Assembly (NCBI GenBank): GCA_002633315.1 | Contig: NWBN01000006.1 | Location: 1 to 64,000, forward strand | DNA length: 64,000 nt | DNA from: Bacteroidales bacterium Phil6 | GTDB taxonomy: Bacteria > Bacteroidota > Bacteroidia > Bacteroidales > F082 | Direction of reading: 5' to 3' | In this document: piece after piece, positions 1-64,000 of the stretch | Position numbering within the stretch: position 1 is the first letter of the stretch | Layout: each line of letters starts with the position of its first letter | Notes under the pieces: model-generated | What the model saw: only the letters and a program-made list of their open reading frames with translations | The model's database searches: none | Told to the model about the DNA's origin: nothing | Made by a program: the position numbers and the translations under genes

Positions 1-180
1 ATACACCGTTTCTACTCCTTTTTTCTACCTTCCACCTTTCCACCTTTTTTCCGCCTCCTCTTTTTACCACCTCCTGTTTCTTATTTTATACCTTATTAAT
101 AAAGTACAAAATTTTCACCAAGATATTTCGTAATATCCCTCAGATTTCACATTGATCACTCATTTCAACATAATGAAGTC
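1..180. other. Gene-free pyrimidine-rich window edge
   Basis: No convincing coding region is visible. The first 75 or so bases are almost pure pyrimidine on the plus strand and carry short repeats of the type CCACCTTT, so the minus strand is a polypurine tract. The rest is ordinary AT-rich spacer downstream of the SprT-like gene. The neighbouring sequence lies outside the window, so I cannot say whether the tract is a terminator, a repeat edge or chance. Confidence 0.4.
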
Positions 181-858
181 TTATAATTTTTTCGGTTCTA
201 TGACATTCATTTTACGTTCCAATTCTACAGCATTTTCCAGATTATCCATCAATTCTTTTTTATCCACCAAATATATTTTTGGTTTTTGAACTTTTGGAAA
301 TCTATTGAAATAAGAATTGAATGAAGCATACCATGTATATTTTTTCAATTGAAACAACTCCGGCAATGTACTCCAAATATCAAATATTCTTGACTTTGCC
401 GTTACGGTAACACCACATCTTCCATCTTGAAGTTCAGAGACACATAAATAATGCAATCTCATACGCGTATCGCCATCAAAAATTTCCTTACTGTAAGTCG
501 TTGAAATCTTAACATTACGATTAAATTTATCATTTATCTCCTTCATTTTTTGAGTAAAGACCCGGCCATGTTTGGAATTATCCCTTATTTTTTTGTAAAA
601 TATATAATAATGTATCATCTCATGAATGATAATATCTTCCAAATCCTTTTCCGGCAGATCAAAACGCTTGCTGATACGAATCTGCAAATCGCAAATACTC
701 CAATTACCTGAAGCATCTCTACTTTTTTTACAGACAAAAAGGCCGCCATAACTCACAGAATCTGTTATAACAAAAGATATTGAAGGCAACATCCCATCGA
801 ATAACAAGATGTTAAACTCATCAAATTTCATTTTCACATATTGAATAGTTGGTCTCAT
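181..858 (-). CDS. SprT-like zinc metalloprotease domain protein
   Basis: A 225-residue soluble protein with the SprT-family signature. The zinc-binding HEMIH lies at residues 79-83, and a third histidine (H97, in KHGRVF) follows in the spacing typical of the family. Relatives include bacterial SprT and the catalytic domain of eukaryotic Spartan, which degrades DNA-protein crosslinks; the bacterial substrate is not settled, so the role here is inferred. The minus-strand ATG at 856-858 is the only good start. The gene follows the MFS gene on the same strand but a hairpin terminator (871-899) separates them, and I found no consensus -7 box between, so it may depend on read-through. No signal peptide is visible, which fits a cytoplasmic enzyme. 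Confidence 0.8.
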   Translation of the reverse strand: MRPTIQYVKMKFDEFNILLFDGMLPSISFVITDSVSYGGLFVCKKSRDASGNWSICDLQIRISKRFDLPEKDLEDIIIHEMIHYYIFYKKIRDNSKHGRVFTQKMKEINDKFNRNVKISTTYSKEIFDGDTRMRLHYLCVSELQDGRCGVTVTAKSRIFDIWSTLPELFQLKKYTWYASFNSYFNRFPKVQKPKIYLVDKKELMDNLENAVELERKMNVIEPKKL

Positions 859-870
859 TATATTTTCATT

Positions 871-899
871 ACAAAAAAAGGCCGACCTGAGTCAGCCTT
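871..899 (-). terminator. Rho-independent terminator after the MFS gene
   Basis: Minus-strand arms AAGGCTGAC and GTCGGCCTT (891-899 and 878-886) enclose a 4-nt loop, with one U-G wobble, and are followed by a run of T. It lies just downstream of the MFS transporter stop. Its arms resemble two other terminators in the window. Confidence 0.8.
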
Positions 900-918
900 C
901 TTAATAAAAACGTTATGA

Positions 919-2364
919 TTATTTTACAACATTAGGCAATTCAAGACCATAGCCTTTTTTCTTATCTTCAATTTTGAGCCAAATACCGAGCAAAAACGCC
1001 AGCACGCCAAAAGATGAAAATATCACCATACATGTTGTATAGTTATAAAGATATTCCGGTTGTGTGTATAACACATCAGCATTAAGTGCACCATCGGATA
1101 TCATTTTGGCTGCTGCAGAACGAGCGTCAGCGATGCCTGGATTTGAAGAGTTAAGTACATTACCAATAATTTTAGGCACAAAACAAAGACCTATATTCTG
1201 TATCCAGAAGATAAGAGAATAGGCACTACCAAGGATTTTAGGTTCGATGACTTTAGGAACACTTGGCCACAATGCAGCAGGTACGAGTGAGAATGACACT
1301 CCGAGTACTACTATTATCAAGAAAGCGAACCATTGTTTTGGATAAACAGGCAATATAAATGCGAATGTAAGATGACAAACAATCATAATCAAAGCACCAT
1401 ACATAAGCATAGAGCCGCCCTTACCTTTATAGTCAATAAATGAACCGAGGAAAGGTGTCAGCACCATAGCAAGGATGGGGAACCATCTGAAAAGATTAGC
1501 TGCAGTTTGTGTAGGGATTTGCAAAGTACATTCCAAATAGTTGGTCGCATACCTTTGGAACGGGAATATCGCCGAATAATAAAGGACACAAAGAAGGGCT
1601 ATAATCCAGAACATCTTACTTGAGAATATAGCACCAATATCGCTCACTTTGAACTCATCAGACGGAGCATCATCTCTCATTGCGCCAAGTTGTTTATCAA
1701 ACTTGGAATCCATCACCGAAAAAACGATGAAGTTAATCAAACCTATAAGAAGCAAAACCGTACAGAAAGCCACAGGAGCCACAACCGAACCACCTTTTGC
1801 GAGGAAAGGAGACAATGACAACACTGCAAACACGCCAAGACGGGCAATAGCCATCTCAACCCCCATAGCGAGAGCCATTTCCTTACCTTTAAACCATTTT
1901 GCAATAGCCTTGGATACTGTAATACCAGCCATCTCGCAGCCACAACCGAAGATCATAAAACCCAATGATGCCATTTTTGCGCTACCCGGGAGAGCCGTCC
2001 ACCATGAGTCGAGCCATGCGTTAAAACCGGTGCCTTGGAACCATTCTGTAATACCAATGTATTTGATACATGCACCGGCAACCATCAAAGATGCAGACAA
2101 AGTACCGGTAAAACGCACTCCACATTTGTCGAGGATTATACCGGCAAGAATCAAGAAACCGCATACGTTAAGAAAATACTCCGAAGCGGCATAGGTGCCG
2201 AATGTATTCGGCGACCAACCTCTCTTGGATTCTATCAACGTCTGCAAAGGGGACATCACATCAACGAACATATAAGCGAAAAACATCATCAATGCGATGA
2301 GAATCAAAGCTGCCCATCTTGCGACAAAACTGTCATTCATGAGCTTTTGCATTTTTTCTACCAT
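919..2364 (-). CDS. Major facilitator superfamily transporter
   Basis: A 481-residue polytopic membrane protein with about twelve hydrophobic segments. The loop between segments 2 and 3 carries a degenerate MFS motif A (LDKCGVRFTG, around residues 78-87). A long cytoplasmic loop follows segment 6 (around residues 215-240). The general organisation recalls MFSD1-like and organic-anion carriers, but no substrate residue can be read from sequence, so I leave the substrate open. The start is the ATG at 2362-2364. The gene lies 28 bp downstream of the M16 peptidase gene on the same strand and could be co-transcribed with it. A hairpin terminator follows. Confidence 0.8.
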   Translation of the reverse strand: MVEKMQKLMNDSFVARWAALILIALMMFFAYMFVDVMSPLQTLIESKRGWSPNTFGTYAASEYFLNVCGFLILAGIILDKCGVRFTGTLSASLMVAGACIKYIGITEWFQGTGFNAWLDSWWTALPGSAKMASLGFMIFGCGCEMAGITVSKAIAKWFKGKEMALAMGVEMAIARLGVFAVLSLSPFLAKGGSVVAPVAFCTVLLLIGLINFIVFSVMDSKFDKQLGAMRDDAPSDEFKVSDIGAIFSSKMFWIIALLCVLYYSAIFPFQRYATNYLECTLQIPTQTAANLFRWFPILAMVLTPFLGSFIDYKGKGGSMLMYGALIMIVCHLTFAFILPVYPKQWFAFLIIVVLGVSFSLVPAALWPSVPKVIEPKILGSAYSLIFWIQNIGLCFVPKIIGNVLNSSNPGIADARSAAAKMISDGALNADVLYTQPEYLYNYTTCMVIFSSFGVLAFLLGIWLKIEDKKKGYGLELPNVVK

Positions 2365-2392
2365 ACTTTTATTAGTTAAAGTTATTAATTTT

Positions 2393-5194
2393 TTATTTCT
2401 CAGGTCTTTGTATTATCTCTTTTTGATATTTGTTTATGACATTTTTAGTAAAATCGGCTATTGTCTGAGCATTAATGCTCTTGACAATTTCCTCATAATT
2501 CTCGATAATATTAATTTTATCATTTTCGTAATTCATTATAGCCTGATCCCAGAAATTGTTATCTTCAAGGAGTTCTGCTCTTTTCTTCAGTTTATTTTCC
2601 AAAACTTTTGAAAGGTCTTCCTGCAAAGGTCCGTTATTGGCGATGTTTTCAAGTTCAGACTTAGCGATATCCACTAATTTTGCATATACATCATCATTAG
2701 TATCGAAAGCAATCAAAAGATAGAAACTGTCGTCAGGACGGTTTATCACAGTACCTTGTACACCAACGCCGTAAGTACCTCCTTCTTCTTCACGAATAGA
2801 TCTTGTATAAACTATGTCTAAGATATCTGAAAGCACACTCATATAAACCATATTCTCAAAGTTATACTCCATCTCTCCATTATAGACGAGATAAACTGTA
2901 GTTTTGGGATTCTCCATCTGTTTCTTATAATGGATAACCTTATCCTTAGGAGTAAATCCAAGACCCACGTCTTGCCAAGTCTCTTTACGTTTCATTTTCT
3001 TCAATGAACCCAAATACTGTTCCACAAGAGGTTTAAATGTCTCAACATCCAAATTGCCTACAAAGGTAAACACGAAGTTATTGGGGTCTGCGAAGCGGTC
3101 TTTATAGATTTCCATAGCCTTAGCATAATCAATATTATCATAATCCTCCATTTTAAGTCTTGTGGCGAACGGATTATTGTCGTACAACAGAGAAGTAAGA
3201 GAGTCAGAGAAAGTCACCATTGGATTAAGTTCAAGATTTTTCAACAATGACTTTGAACGTTGAATATAGGAGTTGAAAGCCTCTTCATCAGCACGTGGCT
3301 GTGTAAAATACAGATATACAAGTTGCATCATTGTCTCCAAATCCTTAGGAGTACATGTTCCGCTAAATCCTTCAGAATAATAATTTATTTCGGGAGTCAC
3401 AGAGACAGTCTTTCCGGCAAGTACTTTTGGAAGGTCAACAGCGCTGAAATTGCCAACACCACCAAGATCTATAATATCGGACACCTCTTTCAATGTAGTA
3501 TAATCATCATCCTTTACTGCTGAAATACCGCCGACACTATAAGCAGACATCACTATTTCAGCATCTTTAAAATTGGTCTGTTTATAAATAACCTTAACGC
3601 CATTATTTAGTATCAATGCAGTAGCACCGAACTCAGGCATCTCAATTTCTTTTTTTATCTTGCCTGGTTTCGGCATATTCTCTACCATAGGACCATCATA
3701 AACCTCTTCAAAATAGGGTTCGACAGCTTTGTTGAAAGCTTCATTATACATATTCAGGAATTCTTCCTTAGTTGGTATCACTTCACCTTCTTTTTCAGGA
3801 GCAACCAATGTCAAAACGAGATTATTCTCAGGAATAAATTCTTTGACGATCATATTAATAACCTCCAAAGGCATATTGGGAACTATCTGTTGCATAATAG
3901 CATATTCCTGTTCAATCCCCATCATAGGTTCATTTTCCAAGAAATTGTTAAGACACTGATTTACATAAACTCTATTTTCTGTATTGTTTCTTTCTTCGTA
4001 CCTGCGTTCCAACTTTTCAAGATAGTCCGCCTTGGATCTCTCATATTCTGATGCTGTAAATCCGTATTGACACAAACGGTTGCTTTCTTCGACAATGGCT
4101 GTAAGAGCCTCATCTATTCCATCGCTATCCTTAGGCATGGCAAAAAGATTCCAAGCATCTTTAGTAGGAGAGACATAAAAATCACCATAATATCCATAAG
4201 CATAAACAAAAGGAGGGTTAGCCTTTTGTATTATCTCATTGATACGATTATTGAACATGTCTCCAATCAATGAAATCATATAGTCAAACACCAAATAGTT
4301 GGCATCATTTTTCAATGAATCAGGGAAAGCATCATGTTTATACATAACCTGAATCTGATAATTTGTCAACTCCGGGTCAGTGCATATAGACACCAATGGT
4401 TCGACATTATCTTCTATATAAAAGAACGGACGTTCAGCCGGATTGACAGGAGCCTTGATATCGGAGAACATCTCGACAATACGATTTTCCATAGCATCGA
4501 CGTCAATATCACCTACAACAATAATGCCCTGTAAATCCGGACGATACCATTTATGATAATAATCTCTCAAAGTCTGATATTCAAAATTAGCCACCACTTC
4601 CGGAAGACCTCCCGGGAGACGATTGGCATAAGGACTGTTAGGATAAATATCTTCGAGCATCTTTTCCATAGTACGTTGCTGGGCATTATCAGTAGTACGC
4701 AATTCTTCGAGTATGACGCCACGTTCTTTATCTATCTCACTTTCATCCAAAGAAATAAAACTCGACCAGTCATGTAAAATAAGAAGGCAAGTATCCATGA
4801 GACCCGGATTTGTTGTCGGGACATTGGTCACCATATACACTGTCTGGTCTATGCCGGTACCTGCATTAAGATTCTCGCCAAACTTCACTCCATTGTCTTG
4901 GAGATAATCTCTCAACGTCTGGCCGGGCAGATTCTCTGTTCCATTAAAAGCCATGTGTTCAAGGAAGTGGGCTAAACCACGCTGGTTTTCTTCTTCAAGG
5001 ACAGAACCGACCTTTTGAGCGATATAGAAATCTGCTCTTTGTGAAGGTTTCTCATTGTGACGCAGATAATACGTCAGTCCATTGTCAAGGACTCCAAATC
5101 TAACATTGGGGTCTCTTTGAAGCGGCATGACTTGCTGTGCATACATATTGGCAGCAAAACATGTCATCAAAACAAATAAAAACAACTTTTTCAT
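2393..5194 (-). CDS. M16 family zinc metallopeptidase (pitrilysin/PqqL-like)
   Basis: A 933-residue exported protein with a signal peptide of about 19 residues ending ANMYAQ. The inverted zinc motif HFLEH lies at residues 76-80, and the third ligand E157 sits in DKERGVILEE. Length and layout fit a two-module M16 enzyme: an N-terminal catalytic half and a C-terminal half without the zinc motif, starting near residue 520. Bacteroidota commonly encode such periplasmic or surface peptidases, which cut short unfolded peptides. The start codon is 11 bp downstream of the rsmG stop, so the two are probably co-transcribed. The substrate is not predictable from sequence. Confidence 0.92.
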   Translation of the reverse strand: MKKLFLFVLMTCFAANMYAQQVMPLQRDPNVRFGVLDNGLTYYLRHNEKPSQRADFYIAQKVGSVLEEENQRGLAHFLEHMAFNGTENLPGQTLRDYLQDNGVKFGENLNAGTGIDQTVYMVTNVPTTNPGLMDTCLLILHDWSSFISLDESEIDKERGVILEELRTTDNAQQRTMEKMLEDIYPNSPYANRLPGGLPEVVANFEYQTLRDYYHKWYRPDLQGIIVVGDIDVDAMENRIVEMFSDIKAPVNPAERPFFYIEDNVEPLVSICTDPELTNYQIQVMYKHDAFPDSLKNDANYLVFDYMISLIGDMFNNRINEIIQKANPPFVYAYGYYGDFYVSPTKDAWNLFAMPKDSDGIDEALTAIVEESNRLCQYGFTASEYERSKADYLEKLERRYEERNNTENRVYVNQCLNNFLENEPMMGIEQEYAIMQQIVPNMPLEVINMIVKEFIPENNLVLTLVAPEKEGEVIPTKEEFLNMYNEAFNKAVEPYFEEVYDGPMVENMPKPGKIKKEIEMPEFGATALILNNGVKVIYKQTNFKDAEIVMSAYSVGGISAVKDDDYTTLKEVSDIIDLGGVGNFSAVDLPKVLAGKTVSVTPEINYYSEGFSGTCTPKDLETMMQLVYLYFTQPRADEEAFNSYIQRSKSLLKNLELNPMVTFSDSLTSLLYDNNPFATRLKMEDYDNIDYAKAMEIYKDRFADPNNFVFTFVGNLDVETFKPLVEQYLGSLKKMKRKETWQDVGLGFTPKDKVIHYKKQMENPKTTVYLVYNGEMEYNFENMVYMSVLSDILDIVYTRSIREEEGGTYGVGVQGTVINRPDDSFYLLIAFDTNDDVYAKLVDIAKSELENIANNGPLQEDLSKVLENKLKKRAELLEDNNFWDQAIMNYENDKINIIENYEEIVKSINAQTIADFTKNVINKYQKEIIQRPEK

Positions 5195-5205
5195 ATTGAT
5201 AAATT

Positions 5206-5832
5206 TTAATATAAATGAATAATATATTTTTCTTCAAAATAAGGTTCCTCGAACCATCTTGAGACAGGAAATTTCTTTCTTTTCCAATTTTTCGGAACAT
5301 CTTTAAGTTCGGCATCGACATTACCGCCTTTAAGATACAACACGCCACCGGCCTCAATATCGTTGGTTATTCTCAATTTATTGTTAACCCATTTCATAAA
5401 ACTCGGGAGGTCAGTTACAGCTCGACTTACAATAACATCGAATTTATCTTTTATTTTTTCTGCTCTTTCCTGTACTGCGATAACATTATCAATATCGAGA
5501 CGTTGAGCCACATCCTGCACCACCTTTATCTTTTTACCTATGCTGTCAACAAGAAGAAAAGAAGTTTGAGGAAACATGATAGCCAAAGGAATACCGGGGA
5601 ATCCACCTCCAGTTCCCACATCCATGACCTTCATTCCAGGCAACAAGTCAAAATATTTCGCTATAGCCAACGAATGTAATACATGATGTTCATAAAAGGC
5701 ATCCATGTCTTTACGCGATATAAGGTTTATTTTGCTGTTCCAATCTTCATATATAGGTGCAAGTTGTTCATATTTCAACATTTGCGTCTCAGTCAACTCC
5801 GGAAAATATCGCTTTATCATCAGATAATCCAT
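5206..5832 (-). CDS. rsmG: 16S rRNA (guanine-527 N7)-methyltransferase RsmG
   Basis: A 208-residue Rossmann methyltransferase. The SAM-binding motif DVGTGGGFPG is clear, and the downstream stretch VIVSRAVTDLPSF matches RsmG enzymes, which methylate G527 of 16S rRNA in the 530 loop. The length is normal for the family. The chosen start (MDYLMIKRYFP) has a second in-frame ATG four codons later; both fit the promoter at 5858-5865. The M16 gene follows after 11 bp. Loss of this enzyme gives low-level streptomycin resistance in other bacteria. Confidence 0.93.
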   Translation of the reverse strand: MDYLMIKRYFPELTETQMLKYEQLAPIYEDWNSKINLISRKDMDAFYEHHVLHSLAIAKYFDLLPGMKVMDVGTGGGFPGIPLAIMFPQTSFLLVDSIGKKIKVVQDVAQRLDIDNVIAVQERAEKIKDKFDVIVSRAVTDLPSFMKWVNNKLRITNDIEAGGVLYLKGGNVDAELKDVPKNWKRKKFPVSRWFEEPYFEEKYIIHLY

Positions 5833-5857
5833 AGGCCATACATCTTGATATTAATTG

Positions 5858-5865
5858 CAAAAATA
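5858..5865 (-). promoter_or_regulatory. Bacteroidota -7 box, rsmG promoter
   Basis: TATTTTTG on the minus strand matches TAnnTTTG. It lies 25 nt upstream of the rsmG start codon, a usual leader length here. Confidence 0.6.
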
Positions 5866-5955
5866 GAAAAAATTTCACGTATTGATACATCAAATAATGA
5901 AATATTTATTTACGATATGCGTTAATTTGTTATTTTTACACGATTTTTATCAGTA

Positions 5956-6981
5956 ATGAAGGTGCAGTTTAAAATAACATTTTGTATATTGTTGTTAACC
6001 ACTCATTTTTGTCTTATAGGACAAAACAGAGAGAAGGCTGTACTCGATTACATAGAAAAATATAAAGATTTTGCCATGTTGGAGATGCAGGAATACAAAA
6101 TACCGGCATCCATCACGTTGGCGCAAGGCATTTTGGAATCAGGACGAGGCACAAGCGAACTTGCACGTAAAGGAAACAACCATTTCGGAATAAAATGCCA
6201 CAACGACTGGAAAGGTAAAAGAATGTATAAAACCGATGATGCACCCAACGAATGTTTCAGGGTATATAACAATGCCTCTGAATCCTATCGCGACCATTCC
6301 AAATTTCTCGCTCAAGGCACACGTTATGCTTTCCTCTTCGAACTTAAAATCACCGACTACAAAGGTTGGGCAAAAGGTCTAAAAAAAGCAGGTTACGCCA
6401 CATTCCCGGCATACGCCAATGTCTTGATAAATCTCATAGAAAATTATAACTTGACTCAATATGACCAGATGGTGATAAAAGGAAAATTCGATTCGAAAAA
6501 AGTCAAGGAAAATATAAAAAATAACACAAAAAACAAATCCAACAATGTTTCTACCCAAAGTAAGGTAAAAACAAAAGTAAAAAAAGAAAACAAGTTCTCC
6601 TCACCTCCTTCTGAATTTGAAATTGTCGGCAAGACTTCAGACGGCAGATACATACGTAGCAACAACAACGTAAAATTCATTTACGGCAAAGAAGGAGAAG
6701 ACGTTTTTTATGTAGCGGAAATGTTAGGCATATATGACTATCAAATCATTAAATATAACGACCTTGGCAAACGGAAAGTATTGAAGGACAATGAGATGAT
6801 ATATATAGAAAGAAAGAAAAACAAAGCTGCAAAAGGATACTATTCACATACCATCAAACAGGGAGAGACATTATCCCATGTGTCGAGAACATACGCCATT
6901 AAATTAAATAAATTATTTAAAATGAATAATTTAGATGAAAATTCAATATTGAGCATTGGACAAGAGATAAGATTAAGATAA
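5956..6981 (+). CDS. Glucosaminidase-domain peptidoglycan hydrolase with LysM
   Basis: A 341-residue exported protein. An N-terminal signal peptide (about residues 1-23, ending LIGQ) precedes a glucosaminidase/FlgJ-like domain (about 25-170). That domain holds the motif AQGILESGRGTSELA with the likely catalytic glutamate, then GNNHFGIKC. A basic Lys/Asn-rich linker (about 175-215) follows, and a C-terminal LysM module (about 297-341, SHTIKQGETLSHVSRTYAI) should bind peptidoglycan. It therefore probably cleaves the glycan backbone during wall remodelling. It is transcribed divergently from rsmG. The upstream region has only an imperfect -7 box. A tRNA gene lies downstream. Confidence 0.9.
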   Translation: MKVQFKITFCILLLTTHFCLIGQNREKAVLDYIEKYKDFAMLEMQEYKIPASITLAQGILESGRGTSELARKGNNHFGIKCHNDWKGKRMYKTDDAPNECFRVYNNASESYRDHSKFLAQGTRYAFLFELKITDYKGWAKGLKKAGYATFPAYANVLINLIENYNLTQYDQMVIKGKFDSKKVKENIKNNTKNKSNNVSTQSKVKTKVKKENKFSSPPSEFEIVGKTSDGRYIRSNNNVKFIYGKEGEDVFYVAEMLGIYDYQIIKYNDLGKRKVLKDNEMIYIERKKNKAAKGYYSHTIKQGETLSHVSRTYAIKLNKLFKMNNLDENSILSIGQEIRLR

Positions 6982-7078
6982 TATTTATTACAAATAGTGT
7001 CACATCATTTTCTACACACAGAAATTAAATGTTAGTGACATTATTTCAGAGCGATGTTTTCTATAAGTAAAAAAACAT

Positions 7079-7086
7079 TATCTTTG
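7079..7086 (+). promoter_or_regulatory. Bacteroidota -7 box, tRNA-Arg promoter
   Basis: TATCTTTG is an exact TAnnTTTG match 10 bp upstream of the tRNA 5' end. A TTTT at 7057-7060 sits 18 bp further upstream, in the place of the -33 TTTG element. Confidence 0.75.
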
Positions 7087-7096
7087 CATTTTCTTT

Positions 7097-7168
7097 GGTC
7101 CCGTAGTCTAATGGATAGAATTAAGGATTCCGGTTCCTTCGGTCCGGGTTCGAGTCCCGGCGGGATCA
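7097..7168 (+). tRNA. tRNA-Arg (anticodon CCG)
   Basis: The cloverleaf can be drawn by hand. The acceptor stem is GGTCCCG/CGGGATC, with one G-U pair. The anticodon stem AAGGA/TCCTT encloses the loop TTCCGGT, so the anticodon is CCG and reads CGG (Arg). The T stem CCGGG/CCCGG carries the loop TTCGAGT. The discriminator base is A, and CCA is not encoded. The total is 72 nt. It has its own promoter and is followed by a long hairpin. Confidence 0.95.
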
Positions 7169-7170
7169 CA

Positions 7171-7211
7171 AAATGTTGCGCATCAAAATAAAAATTTGAC
7201 GCGCAACATTT
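7171..7211 (+). terminator. Long hairpin after tRNA-Arg, probable terminator
   Basis: Perfect 11-bp arms AAATGTTGCGC and GCGCAACATTT (7171-7181 and 7201-7211) enclose a further TCAAA/TTTGA stem (7183-7187 and 7195-7199). Only three T residues follow, so this is not a classic intrinsic terminator. Its position 2 nt after the tRNA suggests 3'-end formation. Confidence 0.55.
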
Positions 7212-7269
7212 ATCATAAAATATAAAGTTAAATATTTATCGTCGTATTAATCAAAGTTTTACGATAAAA

Positions 7270-8352
7270 TTACTCATTTGATTTTATAGTTACATCAATA
7301 GCACCGACACCGAATTTCAACACTGAAGCCATTTTGTTTGACGTATTGTGATAATTCTTCAACTCCTCCACTATAGCATTTTTCAAAACGCCGTTACCAA
7401 CGCCATGAATAAACGTCACCTTATCATAATCATTGGCGATAGCACTCTCCAACATCTGTTTGAAATAATTAATCTGCACCCTGAAAATATCATTACTCGA
7501 CATGCCGAGAATGTTATCGACAAGTTCGCCGATATGAAGGTCCACCACTGCCTCGCCGGGTGCTGTCTGATGTTTGTCTATTGCAGCCTTTGTTTTTTTC
7601 AGTTCTTGTGGCACCACAGTAATATCTTTACCCTCTTTAAGTCTTGCGACGAAATCGTCCTCAGAACCTTTCAACGCAACAAGGGTAGAGAGACATATCA
7701 TTACTGTTTTCTCCCCCAAAACGCCGGATTCCACATAACTGCCTTCCTTAAAGAATCTGTTTACCCTGAACGAGAAAGGTGCATGTAAGGGATGATACAC
7801 AAAATCGATATCATCCTGACACAATACCATCTGAACGAGACCATTACACCAATATTCTATATCATCACGTGATATAGTCTCTATCAAAACTTTGGAAAAA
7901 GGCTCAATACTTCCGTAATCCACGTTGGATAATTTACCTTTTTCCTTGATATTGAATGAATAGAGCACATCTGCAGGAGTATTGTTTACAATAAAGATAT
8001 CGAGTACACCAGTCAATATCCATTGTTGATCCTGAGGGACAAAAGCGAGATACAAACCCTCTTCCTCAGCATTCCTGCCATGACGACGGATAGCAGTCCT
8101 GCGTGCAGAATCCGACATCTCCGTCTCAACAATCTGCTTTTCCTGAATTTCTTTCTGTGTTTTATCGACATTTTCCTGCCGATAATCCGGTTGCGAACGA
8201 TAATCCAAAACAAGTTCACTCATAAGACACGGAATGTTAAAACCATCTTCTATAGACACCTCTGCCATTCTTGTATCTATAATCTTAGTAATAACACCTC
8301 CTCCTTTATCATTCAGAAAGTTAACCTTATCTCCAACCTTAAATTTTTCCAT
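7270..8352 (-). CDS. DUF2027 / Smr-domain protein (MutS2-like C-terminus)
   Basis: A 360-residue protein typical of Bacteroidota. The N-terminal about 70 residues look like a small beta-rich domain (KVGDKVNFLNDKGGGVITKI). A middle beta-rich DUF2027 region follows (about 90-255). The C-terminus (about 270-357) is a Smr domain with DLHIGEL and HGVGNGVLKNAI. Smr domains bind or nick nucleic acid and occur at the end of MutS2, but this protein has no MutS ATPase part, so its role is unknown. The leader is about 12 nt from the predicted transcription start at the 8369-8376 box. Confidence 0.85.
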   Translation of the reverse strand: MEKFKVGDKVNFLNDKGGGVITKIIDTRMAEVSIEDGFNIPCLMSELVLDYRSQPDYRQENVDKTQKEIQEKQIVETEMSDSARRTAIRRHGRNAEEEGLYLAFVPQDQQWILTGVLDIFIVNNTPADVLYSFNIKEKGKLSNVDYGSIEPFSKVLIETISRDDIEYWCNGLVQMVLCQDDIDFVYHPLHAPFSFRVNRFFKEGSYVESGVLGEKTVMICLSTLVALKGSEDDFVARLKEGKDITVVPQELKKTKAAIDKHQTAPGEAVVDLHIGELVDNILGMSSNDIFRVQINYFKQMLESAIANDYDKVTFIHGVGNGVLKNAIVEELKNYHNTSNKMASVLKFGVGAIDVTIKSNE

Positions 8353-8368
8353 ATAAGCATATTTTTTG

Positions 8369-8376
8369 CAAAATTA
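8369..8376 (-). promoter_or_regulatory. Bacteroidota -7 box, Smr-gene promoter
   Basis: TAATTTTG on the minus strand, 16 nt upstream of the start codon. It is divergent from the radical SAM promoter about 100 bp away. Confidence 0.65.
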
Positions 8377-8475
8377 CATATTTTCAGGAAACGGTATTAC
8401 TAAACATCGACATTAATGAGATTTTCCATTGATTCGACTCAACATTTCACAATTGCAATTCTCGCCATAAAGCTA

Positions 8476-8483
8476 TATCTTTG
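8476..8483 (+). promoter_or_regulatory. Bacteroidota -7 box, radical SAM operon promoter
   Basis: TATCTTTG lies 19 nt upstream of the ATG at 8503. It falls inside the longer in-frame reading (from 8416), so it argues for the later start. Confidence 0.75.
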
Positions 8484-8502
8484 CATCGCTAATGACAATA
8501 AC

Positions 8503-9447
8503 ATGTACAGCGAAAGAAGAAGATATAACAGTTACAACTCTTATTTTGAGAATATTTTTGGAGGAAGGGCACAGAAAATCAGCATAGATGCCGGTTTTAA
8601 CTGCCCCAACCGTGATGGTAAAACAAGTACAGAAGGTTGTTCTTTTTGTCGTAACGATGCTTTCAACCCTTCTTATTGCAACAAAACAAAGCCGATAGTA
8701 CAACAAATTGAAGAGGGTATTGAGTTCCATAAAAAAAGATATCGTCGTGCCAAAGCGTATCTTGCTTATTTTCAACCATACAGCAATACATACAAGTCTG
8801 TTGACGAACTGTTTAATATATATAATGAAGCATTATTCCATGAGAGTATTGCCGGAATAGTGATAGGCACACGTCCCGATTGCATAGATGATGAAAAACT
8901 CACCATGCTATCTGAAATACAAAAACATCATTATGTCATGATAGAATACGGCATAGAGTCGGTTTATGATACCACATTGAAACGTATCAACAGAGGTCAC
9001 GACTATGCTGTCACTCAAAAAACAATAGAAAAAACACACCGTTATGGCATTCCATGCGGAGGACATCTAATATTCGGATTACCGGGAGAGACAAGAGAGA
9101 TGATGCTCGATACCGCTAATATCATATCATCGTTACCTCTCACAACGATAAAATTCCATCAGCTGCAAATCTTCAAAGACACTCCACTTGCCTTGGAATA
9201 TATCAATAATCCAGATGATTTTCAACTATTTACAATTGATGAATATATCGAGTTCATCATAAGTTTTGTCGAACGGTTAAATCCGGATTTTATAATAGAA
9301 AGATTTGCCGGGGAAGTACCGCCTCGTTATCTTGTCACTACTCCTTGGATAAACCTGCGTTATGACAGAGTGCTGTCATTAATAGAAAATGCCATGACAA
9401 CACGGAACACATTTCAGGGAAGACTATACGAACCAACGAAACAATGA
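8503..9447 (+). CDS. TIGR01212-type radical SAM protein (YhcC-like)
   Basis: A 314-residue radical SAM enzyme. The three cluster cysteines are C34, C46 and C49, in CPNRDGKTSTEG-C-SF-C, the Elp3-related spacing CX11CX2C of the YhcC/TIGR01212 family. Later motifs include GHLIFGLPGETREMM. The reaction of the family is not firmly established; a tRNA or other RNA substrate is often suspected. The reading frame is open from 8416, but the consensus promoter at 8476-8483 and the family-like N-terminus MYSERRRYNSY favour the ATG at 8503. The SpoU methyltransferase gene follows after 4 bp, which is compatible with an RNA-modification operon. Confidence 0.88.
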   Translation: MYSERRRYNSYNSYFENIFGGRAQKISIDAGFNCPNRDGKTSTEGCSFCRNDAFNPSYCNKTKPIVQQIEEGIEFHKKRYRRAKAYLAYFQPYSNTYKSVDELFNIYNEALFHESIAGIVIGTRPDCIDDEKLTMLSEIQKHHYVMIEYGIESVYDTTLKRINRGHDYAVTQKTIEKTHRYGIPCGGHLIFGLPGETREMMLDTANIISSLPLTTIKFHQLQIFKDTPLALEYINNPDDFQLFTIDEYIEFIISFVERLNPDFIIERFAGEVPPRYLVTTPWINLRYDRVLSLIENAMTTRNTFQGRLYEPTKQ

Positions 9448-9451
9448 CATT

Positions 9452-10000
9452 ATGTATATAAAATCCAACACTCTTTTCAAAGACTCATGTCCGGAGTCCA
9501 TTTTTGACAGAATAAAAAGGCCTTTCATCATTGCCGATCATCTTTTAACCCCTGACAATATGGGTTCCATGATACGATTGTCAGATAACATTGGGGCTTC
9601 GGAAATATGTTTCTTAGGCACCTGTCCAACCAATCACATCAGCAGAGTACGCAAGACAGCAGCAAGCAGCAAAGATAACATCAGATGGTACTTCACTGAA
9701 GAAAACGATTTAAAAAAGATTATACCGGACGGAAAGAAAATAGTTGCCATAGAAACTGCAGACAATGCCCAAAATCTATACGAATGTGAATTGCCTGAGG
9801 ATGTAGCCTTTGTTGCCGGCAATGAGAGTCACGGCATTAGAGAAGAGATACTGGAACAATGCGACATGGTGGTTTATATTCCCGTACCAGGTCCCACCCG
9901 CTCGCTCAACGTTAGTCATGCAACAGCAGTGGTTTTATTTGAATGGCAAAGACAAATGCTTACTAAATTAAAAGATGACATTCTTAACACCACAAAATAA
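9452..10000 (+). CDS. SpoU/TrmH-family RNA 2'-O-ribose methyltransferase
   Basis: A 182-residue SPOUT-fold methyltransferase with all three SpoU motifs. Motif 1 is around DNMGSMIRLSDNIGA, motif 2 is FVAGNESHGI, and motif 3 is IPVPGPTRSLNVSHATAV. These enzymes 2'-O-methylate tRNA or rRNA using SAM bound in a trefoil knot. The short length, without an N-terminal RNA-binding extension, is closer to TrmH/TrmL-like members than to RlmB. The exact target nucleotide cannot be told from sequence. It is co-directional with, and 4 bp from, the radical SAM gene, so it is probably the second gene of that operon. Confidence 0.9.
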   Translation: MYIKSNTLFKDSCPESIFDRIKRPFIIADHLLTPDNMGSMIRLSDNIGASEICFLGTCPTNHISRVRKTAASSKDNIRWYFTEENDLKKIIPDGKKIVAIETADNAQNLYECELPEDVAFVAGNESHGIREEILEQCDMVVYIPVPGPTRSLNVSHATAVVLFEWQRQMLTKLKDDILNTTK

Positions 10001-10141
10001 CAATAACTGTAATTCTTAGCTCTATTTATTCATGAAAACTAAACTCATATACATAAAAATCAAGTATTGGGTTTATATTTTTATACTGATAATCAACATA
10101 TTTACAATAATTTAATATATTCAAATTAAGTTCAATATATA

Positions 10142-10172
10142 TGTAGAGACGCCATAATATGGCGTCTCTACA
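10142..10172. repeat. Perfect 31-bp palindrome (REP-like element)
   Basis: Arms TGTAGAGACGCCATA and TATGGCGTCTCTACA flank a single central A. The core GTAGAGACG...CGTCTCTAC resembles short palindromic repeats that I recall as scattered in many genomes, including cyanobacteria and Bacteroidota. It is much more GC-rich than the surrounding spacer. Only one copy is visible in this window, so repetition elsewhere is inferred. Confidence 0.65.
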
Positions 10173-10259
10173 ATATGTTCATAAAATAACATTAGTGTCT
10201 CAAGTAATTATATCTATATAAATATTCCACAGAAAGACTTTTAGCGAACAACAATATAA

Positions 10260-10296
10260 AAAAATAAGGCTGATGTTATGTCAGCCTTATTTTTTA
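10260..10296 (-). terminator. Terminator of the T9SS cargo gene (bidirectional form)
   Basis: A perfect 15-bp stem with AAGGCTGA/TCAGCCTT in its upper part and A6/T6 at its base, loop TGTTATG. The A/T symmetry means it could also stop the convergent SpoU transcript. Confidence 0.9.
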
Positions 10297-10313
10297 ATTT
10301 ACAAAAATTATCA

Positions 10314-12134
10314 TTATTCTGAAACGACTACTCTTTGTACAGAACTATTACCTTCATTATTTACAATATTGAAGAAATAAACGCCGGCGCCATATTGACT
10401 CATGTTGATTTCATTAGAAGCATTGTCCATTCTAACAACATTAACCAATTGACCTACAGAATTGTAAATAGCCACGCAGTTGATATTATCACCTTCTATC
10501 TTAACAACAGACATTGTCGGATTAGGATAGATATTATATTGGTTAGCTGCATTTTCATCAACTGCGACACCATTGATATTCATTGTCACAGGGATAATGA
10601 TTTCCGGATTGTCAGTATCATTGGTCTTGATATATACATTTGCATTGTAAGTACCAATTTCCATAGCTATTGAGTTCAAACTCAATGTAACAGTTTCCTG
10701 TTGACCTGCCGAAATAGAACCAGCTCTCTTATCCATTGATGCCCATGTACCAGGAACCACTGAACCTTGGCAAGTTACACGAATATTATGGTTGCCATAG
10801 GTACTTGAAGCACCTTCATTAAGTGATGACCAAGCACCATTATTTATACGATACATATCACCATAAGGAACAGGTGTCATGCCGTCCATTGAGATAGGAT
10901 AACCACCTGGAGCCTGCTGATATTCAACAGTAGCCCATACGTCATAACCTGTCAACGGTATAGGTGTATCGAAAGTAACAGTATTCCAGTCACCTTCAAT
11001 AATCTGAGCTGCCGGAAGAACTTTCTCTGCAAGAAGTTCACCAGGACTATCATATAATCCTTGTTCATAAATACGGAAAGTAAGATCTCCGGTAAAACCA
11101 ATAGTCTGAGTATTTTCAGTAACCATTGCATAATATTGCATACTTACGATATCCATACCCATTACAGCACCTGCATACGATGAAGCAGAGAACATAGCAC
11201 CTACCTCAATCAAAGGATCATTTGATGTAAAGCCAACACCTGATTGAGGGTCTCCATCATAATGAATAACCTGTTGCGATGAACCGCCGGCACCTGCACC
11301 ATAGTCAACCCATGCAACCCAGTCACCGATACTTGTACCTTCATTAGTAATGTTGAATTCAGTTGTTATATATTCATCAGGTTCAATGTCCATTGCTATT
11401 TCATCAACATCAACGTCCATTATCGGGAATGTATCTCCGCCCACATTTGTGAATGTGACATTGTCAACATAGTATGTTGAAGTTGCAGCATCCTCAGGAG
11501 GGAAGAAATTCATTGCATCGAGTTTACGTCCGACTTGAGCTTCGCCGAAGCTGTCCCAACTCCATACCCAAGTATGAATCTCTTCATCATTGATTTTGAA
11601 AGTTGCCTGGTCATTATCGGTATCGACAAGTACTTCTATATGCATCCATTCATCATAGACACATGTAAAAGTTGCAGCTGAATTAGCAGCAGCATGAATC
11701 ATACCTTGTCCCGGAGCAGGTGTAGAATTCTGACCATCATTTGTCAAGTGGAAATAAATCTGAGCTCCCCACGTACTGTTAGTACCGTTAAAATTGTGTA
11801 ACAAATTGAAATAGGCATTCTTGCCCTCCGGAACATACAGATCGAATTCTATTGAATAAGAACCTGTTTCTTTTCCACCGAACAATACGACTTGGTCATT
11901 TCCATATTCCAATTTAAGAGAGTTACTGCCGGAACCGGCTTGTTCATTGCTAATAACACCATCTTCTGCAGAACCCGGGTTCATCGACCATGTTGTCCAA
12001 GGCTCGCCATAGGTTTCAGCTACTTTATCTCCTGATTGTGCATCGTCAAAGTTAAAGCTGAACTCCTGTGCAAATACGTTGCTGCATAAAAAAATGGCAG
12101 CAAACATCATTGAGAGTAAACTTACTTTTTTCAT
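10314..12134 (-). CDS. T9SS type A sorting-domain surface protein, LamG-like
   Basis: A 606-residue secreted protein. A signal peptide (about 1-22, ending SNVFAQ) is followed by a jelly-roll, LamG/concanavalin-like region (about 25-230) with phrases such as SIEFDLYVPEGKNAYFNLL and YYVDNVTFTN. A middle beta-sandwich region (about 240-510) follows, and then a type A T9SS C-terminal sorting domain (about 525-606) with NIYPNP, IYNSVGQ, GVYFF and a VVVSE tail. The protein should cross the outer membrane through T9SS and be anchored or released after removal of the sorting domain. Substrate or ligand is unknown. It is acidic and Asn/Gly-rich, as surface proteins often are. Confidence 0.88.
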   Translation of the reverse strand: MKKVSLLSMMFAAIFLCSNVFAQEFSFNFDDAQSGDKVAETYGEPWTTWSMNPGSAEDGVISNEQAGSGSNSLKLEYGNDQVVLFGGKETGSYSIEFDLYVPEGKNAYFNLLHNFNGTNSTWGAQIYFHLTNDGQNSTPAPGQGMIHAAANSAATFTCVYDEWMHIEVLVDTDNDQATFKINDEEIHTWVWSWDSFGEAQVGRKLDAMNFFPPEDAATSTYYVDNVTFTNVGGDTFPIMDVDVDEIAMDIEPDEYITTEFNITNEGTSIGDWVAWVDYGAGAGGSSQQVIHYDGDPQSGVGFTSNDPLIEVGAMFSASSYAGAVMGMDIVSMQYYAMVTENTQTIGFTGDLTFRIYEQGLYDSPGELLAEKVLPAAQIIEGDWNTVTFDTPIPLTGYDVWATVEYQQAPGGYPISMDGMTPVPYGDMYRINNGAWSSLNEGASSTYGNHNIRVTCQGSVVPGTWASMDKRAGSISAGQQETVTLSLNSIAMEIGTYNANVYIKTNDTDNPEIIIPVTMNINGVAVDENAANQYNIYPNPTMSVVKIEGDNINCVAIYNSVGQLVNVVRMDNASNEINMSQYGAGVYFFNIVNNEGNSSVQRVVVSE

Positions 12135-12173
12135 AAGATTAAAAAATTAATTACTACAAATATTAACTGCTTG

Positions 12174-12181
12174 CAAATTTA
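12174..12181 (-). promoter_or_regulatory. Bacteroidota -7 box, T9SS cargo promoter
   Basis: TAAATTTG on the minus strand, 39 nt upstream of the start codon. Confidence 0.65.
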
Positions 12182-12304
12182 TACTTTTTTTTTAATCCAT
12201 GTATCATTTTGTACATTTTTTTTATATTTTTTACACCTTATTATTAATGCGGGCATTTACAACGTTTTTTGATTTTGAAGATTTAAAGTCTTCACAATAA
12301 TTTT

Positions 12305-12312
12305 TAATTTTG
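12305..12312 (+). promoter_or_regulatory. Bacteroidota -7 box, HAD phosphatase promoter
   Basis: TAATTTTG lies 18 nt upstream of the ATG at 12331. No clear -33 TTTG is found at the expected spacing. Confidence 0.6.
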
Positions 12313-12330
12313 CATTAAAAATATTTAGCA

Positions 12331-13023
12331 ATGGCTATCAAGCATATATTTTTCGATTTGGACAACACCTTATGGGATTTCGACTGCAGTTCCATGATAA
12401 CCTTTCGACAACTTTACAATGAGTTCAAACTCAAAGAATCCAATATTCCCAATGCAGAACAATTTCATCATGTTTATATGGGATACAATGACGACTTATG
12501 GGATTTATACCGTAAAGGTCTTATTGACAAGTCATTTCTAAAAACGGAAAGATTTCGTTTGCCACTTGCCGATTTCGGCATTAATGACATCCGTCTTTCC
12601 CACGACATGGGAGAATATTATACCACATACGCTCCACACAATGTTGCCCTCGTAAACGGCGCAATAGATGTTCTCGACCATCTAAAACAACATTACCATA
12701 TTCATCTTATCACCAACGGCTTTGCAGATGTACAAAAGATAAAGATACACGATTCCGGTATTGAAGACTACATTGACAGCATGACAGTATCGGAAGAAAT
12801 AAACATCAAAAAGCCGGATACAAGACTTTTTCATCATGCTCTCAACAAGGTATCCGCAAAAACAAATGAAAGCATTATGATCGGTGATGACTTGAAAATA
12901 GACATATTACCTGCCAAATCGATAGGGATGTCTCAGATTTATTTCAACAAAAAACATTTGCTGCATGATGAAGACGTCGATTATGAGATAGACGATCTAT
13001 TATCCATAAACAATATTCTGTAA
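12331..13023 (+). CDS. HAD-family noncanonical pyrimidine nucleotidase (YjjG-like)
   Basis: A 230-residue HAD-superfamily hydrolase. Motif I is FFDLDNTLWDF, motif II is LITNGF, the motif III lysine is in KKPD, and motif IV is MIGDDLKID. The cap is the alpha-helical C1 type between motifs I and II. The form DLDNTLWDF and the length match the YjjG subgroup, which dephosphorylates noncanonical nucleoside monophosphates to keep them out of DNA. Exact substrate preference is inferred. The gene converges on psd, with 3 bp between the stop codons. Confidence 0.85.
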   Translation: MAIKHIFFDLDNTLWDFDCSSMITFRQLYNEFKLKESNIPNAEQFHHVYMGYNDDLWDLYRKGLIDKSFLKTERFRLPLADFGINDIRLSHDMGEYYTTYAPHNVALVNGAIDVLDHLKQHYHIHLITNGFADVQKIKIHDSGIEDYIDSMTVSEEINIKKPDTRLFHHALNKVSAKTNESIMIGDDLKIDILPAKSIGMSQIYFNKKHLLHDEDVDYEIDDLLSINNIL

Positions 13024-13026
13024 TTA

Positions 13027-13689
13027 TCATTTAAGATATGCGAGCACCGACATTTGCCCTCTGACGACATCATAAAGTTTTACATTTATCTCTGCATCCA
13101 AAGGCAAGAAGAAATCCACCCTACTGCCAAAACGTATCATACCGAACTCTTTCCCCACCTCGGCAACAGTTCCCACCTTGGCATGCCATACAATACGACG
13201 TGCCATGACACCTGCAATCTGACGGAACAGCACTTCCCGCCCCTTATCGTCTTTGACAACAAAAGTATTACGTTCGTTAAACTCAGAAGACTTAGGATTG
13301 ATGGCGAACATCTTCTTTCCCGGATGATAACGATGATAAGTAACTACACCATCCATAGGAAACCAATTCACATGCACATCATAAGCAGACATGAAAACCG
13401 ACACCTGTATTCTTTTATCATGAAAGTACTCATTCTCATCTGTCTCTTCTATCACCACGACGGTACCATCGGCAGCCGACACTACGGCATTATCCTCTTT
13501 GGTGACAATTCTTTTCGTAGGCACTCTGAAAAACAACACTGTCCAAATCACAAACCCGGTAAAAACAGCTGTCAACAGCAGATTCAGCCATAAAAAAGGA
13601 GAACACAACCAATTTATCAGCAATATTGCAAACACAGCCAACAATATGACGGTAAAAATAATACCATAACCCTTTTTATGAATATACAT
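13027..13689 (-). CDS. psd: Phosphatidylserine decarboxylase (short, PSD-A type)
   Basis: A 220-residue membrane-associated enzyme. Two hydrophobic stretches lie at the N-terminus (about 8-50). The C-terminal motif RFGSRVDFFLP contains the Gly-Ser site where these proenzymes self-cleave to make the pyruvoyl group, and SAYDVHVNWFPMDG carries the conserved histidine region. It makes phosphatidylethanolamine from phosphatidylserine. The short form without the long N-terminal extension is normal for Bacteroidota. It lies 4 bp downstream of cdsA, which makes its upstream precursor CDP-diacylglycerol. Confidence 0.92.
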   Translation of the reverse strand: MYIHKKGYGIIFTVILLAVFAILLINWLCSPFLWLNLLLTAVFTGFVIWTVLFFRVPTKRIVTKEDNAVVSAADGTVVVIEETDENEYFHDKRIQVSVFMSAYDVHVNWFPMDGVVTYHRYHPGKKMFAINPKSSEFNERNTFVVKDDKGREVLFRQIAGVMARRIVWHAKVGTVAEVGKEFGMIRFGSRVDFFLPLDAEINVKLYDVVRGQMSVLAYLK

Positions 13690-13693
13690 AATA

Positions 13694-14515
13694 TTACATT
13701 ATTATCATTAAATAAACAAACAAGAATGGTACAGCCATAAAAGTAGCATCGAATCTATCCAATATACCTCCATGACCCGGTATTAAACTGCCTGAATCCT
13801 TAACACCCGCCTCGCGTTTGAGCATCGATTCGCACAAATCACCCAAACTGCCGAACACAACAACAACAACTGCCATGCCAATCATCACAATATCATGCAA
13901 TAATTCCAAAAAATACCTATTGACAAAATAAGCCGCCGCCACAGTAAACAACAATCCTCCGACACTGCCTTCTATCGTCTTCTTGGGCGATATACGGGGA
14001 AACAACTTGTGTCTTCCAATCATAATACCTGTCAGATACGCAAAAATATCATTGATCCATATCAATGAAAAAACAACGATTATCAGGATGTTATTATCGA
14101 CAACGTCAACTATGCCATTATGCAGAAACATCAACAATCCTGAAGGCAATGCGACAAACAAGACAGAAGCCCAATTGTTGCTTGCTATATTAATAAATTT
14201 ATCCTTTGCAGAAAACAAAGCAATAATAAATGTAACGAGCAGCAACACTATAGCAAATACTGCATATTTAAAAGATATAATATGCCAAGCCATCGCAGTC
14301 ATGAAAAGATACGACACAAAAGCCAATGTTACTGAAGACATTTTGCATACTGAAGATTCACCATGAGGCAACAACCCTGTCATCTCCAATGACCCCTTAA
14401 TGACAACAAAAGCCATAACAATAAAAAATGCCCAAGCATGCAACAACACACTCCCTAACACTATTATTACAAAAACAGCTCCGAATACAGTCCTTTTACA
14501 AAGCTCGTTCATCAT
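13694..14515 (-). CDS. cdsA: Phosphatidate cytidylyltransferase CdsA
   Basis: A 273-residue integral membrane protein with about eight hydrophobic segments. The C-terminal CDP-diacylglycerol synthase signature is present as SMLKREAGVKDSGSLIPGHG followed by GILDRFD. It converts phosphatidic acid and CTP to CDP-diacylglycerol. A longer in-frame start would be a TTG at 14530; the tandem ATGs at 14513-14515 and 14510-14512 are more plausible. psd follows after 4 bp. The upstream PAP2 gene is 61 bp away on the same strand. A near-consensus box with TTACTTTG lies just upstream, so cdsA may have its own promoter. Confidence 0.93.
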   Translation of the reverse strand: MMNELCKRTVFGAVFVIIVLGSVLLHAWAFFIVMAFVVIKGSLEMTGLLPHGESSVCKMSSVTLAFVSYLFMTAMAWHIISFKYAVFAIVLLLVTFIIALFSAKDKFINIASNNWASVLFVALPSGLLMFLHNGIVDVVDNNILIIVVFSLIWINDIFAYLTGIMIGRHKLFPRISPKKTIEGSVGGLLFTVAAAYFVNRYFLELLHDIVMIGMAVVVVVFGSLGDLCESMLKREAGVKDSGSLIPGHGGILDRFDATFMAVPFLFVYLMIIM

Positions 14516-14576
14516 GCTAATTTTGTGCAAAGTAACAAAAAAAAAATCAATTTATGAAATTCAAACCATCACATTA

Positions 14577-15377
14577 TCAAAATTTCAATGCCACACCAAT
14601 GCCACAGCCATCAGAAAACGGTATAACTGTAAGATTATCAATATTCTTTAATTTATTATTAAATTCAGCCACTCCTATTCCAATAAAATAGCCCAAGGCA
14701 GCGCCAAATAACACATCCGATGTCCAGTGTTTCATGGCTACAAGACGTTGACACGACACTAATGTTGCCAAGGAATAAGCTGTCACACCAACCCACACCT
14801 TATTATTATATATACCTGACACTGTCGCTGCCACGGCAAAAGCTCTCGCTGCATGTCCCGACACAAAAGAAGTACTCGACAAATCTGAAAAAGGACCATT
14901 CCATTGCATAGAGCCTACGCCTTCATCCGGACGAGCCCTACATGAAAGCACCTTAACACCGGCGACAGCCACCTCAGTGAATATCAACGTCTGTATGACT
15001 GCCAAAGATGCTGTCCTCAACCGACAATCTTTGTTAATGGCACTGATGGCATACATGCCAAAAGCTAATGGAAACAACACATACTCTTCTCCCAATATTC
15101 CAAAACCTCCAGAAATCGTCTGAAAATTTTCACTGCAACTTGATTTGATGATATCGTTTATCTCATCATCAAAGGCAAACGACAATCCTGTTGCTGTCAA
15201 AACACCGGCTGTAACAACCCAGTCTTTCCAATCATAACGTGCCGGCTGAGATACCACCGACAAGCCACAATGCCATGAATCTTTAAGATACTTCTTGCTT
15301 AACAGCACATCGCATTTCTGCGCCATAACGATACAAGGCAACAAAACTGACATCAACAGTAATATCGATTTTCTCAT
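14577..15377 (-). CDS. PAP2-family membrane phosphatase
   Basis: A 266-residue exported/membrane phosphatase with an N-terminal signal-like segment (ending IVMAQ). The three PAP2 motifs are visible: KVLSCRARP, FVSGHAARAF, and QRLVAMKHWTSD, which carry the conserved Arg, His, Arg, His and Asp. Such enzymes remove phosphate from lipid phosphates (phosphatidic acid, undecaprenyl pyrophosphate or lipid A). The position, with cdsA/psd downstream and a PagL-like gene across the divergent promoter, makes a lipid A or phospholipid substrate attractive, but this is inference. It lies 10 bp downstream of mazG. Confidence 0.87.
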   Translation of the reverse strand: MRKSILLLMSVLLPCIVMAQKCDVLLSKKYLKDSWHCGLSVVSQPARYDWKDWVVTAGVLTATGLSFAFDDEINDIIKSSCSENFQTISGGFGILGEEYVLFPLAFGMYAISAINKDCRLRTASLAVIQTLIFTEVAVAGVKVLSCRARPDEGVGSMQWNGPFSDLSSTSFVSGHAARAFAVAATVSGIYNNKVWVGVTAYSLATLVSCQRLVAMKHWTSDVLFGAALGYFIGIGVAEFNNKLKNIDNLTVIPFSDGCGIGVALKF

Positions 15378-15387
15378 GACGACTTTC

Positions 15388-16182
15388 TTATCCGATTATA
15401 TCATCTTTTTTCTCCAATGACTTAGCCTCGTCCCAATCCTCTTCCATCTCATCGAGAGTCATGTCAAGAAGAGAACGACCATGTTCACGAGCCTTGTCTT
15501 CAATATAAGTAAAACGGTTTTTAAACTTCTTATTGGCACGTTCGAGAGCATCTTCGGGATTGACATGAATAAATCTTGCATAATTGACAAGAGCGAACAT
15601 CAAGTCGCCGAATTCTTCTTCTATCTTGTCTTTCTCAGAATCATTATCCACCTCATATACAAGCTCTTGCATCTCTTCTTTCACCTTAGCCCATACATCA
15701 GTGGCATTATTCCAGTCGAATCCCACACCGGCAGCCTTCTCCTGCATACGATAAGCCTTTAACAAAGACGGCAACCCGTTAGGCACGCCGGCAAGTACAC
15801 TCTTCGTTCCCTCTTTCTGCAATTTTATCTTCTCCCAGTTATTAGAAACATCATCAGCATTTTTAACTATCACATCTCCAAAAATATGCGGATGTCTTAT
15901 GATAAGTTTTTCGCATATACCATTCAACACATCAGAAATGTCGAACAATTGTCTTTCCTCTGCTATCTTGGAATAAAACACTATATGCATTATCAAATCC
16001 CCGAGTTCCTTTTTCACATCATCATAATCCGAAGCTATAATTGCTTCGCTCAACTCGAAAGTCTCCTCTATGGTAAGATGTCTAAGGCTGTCTATTGTTT
16101 GTTTCTTGTCCCAAGGACAGCCTTTGCGCAACTCGTCCATTATTTCAAGCAGTCTCTTGAATGAATCCAACTTTTTATCCAT
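15388..16182 (-). CDS. mazG: MazG nucleoside triphosphate pyrophosphohydrolase
   Basis: A 264-residue protein with two MazG modules. The first (about 10-110) carries CPWDKKQT, EETFELSEA and the metal-binding KKELGDL. The second (about 140-250) carries EEEFGDLMFALVNYAR. MazG hydrolyses NTPs to NMP and pyrophosphate, for housecleaning of abnormal nucleotides. An in-frame reading continues upstream to 16275, but the -7 box at 16201-16208 and the family-like start MDKKLDSFKRLL support the ATG at 16180-16182. It heads a probable mazG-PAP2-(cdsA-psd) run. Confidence 0.93.
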   Translation of the reverse strand: MDKKLDSFKRLLEIMDELRKGCPWDKKQTIDSLRHLTIEETFELSEAIIASDYDDVKKELGDLIMHIVFYSKIAEERQLFDISDVLNGICEKLIIRHPHIFGDVIVKNADDVSNNWEKIKLQKEGTKSVLAGVPNGLPSLLKAYRMQEKAAGVGFDWNNATDVWAKVKEEMQELVYEVDNDSEKDKIEEEFGDLMFALVNYARFIHVNPEDALERANKKFKNRFTYIEDKAREHGRSLLDMTLDEMEEDWDEAKSLEKKDDIIG

Positions 16183-16200
16183 ATCACTTATTTTATCATG

Positions 16201-16208
16201 CAAAATTA
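16201..16208 (-). promoter_or_regulatory. Bacteroidota -7 box, mazG promoter
   Basis: TAATTTTG on the minus strand, 18 nt before the mazG ATG. Only 33 bp separate it from the divergent plus-strand box at 16242-16249. Confidence 0.65.
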
Positions 16209-16241
16209 CATTATTTACATCTTTAATCATAAAAAAAATCA

Positions 16242-16249
16242 TACATTTG
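16242..16249 (+). promoter_or_regulatory. -7 box abutting the PagL-like start codon
   Basis: TACATTTG ends only 4 nt before the ATG at 16254. Transcription would begin at or next to the start codon, giving a leaderless mRNA. Confidence 0.6.
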
Positions 16250-16253
16250 TAAA

Positions 16254-17402
16254 ATGAAAAACATTGTACAAACAAATAAAAAAGTACTCATTCTGTCACT
16301 ACTATCGATACTTATCTGTAGCACACAAGTATCTGTAGCACAAGAAGGCAGCAAAAAATACAACAACTTTCAAATAGAGTTGCGTACAAATTACGGATTT
16401 TTCATTCATCATCATCTGGAGATGACAAGATTTCCAGCTCGTTTTCCTTCATTCGAGCTAAGTTTTCAGCAAGCCACATACGGGAAAAAAGATTGGCAGG
16501 CATATTTCAACTATCCAATCATAGGTATTACAGCATATTATTCAAGTTTAGGAAACACCGATGTCATAGGACAGGCTGTAGCTTTATATCCATTCATTAA
16601 TTTTCCGTTTAACAAAAGCAAAATCAACACCGTCAGTTTCCGTTTCGGTGTAGGATTAGGATATCTCACAAAAAAATACGACAGACACGAAAATTTCCAA
16701 AACACCTCCATAGGTTCCCATTTCAACGCTGCCATATCTTTAAGTTTGGAATACCGCCGACGCATAGCCAAACGTTACGACATAGCAGCATTCATCGGAC
16801 TTACACATTTTTCCAACGGGTCCTCTCGCTGTCCGAACAATGGCATCAACATGGCACAATGCGGATTGTCGGCTGCTTGTTTTATCAATGAACCACAAGA
16901 ATATATTCCAAAAAGATTATCTGACAATAAACAATATAAAAAATGGAATCTCAAAACAATGTCTTATTATATCGGATTTTCATACAGTTTCAAAGATATT
17001 GACGAATGTATAGGCTATGACAAAACATTCTCTGTATATAATCTTTATGTCAATATTTTCAAACAAATCAGCAGACTTAACAAAATAGGTGTTGGATTAG
17101 ATGTGGCATACGATACTTCAGACAAAACTGCACTTCTTTACGATGGAATATCGTATTCTAATGATTTCCAATTAATTAAAACAGGCATAAATATTGCATA
17201 CGAATTAATGATGGACAACACCTCCTTTGTCATTAACATGGGTTACCATATTACAGGAAAAGAGATGGACGGAGGAAGGATATATCAAAAACTCAGTCTC
17301 AAACAAAATATTTCCAAACATCTGTTTGCATGTATAGGTCTTACGACGCACTTTGCAAGGGCAGATTACATAGGTTTTGGTTTGGGATTTAAAATCAACT
17401 GA
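16254..17402 (+). CDS. Acyloxyacyl hydrolase / PagL-like lipid A deacylase family
   Basis: A 382-residue outer-membrane beta-barrel candidate with a signal peptide (about 1-29, ending VSVAQ). The segment GLTHFSNGS (about residue 180) matches the PagL catalytic His-x-Ser-Asn motif. The surrounding alternating hydrophobic strands and terminal aromatic pattern fit a barrel. PagL proteins remove the 3-O acyl chain from lipid A. This protein is about twice the length of Pseudomonas PagL, as is common for the Bacteroidota family, and its activity is inferred. No other in-frame ATG is near the N-terminus, so the start stands although the promoter abuts it. The GIN-domain lipoprotein gene follows after 2 bp. 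Confidence 0.75.
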   Translation: MKNIVQTNKKVLILSLLSILICSTQVSVAQEGSKKYNNFQIELRTNYGFFIHHHLEMTRFPARFPSFELSFQQATYGKKDWQAYFNYPIIGITAYYSSLGNTDVIGQAVALYPFINFPFNKSKINTVSFRFGVGLGYLTKKYDRHENFQNTSIGSHFNAAISLSLEYRRRIAKRYDIAAFIGLTHFSNGSSRCPNNGINMAQCGLSAACFINEPQEYIPKRLSDNKQYKKWNLKTMSYYIGFSYSFKDIDECIGYDKTFSVYNLYVNIFKQISRLNKIGVGLDVAYDTSDKTALLYDGISYSNDFQLIKTGINIAYELMMDNTSFVINMGYHITGKEMDGGRIYQKLSLKQNISKHLFACIGLTTHFARADYIGFGLGFKIN

Positions 17403-17404
17403 TC

Positions 17405-18142
17405 ATGAAGCAAATAACAATAATATCATTTATCCTTATCATTCTGTTACAATTTACATCATGTAAACGTGTTCCATTGTCAACAGGCGAGATGACAACA
17501 GAAGTCAGACAGCTCGAACATTTTTCCAAATTAAAATTATTCAATAATGTAAATGTCACAATAATGCCTTGCGATACATTCATGATAGAAATCTCAGCAG
17601 GTAAGAATTTGCTTAAAAACATTACATCAGAAGTCAACAACGACACTCTCATAATAAAAAACAACAACTTGTGTAATTGGTTAAGGGACTATGATTCTCC
17701 TGTCAATGCCACAATTTATCTAAAAAAAATATATTATATTCATTATGAATCAGTTGGAGATTTAAAATGCAATGAATCTCTAATAGACTACAACAATAAT
17801 TTTTATCTTTTTGTCGATGAAGGAAGTGGCAATATTGATCTTGAATTGTATTATAAAGACGTAACATTGTTCGTCGACGATGGCAGTTGTGTCATCAATA
17901 TCGACGGATATGCAGACAACGCATATATCACGAACAAGACTTTCGGCATACTGGATGCCGGAGATTTACAGGCAAGATATGTCAACGTTTTATCAAACAG
18001 TCCCAACGAGACATATATTCACTGTATCAATACATTGACAGCCCGGATAATGAGTATAGGAAATATTTACTATCGCGGTACACCTGATAACATTTCCGTA
18101 AACAAATCTTTCAATGCAAAAGGAGAACTTATACCTTATTAA
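17405..18142 (+). CDS. GIN-domain (DUF2807) lipoprotein
   Basis: A 245-residue protein with a lipoprotein-type signal (LLQFTSC, lipidated Cys about residue 20). The rest is repetitive beta structure with the layout of the head-GIN or DUF2807 domain: an N-terminal FSKLKLFNNVNVTIMPCDTFMIEI stretch (given in parts: FSKLKLFNN, VNVTIMP), then repeated short strands rich in Asn and Asp. The function of this family is unknown. Genes for it are common in Bacteroidota, often beside membrane proteins. It is translated right after the PagL-like gene (2-bp gap) and is followed by a long hairpin. Confidence 0.8.
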   Translation: MKQITIISFILIILLQFTSCKRVPLSTGEMTTEVRQLEHFSKLKLFNNVNVTIMPCDTFMIEISAGKNLLKNITSEVNNDTLIIKNNNLCNWLRDYDSPVNATIYLKKIYYIHYESVGDLKCNESLIDYNNNFYLFVDEGSGNIDLELYYKDVTLFVDDGSCVINIDGYADNAYITNKTFGILDAGDLQARYVNVLSNSPNETYIHCINTLTARIMSIGNIYYRGTPDNISVNKSFNAKGELIPY

Positions 18143-18211
18143 TATAGGTTAATATAGAAATATTTTTAAATGAGATTCAACGATTCAGTTTAATATCATC
18201 ATTAAACATAA

Positions 18212-18255
18212 AAATGGCAGATTGTCAAATTCAAGAATCTGACAATCTGCCATTT
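18212..18255. terminator. Long near-perfect hairpin between convergent genes
   Basis: Sixteen-bp perfect arms AAATGGCAGATTGTCA and its complement (18212-18227, 18240-18255) enclose ATTC/GAAT. It lacks a T run. Its position between the convergent GIN lipoprotein and proS stops suggests a bidirectional terminator. Confidence 0.55.
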
Positions 18256-18288
18256 CAAATAATAACAAACAATAGTTATATCACAGTA

Positions 18289-19761
18289 TCAATAAGCTTT
18301 AGCAAAAAGTACTCTTCTCTTCGAGGGATTACCCGAGTAGATACATTTACCATCTTCAAGGTCATCATCAAGAGGGATACAGCGCAAAGTAGCCTTTGTT
18401 TCCTCTTTGATTTTCAATTCCGTTTCAGTAGTACCATCCCAATGAGCATAAGCGAAGCCACCATTTTCTATGACAGTTTTGAATTCGTCCCAAGTATCGA
18501 CTCTGAAAGTATTGGATTGACGGAACTCAAGAGCCTTTTTAAAGAGGTTATTTTGAATATCGTCGAGCAAGTCGAAAATATGATTTTCCATATTCTCTTC
18601 CGAGACGACATTTTTCTCCATTGTATCACGACGAGCGAGCTCCACTGTAGCATTTTCCACATCACGAGGTCCGGCAGCGAGACGTACAGGAACGCCTTTC
18701 ATTTCCCATTCAGCAAATTTGAATCCTGGTTTCTGAGTATCACGGTCATCGAATTTAACACGAAGACCTTTATTTTCAAGACGTTGTTTCATAGTTTGAC
18801 AATAGTCAAGCACCTGTTGTTTCTGGTCATCGGTTTTATATATAGGAACAATAACGACCTCTATCGGAGCTATTTTAGGAGGTAACACCAAGCCATTGTC
18901 ATCAGAATGAGCCATGATAAGAGCACCCATCAGACGAGTAGATACGCCCCAAGAAGTTGCCCATACATGTTCCAATTTGTTTTCTTTATTCAAGAATTTG
19001 ACATCGAAAGCCTTAGCAAAATTCTGTCCGAGGAAATGAGATGTACCAGCCTGCAAAGCCTTGCCATCCTGCATCATGGCTTCAATACAGAAAGTCTCCA
19101 CTGCGCCGGCAAAACGCTCATTGGCGGATTTGATACCACGTATCACCGGAAGAGCGAGATAATTCTCGGCAAAATCAGCATAAACGTCAAGCATTTTTCT
19201 TGCCTCAGCCATAGCTTCCTCTTTAGTTGCATGAGCAGTATGCCCCTCCTGCCACAAGAACTCTGCAGTACGAAGGAACAGTCGAGTACGCATCTCCCAA
19301 CGTACCACATTAGCCCATTGATTCACAAGAATAGGAAGATCTCTATAACTCTTAATCCAATTACGATAAGTATCCCAGATAATAGTCTCGGAAGTAGGTC
19401 TCACTATCAATTCCTCTTCAAGTTTAGCCTCAGGATCCACAACAACACCGGGACCGTCTGGATTTTTCTTAAGACGATAATGTGTCACCACCGCACATTC
19501 TTTAGCAAAACCCTCAACATGAGAAGCCTCTCTGCTGAAAAAACTTTTAGGGATGAATAAAGGGAAATAGGCATTGACATGACCGGTAGCCTTAAACATC
19601 TTGTCAAGAGCATCGTGCATGAACTCCCATATCGCATAACCATAAGGCTTGATAACCATACAACCTCTGACGGCAGAATTTTCGGCAAGCTCGGCTTTAG
19701 TTACCAAATCATTATACCATTGCGAGTAATTTTCTTTTCTTGTAGTTATTTCTTTTGCCAT
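18289..19761 (-). CDS. proS: Prolyl-tRNA synthetase (eukaryote/archaeal type)
   Basis: A 490-residue class II synthetase. Motif 2 and its surroundings read [14 protein letters not shown] and [21 protein letters not shown], and motif 3 ends [19 protein letters not shown], where the family usually has a catalytic Arg-rich stretch. The anticodon-binding domain follows (about 285-400), and a C-terminal domain ends KAY, typical of the archaeal/eukaryotic-like ProRS that lacks the bacterial INS editing domain. It charges tRNA-Pro in the cytoplasm. Bacteroidota usually carry this type, so the form is not by itself a sign of recent transfer. Promoter at 19799-19806. Confidence 0.95.
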
Positions 19762-19798
19762 GATATTTTTTGGTATAAAATTTGTATTATTTTGCTTG

Positions 19799-19806
19799 CA
19801 AAATTA
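19799..19806 (-). promoter_or_regulatory. Bacteroidota -7 box, proS promoter
   Basis: TAATTTTG on the minus strand, 37 nt upstream of the proS start codon. Confidence 0.65.
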
Positions 19807-19847
19807 CTATTTTTTTACTAATTTTACAACTTTCAAAATGTAATACG

Positions 19848-21140
19848 ATGAAAAGAAAAGTTTTTTTAATAATTGCGAGCGTCATTCTACTAACTGCCTG
19901 TTCTACAAGCAATAATGTAATATACGATGATGCTTATTATTCACCTTATGACAAAACATCCGGTGACAATAACACTTTGGTTACGTCAACTAACGGCACT
20001 TTTAACACTTCTGCCATAAACAGCAACGAGGCATACGACTATCAATCTTACTACACAGAAGACAATAATGGTGCTAATATCAAACCGGATCCTGTTTATG
20101 AAAAGACAGAATCTATTACTGACAGCACAGGTGTCGTTTACTCCACTACTGAGATTTATTATGATGAAGACTATGCCGACAGAATAAGAAAATTCGGCAC
20201 ACAGGCTTCATCAAATACCAGCTATTACGATGATGACTATTGCGATTACTATTGTGGTGGTTCGACAAACATCTACATAGGCACACCTTATTGGGGCTAC
20301 TATCCATATTATTATTACGGATATCCATACTATGGTTTTTATTCTTCATGGTGGGCATGGAACTTTTATTATGACTGGTATTGGCCATATTACGGTTTCT
20401 ATTATCCTTATTATCCGCATTACTGGTATTCATGGCCTGTTGCCAACAATCATCCGCACTACGGAGGAGGATACAACGGAGGTTATTCCGGAGGTGGACT
20501 GCATGTCACCAACAGAACAGGTTACCCCAACTCATTGGGAAGTCTCGCCCGTAGCAGCGAGCGCCTGTCTTCAAGAACAAACAGACCTACAACGGTTGGC
20601 AACACTCGCCAAAGCAGCGTTAACAGTGCAAGACCTTCGACAAGTGCTTCGAGACCTTCTTCCATAAGTGCTTCGAGGCCTTCTTCCGTCAGCAGCTCAA
20701 GACCGACAAGAATCAGCAACGTCGAGAGTGCAAGACCATCAGCAAGCGAAAGAGTTTCCAATGCACAAAACAGATACAATAGAAGCTCAAGCAGCATTTC
20801 TTCATCAATAGAACGCAAGTCTTATACTCCGGCGAGCAGCAATCGTCAGGTACGTTCGAGTTCAGAATATGTTCGTCCTTCGAATAATTTCAACAATAAC
20901 CGCTCATCAGTACGTTCCTCAACATCAACACCTTCAAACAACAGCAGCATAAGGTCCAACACAACAACAAGAAATTACAATAGCGGTATAAGAAATTCAT
21001 CCACTTCAACTATTAGAAGCAGTTCAACACGCAGTACATCAAGTGGAATATCAAGCGGCTCCCGTTCAAGCGGAAGTATTTCAAGCGGAAGTATTTCAAG
21101 CGGCCGTTCGGGCGGAAGCATTGGCGGTGGCAGAAGATAA
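19848..21140 (+). CDS. Tyr/Trp-rich and Ser/Arg-rich low-complexity lipoprotein
   Basis: A 430-residue lipoprotein with signal IIASVILLTAC (lipidated Cys about residue 18). The frame is open from 19782, but the lipobox sets the start at the ATG of 19848. Three zones follow: an acidic Tyr-rich part (about 22-135); an extreme Tyr/Trp/Pro block (about 140-195, repeats such as YYPYYYYGYPYYG); then a Ser/Arg-rich tail (about 225-430) with repeats of ARPS/SRPSS type and a terminal SSGSI repeat encoded by tandem 15-bp units near 21070-21105. I do not recognise a catalytic domain. Similar aromatic-rich lipoproteins occur in Bacteroidota. It lies 18 bp upstream of the OmpP1 gene and is likely co-transcribed. 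Confidence 0.7.
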   Translation: MKRKVFLIIASVILLTACSTSNNVIYDDAYYSPYDKTSGDNNTLVTSTNGTFNTSAINSNEAYDYQSYYTEDNNGANIKPDPVYEKTESITDSTGVVYSTTEIYYDEDYADRIRKFGTQASSNTSYYDDDYCDYYCGGSTNIYIGTPYWGYYPYYYYGYPYYGFYSSWWAWNFYYDWYWPYYGFYYPYYPHYWYSWPVANNHPHYGGGYNGGYSGGGLHVTNRTGYPNSLGSLARSSERLSSRTNRPTTVGNTRQSSVNSARPSTSASRPSSISASRPSSVSSSRPTRISNVESARPSASERVSNAQNRYNRSSSSISSSIERKSYTPASSNRQVRSSSEYVRPSNNFNNNRSSVRSSTSTPSNNSSIRSNTTTRNYNSGIRNSSTSTIRSSSTRSTSSGISSGSRSSGSISSGSISSGRSGGSIGGGRR

Positions 21141-21158
21141 CATTTATTATTTTAAGCT

Positions 21159-22649
21159 ATGAAAAGACTTTTGATTTTAGCAATATTGACAGCACCTCTG
21201 TTTTTACATGCACAAGGAGTGCTTGACATTTACAATATATCTACATCCAACTACCAGGGAACAGCAAAGAGTATGGCAATGGGAAATGCCATGGGTGCCG
21301 TAGGACAAGATTTCTCATCAATAGCCATCAACCCTGCCGGCGTGGCATTGTTCAGGAAACCGACTTTCACCATAACCCCAAGTTTATACAACACTTATAC
21401 CAAGACAGAAATAAATGGCTCTGATTCATGGGATTCAAAATCCAAGATAAGTTTCAACAACATAGGTTATGTCTCAACCTTGTCAGCAAGAAATCATTCT
21501 TCATATTCTGACGTATGGGCTTTTGGTATGAACCGTGTCAACAACTTCAACAACAGAGTTTATACATCTTTTTATAACGGATACAACTCATTGGTTGACC
21601 CTTTTATCAACGAACTTATTGATTATCATATCACCAACGCCGATGAATTGAGTCAGTTCTCGCCCGGTTATATCTATCCATTATGGCAGACATATCTTTT
21701 GGATTTCACTTCTGACGGTATTACATCGCCAATTCCTGCCGGAGGACTCACTCAAATCAGAGATGTCAACACTTGGGGCGGCACCAATGAATGGAATCTT
21801 ACATACGGTGCCAACATCAACGATAAAGTATATTTTGGTCTGTCATTGAACATGCCATACCTGTACAGTAAAAGAGCATCCAGTTATGGAGAGATTAACG
21901 AAAACGATACCCCGGACAACGATTTCAGAGAATGGTATCAGGATGAATCAGTATCTACGACAGGATGGGGAGTCAATTTCAAAGCCGGTGTGATTGTTTA
22001 TCCATTAAGATGGCTGCGCGTCGGTTTTGCATTCCACAGCCCGAGTATATACAATATCAGCGAAAGCTGGAGGACTGAGACTACATCGTATTTTAACAAT
22101 GGACAATATTACGAACAATACAATTACAATACTCCAACAAATACCTACTCATATATAATGAAGACACCGGAACGCTATAATTTCAGTGCTGCATTTATAT
22201 TCGGCAATTTCGGTATGATAACAGCCGACTATGAACTCGTCAATTACAAGAATATGCATGTAATGAACAGTAATGATTATGACTACAGTTATCTAAACAA
22301 TGCAATAGACAACAACATGGCATTGACCGGCAATTTCAGGATAGGTACAGAATGGAGATTTCAAAACTGGTGTGTAAGAGGCGGTTATTCGTATAATGGA
22401 AGTCCTTACGGATTGTCGTCAAATGTTTTATCATATAACTCATATTCGTTAGGTTTCGGTTATACTTACAGATTATTCACCATTGATGCAGCGTACATAA
22501 TAGCAGGCAAATACAATGAATATTACCTTTATTCACCATTTACCTCCTATAGCATTATTGACGAACAAGGGAATCCTCTTCCTGCCAATGTAAAAGAAAG
22601 CACTGTGATTAATAATTTTGTAGTAACTATGCGGTTCAGATTATTCTGA
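21159..22649 (+). CDS. OmpP1/FadL/TodX-family outer membrane protein
   Basis: A 496-residue exported protein. Signal peptide about 1-19 (ending LFLHAQ). The N-terminal stretch TAKSMAMGNAMGAVGQDFSS followed by IAINPAGVALF is the hallmark of the FadL/OmpP1 family, whose N-terminus plugs the barrel lumen. The rest is strand-rich and ends in an aromatic-terminated strand (VVTMRFRLF), the usual Bam recognition pattern. Family members transport hydrophobic compounds such as long-chain fatty acids; the ligand here is unknown. It is the last gene of a two-gene unit ending in a strong terminator. Confidence 0.88.
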   Translation: MKRLLILAILTAPLFLHAQGVLDIYNISTSNYQGTAKSMAMGNAMGAVGQDFSSIAINPAGVALFRKPTFTITPSLYNTYTKTEINGSDSWDSKSKISFNNIGYVSTLSARNHSSYSDVWAFGMNRVNNFNNRVYTSFYNGYNSLVDPFINELIDYHITNADELSQFSPGYIYPLWQTYLLDFTSDGITSPIPAGGLTQIRDVNTWGGTNEWNLTYGANINDKVYFGLSLNMPYLYSKRASSYGEINENDTPDNDFREWYQDESVSTTGWGVNFKAGVIVYPLRWLRVGFAFHSPSIYNISESWRTETTSYFNNGQYYEQYNYNTPTNTYSYIMKTPERYNFSAAFIFGNFGMITADYELVNYKNMHVMNSNDYDYSYLNNAIDNNMALTGNFRIGTEWRFQNWCVRGGYSYNGSPYGLSSNVLSYNSYSLGFGYTYRLFTIDAAYIIAGKYNEYYLYSPFTSYSIIDEQGNPLPANVKESTVINNFVVTMRFRLF

Positions 22650-22675
22650 CAATTAAATATCTGTCAAAAAAATAC

Positions 22676-22709
22676 AAAAACCGGGTTACATTGCATAATC
22701 CGGTTTTTT
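22676..22709. terminator. Bidirectional terminator between convergent genes
   Basis: A 10-bp stem (AACCGGGTTA with TAATCCGGTT, one G-U pair) with a 7-nt loop. It is flanked by A5 on the left and T6 on the right, so it can serve both the OmpP1 gene (plus) and the zinc-ribbon gene (minus). Confidence 0.88.
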
Positions 22710-22765
22710 GTTATTAAAATTTTCATTGCCATTTGGCAATACAATGTCATATCTACTATTCAAAA

Positions 22766-23560
22766 TCAGTTGTTTTGACTATTATATTGGTCGATAATAT
22801 CTTCGTCAACAAGGATACGTCCACAATATTCACAAACGATAATCTTCTTATGCATTCTGATATCAAGTTGATGTTGTGGAGGTATTTTGTTAAAACAACC
22901 ACCGCAAGCATCTCTCTCAATATGTACAACAGCCAAACCGTTACGGGCACTTTTTCTGATACGCTTGTAAGCGACAAGAAGCCTGTCTTCTATAAGTTGT
23001 TCACTTTTCTTTGACAACTCAACCAAGTCTTCCTCCTCTTTTTCTGTTTCAGCAATAATAGATTTCAACTCACTTTGTTTAAGTTCGAGGTCGTTACTAC
23101 GTTCATTCAATCTAACACGAGTCTCTTCGAGAGCCAATTTGATATCATTAGTCTTAACACTGCATTCTTTAGCTTTTTTTTCAGCGAGTTGTATGTTACA
23201 TGATTGAAATTCTATCTCTTTAGACAAAGAATCGTACTCTCTGTTATTACGAACATTATTCTGCTGTTCCTCATACTTCTTGATAAGTTCGGCAGCTTCT
23301 TTCATTTCTATCTTGTAATTAGAGATACTCGTTGCCAATCTCTGCAATTCATTATTATAATTTTCAATACGAGTTTGCAATCCGACTATTTCATCTTCAA
23401 GGTCCTGCACTTCCAAAGGCAACTCACCTCTCACAATGCGTATCTTGTCAATTTTTGAATCTATCTGTTGCAAAGTATATAATGCAACCAATTTTCTCTC
23501 AACGGTAATTTCGATTTGTTCTTCGTTCTCGTTAACCTTATTTTCTAAATTCTCTGCCAT
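22766..23560 (-). CDS. CT398-like coiled-coil zinc-ribbon protein
   Basis: A 264-residue protein. Residues about 30-190 form a long, charged, heptad-rich coiled coil. A C-terminal zinc ribbon follows (about 205-250) with two CxxC pairs: CGGC in ERDACGGCFNKIPP, and CEYC in IIVCEYCGRIL. This is the architecture of Chlamydia CT398 and related DUF proteins (zf-RING_7), for which interaction with sigma-54 or the export machinery has been proposed. It lies 18 bp downstream of the Nif3-like gene, a pairing I recall as widespread in bacteria. Function unknown. Confidence 0.85.
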   Translation of the reverse strand: MAENLENKVNENEEQIEITVERKLVALYTLQQIDSKIDKIRIVRGELPLEVQDLEDEIVGLQTRIENYNNELQRLATSISNYKIEMKEAAELIKKYEEQQNNVRNNREYDSLSKEIEFQSCNIQLAEKKAKECSVKTNDIKLALEETRVRLNERSNDLELKQSELKSIIAETEKEEEDLVELSKKSEQLIEDRLLVAYKRIRKSARNGLAVVHIERDACGGCFNKIPPQHQLDIRMHKKIIVCEYCGRILVDEDIIDQYNSQNN

Positions 23561-23578
23561 ATATAGTGATAATTTGAA

Positions 23579-24616
23579 TTATACGAAATAATTTATAGAG
23601 TTGGTATTAACCTCTGAAATCATGACTGCAAAGTTACTATTTTTTTTGATAATACAATCTGCAATTATCTCTTTTGCAAATTGTTCTGTCTCAAAATGCC
23701 CTGCATCAATAAGCAAGATACTGCCATCAGCATCGAAAAAGTCATGATATTTAACATCTGCAGTGACATAAACATCTGCATTACAGCACTTTGCATCAGG
23801 AAGCATAAAGAATCCCGACCCACCGCACAAAGCTACTTTTTTTACAGGTTTATTGAGAAAAGCCGAATGACGAAGTACAGTAGCATTAAGTTTTTCTTTC
23901 ACCATGGCAAGAAAATCTTTTTCTTCCATTGCTTCACTTAATAAACCGACCATACCACCACCTGCATTATCATTTCTATCACATACAGGCGACATATCAC
24001 ATCTGAAATCTGCAGAAGAAAAATGTTTTAACGCCGACATTATCAAAACGGCAGTCTCCTCTGAAACCACCACTTCCAAAGTCTTATTCATATAATATTC
24101 ATTATCAGCATTATAAGAAAACACTTGTCCTTTCGGCTCATCACTTACATGATTATCTTCAAGTATCTTCTTCATATCTTCAAATATGTTATCCTTACAA
24201 TGAACTGTCACTTTAAACATTTTGCCTGTCACCGGTTTTAAAATATGCAGATCTCTCAATCCCAACTTCATGGCAAGCATATAACTGACTCCGAGACTGC
24301 TGTTGTCTATATTGGTATGCATAGCCGCAATAGCAATATCGTTTTTAATAGCTTTAATAACAATTCTACCTGTAGATGAAGAAGAATTGATACGTTTCAA
24401 CCCATTAAAGATAAAAGGATGATGGCTAATAATAAAATGACATGACTTGCTTATTGCCTCATCGACAACATCTTCGGTGACGTCCAAAGCCACCAACACC
24501 TTATCAACCATAAGATTAGGATCTCCTAAAATCAAACCGGAATTATCATAGGACTCCTGTCTGCTCAAAGGAGCAACATCAAATACACATTTCAATAACT
24601 CTGAAACTCGTTTCAT
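23579..24616 (-). CDS. Nif3-like dinuclear metal centre protein (YqfO/DUF34)
   Basis: A 345-residue Nif3/YqfO family protein. Its metal ligands lie in SHHPFIFNGLKR, AIAAMHTNIDN and the C-terminal DAGHFETEQF, and the N-terminus reads APLSRQESYDNSGL. The middle (about 135-235) corresponds to the PII/CutA-like insert of the long YqfO form. The family forms toroidal hexamers with a dinuclear metal site. GTP cyclohydrolase activity has been proposed, but the physiological role is unclear. The frame is open 14 codons further up, yet the ATG at 24614-24616 matches family starts. It is the first gene of a pair with the zinc-ribbon protein. Confidence 0.9.
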   Translation of the reverse strand: MKRVSELLKCVFDVAPLSRQESYDNSGLILGDPNLMVDKVLVALDVTEDVVDEAISKSCHFIISHHPFIFNGLKRINSSSSTGRIVIKAIKNDIAIAAMHTNIDNSSLGVSYMLAMKLGLRDLHILKPVTGKMFKVTVHCKDNIFEDMKKILEDNHVSDEPKGQVFSYNADNEYYMNKTLEVVVSEETAVLIMSALKHFSSADFRCDMSPVCDRNDNAGGGMVGLLSEAMEEKDFLAMVKEKLNATVLRHSAFLNKPVKKVALCGGSGFFMLPDAKCCNADVYVTADVKYHDFFDADGSILLIDAGHFETEQFAKEIIADCIIKKNSNFAVMISEVNTNSINYFV

Positions 24617-24719
24617 ATAATTTTTTTTGCTAATATAGTATTTTTCCACAAATAACACAACAATTATTTTTTTATTGCATTAAACAATAAAAAACACTTG
24701 TTTACGTTGAAGGGGTACA

Positions 24720-25763
24720 ATGAAAAAACTGTTATTACCGATCTCATGGATATATTCCGTCGTATTATTCATAAGGCATAAACTTTATGACTGGAAGATT
24801 TTACACTCAGAAGGTTGCGACAAACCATCGATATGCGTAGGCAATTTATCATTGGGCGGTACCGGGAAAACACCGCATATAGAATATCTCATAGAACTTT
24901 TATCTCCGACAAAACGTCTATCGGTACTAAGCAGAGGGTACGGAAGGAAAAGCAAAGGCCTGGTGATTGCCAAAGAAAGCATGACATACAAAGACATGGG
25001 CGATGAACCATTCCAATATTTCACAAAATACGACAATATTACTGTTGCTGTTGACGAAAATCGCGTCGAAGGATGCAAATATCTGATAAACAATACCGAT
25101 ACCGAAGTTATACTTTTGGACGATGCCTATCAGCATCGTAAAATAATTCCCGGTCTTAATATCTTATTAACAGAATTCTATAACATTTATCCCAAAGATT
25201 ATTTATTGCCTGCCGGCAAACTCAGAGACATACGATATGCTGCAAAACGGGCTGACATCATTGTCATCACTAAATCTCCCAAGATACTCTCGCCTTTCAT
25301 ACAGAAAGACATCTTTAATAAGATAAAACCTTTACCTCATCAAAAGATTTTATATTCTTATATCGATTTTTTGTCATTCAAACCGTTAAACAGTGCCGCT
25401 GCAGGTATAGCATTACAGAACATCAAGAGTGTTTTGCTGTTCTGCGGCATTGCCAATCCCGTTCCTTTGGAAGAATATATCAAAGAAAATTACAATACTC
25501 TGAGTACCATTTATTTTAAAGACCACCACGATTTCAGTGAGTCTGATATAGACAATATCATAACAAATTATAACGATATGATAGGAAAGAACAAAATCAT
25601 CATTACAACGGAAAAAGACGCCATGCGATTGATAAATTCTTCCTATCTTTGCAAATTCGAGAAGACACCATTATTCACTGTACCAATAAAAGTGTCTTTT
25701 CACAAGAATGACAAACAAGTTTTTGACAATGAAATTTTGAGTTATGTTAGAAGAAATACTTAA
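24720..25763 (+). CDS. lpxK: Tetraacyldisaccharide 4'-kinase LpxK
   Basis: A 347-residue lipid A kinase. An N-terminal hydrophobic segment (about 6-20) anchors it at the inner membrane. The P-loop GNLSLGGTGKTPH (residues 41-53) and the later DDAYQH and TEKDAMRL motifs are those of LpxK. It phosphorylates the 4' position of the lipid A disaccharide precursor with ATP. Its end overlaps the purine nucleoside phosphorylase start by 20 bp, and lpxH follows, so three genes form one unit with two lipid A steps. Confidence 0.95.
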   Translation: MKKLLLPISWIYSVVLFIRHKLYDWKILHSEGCDKPSICVGNLSLGGTGKTPHIEYLIELLSPTKRLSVLSRGYGRKSKGLVIAKESMTYKDMGDEPFQYFTKYDNITVAVDENRVEGCKYLINNTDTEVILLDDAYQHRKIIPGLNILLTEFYNIYPKDYLLPAGKLRDIRYAAKRADIIVITKSPKILSPFIQKDIFNKIKPLPHQKILYSYIDFLSFKPLNSAAAGIALQNIKSVLLFCGIANPVPLEEYIKENYNTLSTIYFKDHHDFSESDIDNIITNYNDMIGKNKIIITTEKDAMRLINSSYLCKFEKTPLFTVPIKVSFHKNDKQVFDNEILSYVRRNT

Positions 25764-26568
25764 AACCATAGATTATATACAAACCCAAACCGATTTAAAG
25801 CCGGAAGCAGGTATTGTTTTAGGGTCAGGCTTAGGAGGATTGACAAAAGAAATAGAAATAACATGTGAGATACCATATTCAGATATACCCAATTTTCCGG
25901 TATCTACAGTAGCCGGTCACAAAGGCAGCCTGTTGTTCGGTACTCTCAACGGACGTACCATCGTTGCCATGCAAGGCAGATTTCATCATTATGAAGGCTA
26001 CCGCACATCTGAAGTCACATTTCCTATTAGAGTACTGAAGTATTTGGGTATCAAACTGTTGATACTTTCCAATGCGAGCGGTGGCATGAATCCAGATTTC
26101 AAAGTCGGCGACATAATGTTCATCACCGACCATATCAACCTGCTGCCCAACCCTCTCATCGGCGCCAATGACGACAGGATTGGCAAACGTTTCCCTGAGA
26201 TGAGCGAGGCATATAACAAAAATGTGTTACGACTTGCCGACAATATTGCCAATGAACTCGGCATTGAGGTTCAGCATGGTGTATATGTGGGAGATAGCGG
26301 TCCTTCGTATGAGACACCGGCAGAATACCACTACTATCGCACCATAGGAGGCGACTGCGTCGGTATGTCAACTACACCGGAAGTAATTGTGGCTCGCCAT
26401 TGCGGACTACCGGTATTTGCCTTGTCAATAATAACTGACCTTGGCGGCAAAAATCTGGAATGCAAAGTGACTCATGAAGAGGTACTTATGGCTGCATCCA
26501 ATGCTGAACCAAAGATGACAGACATAATAAAAGAAATATTAAAACGCTTAGATACCATAGAGTTTTAG
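25744..26568 (+). CDS. punA: Purine nucleoside phosphorylase (trimeric, PNP-I type)
   Basis: A 274-residue enzyme of the trimeric PNP/MTAP family. The N-terminal GIVLGSGLGGL phosphate loop is clear, as are GRFHHYEGY, LSNASGGMNPDFKVGDIM, and GDSGPSYETPAE, followed by GGDCVGMSTTPEVIVAR. It splits inosine and guanosine with phosphate to give the base and ribose-1-phosphate, for purine salvage. It starts inside the last 20 bp of lpxK, so translation is probably coupled. Its presence within a lipid A operon has no obvious metabolic reason. Confidence 0.94.
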   Translation: MLEEILKTIDYIQTQTDLKPEAGIVLGSGLGGLTKEIEITCEIPYSDIPNFPVSTVAGHKGSLLFGTLNGRTIVAMQGRFHHYEGYRTSEVTFPIRVLKYLGIKLLILSNASGGMNPDFKVGDIMFITDHINLLPNPLIGANDDRIGKRFPEMSEAYNKNVLRLADNIANELGIEVQHGVYVGDSGPSYETPAEYHYYRTIGGDCVGMSTTPEVIVARHCGLPVFALSIITDLGGKNLECKVTHEEVLMAASNAEPKMTDIIKEILKRLDTIEF

Positions 26569-26575
26569 CGGCAAC

Positions 26576-27379
26576 ATGACAGACAAGAAGATATACTTCG
26601 TCACAGACTTTCATCTCGGCATTCCCACGTTAGAAGACAGTCACAGAAGGGAACTCATGCTGATTGACTTTCTCAACGAAATAAAAGACAGCACCGAGAA
26701 ACTGTTTCTGCTGGGTGATCTCTTCGATTTCTGGTTTGAATATAAAACGGTGATACCGCGAGGATATGTACGTTTGCTCGGCAAACTCGCAGAGTTTGTT
26801 GACAGTGGCATAGAAGTACATCTCTTTGCCGGCAATCATGACTTATGGACTTTCAACTATCTACAGAATGAAGTCGGGATATTATTGCACCGCGAGCCAT
26901 CATGTATGATGCTGAAAGACAAGAAATTTTTTCTTGTCCACGGTGACGGGTGCGGTCCCGGCGACAAAGGATACAAGTTCCTGAAACGAATATTTTCCTG
27001 CAAGTTAAACCAGTTTTTGTTCAAATTGATACATCCCGACTTAGGTATCGGCTTGGCGTTGCGATGGTCGCACAATCACAGAGTAAAAAAACTTCACAAA
27101 GAGTCGGTAAGTGACTATTATGCTGACATAGAGAATACGAGATTATACAAATACGCCTTAGAAGAGAGTAAAAAAGATCCTGAGATAGACTTTTTTATTT
27201 TCGGGCATCAGCACAAGCCGATGCAATATAAAACAGGAAATCACGCTGTCACCACCGTTGTAGGCAATTGGCTGCGTGATTTCACATACGCTGAATTTGA
27301 CGGAGAGACCGTCAAACTGTTAAAATACGAAAGTCATCAATTAAACAGCATGATAAGTTCAGCAAGACGGGAAGAATAA
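26576..27379 (+). CDS. lpxH: UDP-2,3-diacylglucosamine diphosphatase LpxH-like
   Basis: A 267-residue calcineurin-like phosphoesterase. The metal-binding motifs run in order: TDFHLG, GDLFDFW, AGNHDLW, HGDG and GHQHKP. GDLFDFWFEY and the following helical cap are characteristic of LpxH and its Bacteroidota relatives. It hydrolyses UDP-2,3-diacylglucosamine to lipid X in lipid A synthesis. The link to lpxK two genes upstream strengthens the call. Its last 43 bp overlap the 3' end of the convergent gapA gene. Confidence 0.9.
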   Translation: MTDKKIYFVTDFHLGIPTLEDSHRRELMLIDFLNEIKDSTEKLFLLGDLFDFWFEYKTVIPRGYVRLLGKLAEFVDSGIEVHLFAGNHDLWTFNYLQNEVGILLHREPSCMMLKDKKFFLVHGDGCGPGDKGYKFLKRIFSCKLNQFLFKLIHPDLGIGLALRWSHNHRVKKLHKESVSDYYADIENTRLYKYALEESKKDPEIDFFIFGHQHKPMQYKTGNHAVTTVVGNWLRDFTYAEFDGETVKLLKYESHQLNSMISSARREE

Positions 27380-28344
27380 CCCATCTCATTATCATACCAA
27401 GCCACCACTTTCACGAGTCTGTCACCGAGCACGGCAGTAAGTCCTGCATCGAAGATAGCTGAATGAGTATTGCCAATAATGTCAACAGAGACGATAGGGT
27501 CTTCTGTATATTGCAGTATGCCTTTCATAGGACCCTCTGCTGCCACTTTGAAGGCGGCATTAATATCTTCTATAGTAGCATCATGCCGTAAAGTACAAGT
27601 CAAATCCGTCAAAGAGCCGTCTGCCACGGGGACACGAATGCCGGCGCCGCCGAGTTTGCCTTCAAGATGAGGGAAGATACGTGTGGCTGCTTTGGCAGCG
27701 CCTGTCGTCGTCGGCACTATGGAACAAGCTGCGGCACGACCACGACGCCAGTCTTTATGTGGTCCGTCAATAATGTTCTGATCTTTGGTATATGAATGTA
27801 CCGTAGTTATAAATCCACATTCTATACCCCACCTCTCATCGAGAATCTTGATAAGAGGCGCAACATTGTTTGTAGTACAGGAAGCATTGGAGATAATTAC
27901 ATCCTCACGATGTATCACTTCGTCATTGACACCAAGTACCACGAAAGGAATCTTGTCATTGACGCCTTTGGCAGGTGCCGAGATGATAACTTTCCGCGCA
28001 CCGGATTCCTTAACATGCTTTATCGCCAATTCAGGATCGACAAAAAGTCCGGTAGATTCTATCACGATATCGATATTCATCTCTTTCCATGGCAATTTAC
28101 CCGGGTCTTTCTCATTAAGGACCTTTATACGTTGGCCGTTGACAATAAGGAAATTATCTTCACAAGTAACAGTGCCGGGAAAAACACCGTGCACAGAATC
28201 ATATTTCAGAAGATGCGCCAAATTAGGCACATCAGCCATGTCATTAACAGCAACGACTTCTATCTCAGGATGTTTCAACATTTGGGTAAAGCTAACCCTG
28301 CCTATACGTCCAAAACCATTGATAGCAACTCTTATTCTTTTCAT
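27337..28344 (-). CDS. gapA: Glyceraldehyde-3-phosphate dehydrogenase, type I
   Basis: A 335-residue enzyme. NAD-binding GFGRIGR lies at about 10-16, and the active site SNASCTTNN contains catalytic C156. SIVPTTTGAAKA and WYDNEMGYSSRL follow in the catalytic domain. It oxidises and phosphorylates glyceraldehyde-3-phosphate in glycolysis. The frame is open to 28473, but the added residues are unrelated to the family and the -7 box at 28388-28395 lies within them, so the ATG at 28342-28344 is preferred. The gene ends inside the lpxH coding region. Confidence 0.96.
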   Translation of the reverse strand: MKRIRVAINGFGRIGRVSFTQMLKHPEIEVVAVNDMADVPNLAHLLKYDSVHGVFPGTVTCEDNFLIVNGQRIKVLNEKDPGKLPWKEMNIDIVIESTGLFVDPELAIKHVKESGARKVIISAPAKGVNDKIPFVVLGVNDEVIHREDVIISNASCTTNNVAPLIKILDERWGIECGFITTVHSYTKDQNIIDGPHKDWRRGRAAACSIVPTTTGAAKAATRIFPHLEGKLGGAGIRVPVADGSLTDLTCTLRHDATIEDINAAFKVAAEGPMKGILQYTEDPIVSVDIIGNTHSAIFDAGLTAVLGDRLVKVVAWYDNEMGYSSRLAELIMLFN

Positions 28345-28387
28345 ATCCAATATTTTATAAAACCATAATTCTAAAAACAAAGATTTA

Positions 28388-28395
28388 CAAAAGTA
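28388..28395 (-). promoter_or_regulatory. Bacteroidota -7 box, gapA promoter
   Basis: TACTTTTG on the minus strand, 43 nt before the gapA ATG. A second, imperfect box (AATCTTTG) lies about 10 bp closer to the gene. Confidence 0.55.
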
Positions 28396-28544
28396 CAACA
28401 AAGTTTTAAAATTTATTCTCATAACCACTTCAAATAAACAAAAAACAAGACAAAATATGCAAATGAATTGCAAAGTTGAAATAGTTATGTATTTTTACAT
28501 TTATTTGAATAAAAATATGTAAATTTACACCAAAATTTACAAAC

Positions 28545-29909
28545 ATGAATGAAATAAAGAATTACATCAAAGAGAACGAGAAACGTTTTTTGGAAGAATT
28601 ATTCGGACTGATACGCATACCGTCCATCAGTTCAGAGTCGTCTCACAAGCCTGACATGATAAAAGCCGCAGAATATTGGAGAGACAGCATTCTGGCTGCA
28701 GGAGCCGACAAAGCCGAAGTAATGCCTACAGAAGGCAATCCCATCGTTTATGGAGAGAAAATCATAGACAAGAATCTCCCTACAGTACTTGTTTATGGTC
28801 ATTACGACGTCATGCCGGTTGACCCTATCGAGTTATGGAACACCGATCCATTTGAACCGGTGATAAAAGACGGCAAAATATGGGCAAGAGGTGCCGATGA
28901 CGACAAGGGACAGGCTTTCATGCATGCCAAAGCTTTCGAGACAATGGTAAAGACCGGCACCCTGACATGTAATGTAAAGTTCATGCTTGAAGGTGAAGAA
29001 GAGATTGGCTCAGGCAGTCTGTCAAAATGGATAGAAGATAACAAAGACTTGGTAAAAGCCGACGTAATACTCGTATCGGACACCAGCATGATAGCATCCG
29101 ACGTGCCATCCATCACCACAGGATTAAGAGGTTTGGCATATTGGGAAGTAGAAGTCACAGGACCCAATGCAGACCTGCATTCCGGACTTTTCGGAGGGTC
29201 CGTTGCCAACCCGTTGAACACTTTATGCGAGATGGTTGCCGGTGTCATGGACAAGAACAACCACATCAACATACCGGGATTCTATGATGACGTGGTAGAA
29301 GCTTCGGCTAAAGAACGCGAGTTGCTCAACATGGCGCCATATAATGAAGATGAATACAAAGAGAGTTTAGGCGTCAAGGCATTACGCGGAGAAGAAGGAT
29401 ATACTAAGATTGAACGTGTGGGAATACGCCCAACATTCGACTTATGCGGAATATGGGGAGGTTATACGGGTGAAGGCTCCAAAACGGTGTTGCCATCCAA
29501 GGCTTATGCCAAGATCTCATGCCGTCTTGTGCCAAACCAGGACCATGAGAAGATAGGCAAACTGTTCAAAGAATATTTCGAGAGCATTGCACCGGATTAT
29601 GTCACTGTAAAAGTCACCACATTGCATGGTGGCGAGGCATACGGCTGTCCCATAGAAGTGCCGGCATACAAAGCAGCAGAACAGGCATTTCTCGACACAT
29701 ACGGCAAGTTGCCCATCCCAATGCGCAGCGGCGGCAGCATACCTATCATCTCTCGTTTCGAGAAAGTTTTGGGAATAAAATCCATACTGATGGGCTTCGG
29801 ACTCGGCTCCGACGCCATCCACTCCCCCAACGAAAACTACCGCATCGACCATTTCTTCAAGGGAATAGAGACGATAATAGCATTCTATCAACATTATGCC
29901 AAAATGTAA
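28545..29909 (+). CDS. M20-family dipeptidase
   Basis: A 454-residue M20/M25/M40 metallopeptidase. The metal-site motifs are in place: VYGHYDVMPVDP (first His and general-base Asp), RGADDDKGQ (bridging Asp), LEGEEEIGS (catalytic and metal Glu), VSDTSM, and SDAIHSPNE near the C-terminus (last His). The dimerisation lid (about 190-310) begins ITTGLRGLAYWEVEVTG. No signal peptide is seen, so it should act on dipeptides or similar N-acylated amino acids in the cytoplasm. It is a single-gene unit followed by a terminator. Confidence 0.92.
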   Translation: MNEIKNYIKENEKRFLEELFGLIRIPSISSESSHKPDMIKAAEYWRDSILAAGADKAEVMPTEGNPIVYGEKIIDKNLPTVLVYGHYDVMPVDPIELWNTDPFEPVIKDGKIWARGADDDKGQAFMHAKAFETMVKTGTLTCNVKFMLEGEEEIGSGSLSKWIEDNKDLVKADVILVSDTSMIASDVPSITTGLRGLAYWEVEVTGPNADLHSGLFGGSVANPLNTLCEMVAGVMDKNNHINIPGFYDDVVEASAKERELLNMAPYNEDEYKESLGVKALRGEEGYTKIERVGIRPTFDLCGIWGGYTGEGSKTVLPSKAYAKISCRLVPNQDHEKIGKLFKEYFESIAPDYVTVKVTTLHGGEAYGCPIEVPAYKAAEQAFLDTYGKLPIPMRSGGSIPIISRFEKVLGIKSILMGFGLGSDAIHSPNENYRIDHFFKGIETIIAFYQHYAKM

Positions 29910-29952
29910 TCGACAGATATTGTCAATTTATCTTCAATGATATTCAAAAATC

Positions 29953-29987
29953 AAGGCTGATTCCATATCCGGATTTCAGCCTTTTTA
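29953..29987 (+). terminator. Terminator after the M20 dipeptidase gene
   Basis: Arms AAGGCTGA (29953-29960) and TCAGCCTT (29976-29983), followed by TTTTT. The arms repeat those of the 10260-10296 terminator. Confidence 0.85.
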
Positions 29988-30178
29988 ATTTATCAATCAT
30001 TTGGCAAATAAATCATACGTGATTTTTATCCTGTATAAATGATATGGTATTAAGAGATAAAATGATAATGCAAATTCATAAAACACAAGTACATACTCTT
30101 GCATCAACATCGTATTAAACAAAGATTTGTCATTGAAAGCAAATCATCATGCCAAAATAATCAATAAAATAACATTCT

Positions 30179-30616
30179 CTAAGTTGAAGAAATTCGGGTT
30201 GTATTATTTTTAAAGGAAGCATATCCTTCGATTTCTTCCTTGATTTTTTTAGTAACATAAGAAAATATGGCAATATCATCAGTAAAACCAATCAAAGGAG
30301 TAAAATCACTTAAAAAATCCAAAGGAGTAACAATATATATTATCGATGCAATTGAAAGTGTCAATTTCACCATGCTGAACATCTTGTATTTACCGGTTAC
30401 ACAATCTTTGACATAGGTAATTACTAATTTCAGACTATCGCTGACCTTGGAAAATTCCTTTTTGTTAAAATACGACTTTACCTTCTCAAGAAGATCAATC
30501 ATACCTTCCTTATCATTAATTAATTCATTAGCCTTTTTCAGCCAAATATTATCTTCTTGAAATTTTTGAGCATAGTTAATTACATTATCAAAAACTTTCA
30601 TCTCATTAATAATCAT
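30179..30616 (-). CDS. DUF1232 (YkvA-like) small membrane protein
   Basis: A 145-residue protein. Its C-terminal half carries the DUF1232 signature IYIVTPLDFLSDFTPLIGFTDD within a hydrophobic hairpin (quoted in parts: TPLDFLSD and GFTDDIA), about residues 88-125. The N-terminal half is helical and charged. The function of the family is unknown. Two starts are possible: the ATG at 30614-30616, only 10 nt after the -7 box, or the ATG at 30599-30601 (MKVFDN), which would leave a normal leader. It stands alone. Confidence 0.75.
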   Translation of the reverse strand: MIINEMKVFDNVINYAQKFQEDNIWLKKANELINDKEGMIDLLEKVKSYFNKKEFSKVSDSLKLVITYVKDCVTGKYKMFSMVKLTLSIASIIYIVTPLDFLSDFTPLIGFTDDIAIFSYVTKKIKEEIEGYASFKNNTTRISST

Positions 30617-30626
30617 TTCTTAATTG

Positions 30627-30634
30627 CAAATTTA
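30627..30634 (-). promoter_or_regulatory. Bacteroidota -7 box, DUF1232 gene promoter
   Basis: TAAATTTG on the minus strand, 10 nt before the ATG at 30614-30616 and 25 nt before the next ATG. Confidence 0.6.
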
Positions 30635-30945
30635 TCATCTAAAGACATATATTATTTGGTTCTTTTTAGTCCTTTTCAATATCTCAAAGATACAGTCTAT
30701 TATCATAAAGAAAGTCAATGTCAATATTTTCGACAATCGCAATATACTTGTTATGACAATTAATCAGATAATGAACCAATAAAGTATAACCACGGTTAAA
30801 GAGATATTTATTAAGCAGCAAAAATATGGACACAATGGTTACAGATTGTATTTATTATCACATCATATAGCAATAGTATTACAGTAATAATATTTTTCAG
30901 TCAATTTTTATAAATAAATTTGCAGTTAATCAAATTCTTCATATA

Positions 30946-30975
30946 TTTGCCATATAATTACACATAATAATTTTG
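30946..30975 (+). promoter_or_regulatory. Full Bacteroidota promoter before the structured RNA
   Basis: TTTG at 30946-30949, an 18-bp spacer, then TAATTTTG at 30968-30975 match the -33/-7 consensus. The predicted start near 30980 gives a leader of about 365 nt to the gene at 31348, or a separate RNA. The -33 TTTG is itself the end of a second -7-like box (30942-30949). Confidence 0.65.
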
Positions 30976-31044
30976 CCTATGAAATATTGACAATGATTTG
31001 ATACATATACTTTAAAATAGAGAAAGCGTTTTTAACATTATTCT

Positions 31045-31260
31045 TTCTATCTATAAGTTTGGCGACCATTAGTTCCGATATGAATAAATGTAAAAAATGC
31101 TCATGTATAATGCGTGGGCTTTTTGGTTATTCATCGGAACAGGTTACGCCAAACACCTTAGATAGAAGAATTCCTAAAAGTACCGCGCTTTTTTGTATAT
31201 GTAGTTTACCGAACAAGGTACTTACGGAGTAACCTGAAAAGCCGTATAAATGAGTAGGGA
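31045..31260 (+). ncRNA. Unidentified structured RNA with predicted pseudoknot
   Basis: The sequence folds by hand into two domains. Domain 1 is a rod made of P1 (31045-31053/31159-31167, 9 bp), P2 (31057-31064/31147-31154, 8 bp, GTTTGGCG/CGCCAAAC), P3 (31072-31079/31133-31140, 8 bp, GTTCCGAT/ATCGGAAC), P4 (31082-31087/31127-31132) and an apical hairpin (31092-31124). Domain 2 has P6 (31171-31176/31255-31260), P7 (31178-31184/31217-31223, AAGTACC/GGTACTT) and P8 (31223-31227/31242-31246). The P8 loop carries TAACCT (31230-31235), exactly complementary to the AGGTTA internal loop (31141-31146) of domain 1. I do not recognise it as tmRNA, RNase P RNA, SRP RNA or a riboswitch class I know. A 6S-like or Bacteroidota-specific RNA, or a cis-regulatory leader, remains possible. 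Confidence 0.6.
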
Positions 31261-31347
31261 GAAAGTAATATGAGAAGACGTTTATATTATCACATAAAAT
31301 TTAAGATTCGAATATAAATATCTTCATAACAAATCAATAACTAACTT

Positions 31348-31896
31348 ATGAAAAAACATTTATTATCACTGATATTATGTTATCTCTTAACATTTACAAT
31401 ATCGTCACTCTGTGCACAAAACAGCACATTAATTCCAACCACAGCAATCAGTAATATGCCAATAATAACAATAAAAGACATGAATCTTGGTCGGAATGAT
31501 TATGTAATATTAAAATCAATCTCAGCATCTGCAGTTGTTAATTCTAACAATAAAAGATCGCAAAGAAGCATATATGAAGAAAACAACGAATTTAAATTAG
31601 TTTATGATATTATAAAAATTGACGGGAAACGTTATTTGGAATATGAATCTTGTGAAGGAATAATACGTTTAGGTTATCTTGGTTCTACCAATATTTATAA
31701 TTCCGACTCTGATTATCTTCCTGCAGAAGAAATTGTCAGACGATTAGCATTGTACAGATTAATAAATTTAGCAAAAGAATATGGTGCTGATGCACTATTT
31801 GAACCAACAATAACAACAACAGCAACTTCTTCGGGAAAAACTCTAATATATAACACCGAGGCTACAGCAAAACTTATTAAAATCATAAATAACTAA
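31348..31896 (+). CDS. Exported protein of unknown function
   Basis: A 182-residue protein with a signal peptide (about 1-23, ending SSLCAQ). The mature part is a small alpha/beta protein: two strands (ITIKDMNLGRNDYVILKSIS), a middle strand set (YDIIKIDGKRYLEYES), a helix near 130-150 (ADEALF-type, here YGADALFEP) and a Thr-rich last strand. I do not recognise the family. The layout recalls small Bacteroidota periplasmic proteins of DUF6567 type, but only weakly. It is the first gene after the structured RNA and lies 4 bp upstream of a lipoprotein gene, so the two are probably one operon. Confidence 0.6.
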   Translation: MKKHLLSLILCYLLTFTISSLCAQNSTLIPTTAISNMPIITIKDMNLGRNDYVILKSISASAVVNSNNKRSQRSIYEENNEFKLVYDIIKIDGKRYLEYESCEGIIRLGYLGSTNIYNSDSDYLPAEEIVRRLALYRLINLAKEYGADALFEPTITTTATSSGKTLIYNTEATAKLIKIINN

Positions 31897-31900
31897 CAAC

Positions 31901-32860
31901 ATGAAAAAACAATTTTATTTATCAGTATTATTATGCGCATTCTTTTTTATAGGATGTGTGTCTTACAAACCAGTTCCGATACAAGAACCCCAATCTTATA
32001 CTTTGGTTTTAAATCTCAACGAATTACCACCATCTGATTTATTTATAAATTTAGATTATGGTATTAGACTTAACATATTAGATAAACGAGCAAACAATGA
32101 TATTTTGAATAAATATGACGCAAATATTAATGTTCCAAAACCTAATGTAAGTACATATCCAGATATTGTATCATTTGTTTCTGAAAGTATGAAACAGTAC
32201 ATGCAAACAATGGGATTTGTTTTAGATTCTGATATTAATACTGACTATCTACTTCAAATTGAAATTACGCAATATCAATTAAGCTATCTCTCCGGTATGG
32301 GATGGATGGGAACAGTTTGTTTTGATATGAAAATATTCGACAACAATAAAACTCCGATATATCCGAATACAGCTATCACAGGAAGAACTTCTGTTAAAGC
32401 AAACATTGATGATATTATCAATGCCTCCAATGCATTAAATAATGCTTATTTGAATGCTTTGAAAGATATTGATTGGAATAGAGTTGCTTATTTTCTAAAA
32501 AGAGCGTATTCTCCAGAAGATGAAAAAAACAAACAAGTAACAGGTAGTGGCAATACATCTTTAGAGCACACTATTATACGTTGGTATGTCGATTCTGCGC
32601 CCAAAGGTGCTGACGTCTTTTGGAGAGTTGTTTCTTCAACTCCAGATGTAAAAAATACCAATCAGCTATATTTAGGTTCAACTCCTTATGAAAGTACTGA
32701 ATCTTTTGACAAAGGTCTGACATTTAATAATTCAGGAGATGTTCAGATCGAAATTTCTTGTGAAAAAGCCGGATATGCTCCTCAAAAGAAAAGATTTAAT
32801 TTACGACAGGCAATAGAACAAAAAGAAATTTCCACCAAATTTAATTTAATTGAAGAATAA
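31901..32860 (+). CDS. YajG-like lipoprotein with C-terminal PEGA-like domain
   Basis: A 319-residue lipoprotein (lipobox FFFIGC, Cys about residue 19). Residues about 30-205 resemble YajG/LptE-like auxiliary lipoproteins: SESMKQYMQTMGFVLDSD, then TDYLLQIEITQYQLSYLSG. The C-terminal part (about 222-319) starts RWYVDSAPKGADVFWRV and contains YLGSTPYESTESF, the pattern of a PEGA-type surface beta domain. Together this suggests an envelope-anchored accessory protein. No specific function can be given. It is the second gene of the unit beginning at 31348. Confidence 0.65.
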   Translation: MKKQFYLSVLLCAFFFIGCVSYKPVPIQEPQSYTLVLNLNELPPSDLFINLDYGIRLNILDKRANNDILNKYDANINVPKPNVSTYPDIVSFVSESMKQYMQTMGFVLDSDINTDYLLQIEITQYQLSYLSGMGWMGTVCFDMKIFDNNKTPIYPNTAITGRTSVKANIDDIINASNALNNAYLNALKDIDWNRVAYFLKRAYSPEDEKNKQVTGSGNTSLEHTIIRWYVDSAPKGADVFWRVVSSTPDVKNTNQLYLGSTPYESTESFDKGLTFNNSGDVQIEISCEKAGYAPQKKRFNLRQAIEQKEISTKFNLIEE

Positions 32861-32948
32861 ATCTATTCAATTAAGTGACTATTCTAAATAAACGTCACAA
32901 ATTATTGGACAAAAATAAAAATTTTTCAAGGATCTGTCTAACAATAAA

Positions 32949-32996
32949 TGAAATATACCCCAAAAGTTCTTTGTCTAACTTTTGGGGTATATTTCA
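32949..32996. terminator. Perfect 20-bp inverted repeat between convergent genes
   Basis: Arms at 32949-32968 and 32977-32996 (core ATACCCCAAAAGTT) are perfectly complementary over 20 bp with an 8-nt loop. There is no T run on the 3' side of either strand. It lies between the lipoprotein stop and the dsbD stop, so it may act as a bidirectional terminator or transcript-end stabiliser. Confidence 0.5.
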
Positions 32997-33031
32997 AAAA
33001 AATAGACAGTTTCTATTATTACATTCATCAA

Positions 33032-35089
33032 TTATTCATTGATATTTCTCACAAAAGTACCGTCTTGGAAATTTTTTATACCTTGTTGCAGGAATGCCAC
33101 GAAAGCATCCTTGTCAAGGTTATATGCTCTCGGCTCTACGAGCAGTTCGCCATCATGTCCCATAAGGCAGTAATAAGGCTGTGCATTGGTGTTGAATTTC
33201 GATATCTGGAAGTCGGCATATTTACGACCTATGGTCTTTTTCTCCTTACCGTCAGAACCGATGACCCATTCCTCTTCAGGCAATCTCGTCTTGTCATCAA
33301 CATACAAAGCGACAACGACATAATCATTTCGCAATATATCGAGTACTCTCGGATCGCTCCATACATTAGCTTCCATTTCGCGACAATTGACACAGCCGTG
33401 ACCTGTAAAGTCAACATAGATGGGTTTATTCTGTGCTTTGGCACATGCCAAAGCCTGTTCATAATCGAAATAGCCTTTCAAACCATGAGGCAAATGGAAA
33501 ATATCAGAATATTTAGGTTCTTCGCAAAGCACTGCAGATGATGTAGCCGAAGATGACGAGACACCTTGCATCACTACGCCCTGTCTCATAGCATTATCGA
33601 TATACTCCAAAACCTTATCTCTATTCTCTTCGTTGATACGTTTCAAATCAAAGTCCATAGTCTGTTGCGGCGGCAAATAACCAGACAAAGCCTTAAGTGG
33701 AGCACCCCACATACCTGGAATCATATATACTACGAAAGTAAACACAATTATGCTCAATATCAGACGACCAATACCAATAGATTGTACTTCATCGTCATGT
33801 TTAAATCTGAGTTTGCCGAGAAGATAAAATCCCAACATAGAGAAACAGACTATCCATATTGCGAGATATACCTCTCTGTCGAGGAGTCCCCAGTGATATG
33901 TCTGATCGGCGACACTGAGAAACTTGAATCCGAGAGCGACCTCGATAAAACCGAGCACTACTTTTACGGAGTTAAGCCATCCTCCGCTCTTAGGCAGGTT
34001 TTTCAACATCGAAGGGAACAAGGCAAACAAGGCAAACGGCAATGCAAATGCCATTGAAAATGCCAACATGGTAACTATTGGAGTCCAGAACTCGCCTGAT
34101 GTGGATTTAATCAACACCGTACCTACTATAGGTCCTGTACATGCGAATGACACCAATACAAGAGTAAGTGCCATAAAGAACACTCCGGCAAGACCTTTCT
34201 TATCGGACTTGCTGTCGCTACTATTGACGAGTTTGCTCGGTAACACTATCTCGAAAGCACCAAAGAATGATGCAGCAAAAATCATAAATACAAGGAAGAA
34301 AATAATATTAGGCAGCCAGTGTGTAGAAAGCCAGTTGAAGATATCTGCTGTAACGCTATCACCACCAAACAGCCATGTTATCATGATTATCAAGGCAATA
34401 GGTACAGTATAGAGCAATACTATAAATACGAAATACATAATAGCCCTGAAACGACCCACCACCGGGTTGTCACTGCCTTTGAGGAAGAATGACACTGTCA
34501 TTGGCACCATAGGGAAGACACAAGGTGTCAAAAGGGCAGCAAAACCCCAGATAATAGCCTCTATTATCAGGAGCCACAAGCTGTCACCGGACTTCTCTTC
34601 ACCGGCAACATCCACGACCTGCTGCGTATCACCAAGAACTACTGAAAACTCATTAACCTCGGGAGGGATACATGTGCCATCATTACAACACATAAACTCC
34701 ACTTCACCTGTCAAAGTGACAGATGCATCGCCATTCAATTTGACTTTTTGAGTAAAAACAGCATTTTTCTCAAAATACGAGAGACGAATATTAAAAGTCG
34801 GGTCGTCATGTTCAATAGCATTATCACTTTCCTTGACATCACCAACAAGTTGATAAGCGGGATTCTCTTCAAATGTAAATGTTGTCGGCACCGGACCTCC
34901 ATCCGGAATATTTTGTGAATAAAGATGCCATCCATCTTCAATATCAGCCTTCATAACAACATTATACTCATTATTTCCGAGAGACTCTGCCGTACACGAC
35001 CATGTCACCGGATTATAAATCTGAGCATGCACTACAAAAGGCATAAAAAATGCCATCAAAGTCAAAAAACGCAAAACATATTTATTCAT
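33032..35089 (-). CDS. dsbD: Thiol:disulfide interchange protein DsbD
   Basis: A 685-residue membrane protein. A signal peptide (ending VVHAQ) precedes a periplasmic N-terminal domain of the DsbD-alpha/DUF255-like type (about 25-155). About eight transmembrane helices follow (about 175-480) with the two redox cysteines in LLTPCVFPMVP and SFACTGPIVG. The C-terminal thioredoxin domain (about 545-685) carries CVNC in FTGHGCVNCREME. It passes electrons from cytoplasmic thioredoxin to periplasmic proteins. Domain order matches E. coli DsbD. The N-terminal domain of this Bacteroidota form has its CxxxxxC-like pair in MCCNDGTC. Confidence 0.93.
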   Translation of the reverse strand: MNKYVLRFLTLMAFFMPFVVHAQIYNPVTWSCTAESLGNNEYNVVMKADIEDGWHLYSQNIPDGGPVPTTFTFEENPAYQLVGDVKESDNAIEHDDPTFNIRLSYFEKNAVFTQKVKLNGDASVTLTGEVEFMCCNDGTCIPPEVNEFSVVLGDTQQVVDVAGEEKSGDSLWLLIIEAIIWGFAALLTPCVFPMVPMTVSFFLKGSDNPVVGRFRAIMYFVFIVLLYTVPIALIIMITWLFGGDSVTADIFNWLSTHWLPNIIFFLVFMIFAASFFGAFEIVLPSKLVNSSDSKSDKKGLAGVFFMALTLVLVSFACTGPIVGTVLIKSTSGEFWTPIVTMLAFSMAFALPFALFALFPSMLKNLPKSGGWLNSVKVVLGFIEVALGFKFLSVADQTYHWGLLDREVYLAIWIVCFSMLGFYLLGKLRFKHDDEVQSIGIGRLILSIIVFTFVVYMIPGMWGAPLKALSGYLPPQQTMDFDLKRINEENRDKVLEYIDNAMRQGVVMQGVSSSSATSSAVLCEEPKYSDIFHLPHGLKGYFDYEQALACAKAQNKPIYVDFTGHGCVNCREMEANVWSDPRVLDILRNDYVVVALYVDDKTRLPEEEWVIGSDGKEKKTIGRKYADFQISKFNTNAQPYYCLMGHDGELLVEPRAYNLDKDAFVAFLQQGIKNFQDGTFVRNINE

Positions 35090-35137
35090 AATTCTAATAA
35101 ATTAATTTTACAAAATTTTTTGCAAAGATGCAAAAAA

Positions 35138-36472
35138 TCAACCAATCTGCAATACTATCTTAAAAATAAATTTGGTATCTCCAACAATTTTGAACTTATC
35201 ATTTATTCTGAAACCTACAACCCATAATATATTTTCATCATTATCGACAAGAAGCCATGTATTTCTTTTCTGATAAGGTGTAAAAGCGTTATCATTAAAG
35301 AAATCACTCAAAAGTTTGGAACCGCGCATACCCAAAGGAAAGAACCTATCCCCTTCCCGCCAATGCCTCAGCTTCAGAGGAAACGACAGTTTATTGTAGT
35401 CCAATTGTGCAATATCTGATTTATCTTTAACAATAATAAAACCATTATTTTTTTCATAAACAGAAAATGAAAGATGCAAAGGTGATAAAATCTCCTTACA
35501 GTCTTTATCGATAACATATTCTTCACTACTGTCATAAGATGATTTAAAAATCTCCACAGTATCCGAAGTAACATCAAGTTGATAATCAGATGAATAGAAT
35601 ACAGTTTTTGAATGTTCTTCAATAGATTTCATCACAGAATCGCATTGAAAACCACTAAAACCAAAACGTCTTATCCATTCAAAAAGCAATTGTTTACCTG
35701 TCTCGTCTTCAAGAAAATCCTTAATTTTTATACTATGAAAATCAGAAGAAACATATTCCATGGATGACAATTTTTCATGAAGCATTTTTCTATATAAATC
35801 ATTTTCTGAAGACAGACAATTTATAGAAAACAGTATTTTTTGCCTGTAATTCTCTTTTATCCCGTCAAGTGTCGGCAACAGAACATGGCGTATTTTGTTT
35901 CTCAGGAACACAGTTTCGTCATTGGTATGGTCATCGCGCCACGACAAGTTATTTTGAAGAGCATAATCTCTTATCATGTTTCTATTTGTCCAAAGAAGCG
36001 GACGTATATAAATACCGTTAATAGGCTTCATGGATTTCAAGCCCTGAATGCCGGAACCTCTCAATAAATTAATAAAAAATGTCTCTATATTGTCATCACC
36101 ATGATGAGCAATAGCGACTTTATGGAAACCGTGACATTGTGCCATATCTGCGAACCACGAATAACGCAGTTCACGGGCAGCCATCTCAACAGATATGGCA
36201 TTATCACGGGCATAACTCTTAGTATCAAAATGTTTTACATACAGTGAGACGCCTCTTTCCGAAGCGAACGCTTTAACAAACTGTTCATCGCCGTCTGACT
36301 CCTCATCTCTCAAATGGAAATTACAATGTCCTAAGGTGACGTCATAACCGGCACGCAACAGCAAGTCCGTCAATACTATGGAATCCACTCCCCCGCTCAA
36401 AGCGACAAAGATACGCTCTCCATTGCCAACAAGATGATTATCATTTATATAGTTAACAAAAGCATCTAACAT
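35138..36472 (-). CDS. tilS: tRNA(Ile)-lysidine synthase TilS
   Basis: A 444-residue ATP-pyrophosphatase. The P-loop SGGVDS is at residues 26-31, with VTLGHCNFHLRDEES and VAIAHHGDDNIETFFINLLRGSG downstream (read in parts: AHHGDDNIET, NLLRGSG). The C-terminal part (about 320-444) holds the TilS substrate-binding domain (FPLGMRGSKLLSDFF). It converts C34 of tRNA-Ile(CAU) to lysidine, so that AUA is read. It is the last gene of a three-gene run, 9 bp after the membrane protein of unknown function. Confidence 0.95.
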   Translation of the reverse strand: MLDAFVNYINDNHLVGNGERIFVALSGGVDSIVLTDLLLRAGYDVTLGHCNFHLRDEESDGDEQFVKAFASERGVSLYVKHFDTKSYARDNAISVEMAARELRYSWFADMAQCHGFHKVAIAHHGDDNIETFFINLLRGSGIQGLKSMKPINGIYIRPLLWTNRNMIRDYALQNNLSWRDDHTNDETVFLRNKIRHVLLPTLDGIKENYRQKILFSINCLSSENDLYRKMLHEKLSSMEYVSSDFHSIKIKDFLEDETGKQLLFEWIRRFGFSGFQCDSVMKSIEEHSKTVFYSSDYQLDVTSDTVEIFKSSYDSSEEYVIDKDCKEILSPLHLSFSVYEKNNGFIIVKDKSDIAQLDYNKLSFPLKLRHWREGDRFFPLGMRGSKLLSDFFNDNAFTPYQKRNTWLLVDNDENILWVVGFRINDKFKIVGDTKFIFKIVLQIG

Positions 36473-36481
36473 GACAATACA

Positions 36482-37090
36482 TCAAAAGAAAACATATACC
36501 AATGCGAAACCTAAGATAAGACCGACAACACCAAACAAAAGATACCATATCAGTTTACCTGACAGGAAGCCGTCGATTTTCGGTTCTTCAACTTTTTTTT
36601 CAGGCAACACGTCCCCAACCAAAACAACAACTTTATTATCTGTCAAAACAACATCAGGTTCTTCAAACAACATCTCAGACACGACAGCCTCTTTAGCTTT
36701 AGAGTCGAAAGAATACTTGAACAACTTATTATCTTCCGTCAAAAGACAAATATAAGAAAACTCCTCCTTAGGTTTTTCAATAAACAGACGAACTCTTTTG
36801 CCGAGATATATTTTAGGCAGGATCTCCTTGTCGTCAAGAGTGATGAATGCATCGATTACAACATGGGCATCACGCAAAGAATAAGTAAAATACATCACCA
36901 ACAGACTTACAGCCAATGAACTTATACATTCATCGAGGACGACAGCTATTGTATTGTTTTCCAACTCATACAAGGCAAATGACACTGACTCGTTAAAAGA
37001 AGTAGGATATAACTTAATCCACTCTTTCACACAATACTTCACATCAGACATTGAAGAATTGCGAACATACACTACATCAAAAGCATTCAT
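36482..37090 (-). CDS. Unknown protein with C-terminal membrane anchor
   Basis: A 202-residue protein that I do not recognise. The first about 165 residues look like a soluble alpha/beta domain without a signal peptide. It ends in a single strong transmembrane helix (about 176-200, LIWYLLFGVVGLILGFALVY) so the domain should face the cytoplasm. There are no Cys pairs, P-loop or catalytic motif. It overlaps the flavin reductase stop by 4 bp and is 9 bp upstream of tilS, so it is translated in the middle of that operon. Confidence 0.7.
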   Translation of the reverse strand: MNAFDVVYVRNSSMSDVKYCVKEWIKLYPTSFNESVSFALYELENNTIAVVLDECISSLAVSLLVMYFTYSLRDAHVVIDAFITLDDKEILPKIYLGKRVRLFIEKPKEEFSYICLLTEDNKLFKYSFDSKAKEAVVSEMLFEEPDVVLTDNKVVVLVGDVLPEKKVEEPKIDGFLSGKLIWYLLFGVVGLILGFALVYVFF

Positions 37091-37665
37091 TTTCTTTTAT
37101 GTTTTCTTTTAGCCACAGAAAAACCAAAACCTCCGAGTTTCTCACCAAGACGGTAATATTTACCATGAGAATATGCAATCAAATCTGCTTGATTCAGTTG
37201 AAACAGACCGGTAGAACTATCATAAAAGCGTACATCGCCATTGACGGCAACCACTTCGGCAATAAACATATCATGAGAGCCGAGTTCTTTTATTTCCACC
37301 ACTTTACATTCTATATTAAGAGGTGACTCCGCTATCATAGGAGCTTTCAGCATAGTAGCAGGTTCCGGCGTCAGGTGCATTTCTTTAAATTTATTGACAT
37401 CACGTCCCGACTTGACGCCACACCAATCAACAGCATTAAGTAATGGTTCTGTACTAAGGTTTATCACAAACTCCATATTTTTTTTAATCAAATCATAAGA
37501 ATGACGGTCTTTTCGCAATGACACATAACACATCGGAGGGTTGGAACATATAGTCCCTGTCCATGCCACGGTAACTATATTATAATTCTCCGGAACATCG
37601 CCGCAACTCACCATAACGACCGGCAAAGGATACAGCATCGTGCCGGGCTTAAACGACATTTTCAT
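37087..37665 (-). CDS. Flavin reductase-like (FMN-binding split barrel) protein
   Basis: A 192-residue protein of the flavin reductase-like family. It begins MKMSFKPGTMLYPLPVVMVS and has AWTGTICSNPPMCYVSLR and KNMEFVINLST, the FMN-binding loops of the split-barrel fold. Members reduce free flavins or act as small FMN oxidoreductases; the partner here is unknown. It is the first gene of the flavin reductase - membrane protein - tilS run. A second in-frame ATG two codons in could also be used. No consensus -7 box is evident upstream. Confidence 0.85.
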   Translation of the reverse strand: MKMSFKPGTMLYPLPVVMVSCGDVPENYNIVTVAWTGTICSNPPMCYVSLRKDRHSYDLIKKNMEFVINLSTEPLLNAVDWCGVKSGRDVNKFKEMHLTPEPATMLKAPMIAESPLNIECKVVEIKELGSHDMFIAEVVAVNGDVRFYDSSTGLFQLNQADLIAYSHGKYYRLGEKLGGFGFSVAKRKHKRK

Positions 37666-37780
37666 AATGTTCTATTTTATAACATCAAAACAATCAATAT
37701 ATTAGAATTGATTCACCTGATATATTGGAAAAAACATATTTTTTCATTCACAAAGTTAAACAAAAGAATGAAAAACAGAT

Positions 37781-37827
37781 AAAAAAACTTCCGAAAAATG
37801 ACACTAAAAGTGTAATAATCCGGAAGT
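37781..37827 (-). terminator. Terminator of the korAB operon
   Basis: Minus-strand outer arms ACTTCCG/CGGAAGT (37821-37827/37787-37793) enclose an inner ACACT/AGTGT stem and are followed by seven T. It lies 27 bp downstream of the korB stop. Confidence 0.85.
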
Positions 37828-37853
37828 ATTAAATTATCAATATATTATATGAC

Positions 37854-38888
37854 TTATTCTATATCCCACGTACTACCGCTGTTAAGCAAGTCGTCAACAG
37901 TATGAATATTTGATTTTGAAGTCTCTCTGTCGATAATCTCATCGAGGCAGTCGTTATAAGTGGGAGCCACCACATCGCGTATGACGCCAATCGCAACAGG
38001 GAACTCCGGAGGCATCATGTGTGCCAACATCATGTGGATACCTGTCGATTTCTCAGTCTTGTCGTGGACGAGAATATCGGCTTCAGTGATACCATTTTCT
38101 CCTATTTTAACGACCTCGAGTCTATTACCTCTGAGGACTATACCTTTATCGCGGTTTTTACCGAAGATAAGAGGTTTGCCGTGTTCGCATTTCACCTGCA
38201 TATCGTCACGTACATCCTTACCGGTAATATTGTCATGGACGCCATTGGCAAAAATCATACAATTCTGCAATATTTCGACCACTGACAAGCCGTCATGTTT
38301 ATAAGCCTCAAAGCAGATGCCTGTCAATTCGGTAGTATTGTTGTCAACAGCTCTTGCGAAGAAGTTGCCGCGTGCACCTATAACGAGTTCGCCTACATTA
38401 AACGGGTCTTCGTAAGTACCTTGCGGACTTGTCTTGGTAACTGTACCGCGGAAAGTACATGGTGAAAACTGACCTTTTGTCAAGCCATAGATTCTATTAT
38501 TGAACAACAAGAGGTTAATATCGATATTACGGCGTACTGCATGAATAAAATGATTACCGCCAATGGCAGTACAGTCGCCATCGCCTGTCACCATCCATAC
38601 AGACAACTTAGGATTAGCGATTTTAATACCTGTTGCTATAGCAGCGGCACGACCATGTATGCTATGGAAGCCATAAGTATTCATATAGTACGGAAAACGT
38701 GAAGAGCAACCAATACCCGACACCACGACTATATCCTCTTTTTTCTTTCCCAACTTAGGGAAGACGTCTTCAACGGCCTTAAGAATGGCATGGTCGCCAC
38801 AACCGGGGCACCATTTAACTATTTGATCGCTTACAAAATCTTCTTTAGTAAGATTAACAACCTGATTTTCGTTTTTTAAGTTTTCCAT
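37854..38888 (-). CDS. korB: 2-oxoacid:ferredoxin oxidoreductase, beta subunit
   Basis: A 344-residue subunit with the thiamine-pyrophosphate site. WCPGCGDHAIL (about 27-37) begins the domain, GIGCSSR and HGRAAAIATG follow, and GDGDCTAIGGNH is the TPP/Mg motif. These enzymes oxidise 2-oxoglutarate (Kor) or related 2-oxoacids with CoA, passing electrons to ferredoxin; in Bacteroidota this pair is usually taken as 2-oxoglutarate ferredoxin oxidoreductase. An upstream in-frame TTG is less likely than the ATG at 38886-38888. It starts 6 bp after korA. No ferredoxin-like FeS domain is fused. Confidence 0.9.
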   Translation of the reverse strand: MENLKNENQVVNLTKEDFVSDQIVKWCPGCGDHAILKAVEDVFPKLGKKKEDIVVVSGIGCSSRFPYYMNTYGFHSIHGRAAAIATGIKIANPKLSVWMVTGDGDCTAIGGNHFIHAVRRNIDINLLLFNNRIYGLTKGQFSPCTFRGTVTKTSPQGTYEDPFNVGELVIGARGNFFARAVDNNTTELTGICFEAYKHDGLSVVEILQNCMIFANGVHDNITGKDVRDDMQVKCEHGKPLIFGKNRDKGIVLRGNRLEVVKIGENGITEADILVHDKTEKSTGIHMMLAHMMPPEFPVAIGVIRDVVAPTYNDCLDEIIDRETSKSNIHTVDDLLNSGSTWDIE

Positions 38889-38894
38889 AGTCAA

Positions 38895-40736
38895 TTATTT
38901 TAAAAGGTCATTAAACTCTTTTTCCAACTCGGCTGTCAGGAATGGCAAGCCTTGTACCTTGTTATATTGGTGATACGGGAATTGAGGATAATTCATTCTC
39001 AGATAGTTGGCAAACTGTCCTCTATTCATCTCGCACACGACGATTTTCTTATGTCCCGACAACACTTGTTCAGTATTTTTGGGAAGAGGACAAATATGGC
39101 GGAAGTGAGCATGAGCCACTGATTTACCTTCTTCTATCATCTTCTCCACCACCGACAAGATGACGCCGTATGTCCCGCCCCAACTTACGACAAGGAGGTC
39201 GGCATTAGGATCACCAAGTATCTCCTGGTCATCTATATAGTTAGCTACTCGTTTCACTTTCTCTTCACGAAGACGAGTCATAAGTTCATGATTTTGAGGG
39301 TCGTGTGAAACATTACCCTTAATATTCTCCTTTTCGAGACCGCCGATACGATGACGAAGGCCTTCTGTTCCGGGTATTGCCCATTCACGGCACAATTTCT
39401 CCTCATCACGGCGATAAGGTTTATAATCAGGGTCATTAGCTTTTGCTATAGGTGGCACGATGGCAGGCAGGTCAGCGACGGCAGGGATACGGAATATCTC
39501 GGAGCCATTGCCGAGAGAACCATCCGACAACATAATGACGGGAGTCATGTGTTCCATTGCCAATTTTGCAGCTTCGTATGCCGTATAGAAACAGTCAACA
39601 GAACTCTTGGCTGCAATAACAATAAGAGGGGCGTCGCCATTACGTCCGTACAATGCTTGCATAAGGTCACTCTGTTCTGCCTTGGTAGGAAGACCTGTTG
39701 ACGGACCGCCACGTTGTACATCTATGATGACGAGCGGAAGTTCTGTCATAACGGCGAGACCGAGAGCCTCTGATTTAAGAGACAAACCCGGACCTGATGT
39801 AGTAGTAACAGCCATACAACCGGCAAATGAAGCACCTATGGATGAAGTGATGCCGGCAATCTCGTCTTCTGCCTGGAAAGCTTTGACTTTCAAATTCTTA
39901 TATTTAGTAAGTTCTACTAAAATATCAGTAGCAGGGGTAATAGGATAAGAACCGATAAACAGTTGACGTCCGGATCTTTGACTTGCAGCCATAAGGCCCC
40001 ATGCTGTAGCAACATTACCTGTGATGTCACGATATTTTCCTTTTTCGAGTTTGGCAGGTTCTATACGGTAAGTATTGGCGAACACCTCCAAAGTGTCAGC
40101 CCAGCTGTAACCGGCTGCCAAAACCGTTTTATTTGCTTCAATAAGTTGGTCCTTTCCCTTGAACTTATTCTCAAAATACGGATACACACGTGTTATATCT
40201 CTGTTAAACAGATACATAACAATACCGAGTGCAAACATATTCTTTGATTTCAACATTGCCTTGTTATCCATTCCAAAATCTTTCAAAGCCTCTTTTGTCA
40301 ATGAAGAGATTGGGGCTTTGATGACCTTATACTGACTTAGGCTACCATCTGTAGTAGGATCTGATTGATATCCGGCTTTCTCAAGTGCCTTGTCAGTAAT
40401 TGAATCAGCATCGATGATGATAGTAGTGCCCGGCTTAAGCCATCTCATGTTAGCTTTTATTGAAGCAGGGTTCATCGACACCAACACATCGCACAAGTCA
40501 CCGGTAGTATGAACCGGTTTATGTCCAAAGTGAATTTGAAATCCTGACACACCGGAAACAGTACCTTGTGGAGGACGTATCTCGGCCGGATAATCCGGGA
40601 AGGTAGCAAAATCGTTACCGGCAAATGCAGTGGAATCTGAGAAAAGATTACCTGTCAATTGCATTCCGTCTCCGGAATCACCGGCAAAACGAACGACAAC
40701 TTGTTCAAGTTCTACAACCTTTGTCTTGTTTGTCAT
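38895..40736 (-). CDS. korA: 2-oxoacid:ferredoxin oxidoreductase, fused gamma/alpha subunit
   Basis: A 613-residue protein joining two domains. The N-terminal gamma domain (about 10-190) carries RFAGDSGDGMQLTGNLF and FPDYPAEIRPPQGTVSGVSG. The alpha pyrimidine-binding domain (about 215-600) carries YPITPATDILVELTK, GASFAGCMAVTTTSGPGLSLK and VQRGGPSTGLPTKAEQSDL. It pairs with korB to form the TPP enzyme that makes succinyl-CoA (or another acyl-CoA), CO2 and reduced ferredoxin. The fusion order is standard for KorA in Bacteroidota. Promoter at 40788-40795. A small ferredoxin gene is divergent 0.5 kb away. Confidence 0.92.
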   Translation of the reverse strand: MTNKTKVVELEQVVVRFAGDSGDGMQLTGNLFSDSTAFAGNDFATFPDYPAEIRPPQGTVSGVSGFQIHFGHKPVHTTGDLCDVLVSMNPASIKANMRWLKPGTTIIIDADSITDKALEKAGYQSDPTTDGSLSQYKVIKAPISSLTKEALKDFGMDNKAMLKSKNMFALGIVMYLFNRDITRVYPYFENKFKGKDQLIEANKTVLAAGYSWADTLEVFANTYRIEPAKLEKGKYRDITGNVATAWGLMAASQRSGRQLFIGSYPITPATDILVELTKYKNLKVKAFQAEDEIAGITSSIGASFAGCMAVTTTSGPGLSLKSEALGLAVMTELPLVIIDVQRGGPSTGLPTKAEQSDLMQALYGRNGDAPLIVIAAKSSVDCFYTAYEAAKLAMEHMTPVIMLSDGSLGNGSEIFRIPAVADLPAIVPPIAKANDPDYKPYRRDEEKLCREWAIPGTEGLRHRIGGLEKENIKGNVSHDPQNHELMTRLREEKVKRVANYIDDQEILGDPNADLLVVSWGGTYGVILSVVEKMIEEGKSVAHAHFRHICPLPKNTEQVLSGHKKIVVCEMNRGQFANYLRMNYPQFPYHQYNKVQGLPFLTAELEKEFNDLLK

Positions 40737-40787
40737 AAGAAATTGAATTTAATTTATAAATCATTAACTTTTATCCATATTTTGCTG

Positions 40788-40795
40788 CAAAGGTA
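40788..40795 (-). promoter_or_regulatory. Bacteroidota -7 box, korAB promoter
   Basis: TACCTTTG on the minus strand, 51 nt upstream of the korA ATG. Confidence 0.7.
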
Positions 40796-41212
40796 AATAT
40801 TAATTTCGTTATAAAAACAAAACTTTAAAAAGATTTTTTTAATTTTTATCAAACCATCTAAAAAAGTTTTTTTTATTTTCAAAATCGCTTTTTTATAGGT
40901 CTATAAATCGTTTTTTTTAAAAACACAACCATAAAATCGGGAATTTGCGCAATAAATAATTTATTCTTGTATTAACGTTTATCTCATTACATTTAGACAA
41001 TGACTTCGAGTCGATGAAGTAACGATGTAATAAGCATTTTTTTAGATAAAAAGACAATTAAAGACAAAATGGCATAATCACTATTTATAACACATCAAAA
41101 GAGCAAAATATATAAATGATTGATTATCATAACACAATAATACACAACAAAGCATCGTTATTTAGAATAAATAAAAATTACATATTTTTGATTAAAATAG
41201 CATTCAACTTTA

Positions 41213-41220
41213 TATCTTTG
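41213..41220 (+). promoter_or_regulatory. Bacteroidota -7 box, ferredoxin promoter
   Basis: TATCTTTG lies 25 nt upstream of the ferredoxin ATG at 41246. The same octamer serves the tRNA-Arg and radical SAM genes. Confidence 0.75.
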
Positions 41221-41245
41221 CACAATAATTCAAAATTAAAAAAAT

Positions 41246-41413
41246 ATGGCTTACAAAATTTTAGACAACTGCGTAGCATGCGGTACATGTATCGACGAAT
41301 GCCCTGTAGGAGCTATATCCGAAGGCAACATCTATGTTATTGACGCTGATTCTTGTGTTGGTTGCGGCACTTGCGCCAGTGTATGTCCTAACGATGCTAT
41401 CGTCGAAGACTAA
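41246..41413 (+). CDS. 2x[4Fe-4S] ferredoxin, 55 residues
   Basis: A small bacterial (clostridial-type) ferredoxin, 55 residues. The two CxxCxxCxxxCP motifs are complete: C9, C12, C15, C19 and C37, C40, C43, C47, each set followed by Pro. The N-terminus is MAYKILDNCVACG. It carries low-potential electrons in the cytoplasm and is a natural acceptor for the KorAB enzyme encoded divergently next door, although the partnership is inferred. It has its own promoter and a strong terminator, so it is a single-gene unit. Confidence 0.97.
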   Translation: MAYKILDNCVACGTCIDECPVGAISEGNIYVIDADSCVGCGTCASVCPNDAIVED

Positions 41414-41440
41414 GAATTTATTTTAAAAGCGTTAAAGGGA

Positions 41441-41467
41441 AAAAGCTCGTGAATACGAGCTTTTTTT
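41441..41467. terminator. Terminator of the ferredoxin gene (bidirectional)
   Basis: Perfect arms AAAAGCTCGT and ACGAGCTTTT (41441-41450/41455-41464) with loop GAAT and a T7 tract on the plus strand. An A run on the left lets it also end the convergent marR transcript. Confidence 0.92.
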
Positions 41468-41491
41468 ATTACAACAACCGGAATAAACAAA

Positions 41492-41926
41492 TCAGATTGC
41501 ATTTTCTATATTGTGTTTCATCTGTTGCAACACTTTTACAAAGACGGCTAATTCATTATCATCTATATTTTTCACGACCTGATTCATCATATTAATTGCG
41601 ACTTCTGTCGTTGTATCTTTAAGCATAATACCATCTTTCGAAAGGACTATATTGTTAATTCTTCTGTCTTCTTTATCTACTGCGCGAAACACGAAACCTT
41701 TCCTTTCGAGTGAATCTATGAATTTAGTTACAGAATTCTTGTCTTTTTGAATTATGTCGGCTATTGCCTGTTGTGACAAGGTACCTTCGTCCCAAAGAAT
41801 ATCCATGACAAGATATTGTTCAGGTGTCATATTGATGGTATTTTTGTTCAACTCATCACCAAAATACTTTTTTATTTTAGAATTAAGTATATTGATGTAA
41901 ACAGCCACCTCTTTTATTAACAACAT
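41492..41926 (-). CDS. MarR-family transcriptional regulator
   Basis: A 144-residue winged-helix regulator. The wHTH region (about 40-105) reads LSQQAIADIIQKDKNSVTKF, then the wing with DKEDRRINNIVLSKDG, the classic MarR DR signature. Helices on both sides form the dimer interface. An upstream in-frame TTG is less likely than the ATG at 41924-41926. It lies downstream of, and on the same strand as, the SDR and SPT-like genes. A palindrome GTAAA-N4-TTTAC sits 44 bp upstream of its start and recurs at the SPT-like promoter, so it may control itself and that locus. The ligand is unknown. Confidence 0.88.
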   Translation of the reverse strand: MLLIKEVAVYINILNSKIKKYFGDELNKNTINMTPEQYLVMDILWDEGTLSQQAIADIIQKDKNSVTKFIDSLERKGFVFRAVDKEDRRINNIVLSKDGIMLKDTTTEVAINMMNQVVKNIDDNELAVFVKVLQQMKHNIENAI

Positions 41927-41969
41927 ATTATACAATTTTAGTTTTACATATCATCATACATATAATAAA

Positions 41970-41983
41970 GTAAAAGGATTTAC
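41970..41983. promoter_or_regulatory. Candidate MarR operator (copy 1, upstream of marR)
   Basis: GTAAA-AGGA-TTTAC is an inverted repeat with 4-bp spacing in the marR upstream region. The same half-sites and spacing occur at 44124-44135, inside the palindrome that overlaps the promoter of the SPT-like gene. Confidence 0.45.
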
Positions 41984-42000
41984 CAGATGACTAAAAAAAA

Positions 42001-42816
42001 TCATTTCATTGGGCTATCCTTTTCCTTAGCGAAATATCTATATTCACCCACATCGGCAATTCGAGGAAAGAAAGTTCTCACCCACACTGTAGTTTTACCA
42101 AGAGGCGTAAGTAGCATTTGTTTTTTACGATGTTTCAATCCGAAGGCGAGGCGTTCAGCCACCTTGTCAGCGGACATTGCTTTCTCTTCATCAAGTGGAG
42201 TCATACCTTGAGGAGTGCCATCAGCGGTAAGAGCAACATTACGTATATTAGAAGCTGTAAAACCGGGAGCAAAAATCATAACATGCAAGTCATCATAAAG
42301 ATGCTCCATACGTAATGTCTCGAGGAAACCTCTTATGGCGAATTTTGAAGCAGAATAGCCAGTTCTGGCAGGAAGTCCCACAAAACCGGCAGTTGAGATA
42401 ATACCAACAACACTACCTTTTGCTTCCAACAGATATGGCAATGCGTACTTAGTACAATAAACCGTACCATAAAAATTGGTATCCATCAAACATCTAATTA
42501 CCGACAAATCAAGTTCTTTGAACAATGCACGCATTGACAATCCGGCATTATTGATGAGTATATCTATTTTCCCAAAACGTTCTACAGTTCTATCAATCAG
42601 ATTTTTACAGTCTTCTTCTTTGCTAACATCAGTTTTTACACATAAAGATTCACAACATGAGGGTAAAGATTCCGCCATTTCAAGCAGTTTATCGTATGAA
42701 CGTGCTGCAAGTACAAGTTTTGCCCCTTTTGTTGCAAAATACTTAGCAGAAGCCAATCCGATTCCCGAACTGGCTCCTGTAATTATTATTACTTTCCCCT
42801 TAAAATATTCCTTCAT
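42001..42816 (-). CDS. Short-chain dehydrogenase, candidate 3-ketosphinganine reductase
   Basis: A 271-residue SDR. The NAD(P)-binding TGASSGIG is at 13-20, NNAG follows (about 88-91), and the catalytic YSASK lies in GLPARTGYSASKFAIRGF. AAR after the second strand (LVLAARS) suggests NADPH preference. The C-terminal basic tail is unusual and may contact membrane. Its place 12 bp downstream of the SPT-like gene makes it a good candidate for reducing the 3-keto product of that enzyme; this is inference from context. The ATG at 42814-42816 is chosen over an in-frame GTG just upstream. Confidence 0.82.
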   Translation of the reverse strand: MKEYFKGKVIIITGASSGIGLASAKYFATKGAKLVLAARSYDKLLEMAESLPSCCESLCVKTDVSKEEDCKNLIDRTVERFGKIDILINNAGLSMRALFKELDLSVIRCLMDTNFYGTVYCTKYALPYLLEAKGSVVGIISTAGFVGLPARTGYSASKFAIRGFLETLRMEHLYDDLHVMIFAPGFTASNIRNVALTADGTPQGMTPLDEEKAMSADKVAERLAFGLKHRKKQMLLTPLGKTTVWVRTFFPRIADVGEYRYFAKEKDSPMK

Positions 42817-42828
42817 CACTATTTTCGA

Positions 42829-44088
42829 TTACCATATAGCCATATCCGGAATCTCATCACAATCATACATTCCTTTGTCAAGTTTTTCCTTAACTTCAGC
42901 AAAAGCCTTAAGAGTATAATTCACATCATCAAGAGTATGAACTGCCGTAGGTATAATTCTAAATATTATCATTCCTTTGGGAATAACCGGATAAGTAACA
43001 ATAGAACAGAAAATCTTATAATTTGTTCTAAGGTCCGTAGCTATTTGGGTAGCCTGATATTCATTACCGGGCAAGAATATAGGAGTTACGCAAGCCTCAG
43101 CAGGACCGATTTGGAATCCAAGATTGCGGAAACCATTCTGCAAGGCGCGTGTCACAGTCCATAATTTACTTCTAAGTTCATCACCCTCAGCACTTCTGAT
43201 TATTTCAAGACGTTTAAGACAACCTTCAACAATAGGCATTGGCAACGACTTGGCGTACATCTGAGAACGCATGTTATAACGAAGATAATCAATAACATAT
43301 TTAGGACCGGCGACAAAACCACCTATAATAGCCATTGATTTGGCATAAGCTCCAATATAAAGGTCTATTTCGTCCATCACTCCAAAATGTTCAGAAGTAC
43401 CACGTCCGTTAGGACCCATAACGCCAAAGCCATGAGCATCATCGATAAGTATTCTGAAATTATATTTCTTCTTCAACTCCACTATTTGGTCAAGAATGCC
43501 GAGAGCACCGGTCATTCCGAACACGCCTTCAGTAATAAGCAGTATACCGCCACCTGTCTTTTCCACTATTTTGGAAGCTTTTTGAAGAGCCTTATCACAA
43601 CTTTCAATATCATTATGTTTAAAATGGAAAGACTGTCCTAAATGGAGACGTTTTCCATCGATAAGACAAGCATGGGCCTCGCTATCAAAAACTATGACAT
43701 CATGCCTTGTAGTAAGAGCGTCTATAGTAGAAACTATGCCCTGGTAGCCGAAATTAAACTGATAGGCAGCCTCTTTCTTCTCGAAATCGGCAAGTTCCTG
43801 TTCCAACCGTTCATGAAGGCGAGTATTGCCACTCATCATTCTGGCACCCATAGGATATGCCAATCCCCAACGAGCAGCAGCTTCGGCATCTACTCTTCTC
43901 ACTTCAGGGTGATTTGCCAATCCGAGATAATTGTTCAGACTCCAACACAACACGTCAACGCCATTAAAACGCATTCTTGGTCCCAATTCCCCTTCCAAAC
44001 GAGGAAATGTAAAATATCCATGTGCACGATCCTTATATTGACCTATAGGACCGCCTGAATCCTTAGCTATTCTTTCAAATATTTCCAT
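42829..44088 (-). CDS. Alpha-oxoamine synthase (serine palmitoyltransferase-like)
   Basis: A 419-residue PLP enzyme of the alpha-oxoamine synthase family. The PLP lysine is K250 in AYAKSMAIIGGF, the SPT-type context rather than the GKA-type of Kbl or BioF. D217 and H219 lie in LIDDAHGFG, H139 lies in SEAHA, and the N-terminus reads SLNNYLGLANHP. The enzyme condenses an amino acid with an acyl thioester to give a 3-keto long-chain base. In Bacteroidota this could be serine (sphingolipids) or cysteate (sulfonolipids). I cannot decide which by eye. It is followed by an SDR and by marR, and a perfect 11-4-11 palindrome overlaps its promoter. Confidence 0.85.
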   Translation of the reverse strand: MEIFERIAKDSGGPIGQYKDRAHGYFTFPRLEGELGPRMRFNGVDVLCWSLNNYLGLANHPEVRRVDAEAAARWGLAYPMGARMMSGNTRLHERLEQELADFEKKEAAYQFNFGYQGIVSTIDALTTRHDVIVFDSEAHACLIDGKRLHLGQSFHFKHNDIESCDKALQKASKIVEKTGGGILLITEGVFGMTGALGILDQIVELKKKYNFRILIDDAHGFGVMGPNGRGTSEHFGVMDEIDLYIGAYAKSMAIIGGFVAGPKYVIDYLRYNMRSQMYAKSLPMPIVEGCLKRLEIIRSAEGDELRSKLWTVTRALQNGFRNLGFQIGPAEACVTPIFLPGNEYQATQIATDLRTNYKIFCSIVTYPVIPKGMIIFRIIPTAVHTLDDVNYTLKAFAEVKEKLDKGMYDCDEIPDMAIW

Positions 44089-44114
44089 CTTACAAATTAT
44101 TAATCTTTATCATG

Positions 44115-44122
44115 CAAAATTA
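44115..44122 (-). promoter_or_regulatory. Bacteroidota -7 box, SPT-like operon promoter
   Basis: TAATTTTG on the minus strand, 26 nt upstream of the SPT-like ATG. It is overlapped by the palindrome at 44117-44142. Confidence 0.65.
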
Positions 44123-44142
44123 GTAAAAATATTTACTAATTT
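44117..44142. promoter_or_regulatory. Candidate operator at the SPT-like promoter (copy 2)
   Basis: Perfect 11-bp arms AAATTAGTAAA and TTTACTAATTT with a 4-bp spacer (AATA). The core GTAAA-N4-TTTAC matches the site upstream of marR. A protein bound here would cover the minus-strand -7 box and lie about 50 bp upstream of the divergent plus-strand -7 box. Confidence 0.55.
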
Positions 44143-44192
44143 GAATAAAAAAAATAATCTTTTTCATTTATATTTTGGAAAAATATTTTTTC

Positions 44193-44200
44193 TAAATTTG
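44193..44200 (+). promoter_or_regulatory. Bacteroidota -7 box, second SDR promoter
   Basis: TAAATTTG ends at the first base of an in-frame GTG (44200). This rules that codon out as the start and points to the ATG at 44224. Confidence 0.65.
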
Positions 44201-44223
44201 TGCATCATAAACGACGCATCAAA

Positions 44224-45015
44224 ATGATTGATTTACGCGGTAAAAATGCGATAGTCACCGGAGCAAGTTCCGGAATAGGCGCTGCAATTGCCCGACAACT
44301 TGCAAGAGAAAAATGCAATGTATTCCTCACCGGATTAGGGGCATCACAACTTGAGAACACTTTACAGTATTGTAAAAGTCAAGGTGTTGCTGCTTATTGC
44401 AAAGAATGTAACTTTTCAGATTTCAACTCCATAGACCTCCTTGTTGACGACATCAAGGCGAAAGATTTTTCCATTGATATTTTTGTATTAAATGCCGGCA
44501 TCTCTCAAAGAGAAAAAGGACTGGAGACATCTTTTGAGACTGACAGATCCATCATGCAGATCAATTACTGGAGTTCGGTATATATCATCAAAAAATTCAG
44601 GGAACACATCCTCAATGCCAAACATATCAATATCTCAGTCACCACATCGCTTGCGGGACTATTCGGATTTCCGTTAAGGACATCTTATTGCGCATCGAAA
44701 CATGCTCTGTTCGGATTTTTCGAGTCATTAGACTTAGAATACCCCAACATAGCAGTAACATTTCTCATTCCCGGAAGGATAAACACCGAGATAAGCAAGA
44801 GTGCTCTCATGGGCGACGGCAAGCGCTATGAGAAGATGGATCCCGGACAATCCAAAGGTCTCGATGTTGACAAAGCGGCGAAAAAAGCCGTCAATGCCAT
44901 ACGCAAAGAAAAACACAGAAAACTAATCGGCAAAGGCGAACTGTTAATGGCTCATATTAACAGATATATACCTTGTCTGTATTATAAACTCGCAAAAATA
45001 ATTTCTCCCACCTAA
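44224..45015 (+). CDS. Short-chain dehydrogenase, KDSR/DHRS7-like
   Basis: A 263-residue SDR. TGASSGIG (12-19), LNAGISQREK (the NNAG equivalent) and the catalytic YCASK in LRTSYCASKHALFGF are all present. A hydrophobic C-terminal tail (HINRYIPCLYYKLAKII) suggests membrane association, as in 3-ketosphinganine reductases and DHRS7 proteins. The sequence differs clearly from the other SDR across the divergent promoter, so the two are not recent duplicates. The VOC gene follows after 15 bp. Reduction of a lipid ketone is a plausible but unproven role. Confidence 0.8.
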   Translation: MIDLRGKNAIVTGASSGIGAAIARQLAREKCNVFLTGLGASQLENTLQYCKSQGVAAYCKECNFSDFNSIDLLVDDIKAKDFSIDIFVLNAGISQREKGLETSFETDRSIMQINYWSSVYIIKKFREHILNAKHINISVTTSLAGLFGFPLRTSYCASKHALFGFFESLDLEYPNIAVTFLIPGRINTEISKSALMGDGKRYEKMDPGQSKGLDVDKAAKKAVNAIRKEKHRKLIGKGELLMAHINRYIPCLYYKLAKIISPT

Positions 45016-45030
45016 AATATTACAGAGAAT

Positions 45031-46104
45031 ATGGAACAAAAAGAAAAAATCATTTGTGGAATACAACAAGTTGGTATAGGCGTCACCGATGTATCCGAGT
45101 CATGGCGTTGGTACAACAAATTATTAGGATTTGACTTAAAAGTTTTTGATGATGAAGGTGTTGCAGAACTCATGTTGCCATATACAGGAGGAAAGCCGCA
45201 GCCGAGAAGAGCCATTTTGGCTTTAAACCCGATGGGTGGCGGAGGACTTGAAATATGGCAACCAAAAGGCAGAGAAATTCGTTATCCTGATGATGAAGTA
45301 CGTCTCGGCGACTATGGAATATGTGTATGTAAACTGAAAACCAACAATATAGAAAAGGCTTACGAAACAGCACAAAAAAACGGCATCAAACTGTTGAGTA
45401 CAATAACAAACTCTCCATTCGGACAAAAACACTTCTTTATTAAGGATAAAGACAACAACGTTTTTGAATTTGAAAGTACCGATTTTGTTTTTATCAAAGC
45501 CGGGATGCCGTCTGGCGGAGTCAATGGTGTCACCATAGGAGTATCCGACATGGACAAGTCAATAGAATTTTATAAAAATTTATTGGATTACGACATTGTT
45601 GTTGGTGATTACACCGGTATTTTCGATGATATGGGAGAGGTATGCGGAGCGAACAACAAGATGCGCCGTGTATTGTTAAGACGGTCAAAGACCATAGGAC
45701 CATTATGCGAAGTATTGGGAGACTCGCAAATAGAGTTGATACAAAACTTCGATATCGAGCCACGCAAAATATTCGCAAACAGATATTGGGGTGACATAGG
45801 ATATATTCATGTATGTTTCGACATACGCAACATGGACATGCTAAAAAAGAAAGCCGAAGAGATGGGACATCCATTTGTATGCGACAGTGGTGATAAATTC
45901 GATATGGGTGAAGCCAACGGGCATTTCTCATACGTAGAAGACCCCGACGGGACACTGATAGAATTCGTTGAGACACATAAGATTCCAATTATCAAGAAAT
46001 TAGGCATCAGTATAAACCTCAATGACAGAGACAATACAAAACCGCTCCCAAGGTTCATAACACAAGCCTTCAGGTTCATGAGAGTATCAAGTGACAAGAT
46101 ATGA
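45031..46104 (+). CDS. Two-domain VOC (glyoxalase/dioxygenase fold) protein
   Basis: A 357-residue protein with two VOC domains (about 8-150 and 162-315), each made of two beta-alpha-beta modules. Possible metal ligands are His in QKHFFIKD and Glu in NVFEFES for the first domain, and His in GYIHVCFDI and Glu in LIEFVE for the second. The usual first His after the opening strand is replaced (QQVGIGV, NGVTIGV), so each site is incomplete or unconventional. The arrangement recalls extradiol dioxygenases and HPPD but does not prove either. It is the second gene after the KDSR-like SDR and ends in a terminator. Confidence 0.75.
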   Translation: MEQKEKIICGIQQVGIGVTDVSESWRWYNKLLGFDLKVFDDEGVAELMLPYTGGKPQPRRAILALNPMGGGGLEIWQPKGREIRYPDDEVRLGDYGICVCKLKTNNIEKAYETAQKNGIKLLSTITNSPFGQKHFFIKDKDNNVFEFESTDFVFIKAGMPSGGVNGVTIGVSDMDKSIEFYKNLLDYDIVVGDYTGIFDDMGEVCGANNKMRRVLLRRSKTIGPLCEVLGDSQIELIQNFDIEPRKIFANRYWGDIGYIHVCFDIRNMDMLKKKAEEMGHPFVCDSGDKFDMGEANGHFSYVEDPDGTLIEFVETHKIPIIKKLGISINLNDRDNTKPLPRFITQAFRFMRVSSDKI

Positions 46105-46135
46105 CATAAGATACATTTTTTCAACGAACAAAAAT

Positions 46136-46168
46136 AAAAAACGCCGGAAGTTGATTCCGACGTTTTTT
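46136..46168. terminator. Bidirectional terminator after the VOC gene
   Basis: The stem AAAACG-C-CGGAA with TTCCG-A-CGTTTT has one mismatch and a 5-nt loop, with A and T runs at its two ends. It serves the VOC gene on plus and the last skp gene on minus. Confidence 0.85.
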
Positions 46169-46189
46169 ATTATCACCATATAAGGTTAA

Positions 46190-46702
46190 TCAGAGTCCTA
46201 ATTTACTTTTCACATCCGGTGTAATATCGATAGCATCGTCACCTATGTAAACCACCGCGCCCACTGATTTGTCAAGAACGTAAGTAAAACCTTTCTCCTT
46301 ACCAACGGTATTAACAGCATTTTGAATTTTCTCGATAACAGGAGTCAGAAGTTCTATTCTTTTTTCTTCAAAAGACACCTCGGCATTATTTTGGAACTCT
46401 TGGATTCTGCCTTGAAGGTCTAATATTTCTTTTTCTTTTGATTGACGAACAAGATTGGACATTGTATTAACATTAGCCTCATAATCTTTCATCTTATTCT
46501 GATATTCAGTAGCCATAGCCTGCAACTCAGCCTGTAATTCACCATAATAAACCTGTAAATCTTGTTCAACTTTTGTTCTTTCAGGCATAACAGACATCAC
46601 GTCCGCTGAATCCACATAACCAATTTTCATATTCTGAGCACTAAGGCAAAGATTAAAACCCAATGCTAAAACAAAGAAGAATAATACTTTAATTTTTTTC
46701 AT
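46190..46702 (-). CDS. OmpH/Skp-family periplasmic chaperone (copy 2)
   Basis: A 170-residue exported protein. A signal peptide (about 1-22, ending CLSAQ) is followed by a beta strand (MKIGYVDSADVMSVMPE), then a long helical coiled-coil pair (about 45-115) and a last strand (FTYVLDKSVGAVVYIGDD), which is the Skp fold. Skp holds unfolded outer-membrane proteins on their way to BamA. It lies downstream of another skp gene and BamA, in the order seen in P. gingivalis as I recall it. It has an extra promoter of its own (46744-46751). Confidence 0.92.
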   Translation of the reverse strand: MKKIKVLFFFVLALGFNLCLSAQNMKIGYVDSADVMSVMPERTKVEQDLQVYYGELQAELQAMATEYQNKMKDYEANVNTMSNLVRQSKEKEILDLQGRIQEFQNNAEVSFEEKRIELLTPVIEKIQNAVNTVGKEKGFTYVLDKSVGAVVYIGDDAIDITPDVKSKLGL

Positions 46703-46743
46703 TTTTAATTATTTTACAATTGTTACTAACAACTAATACCGTG

Positions 46744-46751
46744 CAAAGGTA
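46744..46751 (-). promoter_or_regulatory. Bacteroidota -7 box, skp copy 2 promoter
   Basis: TACCTTTG on the minus strand, 41 nt upstream of the start codon. It lies just 3 bp past the hairpin at 46755-46777, so the last gene of the bam operon can be transcribed separately. Confidence 0.65.
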
Positions 46752-46754
46752 CAT

Positions 46755-46777
46755 AAATTTCGTTAACAACGAAATTT
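46755..46777 (-). terminator. Palindrome between the two skp genes
   Basis: Perfect 10-bp arms AAATTTCGTT and AACGAAATTT with a 3-nt loop, 7 bp after the stop of skp copy 1. It has no long T run. It may attenuate read-through or bind a regulator near the adjacent -7 box. Confidence 0.45.
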
Positions 46778-46784
46778 TTATCAA

Positions 46785-47390
46785 TTATTTTTTATCTCCG
46801 GTATTACCACCACCGCCGAAACCGGAGGATTTCTTACGGTCTTCGCGGCGTACGGTCTGCATAACATTGCCAATTTCATCGAGGACATCATCGCTAATAT
46901 CATTTTTCTCGTTGCAATACAACATTGTAGTACCTGAAGCCTTATCAAACACAAAGGCATAATTTTTGACCAAAGCTATCTGATTTATAGCATTATACAC
47001 TTTTTCCTGAATAGGTTGAATAAGTTCCATTCGTTTAGTAAACAGCATACCGTCAGGACCAAAATACTGCATTTGCAAAGCCTTTGCCTCTTGTTCCTTA
47101 GCCACGATAGCCTCTTCTTTTCTTCTTTTCTGGTCTTCAGAAAGCAGCACCGATTCAGTCTGATATTCCTTATACATTTCTTCCACTTCGGCGCGTATAG
47201 CCTGAATTTCACGTTCCCATTCAAGCGACATATTGTTAATTTCTTCCTGAGCATCGGAATATTCAGGAATATTCTGAAGTATGTAATCAGAATCCACATA
47301 CGCCAATCTCTGATTTTGCTGAGCATTCAGAGAAAAAGTGCCGGCCATTACAACGAAAGCCAACATCAATAATAATTTTCTTGTTTTCAT
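46785..47390 (-). CDS. OmpH/Skp-family periplasmic chaperone (copy 1)
   Basis: A 201-residue exported protein with signal peptide (ending TFSLNAQ). The Skp layout is clear: strand QRLAYVDSDYILQNIPE, long coiled coil (about 48-130) and final strand YAFVFDKASGTTMLYCNE. It has a Gly-rich tail (SSGFGGGGNTG) that the other copy lacks. It should carry outer-membrane proteins across the periplasm, with BamA as the receiving insertase encoded 21 bp upstream. The two copies share the fold but little sequence outside the core, so they may serve different clients. Confidence 0.93.
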   Translation of the reverse strand: MKTRKLLLMLAFVVMAGTFSLNAQQNQRLAYVDSDYILQNIPEYSDAQEEINNMSLEWEREIQAIRAEVEEMYKEYQTESVLLSEDQKRRKEEAIVAKEQEAKALQMQYFGPDGMLFTKRMELIQPIQEKVYNAINQIALVKNYAFVFDKASGTTMLYCNEKNDISDDVLDEIGNVMQTVRREDRKKSSGFGGGGNTGDKK

Positions 47391-47411
47391 ATTTTTTTAT
47401 TTATATTTGTT

Positions 47412-50072
47412 TTAATCCAACGAACCTCCAATAGAGAAGTGGAACTGACTGCCGGCTGCATCTTTTATGCCATAAACATCGTCGAAGCCATATCCCCAGT
47501 CGAGTCCCAGCATACCGAACATAGGCAAATATATTCTGATACCAAGACCGGCAGAACGATAAACATCGAAAGGATTAAAATTCTCGAAGCCAAGCCAACA
47601 ATTACCTGCCTCAACGAACCCAAGTGCGTAAATAGTAGCTGTCGGGTTAAGTGACAACGGATAACGCAATTCCAGGGTATATTTGGTAAATATATTACCT
47701 CCTATATTCTCGTTAGAGTAGTAGTAAGGTGTAAGAGTCTCATTACCATAGCCGCGCATACCGATAATCTCACGACCGTCGAGGTTTGAATAACTTGTAA
47801 GACCGTCACCACCAAGGTAGAAACGCTGGAATGGTGTCACACCTATTTTCGGATTGTAGTAACCCAAATATCCAAAACGCAGACGAGTCATCAGCACGAG
47901 TTTATCATACAACTCAGTATAAACAGCAGCTTTGAATTTCCATTTATGGAACTCAACCCAGCGGTACATGTGGTCTTCTCTCTCGCTTTTGTCAGGAAAC
48001 TCCTTTTCATAATCTCTGCCGCTTATCAGAGAATAAGGCGGTGTCAATTCAAGAGACAACACAAATTCAGAACCATAACGCGGATATATGGGTTGACTCA
48101 CAGAATTACGTCCTATAGTAATGTTATAACCAATGACATTAAAATGACCGGACCCTGTACCGAAGTCGAATATTGTGGTATAATTATCCAAATCATAGCG
48201 CATTAAATTGATACCATTATACATTGTAAAATAGTCGTCAGGCCATTCCAAACGTTTGCCAAGACCGAAAGAAACGCCTGTCGTTTTGAAACTTGCAAAA
48301 TACTCATTAGATTTCGAATATCCATTAGTATAAGTAGAGTGGTAAATTGAAGCCGTAAACGAGTTGGGTTTCTTGCCGCCGAGCCATGGTTCAGTAAATG
48401 AGGCGCCATAATAAATATAAGAAGTACCATAAGTCTGGATACGGAAAGACAATTTCTGGCCGTCTCCGCTCGGGAGAGGAGTCCACGCATCTTTATTAAA
48501 TATCTTTTTCAATGAAAAATTATTGAGTGTCAATCCCAAGGACAAAATAAGTCTGCTATATCCCCAACCGGCAGACAATTCTATTTGGTCGGTAGATGCC
48601 TCCTCAACTATATATTCTATATCCACAGTACCGTCAGAAGGGTCCGGTTGAATGTCAGGATTCAATGTCTCAGCATTAAAATACTGCAAAGTAGCAAGCT
48701 CACGTGTTGTTCTTATGACATCGCTTCTACTGAACAATTGACCCGGTTTTGTATATAATTCACGTATCACCACATGGTCGTTGGTTTTTGTATTACCTTT
48801 CACCGATACTCTTTTTATACGAGCCTGATCTCCTTCATGAACTCTTATCTCCAAGTCAATGGAATCATTCTCTGCTCCCACCTCTACAGCGTCAACCTGG
48901 AAAAACAGATAACCGTCATCCATGTACAATGAAGTAATATCATACCCGCCTTCATTATAATTAAGATTAGTCTCGAGTAATTCCCTGTTATATATGTCGC
49001 CTTTACGTACACCAAGTACTCTGTTCAAGGTAGTAGTATCATATTTGGTATTGCCTACCCATGTAACATCGCCGAAATAATAAACATCACCTTCTTCAAT
49101 ATTCAAAGCTATACCTATATTTTTATCATCGATAACATAAACCGAGTCGGAAACTATTTTTGCGTCTCTATAGCCCTTATAATTATATTTATCTATAACT
49201 TTTTGTTTATCAGCCTCATAATTTGATTCATTAAACTTAGAAGATTTAAAGATACGAGGACGATAATTATCTGCGAAATAGTCTGTTATCTCAGCCATTG
49301 CAGCTTTAGGTCTGAATGTAATGAAATACCATGCAGAGTTGACTACGGCAGGACCGAGAGGTCTCAGCGGGTCGAATTTACCTTTCAGTTTGGTATCCTT
49401 CATAGCGGAACGAATTTGTGAATCTGTCATAAACTCATTGCCATCAATAACTATTTCCCCAATACGGACTTTTGATTTCTTATCCACATCAATGACAAGA
49501 TTCACATAATTATCACGTGTAGTATCCGGTTCAGCCAAAATATTGACCTCAGCATTAAAATAACCTTTCTCATAAAAATAGTCTTCTATTATTCTGCGTG
49601 TTTTGACATAAGTATGTTCTGTTGCCACATCGCCGCGAGTGAGGTTGATTTTATTTCTAAGTTCTTCAGCTTCAGACCTTTTAACGCCATCGAAAGAAAA
49701 TTTGGATATACGTGGCCGTTCTTTAAGGTCAATATTAATAAATATTTTGTTACCAATTATATCAGTGCAAGTTATAACCACATCCTCGAACAGACCTTGT
49801 TCCCAAAGTTTACGTATAGCACTCGAGATATCATCGCCTGGGGCCGTAATAGTAGAACCAATTTGCAGGCCTGATATCATAATCAAGACGTTAGGGTCGA
49901 TATATTTGACACCGGTAACGGTAACACCCGCCAATTCGTAATCACGCGGCACACTAAAATCCATATCAGATAAACCGCCACCGACCGATATCTGAGCATT
50001 AGAAATGTATGCCGAAGTCAGCAAAGACAAAGAAAATAAAAGCGATATCAGCAGTTTTTTATAAAGAGTCAT
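47412..50072 (-). CDS. bamA: Outer membrane assembly factor BamA
   Basis: An 886-residue Omp85 protein. A signal peptide (ending YISNAQ) is followed by about five POTRA domains (about 50-430), with the repeated pattern of a strand, two helices and two strands. The 16-strand barrel (about 450-886) includes GIRGYGNETLT-type (here GMRGYGNETLTPY), the conserved RGY/RGF loop motif, and ends FHFSIGGSLD. BamA folds outer-membrane proteins. The frame is open 12 codons further upstream into uppS, but the ATG at 50070-50072 gives a proper signal peptide and a 4-bp gap from uppS. Confidence 0.95.
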   Translation of the reverse strand: MTLYKKLLISLLFSLSLLTSAYISNAQISVGGGLSDMDFSVPRDYELAGVTVTGVKYIDPNVLIMISGLQIGSTITAPGDDISSAIRKLWEQGLFEDVVITCTDIIGNKIFINIDLKERPRISKFSFDGVKRSEAEELRNKINLTRGDVATEHTYVKTRRIIEDYFYEKGYFNAEVNILAEPDTTRDNYVNLVIDVDKKSKVRIGEIVIDGNEFMTDSQIRSAMKDTKLKGKFDPLRPLGPAVVNSAWYFITFRPKAAMAEITDYFADNYRPRIFKSSKFNESNYEADKQKVIDKYNYKGYRDAKIVSDSVYVIDDKNIGIALNIEEGDVYYFGDVTWVGNTKYDTTTLNRVLGVRKGDIYNRELLETNLNYNEGGYDITSLYMDDGYLFFQVDAVEVGAENDSIDLEIRVHEGDQARIKRVSVKGNTKTNDHVVIRELYTKPGQLFSRSDVIRTTRELATLQYFNAETLNPDIQPDPSDGTVDIEYIVEEASTDQIELSAGWGYSRLILSLGLTLNNFSLKKIFNKDAWTPLPSGDGQKLSFRIQTYGTSYIYYGASFTEPWLGGKKPNSFTASIYHSTYTNGYSKSNEYFASFKTTGVSFGLGKRLEWPDDYFTMYNGINLMRYDLDNYTTIFDFGTGSGHFNVIGYNITIGRNSVSQPIYPRYGSEFVLSLELTPPYSLISGRDYEKEFPDKSEREDHMYRWVEFHKWKFKAAVYTELYDKLVLMTRLRFGYLGYYNPKIGVTPFQRFYLGGDGLTSYSNLDGREIIGMRGYGNETLTPYYYSNENIGGNIFTKYTLELRYPLSLNPTATIYALGFVEAGNCWLGFENFNPFDVYRSAGLGIRIYLPMFGMLGLDWGYGFDDVYGIKDAAGSQFHFSIGGSLD

Positions 50073-50076
50073 TGTC

Positions 50077-50823
50077 TCACTTATTAATTTGTTCACTTGT
50101 TTTCCCAAAACGGCGTTCTCGACTTTGATAATTCACTATTGCTTCGTAAAGATCCTCTTTACCAAAGTCAGGCCAATATTTACTTGTAAAATACAATTCC
50201 GAGTATGCGAGTTCCCACAGCAGAAAGTTACTGATGCGTAATTCGCCGCTTGTACGAATCAAAAGTTCAGGGTCAGGCATATCTGCTGTTGACAAAGTCT
50301 TAGCAATACAAGACTCATCGATTTGTTCCGGTGCAACAATACCTGAGTTTACATCAGCGGCTATTTTTCTCATGGCATTCACTATATCCCAACGTCCTGA
50401 ATAGCTAAGGCACAATGTCAAAGTCATTCTGTCATTACCGTAAGTAGAGTGCATCACATCCATCAAAGCATCATAATTATATTTTGGCAAACGATGGAGG
50501 TCTCCTATGGCATTAAGTCTTATATTATTATCAGTCAATGTTTTAAGTTCAGATTTTATTGTAGTTGACAAAAGTTGCATCAAAGCATCGACTTCCCAGG
50601 AAGAGCGGTTCCAATTCTCAGTAGAAAAGGTATAAAGTGTAAGATATTCAATGCCTATTTCTGCAGCAGCCTCCGTCACTTCTCTCACTGCATCTACACC
50701 TTTTTGATGACCGAAAATACGCATTTTACCCTGTTCCTTAGCCCATCGTCCATTACCATCCATAATAATAGCGATATGCTTCGGCAAACGGGCAAAATCC
50801 AACTTATCTTTCTGACTTGTCAT
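50077..50823 (-). CDS. uppS: Isoprenyl transferase (undecaprenyl diphosphate synthase)
   Basis: A 248-residue cis-prenyltransferase. Signature parts are HIAIIMDGNGRWAKEQG (catalytic Asp), GHQKGVDAVREV, LYTFSTENWNRS, and RTSGELRISNFLLWE. It adds isopentenyl units to farnesyl diphosphate to make the C55 carrier for peptidoglycan and O-antigen synthesis. It lies between porG (3 bp) and bamA (4 bp), which implies tight co-expression of carrier supply, outer-membrane assembly and T9SS. Confidence 0.96.
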   Translation of the reverse strand: MTSQKDKLDFARLPKHIAIIMDGNGRWAKEQGKMRIFGHQKGVDAVREVTEAAAEIGIEYLTLYTFSTENWNRSSWEVDALMQLLSTTIKSELKTLTDNNIRLNAIGDLHRLPKYNYDALMDVMHSTYGNDRMTLTLCLSYSGRWDIVNAMRKIAADVNSGIVAPEQIDESCIAKTLSTADMPDPELLIRTSGELRISNFLLWELAYSELYFTSKYWPDFGKEDLYEAIVNYQSRERRFGKTSEQINK

Positions 50824-50826
50824 TTA

Positions 50827-51639
50827 TCAATAATATCTAAAATACTTACTATCGACACCTACGTTACATTTTCTGTTTTTAGGAAGATTGAATTTATAAA
50901 CCACCGAAGCATTCAGATAGGAAAACCAATCATTATCAAAAGAGTTTCCTCTCTGCATACCTGACAAATAATTATCTGTAGGGTCGGTATAATTATAACC
51001 ATCAACCACGACATCCGTTTCGGGATACAACCCGTGGACATCATCAATATAATCAGTAAATGTCTTATTTATTCTCCATTCCAATGCCAAACCTATTCTT
51101 TTGCCTATGCTGTATTTTACGCCTATTCCGAAAGGAATGGCAAAACTCACGTTCGAATATTCCACTCCTTCAGTCCACAGTCCCATTGAATGCAAGTCCG
51201 TACCATTGGCGGGAGTATTATTGAAGAAAAATGTCGAGAACCCGCCAAAAATATAAGGAGAGACATAACTGCGACGGCTTCCTGTCCAATAATCGAAGAA
51301 ATTGAACTCAGCCACTAAAGAAATATCATGAATTTTAGCTTTAAAATCAAGACCTCTTTCCGGACGATATTGAATCACGGCATCAGAAGAGGCAAGACTT
51401 ATATTGGAATACGACAAACGAAAAGCCCAGCGTGAACTGCTGTAATAACGAGTCAAAACACCCCATGCAAACTGACTATCGGAAAAATGTTTGTTAGGAT
51501 TTATATCTCCGATATAATAGGACAAACCACCAGAGACGCCAACTTCTATTATCTGACCTTTTGCTTCAAAAGGATTTAACGACAGTCCCATTATCATGAG
51601 AAATACCATCAAAACACCAAAATTTCTCATTCTCTTCAT
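50827..51639 (-). CDS. porG: PorG-family T9SS outer-membrane protein (DUF6089)
   Basis: A 270-residue barrel-like protein with signal peptide (ending FEAKGQ). The mature N-terminus IIEVGVSGGLSYYIGDINP and the strand series that follows match the DUF6089/PorG family. In P. gingivalis, PorG is part of the T9SS PorK/PorN ring complex at the outer membrane, and its gene stands directly before uppS, bamA and two skp genes, as here. The ATG at 51637-51639 is preferred to an earlier one (51687) because it yields a clean signal peptide. The synteny is from memory; the family call comes from the sequence layout. Confidence 0.82.
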   Translation of the reverse strand: MKRMRNFGVLMVFLMIMGLSLNPFEAKGQIIEVGVSGGLSYYIGDINPNKHFSDSQFAWGVLTRYYSSSRWAFRLSYSNISLASSDAVIQYRPERGLDFKAKIHDISLVAEFNFFDYWTGSRRSYVSPYIFGGFSTFFFNNTPANGTDLHSMGLWTEGVEYSNVSFAIPFGIGVKYSIGKRIGLALEWRINKTFTDYIDDVHGLYPETDVVVDGYNYTDPTDNYLSGMQRGNSFDNDWFSYLNASVVYKFNLPKNRKCNVGVDSKYFRYY

Positions 51640-51737
51640 AACGAATAATTTAATTCCTTTTGATAGACAATAATTTACAAAATTCATTCATTAACCGACA
51701 AATTTACATATTTTTTTGATAATCTTGAAGAAAAAGT

Positions 51738-52610
51738 CTAATTTCTCACATCATTCCCCCAAAGCAACTTGTTTCGCATAGCGGTAAAAAAGTCTTTTTG
51801 CTGCATTTTCACCATATTGAAACAAAAATCCGTTTTTCTGACTTCAAGTTCCAATGATTTATCAACCAATATTTTACGTGAGTCAAGTCCTAAAGAGAAG
51901 GCATTACAACGACCATCAACTTTAATTCTTATAACACTTTTATCGGGTATAACGACAGGACGCACACTTAAATTGTGTGGTGAGACCGGAGTTATAACAA
52001 AACTTTTTGTGTCAGGTGCCATGATAGGTCCTCCAGCACTCATGGAATAAGCAGTAGAGCCGGTAGGTGTCGCCAGAATCAGGCCGTCTGCCCAATAAGT
52101 ATTCACGAGAAGGTCATCGACATAAACTGTAACAACGATGAGACCTCCTATCTCACTACGCAAGACACTTATCTCATTAAGAGCATAATTGACATCGCAG
52201 GAAGGGAAAGAATCTCCAACCACCTGCAGCATAAAACGGCTGTCTATCATATAATTCCCTTTAAGTATATTTCTCACCGCCTCTTCTGCCTCATTGGCAG
52301 AAACACTCGACAAGAAACCAAGACGTCCCATATTGATACCGAAAACAGGTATTTCCGAATCACGTACCAAAGGCAAAGAATCGAGTACAGTGCCATCACC
52401 ACCGAAAGAAAACAACATATCAACCTTGCCTACAAGTTGAGAATATGAGTCAAACATCTCATAATCAACATCGGATACTGATGCAATCAATGATGAAAAA
52501 GGTCCATAAACCAATAATTCCACATTTGATTCTTTCAAAAATTTAAGCATGCGAGACATTAAAAGGCTATATTCACTGTCAAATGATTTTCCGTATAATG
52601 CTATTCTCAT
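51738..52610 (-). CDS. nadK: NAD kinase NadK
   Basis: A 290-residue enzyme. GGDGT is at residues 70-74 (LFSFGGDGTVLDS), and NMGRLGFLS, YALNEISVLR and TPTGSTAYSMSAGGP follow, all NAD kinase hallmarks. It phosphorylates NAD to NADP. An in-frame TTG lies just upstream, but the ATG at 52608-52610 is more plausible. It sits between the POTRA barrel gene and porG; the longer gap to porG (98 bp) could allow an extra start site, though no consensus -7 box was noticed. Confidence 0.95.
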   Translation of the reverse strand: MRIALYGKSFDSEYSLLMSRMLKFLKESNVELLVYGPFSSLIASVSDVDYEMFDSYSQLVGKVDMLFSFGGDGTVLDSLPLVRDSEIPVFGINMGRLGFLSSVSANEAEEAVRNILKGNYMIDSRFMLQVVGDSFPSCDVNYALNEISVLRSEIGGLIVVTVYVDDLLVNTYWADGLILATPTGSTAYSMSAGGPIMAPDTKSFVITPVSPHNLSVRPVVIPDKSVIRIKVDGRCNAFSLGLDSRKILVDKSLELEVRKTDFCFNMVKMQQKDFFTAMRNKLLWGNDVRN

Positions 52611-52637
52611 AATCAAATTTTAATGGTTATTCAATTA

Positions 52638-54026
52638 TTATATAGGTGCAACAAGATGCAAAAACAAGCCTGACTCGCCAAGTCCGTTGATGCCATATTC
52701 CACACGCAAGACCTTGTCGTAATACGTAACAAAATCTATGCCAACGCCGGTACCGTACAACAAACTGTTCTGCAATACCGACGTAGGGTCATTTTGCATA
52801 TTCCATGTATAAGCCATATCAAAGAAAACATTAAAATACAATGCAAAATGTATCTTTCCAAATTTCTCATTTTTTATCAGTGGGAGATAGGCGACAGTAG
52901 GATTGAGTATTGCTATTTTCAAATTATTTTTAATCAGTGCGAAGTTCATCGCATTGACGACATAGCGTTCATAAGAACGGACAAAATCATTTTTATAACC
53001 CAGACCATCTGTAAGAAAATATGGCACATCATTGGTATTTCCAATTCTTGTCGTAATATTGGATGCCCAATAAAGTCTGCCATAAATCTTTGTATAAAAG
53101 TCAAAAGTGACTTTCCCGTAAAATATATTGAGTTCTTCATTATCGAAAGAAGGTCCGAATTTGGTAAAATCCAGTTCCAAATAATGTCCGTCAAGAGGGT
53201 AATTGTTATCGTCTCTATAATCATGTTTCATGACGACCGACATTGACAAATACTGTATATCAGACACTTCAAATGAATAATCCGGATTCAGCGACATGAT
53301 ACTATCACTAAACCTGTCATTATTGTATTGCAATTTCAGGAACAATCTGTCGCGGTAGCCGAAACGATAATATGGTTGCAAATAAGCATAATACGATTGA
53401 CGTGTAAATCCATTTTCTTCCTTAAAATAAACCACCTTATCGTATTCAGTTTTCAAAGCCACCTCTTTATCTCTCTTGAATCCCCCACTCATCATCAAGC
53501 CGAAGCATTGTCTTTCAGTAATATATGGTATATCATAAGTAATGCTGAACTGTTGGTTGTAACCGCCGATAAGAGTAAAATCGAGTTCGTGCATAAGTCC
53601 CCACATATTATAATAAACAAGGTCGAAACCATAACTCAGACGTGCGAAATTCTTAGTTTCATACCATGAATTAAGATTACGGTCTGCGTATGCAATATAA
53701 GGAATAGGCCAAAAATACCAACGTTCTACAACATTTATAATCAACACCTTACAATTATCACAATTTTTATCATCTTCCAACCTAAAGTCAACGAAGTTAA
53801 ACAAGTCGGTATTAAGAACATTTTCACGGCAATAGCGCAATGTTTCATTTAATGTTGCCATGCTTACAGTATCTCCCGGAGAAAAAGTCAGTTCTCTGAA
53901 AATAATGGAAGGCTTTGTGACTTTATTACCAATTATGTCGATATCAGAGATAATGACATAATCTTCCTCTTGAGCGTATGAAAACAAAGACAAAGCCAAT
54001 CCCAATATCAACAACAATTTTTTCAT
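52638..54026 (-). CDS. POTRA-containing Omp85-type outer-membrane protein
   Basis: A 462-residue exported protein (signal ending LFSYAQ). One POTRA domain (about 25-105, ISDIDIIGNKVTKPSIIFRE) is followed by a bacterial surface antigen barrel of about 350 residues. It is thus a short Omp85 family member with a single POTRA, not BamA (which is encoded downstream). It may resemble the PlpD/FplA-less or TamA-like translocators. The client is unknown. A conspicuous CDNC pair (about residue 92-95) lies in the POTRA. Its start overlaps the CBS gene stop by 4 bp, so the two are translationally coupled. Confidence 0.82.
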   Translation of the reverse strand: MKKLLLILGLALSLFSYAQEEDYVIISDIDIIGNKVTKPSIIFRELTFSPGDTVSMATLNETLRYCRENVLNTDLFNFVDFRLEDDKNCDNCKVLIINVVERWYFWPIPYIAYADRNLNSWYETKNFARLSYGFDLVYYNMWGLMHELDFTLIGGYNQQFSITYDIPYITERQCFGLMMSGGFKRDKEVALKTEYDKVVYFKEENGFTRQSYYAYLQPYYRFGYRDRLFLKLQYNNDRFSDSIMSLNPDYSFEVSDIQYLSMSVVMKHDYRDDNNYPLDGHYLELDFTKFGPSFDNEELNIFYGKVTFDFYTKIYGRLYWASNITTRIGNTNDVPYFLTDGLGYKNDFVRSYERYVVNAMNFALIKNNLKIAILNPTVAYLPLIKNEKFGKIHFALYFNVFFDMAYTWNMQNDPTSVLQNSLLYGTGVGIDFVTYYDKVLRVEYGINGLGESGLFLHLVAPI

Positions 54027-54679
54027 ATATCGAGGAACTTCATAAAAGACTCAAAACGTTCTCTTAAATCGTCATTACCCACATTATCAAATGAGCCTGA
54101 TACGTTATAATCAAATCTTCTGAGTGTCTGAATGACAGCAGAAGCATCTATAAGATTTATCTTTATGCAAATAGTTATTCGAGAAGATTCTGTTTTATTG
54201 CAAAGCATGAGACTCAATATTTTGGCATTATTTTCTTCCATAAGTCGGGCTATCTCTCCAAGAGAATAGTCATTGACTCCCATTTCAATCATTATCAAAG
54301 CGCCGGGCTCTGAAACAGAAAGCACATCCGCCATATAATCTATCAGACCACTAAATGTAATGACACCCAAATAATTATCTAAACGGTCGATGACAGGCAA
54401 CAATGGCAAATGATACATCTTAAACATTTTAAGTACGTCGAAGACATGTTGATTATCATAAACAAAAGGAGCAACATTAAGTTTCATATCTCCTATTTTG
54501 CCATCTAAATTATCATAACGATAAATATCATTGTCCGACAAGAGAGTTATCAGTTTACGGTCATCAACGACAGGGATGCAAGATATGCGCAAATCATTCA
54601 TACAGTCGAGAGCATTGCGGCATGAATCATTTACTGAAAGAGGCATTACATCATTCGACAACAGGTCAGCAGCAGTCAT
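54023..54679 (-). CDS. CBS-pair protein with C-terminal ACT-like region
   Basis: A 218-residue protein. Two CBS motifs span about 5-120 (CIPVVDDRKLITLLSDNDIY and LLPVIDRLDNYLGVITFSGL). The last about 90 residues (ALIMIEMGVNDYSLGEIARL onwards) have a beta-alpha-beta-beta-alpha pattern like an ACT domain. CBS pairs commonly sense adenosine nucleotides, but no enzyme domain is attached, so it may be a small regulator. An in-frame TTG precedes the ATG at 54677-54679. The gene is 2 bp after rsgA and overlaps the POTRA barrel gene by 4 bp. Confidence 0.85.
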   Translation of the reverse strand: MTAADLLSNDVMPLSVNDSCRNALDCMNDLRISCIPVVDDRKLITLLSDNDIYRYDNLDGKIGDMKLNVAPFVYDNQHVFDVLKMFKMYHLPLLPVIDRLDNYLGVITFSGLIDYMADVLSVSEPGALIMIEMGVNDYSLGEIARLMEENNAKILSLMLCNKTESSRITICIKINLIDASAVIQTLRRFDYNVSGSFDNVGNDDLRERFESFMKFLDI

Positions 54680-54681
54680 AA

Positions 54682-55590
54682 TCAATCATCCATCATATTA
54701 CAATAGTCATTATAACGCCATTTTGCTATAACATGTTGTTCGACGGCATCTTTTATAGCACAATGAGGCTCATGCAGGTGGGTACAATTACTGAATCTAC
54801 AGTTATGCATCAAGGCACGCATTTCGGGAAAACGCTGGGCGAGAGTATTTTTCTCCAAGTCGAACAAACCGAATTCTTTAATGCCGGGAGTATCAATGAT
54901 AAAGCCACCGAAACACAGAGGGAACATTTGTGCGTATGTAGTAGTATGTTTTCCTTTCTCATGCACATCGGATATCTCTCCAACTTTAAGATTCAATGCA
55001 GGGTCGAGTCTGTTCGACAATGCCGACTTGCCCACCCCGGAATGTCCGGAAAAAAGACTCACTTTATCTTTCATAATATCCTGTAGTCTATCACATTGAA
55101 AACCGGTGAGGGCAGACACCATAAACGACTCATAGCCAATAGATTTATATACACTTATCAACTCTTCCGCCATCGCTGTCTGTTCTTCATCATACAAGTC
55201 GCATTTGTTAAACACTATGACAGAAGGTATATGATAAGCCTCTGCCGTAACAAGGAAACGGTCGATAAAACCTGTAGAAGTCTTTGGCTGAGCCACAGTA
55301 GCTATCAAGACAGCCTGGTCTATATTGGCAGCTATTATATGTGATTCTTTTGACAGATTCACCGACTTGCGTACAATGACATTGTTACGTTTCAGCACTT
55401 TGTCGATGACGCAGGTATCTTTATCACGTTCTTTTTCAAAATTGACCTTATCACCCACTGCAACAGGATTAGTAGAACGCAGGCCGTCGAGACGCATCTT
55501 GCCTCTCAGACGACAACTCCACACAGTGCCATTGTCGTCCTGTACCTCATACCAACTGCCTGTTGATTTAATAACTCTTCCTATGGGCAT
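54682..55590 (-). CDS. rsgA: Ribosome small subunit GTPase RsgA
   Basis: A 302-residue circularly permuted GTPase. An N-terminal OB domain (about 1-65) is followed by G motifs in the order G4-G5-G1-G2-G3: FNKCDL, then SGHSGVGKSAL (G1) and IDTPGIKEFGL (G3). A C-terminal zinc finger follows, with CRFSNCTHLHEPHC. RsgA acts in late 30S maturation. The reading frame stays open to 55683, but the -7 box at 55604-55611 and the family start MPIGRVIKSTGSWY set the ATG at 55588-55590. It heads the long envelope operon. Confidence 0.96.
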   Translation of the reverse strand: MPIGRVIKSTGSWYEVQDDNGTVWSCRLRGKMRLDGLRSTNPVAVGDKVNFEKERDKDTCVIDKVLKRNNVIVRKSVNLSKESHIIAANIDQAVLIATVAQPKTSTGFIDRFLVTAEAYHIPSVIVFNKCDLYDEEQTAMAEELISVYKSIGYESFMVSALTGFQCDRLQDIMKDKVSLFSGHSGVGKSALSNRLDPALNLKVGEISDVHEKGKHTTTYAQMFPLCFGGFIIDTPGIKEFGLFDLEKNTLAQRFPEMRALMHNCRFSNCTHLHEPHCAIKDAVEQHVIAKWRYNDYCNMMDD

Positions 55591-55603
55591 AATTATTTTT
55601 GTG

Positions 55604-55611
55604 CAAAGGTA
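55604..55611 (-). promoter_or_regulatory. Bacteroidota -7 box, rsgA/envelope operon promoter
   Basis: TACCTTTG on the minus strand, 13 nt before the rsgA ATG, so the leader is only about 8 nt. It is the likely main promoter for rsgA down to bamA and skp. Confidence 0.65.
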
Positions 55612-55698
55612 ATATTTTTTATCAAATATGACATAAAACACAGAAAAACAAATAATATTATGGAAAATATCGTTAAAAACCAATATGACATCATACTA

Positions 55699-56796
55699 TC
55701 AATTTTTACGATAACGTTTTCCCGGCAAGGCAGATAGCACACCGTCGAACTCGAGTGACAGCAGCACCGACGCCAATTTCGGCAAAGACATATTTGTTTC
55801 AGTAATTATTTTATCGATATGCACCACCTCATCCGGGCCAAAGGCATTCAACACAAGTTGTTCATCAGAATTAAACTCTCGAAACAAGCGCATTTGTTTG
55901 TTGGGCATCTCAACATCAGTATCCCATCGCATCACATAACGTATATCTGCCACATCAAGTATAAGGTTAGCTTTATTATTTTTTATCAAATGGTTACACC
56001 CCTCGCTAAACAAGTCGCCGGCTCTGCCGGGAAAGGCAAATACATCTCTATCATAAGAATCAGCTATGTCTGCAGTTATCAAGGCACCGCCTTTAAGAGC
56101 ACTTTCCACGACTACAAGGCAATCTATCATGCCTGCTACTATCCTATTTCTCTGAGGAAAATTCTCTTTCTCCGGAAGTGTTCCATACAGATATTCTGTC
56201 AAAAGACCACCATTCTGCAACATGGATTGCGCAAGTTTACGGTTTCCATTAGGATAAATCATTTGCAAGCCATGGCCGAGGACACCTACCGTAGGAATAT
56301 TAAATTTAATTGCCGAACGATGAGCAATAGTATCAATACCATAGGCGAGTCCACTAACAATCAGCACATTATCAGCTGTCAGTTGTTCCACTGTTTTTTC
56401 TGTCATTGCCCTGCCATAGTCCGAGGCATTTCTCGTTCCCACAATACCTACCACACGACATGCATTAAGATTTGCCACACCTTTATAATAAAGCATCACG
56501 GGACTGTCATTGCAATGTTGCAATCTCTTTGGGTAATCAGGGTCGAGATAAAACAGAGGTTTTATATTCATTTTCTCTAAATATTTAATCTCTTTCTCTG
56601 CACGCGACAACACCTTTTGTGATATAATGGCAGCAATACTTTTGGCATTGAGACCGGCTACAGCTTCAAGATTGCGTTTTTTCTCCTTAAAGACAGCTTC
56701 AGCTCCACCGCAATACGCTATCAGTTTTTTCCCACCTATATTGCCTATTCCTGGTACAAGAGTAATGCCTATCTTATATAACAAATCGTTCGTCAT
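55699..56796 (-). CDS. dprA: DNA-processing protein DprA
   Basis: A 365-residue DprA/Smf protein. An N-terminal helical region (about 1-60, VPGIGNIGGKKL) is followed by the Rossmann domain with GIVGTRNASDYG, VSGLAYGIDTIAHR and GVLGHGLQMIYPNGNR. A C-terminal winged helix (about 305-365) ends the protein. It loads RecA onto incoming single-stranded DNA during natural transformation and may have other roles. The earlier ATG at 56811 lies upstream of the promoter box, so MTNDLLYKIG (56794-56796) is chosen. The mRNA would be nearly leaderless. Confidence 0.93.
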   Translation of the reverse strand: MTNDLLYKIGITLVPGIGNIGGKKLIAYCGGAEAVFKEKKRNLEAVAGLNAKSIAAIISQKVLSRAEKEIKYLEKMNIKPLFYLDPDYPKRLQHCNDSPVMLYYKGVANLNACRVVGIVGTRNASDYGRAMTEKTVEQLTADNVLIVSGLAYGIDTIAHRSAIKFNIPTVGVLGHGLQMIYPNGNRKLAQSMLQNGGLLTEYLYGTLPEKENFPQRNRIVAGMIDCLVVVESALKGGALITADIADSYDRDVFAFPGRAGDLFSEGCNHLIKNNKANLILDVADIRYVMRWDTDVEMPNKQMRLFREFNSDEQLVLNAFGPDEVVHIDKIITETNMSLPKLASVLLSLEFDGVLSALPGKRYRKN

Positions 56797-56800
56797 GAAG

Positions 56801-56808
56801 CAAAAATA
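56801..56808 (-). promoter_or_regulatory. -7 box abutting the dprA start codon
   Basis: TATTTTTG on the minus strand ends 4 nt before the dprA ATG. The predicted transcription start falls on or next to the codon. Confidence 0.55.
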
Positions 56809-57040
56809 CACATAATATCACATTATATATCAATTATTTATGTTAATTTTTATTTACATTTAAAGATAAAATTCATAATTAAAATGTTAAAATGACATAA
56901 AAAAAATGATATTTTTTTCTTTAAAAATAAAAATGTAAAAAAATATTAAGGATGCACGCAAAATCGCAAACATTAAAAAGCATGTTGAAAAGATTTTTCA
57001 ACAACAGAAGCATAAACATGAACATCACAAAAATTATATA

Positions 57041-57048
57041 TATATTTG
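57041..57048 (+). promoter_or_regulatory. Bacteroidota -7 box, glycosyltransferase promoter
   Basis: TATATTTG lies 13 nt upstream of the TTG at 57062 and supports that codon as the start. Confidence 0.6.
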
Positions 57049-57061
57049 CAAAAACAAAATT

Positions 57062-58141
57062 TTGGGAAAGAGAATATTAGTCAGTCCGTTAAACTGGGGA
57101 TTAGGACATGCGACACGATGTCTTCCTATCATAAGATCCCTTGTAAATCAGGGCAACAAAGTAATTATTGCTGCTGACGGAGGAGCATTGTCATTTTTAC
57201 AGAAGGCAATGCCGGAATTGGAGTTCATCAAACTTCCGGGATTCAATGCCACATACAGCAAAAGGAACTCACAGGCATTAAAGATAGCGATTTCAACACC
57301 AAGAGCATTAAGGGATTTCAGCAACGAGCATCAACAACTCGACACCATAGTAAAAGATTACAACATAGAAGCCATAATATCGGACAACAGATTCGGCTGT
57401 TGGAACAAAAATGTAAAATCTGTTTTTATAACGCACCAATTGCACATCAGCATACCGAAATTATGGAGATGGACTGCTCCTATTGTAAACAGCATCAATT
57501 ACAGTTACATAAAACATTATGATGAGTTATGGATTCCTGATGCCGAGGGAAACAACAACCTTGCAGGAACCTTGTCGCATCCTGCCAATCTGCCGATAAA
57601 AACATCATACATAGGATACCTAAGCAGATTTTATGCCGACAGCTTGCCAAACAACGAAAAAGACACAGACTATCTCGTGATACTATCAGGACCGGAGCCG
57701 CAACGCACCATACTCGAAAAGATTATCATAAAACAGGCTTACACAATAAAAGAAAAAATAGTAATCCTGCGTGCCATGCCCGACTGTCTCAACATGATAA
57801 AGGATTTACCGGACAATGTAACCACATTCAATCATGTCGATGACGAAATGTTCGTCAATCTTGTCAGTTCAGCACGCAACATCATCTGCCGTGGAGGTTA
57901 TTCTTCTCTCATGGATCTCATACGTCTAAACCGAAGTGCATTTCTAATTCCTACGCCGGGACAAACCGAACAAGAATATCTGTCACAATACCTGTTCAAT
58001 AAAGGATTGTTCGGTTATTGCAGACAAAAAGACTTCAAATTCAAAAATGTTGCAATTCCACAAACAGACTTGCGCAGCATTTACCATGACGATAGCGACA
58101 ACTTAAATACATTTTTAGAACAATGGTGCAAGACGATATGA
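57062..58141 (+). CDS. MurG/GT28-like glycosyltransferase
   Basis: A 359-residue GT-B fold enzyme. The N-terminus GKRILVSPLNWGLGHATRCL carries the glycine-rich GHATR loop of the family. The C-terminal half has RGGYSSLMDL and IPTPGQTEQEYLS, the GT28 nucleotide-sugar binding motif. No ATG fits, so TTG at 57062-57064 is the likely start, in agreement with the promoter. The family includes MurG and lipid-linked glycosyltransferases, and this one lacks obvious membrane helices. The acceptor is unknown; membrane lipid or teichoic-like glycan is only a guess. It is a single-gene unit. Confidence 0.8.
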   Translation: MGKRILVSPLNWGLGHATRCLPIIRSLVNQGNKVIIAADGGALSFLQKAMPELEFIKLPGFNATYSKRNSQALKIAISTPRALRDFSNEHQQLDTIVKDYNIEAIISDNRFGCWNKNVKSVFITHQLHISIPKLWRWTAPIVNSINYSYIKHYDELWIPDAEGNNNLAGTLSHPANLPIKTSYIGYLSRFYADSLPNNEKDTDYLVILSGPEPQRTILEKIIIKQAYTIKEKIVILRAMPDCLNMIKDLPDNVTTFNHVDDEMFVNLVSSARNIICRGGYSSLMDLIRLNRSAFLIPTPGQTEQEYLSQYLFNKGLFGYCRQKDFKFKNVAIPQTDLRSIYHDDSDNLNTFLEQWCKTI

Positions 58142-58317
58142 CTGTGTATGTCTATTACCGTCATGATATTTTGAAATATTGATTGTTTCCTGTTTCTGTC
58201 ATTAAACTTTATCTGTCCCATTGTTTATACAAACTTTCAAAAATCACATCCGCATGATTTACGACAAAACACAAGTATCATTTATTAAGTATGAAATAAT
58301 AATATCAAAATATTTTA

Positions 58318-58325
58318 TATATTTG
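58318..58325 (+). promoter_or_regulatory. Bacteroidota -7 box, lgt promoter
   Basis: TATATTTG, 16 nt upstream of the lgt ATG at 58342. Confidence 0.65.
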
Positions 58326-58341
58326 CAAAAAATACAACGAT

Positions 58342-59187
58342 ATGACGACTAATTTTATCATCTGGAATGTTGACCCGATAAGTTTTGTTATTCCTGAATG
58401 GTTTCCTTTGATTGGCGGAAGACCTATTGCCTGGTATGGTATTATATGGGCTGCAGTATTTGTCATAGGTTTTTTCATAATGAAGATAATTTACCGCAAG
58501 GAAAAAATACAAGCCGATTATTTGGACAAGTTATTTGTATATATGATCATTTCATCTATCATAGGAGCACGTTTAGGACATTGTTTATTTTATGACCCGG
58601 CATATTATTTTTCCAATCCAATAAAGTTTTTGGCTGTATGGGAAGGAGGATTAGCAAGTCATGGAGGAGCCATAGGCATTCTAATCGGATTATATTTATA
58701 CTCTAAGAAAACGAAATTGCCATATATATGGATTTTAGACCGTATCGTCATACCTGTAGCATTGGCAGGAGCCTTGATACGTTTTGGGAATCTGTTAAAT
58801 TCCGAAATTTACGGCACACCTACCGATATGCCATGGGGTTTTAAATTCGTAAGAGACTATCCTATCGGAACGCCCTTAGAAAACATTCCTGCATGTCATC
58901 CTACACAAATATATGAGTCATTATTCTGCATCTTCACCTTTGCATATCTTTTGTTCGCCTATTTCAAACAAGACATGGGCAAAAGATATCCGGGACTGAT
59001 GTTCAGCATTTTCCTCATCGTTATTTTCGGTTCCCGCATCATCATAGAGTTCATCAAAAATCCTCAGGTCGAGGCTGAATTACAGATGACATTCGACATT
59101 GGACAATGGTTAAGTTTTCCCTTTATATTAATAGGTGTAATAATGATGGTGATGAGTTTAAAAGGGAAATTCAGGCCCAAATCATAA
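58342..59187 (+). CDS. lgt: Prolipoprotein diacylglyceryl transferase Lgt
   Basis: A 281-residue inner-membrane enzyme with about seven hydrophobic helices. Lgt signatures include the arginine-rich GARLGHCLFY, LASHGGAIGI (catalytic His region), RFGNLLNSEIYG, and HPTQIYES. It moves a diacylglyceryl group from phosphatidylglycerol to the lipobox cysteine of prolipoproteins, and several such lipoproteins are encoded in this window. The C-terminus carries a short basic tail (KGKFRPKS). It is a single-gene unit with its own promoter and is followed by a hairpin. Confidence 0.96.
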   Translation: MTTNFIIWNVDPISFVIPEWFPLIGGRPIAWYGIIWAAVFVIGFFIMKIIYRKEKIQADYLDKLFVYMIISSIIGARLGHCLFYDPAYYFSNPIKFLAVWEGGLASHGGAIGILIGLYLYSKKTKLPYIWILDRIVIPVALAGALIRFGNLLNSEIYGTPTDMPWGFKFVRDYPIGTPLENIPACHPTQIYESLFCIFTFAYLLFAYFKQDMGKRYPGLMFSIFLIVIFGSRIIIEFIKNPQVEAELQMTFDIGQWLSFPFILIGVIMMVMSLKGKFRPKS

Positions 59188-59230
59188 AATTCATTTACGA
59201 AACGAACGGAGAACATGAGTGCCGTCATAC

Positions 59231-59281
59231 AATGACAGCGACTCAAAAAATCTATTTCTGACGAGATGAGTCGCTATCATT
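59231..59281. terminator. Hairpin between convergent lgt and PorT-like genes
   Basis: 14-bp arms (59231-59244/59268-59281: AATGACAGCGACTC with GAGTCGCTATCATT) contain one mismatch and enclose a 23-nt loop. No T run follows on either strand. It probably forms both transcript ends. Confidence 0.5.
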
Positions 59282-59289
59282 ATGCATTA

Positions 59290-60141
59290 TCAATATCTTC
59301 TGTCAAACTTATTACCGAAGTCTGAACATCCGTTATTTTTAGAGAATTTAAGAGGCAGACCTATACTTATCATGGCTTCAATGCCTCTATTATATCTGTG
59401 ACCTGTGACATTATAAGCATTTACATTACCTGAGATTGCGCTATCATCTTTTTCCATTGATGAGTAAGTATCGATAAAACCACAGTTATATGCGGCTTCA
59501 ATTTTCCACACCAAGGAAAATCTTTGGAAATCCATATTAAACCGTAATCCCACACCTGCGACTACCCCCATGGTAAAAGTTTTCATATTAGCTTTACCAA
59601 TCTCGACAGACACAGACTCCTCCTCAAGTACAGTTCCATTTTGCATTTTATTCAACGAGATATTGCCGCCGAGCAGGAAACCGGCATCAGGAGCAGCGAA
59701 GATATATGGATTGAACCAGTCTGATATAACAAAACGATATATTACAGGTATTCTAAAATCTATATAGAAAGACTCTATGTTATAATTGGTTATCACATCA
59801 GTAATATTCTGTTCCTGTTCTTCTCTTGCCACAAAAGATTTATCGGTTCCTCTGCCGACCAACATTAATTCCGGAGCTAAAGAAAGTCCTCCCATAACAG
59901 GTATTTCGACAAAAACGCCTCCGATAGGTCGAAAATTTTTATTTTCATCTAGATCATTAAGAGCCTTATCAGTAAAAACCATATTTGCCATATTCAACCC
60001 TCCTTTAAGACCTATCATGACAGCTTTCGACCTGTCCTTGTCACCTTTTTTTTGGAATTTGTTAAACACCAACCCATCTTGAGCCATCAAATTACCCACA
60101 AGACAAACAAAACAAACAGCAAGTAAAAATATCTTTTTCAT
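59290..60141 (-). CDS. PorT-family outer-membrane beta-barrel protein
   Basis: A 283-residue exported protein (signal ending GNLMAQ). The mature part starts with a basic stretch, then IGLKGGLNMANMVF and GGVFVEIPVMGGLSLAPELM, the pattern of PorT/OMP_b-brl_2 small barrels. Strands alternate to the last one (ISIGLPLKFS). P. gingivalis PorT is a T9SS factor, but the family also contains many barrels with unknown function, so T9SS is only possible. It is 25 bp downstream of a lipoprotein gene on the same strand and likely co-transcribed with it. Confidence 0.8.
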   Translation of the reverse strand: MKKIFLLAVCFVCLVGNLMAQDGLVFNKFQKKGDKDRSKAVMIGLKGGLNMANMVFTDKALNDLDENKNFRPIGGVFVEIPVMGGLSLAPELMLVGRGTDKSFVAREEQEQNITDVITNYNIESFYIDFRIPVIYRFVISDWFNPYIFAAPDAGFLLGGNISLNKMQNGTVLEEESVSVEIGKANMKTFTMGVVAGVGLRFNMDFQRFSLVWKIEAAYNCGFIDTYSSMEKDDSAISGNVNAYNVTGHRYNRGIEAMISIGLPLKFSKNNGCSDFGNKFDRRY

Positions 60142-60166
60142 TTTCTAATCAATTTAGTGTAAAACA

Positions 60167-60913
60167 TTATTCTTCATTGACATTAATCCTCGGTGCGATG
60201 CCGTCACCACTGGATTTAAAAATTTTCTTACTATTTCTATAATTGTCAAAATAGGCTTGATATGCATCCGGAGAGTAGCTGATAATATCATTGACATATT
60301 CAAAAACATGAATATTTTCTATTCCAATCTCAGTAATCCTGCCAACAATCACAATCAATGATGAGAACTGAGCTGTCAAAGATTGTACATATTCGCCGAA
60401 ATACATGGTATTACTAAAATAGACATCACAAAGTCCATACATAGTAATATTCTCGCCATCACCTCTTACATAAATGGTATCGGAAGAATACGAACTTATC
60501 ACATGACGGTCAAACTCCTGTCCCCATTCATCTACAACATGGAACAAACTGTCGAATTCCATTTCGAACGACACAACTCCATTATGTTGGTCTTTCAAAT
60601 TTATATTGTAAAATGCACTTGAAACACCAACCAAATCAATTGTAGAATAGACATACTCACACGGATCAATCCTAAAGTCACCTTCAACCTTGGCAGGATA
60701 CCAACCTCCCATTGTTATCACCTGTGCATTGTTAACATAACCTCTGAGGTCATTATTTATAAAAGACATTACATCAGGAGGAGCGATTTCTTCAATATCC
60801 TTGAAATAGGACTCATCTCCCATCGGAATCAATGTTGTACTATCATTCTTGGTACAACTCGACAAACCGATAAAAAACAAAACTGCATAGAGCAAATAAA
60901 ATCTGAAATTCAT
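60167..60913 (-). CDS. Lipoprotein of unknown function
   Basis: A 248-residue lipoprotein (lipobox IGLSSC, Cys about residue 20). The mature protein is acidic and strand-rich, with a central region FYNINLKDQHNGVVSFEMEF and no catalytic motif that I can see. A small CxY pattern (IDPCEYVYS) and Cys (GLCDVYF) might form a disulfide. It begins a two-gene unit with the PorT-like gene. Its 5' side is a 668-bp gene-free stretch. Confidence 0.65.
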   Translation of the reverse strand: MNFRFYLLYAVLFFIGLSSCTKNDSTTLIPMGDESYFKDIEEIAPPDVMSFINNDLRGYVNNAQVITMGGWYPAKVEGDFRIDPCEYVYSTIDLVGVSSAFYNINLKDQHNGVVSFEMEFDSLFHVVDEWGQEFDRHVISSYSSDTIYVRGDGENITMYGLCDVYFSNTMYFGEYVQSLTAQFSSLIVIVGRITEIGIENIHVFEYVNDIISYSPDAYQAYFDNYRNSKKIFKSSGDGIAPRINVNEE

Positions 60914-61199
60914 AAAAACACGATTTTTGATCCAAATTCCAATTATCTATGAATCAATAATTTAACAAAACAAACATCACCCTTTTCATTAAAACACGGC
61001 TTGGTTTTCATCAAAAGTCGTAAGATAAAATAAAGGACTTGCTAAAATAAGACTTTTTTAGATATATACAACATTTTCTTATTATTTTTTAACATTTGCA
61101 TTTTTTGTAAAAAGCGCAAATATTAGTTATCCACAAAAAACATATCACATCATACCATTAAAAAAGTAAATTATAGGAAACAACAAACTGAAGCAAAAC

Positions 61200-61230
61200 A
61201 AAAAAGCCCGCAACTGTTATAGATGCGGGC
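61200..61230 (-). terminator. Orphan terminator of a candidate small transcript
   Basis: The minus strand reads GCCCGCA, an 11-nt loop, TGCGGGC, then six T. It has no annotated gene directly upstream, so it suggests a short transcript starting at the 61444-61451 promoter. Confidence 0.85.
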
Positions 61231-61318
61231 AAAGTACTAAAAACAATCCTCTACAACCAAATAGATAGAAAGGATATATCTGATTAGCAAATGATTATGT
61301 ACGAATATAAAAATATGT

Positions 61319-61341
61319 ATATAATTGATAATCAATTATAT
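61319..61341. repeat. Perfect 23-bp palindrome inside the candidate small RNA
   Basis: Arms ATATAATTGAT and ATCAATTATAT flank one A. It would form an AT-rich hairpin in the transcript, or it may be a protein-binding site in the DNA. Confidence 0.55.
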
Positions 61342-61443
61342 CACTAACGGGGGGGGGTAATATTTACTACCCTAAAATTAAAAATATCAAGAATAACTAT
61401 ATTCCCTACACTTTTTAATATCATATTCAGTAACTTGGCAGTG

Positions 61444-61451
61444 CAAAGATA
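61444..61451 (-). promoter_or_regulatory. Orphan -7 box upstream of the candidate small RNA
   Basis: TATCTTTG on the minus strand, an exact TAnnTTTG match with the same octamer as the tRNA-Arg and ferredoxin promoters. It lies downstream of the alaS terminator and is not linked to a protein gene nearby. Confidence 0.6.
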
Positions 61452-61511
61452 CAAAAATAATATAACAACAATCATTTTTTTAAAAAATTTTTAAAAAAAT
61501 GTTAGAATATG

Positions 61512-61554
61512 AAAAAGCATCGGGAAAAGAAGAAAAATTCCTTTACCGATGCTT
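61512..61554 (-). terminator. Terminator of alaS
   Basis: Arms AAGCATCGG/CCGATGCTT (61546-61554 and 61515-61523, minus strand) with a 22-nt loop and five T after the stem. It lies 27 bp downstream of the alaS stop. Confidence 0.85.
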
Positions 61555-61581
61555 GATATTTTCAAGAATAAAAGGCTACGA

Positions 61582-64000
61582 TCAGACAAAATGCTGTTTC
61601 AACATTTCCATGGCTTTATCGAGACCTGAAACATTTTTGCCGCCAGCAGTAGCAAGATTTTTCTGACCTCCACCACCGCCCTGTATCTCTTTTGCCACCT
61701 CGCGTATCATGACAGTAGCATCGAAAGAGGCATCTACAAGACTTTGCGGCAACAGCAGACAGATAGCAGGTTTGTTATCAGTCACGCCACCGAGTATTGC
61801 GACAGCATCATTATCGATATCTTTCAAAGCAGCTGCCATATTTTTCAACTGGTTCACATCAGCATCCACTTTTGTTACAACTATCTTACGTCCATTACAC
61901 ACCTCAGCATGGCGATAAGCTGTTTTCATCTCGGAAACAGCCATATTCATCATCAAAGCGTCAACACGTTTTTGAAGCATCTGATTATTTGACGACAATG
62001 TTTCGACAGCCTTGACGACATCACCTGAAGACTTAACCACTGCCTTTATCTTGTCAACAGTATCTATGAAAGAATCCAAATATCTCAACACCTCTTCTCC
62101 GGTAACAGCTTCTATACGTCTCACACCCGCAGCTATTGCGCTCTCGGTCAGTATCTTAAAAGCACCTATACAACCTGTTGCCGGCACATGGGTACCTCCG
62201 CACAACTCACAAGAATAAGAAGGATCGAATGACACCACGCGAACCTTGTCGCCATATTTCTCGCCGAACAATGCCATAGCGCCCATATTTTTAGCTTCTT
62301 CCAATGGCACGTCAACAGCGGTAACATTTTTTATATTCTCTCTTATCTTCTCATTCACCAAAGACTCCACTTTCTTTATCTCTTCGTCAGTCATCTTGGC
62401 GAAATGGCTGAAATCGAAACGCAATCTTTCATCATCGACGAGCGAGCCTTTCTGTTCGACATGAGACCCCAGCACCATACGAAGAGCTGCATGCATAAGA
62501 TGCGTTGCAGAATGATTAGCCTCTATCTTGCGACGACGTTCAACATCTACCGATGCTGTAAAAGGCAATTCAGGATTCTGAGGCAATTTGTCAGTTATAT
62601 GAATGATAAGGTCATTTTCCTTAACAGTATTCACAACATTAATCATCTCATCATCAGACGACAGTATTCCTTTATCACCCACCTGGCCGCCCATCTCGGC
62701 ATAAAATGGTGTCTTATCGAGCACTATCTCATAATGTTTCTTATTTTTTGCCGTCACCTCCCGGAATCGCAATATTTTCGACACTGCCTGTGTAGTATCG
62801 TAGCCCACGAATGACGATTCCATGTCAAACAGCACCACCCAGTCGCCGGAAGTTTTTTCTGCTGCCTTACGGGAACGATTTTTCTGTTCTTCGAGTTTAA
62901 GGGAGAATGACTCCATATCAACAGACAAGCCTTTTTCCTCAGCCATAAGATTAGTCAAATCGACCGGGAAACCGTATGTGTCGAACAACTCAAAAGCAAA
63001 AGCTCCGTCAATAGTTTTCAAGGAAACATTCTGCTCCACATAAGACTCAAACCGGCGAATACCTTGCGACAATGTTCTGAGGAAAGAAGATTCTTCTTCG
63101 TGCATCACCTTTGACACCAAAGTCTGCTGACTGACAAGTTCAGGATATTGTTCTCCCATTTCATTCACGAGAACAGGCAAGAGTTTGTACATGAAAGGTT
63201 CAGTAAAACCGAGGAAAGTATAACCATAACGAACGGCACGGCGCAATATGCGACGAATGACATAACCGGCGCCATTGTTAGATGGCAGCTGACCGTCAGA
63301 CAAGGCGAAAGACACAGCCCTAAGATGGTCTGCCACGACGCGCATGGCGATATCTTTCTGTTCGTCATCGCCGTACCTGACGCCTGCCATCTCAGCAATA
63401 GTCTGAATGACAGGCTGGAAGATATCAGTATCGTAATTCGACTTTTTATTTTGCATCACGCGGACCAATCGCTCAAAGCCCATACCTGTATCCACATGTT
63501 TTTCAGGTAGATTTACCAATGAGCCATTGGCGAGACGGTTAAACTGAATGAAAACAAGATTCCATATCTCAATAACCTCGGGATTATCCTTGTTGACGAG
63601 GTCTTTACCATTGACAGCGTTGCGGTCTTCATCGCTTCTAATATCTATATGTATCTCAGAACAAGGGCCACAAGGTCCGGTATCACCCATCTCCCAAAAG
63701 TTATCTTTTTTTGAACCATAGATAATCCTCGACTCGTCAATATGTTTTTTCCAGAATGTGAAAGCTTCATTATCAGGATCCAATCCATCTTTAGGGTCAC
63801 CACCGAACACAGTTACATACAGACGTTCCTTGTCTATTTTCAACACCTCGGTAAGGAACTCCCACGCCCATGCTATGGCTTCTTCCTTAAAATAATCGCC
63901 AAACGACCAATTGCCCATCATTTCGAACATGGTATGATGATAAGTATCGCGACCAACCTCTTCCAGATCATTATGTTTACCGGAGACGCGCAAGCATTTC
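61582..64000 (-). CDS. alaS: Alanyl-tRNA synthetase (5' part outside the window)
   Basis: The window holds about 805 codons of AlaRS, reading in frame off the right edge. The first residues seen, KCLRVSGKHNDLEEVGRD, correspond to the segment of motif 2 that follows the first about 70 residues of the family, so the start lies beyond the window. Visible parts are the aminoacylation core, the editing domain with NHSATHLMHAALR and CELCGGTHV, and the C-Ala domain ending with the glycine-rich GGGGGQKNLATAGG. It charges tRNA-Ala and clears mischarged Ser or Gly. The downstream terminator is at 61512-61554. Confidence 0.97.
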   Translation of the reverse strand, partial: KCLRVSGKHNDLEEVGRDTYHHTMFEMMGNWSFGDYFKEEAIAWAWEFLTEVLKIDKERLYVTVFGGDPKDGLDPDNEAFTFWKKHIDESRIIYGSKKDNFWEMGDTGPCGPCSEIHIDIRSDEDRNAVNGKDLVNKDNPEVIEIWNLVFIQFNRLANGSLVNLPEKHVDTGMGFERLVRVMQNKKSNYDTDIFQPVIQTIAEMAGVRYGDDEQKDIAMRVVADHLRAVSFALSDGQLPSNNGAGYVIRRILRRAVRYGYTFLGFTEPFMYKLLPVLVNEMGEQYPELVSQQTLVSKVMHEEESSFLRTLSQGIRRFESYVEQNVSLKTIDGAFAFELFDTYGFPVDLTNLMAEEKGLSVDMESFSLKLEEQKNRSRKAAEKTSGDWVVLFDMESSFVGYDTTQAVSKILRFREVTAKNKKHYEIVLDKTPFYAEMGGQVGDKGILSSDDEMINVVNTVKENDLIIHITDKLPQNPELPFTASVDVERRRKIEANHSATHLMHAALRMVLGSHVEQKGSLVDDERLRFDFSHFAKMTDEEIKKVESLVNEKIRENIKNVTAVDVPLEEAKNMGAMALFGEKYGDKVRVVSFDPSYSCELCGGTHVPATGCIGAFKILTESAIAAGVRRIEAVTGEEVLRYLDSFIDTVDKIKAVVKSSGDVVKAVETLSSNNQMLQKRVDALMMNMAVSEMKTAYRHAEVCNGRKIVVTKVDADVNQLKNMAAALKDIDNDAVAILGGVTDNKPAICLLLPQSLVDASFDATVMIREVAKEIQGGGGGQKNLATAGGKNVSGLDKAMEMLKQHFV

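Follow-up and report, generated by a model that had tools for sequence, protein, structure and literature searches.

The reading that we prefer, at a probability of about one half, is that the structured RNA in the window (the whole stretch of 64,000 nucleotides that was analysed; every feature located below lies on its + strand) is one copy of a covarying leader family of Bacteroidia and is likely an attenuation switch. Comparison of the copies delineates the following predicted components: (i) a conserved domain made of P1, P2 or two small hairpins (H1 and H2) with complementary loops, and P3-P5, located before co-directional genes; (ii) two mutually exclusive helices on one strand, one of them (PK) set against a U-run, together with P7, a helix formed with the CC that PK also uses; and (iii) a helix PX that, in the order, encloses the whole element.

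In the mechanism that we propose, the strand of the P5 tip hairpin would pair either within P5 or, as PK, with the strand that precedes the U-run. The formation of PK beside the U-run would result in a transcription stop or pause; conversely, if P5 is kept, read-through would follow, with subsequent formation of P7 and PX and expression of the surface or exported protein genes downstream. The input would be something that stabilises the conserved domain, a ligand or a protein, and an ORF of one to six codons, where present, would add a translation signal. If the switch reading is true, this rod family would represent a gene-control element that belongs to no known class and is widespread in Bacteroidia, a main group of gut and rumen bacteria.

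The rod, its covariation and its distribution

The first-pass annotation described a rod of 9, 8, 8 and 6 bp, and all four helices are present: P1 (31045-31053/31159-31167, 9 bp, supported by covariation and by the fold z-score), P2 (5' strand GTTTGGCG, 31057-31064/31147-31154, 8 bp; double changes at 7 of 7 model pairs, 98.7% of cells paired), P3 (31072-31079/31133-31140, 8 bp, 98.3% of the family cells paired) and P4 (31082-31087/31127-31132, 6 bp, 84.5%). The rod is continued by the P5 hairpin GCTCATGTATAATGCGTGGGC (31099-31119), for which there is family covariation in addition to the energies, and whose 3' arm is the switchable strand. The predicted fold of 31038-31173 has an energy of -53.5 kcal/mol, compared to a mean of -23.44 (sd 3.51) for shuffled sequences (z -8.56; 0 of 200 shuffles as good). 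The 3' half alone (31090-31347) does not stand out from its shuffles (z -1.76; 7 of 200 as good).

Alignments produced with MAFFT (A1, five copies; A2, four copies) misplaced the helices, and model-guided alignments were used instead. Covariation among homologues, which the first-pass annotation had proposed as a check, is extensive: in the 97 model-aligned rows of alignment A9, which was fitted to the model structure so that its figures lean toward that structure, double changes were found at 39 of the 40 rod pairs, 94.6% of cells are paired versus 68.4% after shuffling, and the covariation score is 0.669 versus 0.196 for shuffled rows and 0.061-0.098 when the pairs are slid by 1-3 columns. 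In an earlier, 87-row alignment, double changes occurred at 35 of 40 pairs, and the score was 0.580 versus 0.194.

Outside the model, H1 (UGAAA/UUUCA) and H2 (AGGU/ACCU) form small hairpins around the P2 strands. For the two together, 95.0% of cells are paired versus 93.3% in shuffles, with double changes at 7 of 9 pairs versus 1.8 (0 of 500 shuffles as high); the support is moderate because the columns are mostly invariant. By eye, H2 variants include GGCA/TGCC, GGTT/AACC and GGCT/AGCC. In the window, H2 (AGGT 31141-31144/ACCT 31155-31158, flanking the P2 3' strand; 96.1% of cells paired) is intact and H1 is weak, and three inner pairs of P1 share bases with H1 and H2. Thus, P2 in the relatives may not continue a straight rod but arise from the loops of H1 and H2 kissing within a four-way junction.

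The distribution of the family was assessed with two covariance models. The first (R1) was built from two relatives (L003 and L009, alignment A5) with the window left out, and it found the unseen window with 41.6 bits (E 1.8e-7). Of 99 genomes of the genus, R1 matches 82 at E <= 0.1, and 75 of these reach E <= 1e-5 (table count), a tally that includes the genome of the window and both training genomes; there are up to nine matches per genome, and opposite-strand second matches of the palindrome may be counted twice. The second model (R2), refined from 87 copies including the window, matches 121 of 393 genomes (68 of 206 genera, own genus included) of the order and 24 of 296 genomes of the phylum sample, 22 of the 24 being from other orders of the class; both searches were run with strict filters, at which weak matches are lost. 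In the genome of the window, R2 finds three copies, on contig C27 (132.3 bits, a training copy), in the window (63.1 bits, also a training copy) and on contig C26 (49.5 bits). R2 found none in 12 further genomes, 11 non-Bacteroidota by title and one Owenweeksia, which were picked because the pattern, but not the model, matched their loci; this search included no positive genome.

A search at the DNA level gave matches in only 8 of 60 genomes, own genome included. One of them, L002 from another family of the order, has a 72% DNA match over the rod and the 3' part; it lacks an R2 match at E <= 0.001 and is absent from A9. Partial matches occur elsewhere, including a second copy in the same genome as the window. 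A pattern search in named genomes returned at least 118 stretches, which is about the chance expectation for the pattern by our own estimate; the full R1 element is present in 64 of the 80 stretches listed and runs off the end of one more, and it is present in 2 of 20 viral stretches. Among the matches listed, the carriers are by title Bacteroidota, mostly Bacteroidales, and include Paludibacteraceae, Bacteroides, Alistipes, Prevotella, Muribaculaceae, Odoribacter, Rikenellaceae, Salinivirgaceae and others. A record titled Synergistales (L126) also carries a copy, with 105.9 bits for R1 and 126 bits for R2, which was trained on it; this copy is a mislabelled bin or a transfer. The 11 loci with other non-Bacteroidota titles, among the matches listed, have no model match.

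A copy of equal score and equal length was found in a 109-kb IMG/VR contig (L216) and in Prevotella sp. P2-180 (L093), suggesting that one copy may lie in a prophage. Three rod copies lie on one strand within 8 kb in another genome (G060:C14:16601-24148), so that the leader seems to be locally multiplied there.

Downstream genes and the 5' region of the leader

An ORF of at least 60 aa starts within 700 nt of the rod in 138 of 146 leaders (near-identical copies included). This next gene is co-directional in 132 of the 138 cases and opposite in 6, compared to 76 co-directional and 64 opposite among 140 previous genes, and its start codon lies at a median of 98 nt after the rod; 7 of the 146 leaders overlap an ORF as predicted by a crude gene caller. 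The nearly fixed direction supports one of the two options offered in the first-pass annotation, namely, that the RNA is the leader of the downstream genes.

Under a crude rule for signal peptides and lipoboxes, 101 of 132 next proteins carry an export signal, versus 285 of 716 ORFs of at least 100 aa in the same loci, next genes included. The 31 of 132 next genes without a signal by this rule include those for ECF sigma factors and, after the C26 copy, for a GNAT-like acetyltransferase. The 85 different downstream proteins were compared to Pfam and NCBIfam; among the 25 of 52 and 25 of 153 families listed, respectively, are BspA-type LRR (8), SusC/RagA (5), ECF sigma factors (2) and others. 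In the window, gene 1 (31348-31896, 182 aa) has a signal peptide by the crude rule and no match in Pfam or NCBIfam; its homologue follows the same RNA in L229, from another family of the order (37% identity over 158 columns, E 4e-26). Gene 2 (31901-32860, 319 aa) has an N-terminus that by eye resembles a lipoprotein signal. A leader present in several copies per genome before BspA-like LRR proteins, SusC/RagA and lipoproteins would be a handle on surface control and a candidate for ligand search.

Upstream of the rod, the first-pass annotation recognised a promoter with the -7 box TAATTTTG (30968-30975), 70 nt before the start of the rod model. The box is present and belongs to the same position class as those of 12 of 94 leaders, where TAnnTTTG lies at -75 to -60; it is, however, only one of three candidates, the others being TAAATTTG (30915-30922, at -123 from the start of the rod model) and TATATTTG (30942-30949, at -96). 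TAnnTTTG at -125 to -86 was found in 42 of the 94 leaders, and the window belongs to both sets. Altogether, the 94 leaders contain 85 such sites on the + strand versus 27 on the reverse strand; in a narrower scan that ended before -70, the motif was found in 48 of 94 leaders versus 17 of 94 on the reverse strand.

The box TAATTTTG overlaps a conserved context, TTTGCCTATG, of a predicted minimal ORF, ATG-AAA-TAT-TGA (30979-30990; conserved context TTTGCCTATGA). The region 30946-31347 was described earlier as devoid of a protein gene, which holds for long ORFs but misses this short one. An ATG in a TTTGCCTATG-like context was found in 67 of 98 leaders, with 31 of 98 lacking it by the rule used, and in 64 of these 67 a stop codon follows in frame within six codons; in 42 of the 64, it comes after one sense codon. 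After deduplication, an in-frame stop is present in 43 of 46 leaders, compared to 10 of 46 and 23 of 46 for the other two frames. The stop varies both in position and in identity (TAA, TAG and TGA all occur), which favours translation of the mini-ORF over pairing as the probable cause of this conservation. In the class-level copies, the mini-ORF is absent by eye, and the rod and the PK strand are kept.

These features bring up a different account of the leader, in which ribosomes on the mini-ORF would determine how the mRNA folds or how stable it is, and hence downstream expression. Besides the floating stop codon in the leaders with the conserved ATG, the geometry of the window is consistent with it, because the 5' strand of PX (TACATATAC, 31002-31010) begins 12 nt past the end of the mini-ORF. 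There are also reported precedents: tetQ of Bacteroides is listed as a translation attenuator (PMC5418344), and a two-codon ORF acts in cis on the axe-txe toxin gene (PMC8708949). The 31 leaders without the ATG, and the class-level copies in which the rod and the PK strand persist without it, argue against translation as the driver, and we regard this account as rather doubtful. Tentatively, both inputs could be joined in a Bacteroidia-wide two-signal leader, comprising a four-way junction with a loop kissing of 6-7 bp, a tip strand that is bistable between its hairpin and a long-range terminator spanning the folded domain, and translation of a two- or three-codon ORF as the second input. If this possibility is true, surface and exported proteins would be under the control of an RNA that responds to two signals.

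Mutually exclusive helices and the U-run

The attenuation switch that we prefer depends on the strands around the U-run, which in the window occupies 31189-31194, directly 3' of the PK strand CCGCGC (31183-31188). The latter is complementary to GCGTGG (31112-31117) of P5; across the family, the strand GCGUGG(GC) has two possible partners, one within P5 and the other, CCGCGC/GUCCACGC, immediately 5' of the U-run. P7 is predicted between AGTACC (31179-31184) and GGTACT (31217-31222), its CC being shared with PK. PX joins TACATATAC to GTATATGTA (31195-31203) with 9 bp, perfect in the window.

To these pairings we applied an own-versus-other test, in which the pairing of each leader's strand to its cognate partner region was compared with its pairing to the corresponding regions of other leaders (5000 permutations). 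A U-run was defined as four or more U or, as a last resort, an interrupted TTNTT-like run, and 93 of 97 deduplicated leaders have one 3' of the rod; L251, L254, L259 and L093, without a U-run by this rule, were excluded, leaving n = 93. All three pairings exceed permutation, with kinship handled by dropping copies at least 88% alike and nothing further: PK (rod tip versus the 8 nt before the U-run) scored 17.31 for own and 15.76 for permuted partners (z 9.1; 0 of 5000), P7 (the strand overlapping PK versus 8-60 nt after the U-run) gave z 8.7 (0 of 5000), and PX (the region 5' of the rod versus the 16 nt after the U-run) gave z 7.3 (0 of 5000). Three control pairings gave z of -0.1, -1.2 and 0.7. 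In an earlier run with 69 leaders, when L115 and L093 lacked a U-run by the rule then used, z was 7.7 for PK, 5.7 for PX, and 1.9 and -0.7 for controls. Visual inspection also suggested a pairing of AAAAAGCG, 5' of P1, to CGCUUUUU at the U-run, but this helix was dropped because several copies disrupt it.

PK uses the 3' arm of P5 in 86 of 90 leaders; therefore, P5 and PK are mutually exclusive, and in two thirds they are also close in energy. The mean energies are -11.6 kcal/mol for P5 and -10.7 kcal/mol for PK, and the difference is at most 3 kcal/mol in 59 of 90 leaders; in the window, the values are -9.5 and -10.5 kcal/mol. It should be noted that all these PK energies are for the bare duplex, with pseudoknot costs left out. 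A switch thus appears probable, as the first-pass annotation had suspected, with the difference that the strands which covary are not those it named but the 3' arm of P5 and its two alternative partners, the 5' arm of the same hairpin and the strand preceding the U-run.

Several results disfavour an attenuation switch. First, P5 with the following TTTTT (31099-31124) is itself terminator-like in the window, this being the one such site found versus 0.2 expected in shuffles; in the relatives, by eye, P5 is mostly followed by TTTAC instead. Second, the energy gap between P5 and PK exceeds 3 kcal/mol in 31 of 90 leaders. Third, 4 of the 97 leaders have no U-run, and in the 15 class-level copies neither PK (z 0.9) nor PX (z -0.9) is above permutation, the tip strand being nearly constant there. 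In addition, a terminator formed by PK would require a long-range stem across the 3' half of the folded rod, an unusual arrangement that counts against attenuation. The rod family also makes it testable whether a stem across a folded domain can act at a U-run.

The arm complementary to the tip stands directly before the U-run, with at least five PK pairs in 91 of 93 leaders, and a local hairpin of at least four pairs precedes the U-run in 33 of 92 leaders, so that some copies could use a plain terminator. Both features would also be expected of an independent small RNA whose 3' end is the U-run and whose terminator stem is PK or the local hairpin. Such an RNA is improbable given the constant direction of the next gene and its proximity, together with the covariation of P7 and PX, whose partners lie 3' of the U-run. 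The same facts, along with the lack of a 6S match, speak against the free or 6S-like RNA that the first-pass annotation had considered. A palindromic DNA repeat or the end of a mobile element, rather than an RNA, would be compatible with several copies per genome and with the scores that the reverse strand of some copies attains with the model; we consider it very unlikely because strand-specific G-U pairs are common, e.g., U-G in 69 of 97 rows at P5 columns 104/175, and because the orientation relative to the next gene is nearly fixed.

The 3' element and comparison with known systems

Downstream of the switch helices, a DUF805b-like element (RF02914) lies at 31224-31260, with 33.6 bits (E 9.4e-8) and thus below the gathering score of 35.6 bits; the copy on C27 of the same genome passes that score with 37.1 bits. 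The element has the DUF805b features, a hairpin with GAAAA and a GAGUAGG tail, and its alignment spans the whole model (positions 1-35 of 35), with one non-standard stem pair. In the genus, RF02914 was found in 76 of 99 genomes at E <= 0.001, in 65 of them above the cut-off, and a DUF805b-like string occurs within 260 nt after the rod in 21 of 146 leaders. DUF805 motifs reportedly stem from Weinberg 2017.

By eye, several DUF805b copies directly follow a promoter-like TAnnTTTG and shortly precede an ATG, and in some genomes of the genus several copies lie on one strand within a few kb (G025:C19, G024:C44, G065:C116). In DUF805b-like strings from the window and loci L011-L043, the loop base before CC can pair with the tail base after GG in 43 of 46 distinct strings, as G-C, C-G, T-A or T-G (shuffled mean 26.0; 0 of 5000 as many; shared ancestry uncorrected). 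Thus, DUF805b is likely an H-type pseudoknot of loop NCC with tail GGN, which is undrawn in the nested Rfam model. Another short conserved 3' element, CCGATGAGCCGATGGGATATAACCGGC-like, was seen between the rod and the start codon in L058, L059, L060, L065, L067 and L079, with variants in L055, L056, L066 and L081; by eye, it may be another small pseudoknot.

The pseudoknot of the first-pass annotation also involves this element. The complementarity of AGGTTA (31141-31146) to TAACCT (31230-31235) is real in the window, where both lie within the 8 perfect pairs of CAGGTTAC/GTAACCTG, and L091 has 7 pairs with a G-U; conservation was not found, with scores of 9.81 for own and 9.73 for between-leader pairs (2147 of 5000 permutations as good) in the 21 leaders with a DUF805b-like end, near-duplicates included. 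A switch in which AGGTTA/TAACCT competes via CAGGTTAC/GTAACCTG and GGCTTTT/AAAAGCC is the least probable account; AGGT is, moreover, one side of H2 in the family, and the pairing appears to be a feature of the window at most.

The claim that the RNA belongs to no known class agrees with a search of Rfam 15. At gathering thresholds, the window gave tRNA only, and the rod had no match in the window or in 40 further loci, i.e., 20 loci of the genus (one DUF805b there) and the C26 copy with 19 class-level loci (one tRNA there). In particular, 6S, tmRNA, RNase P, SRP RNA and the riboswitch models gave no Rfam match in the window and the 40 loci, nor did ARAGORN report a tmRNA in the window. Phe_leader, GibS, MicA, sxy and snoTBR17 appeared in the window under lax settings with E of 0.2-4.8, which is the chance level.

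A description of the rod family was not found in the passages covered of the literature on DUF805b, Bacteroidales structured RNAs, Bacteroides small RNAs and Bacteroidetes riboswitch candidates, and the word "Bacteroid" does not occur in the main texts of PMC11109978 and PMC8632094; the family may have been listed earlier without a name or function. PMC9723704 lists 64 structured 5' regions in a flavobacterium, not all of which have Rfam matches, and PMC7366714 mentions short ORFs in long 5' UTRs of B. thetaiotaomicron.

Among the systems that were compared, DUF805b RNA (RF02914, clan CL00115) covers the last 37 nt of the window RNA, and the rod lies outside it; by eye, DUF805b copies elsewhere are mostly near a start codon and without a rod. 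By its alignment, the 3' end of the window RNA belongs, or nearly belongs, to this known motif, and that piece is not new. HMP2_4205 is given by Fremin and Bhatt 2021 (PMC8040213) as a palindrome of 132 bp, mostly from Bacteroidetes, with a predicted terminator. It is reported near TPR genes, whereas TPR is absent among the families listed for the 85 downstream proteins; HMP2_4205, compared by description only, may or may not be the rod family. Bacteroides-2 and GUCCY-hairpin (Weinberg 2010, PMC2864571) are Bacteroidetes motifs without an Rfam number, but Bacteroides-2, again compared by description only, is stated there to occur in one sequenced organism.

The tetQ leader of CTnDOT has a very short leader ORF. 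This trait is shared by the window and by the 67 of 98 leaders with the ATG. According to PMC5418344, tetQ has an attenuator leader in Bacteroides; the genes under control are others, and it is set beside the rod family by description. The rod family matches no Rfam riboswitch; by sequence comparison, its resemblance to riboswitches and orphan candidates extends to a conserved domain, exclusive helices, a U-run, and several copies per genome before similar genes. Comparison of the copies thus points to two traits of the riboswitch kind, a leader position and mutually exclusive helices beside an expression signal.
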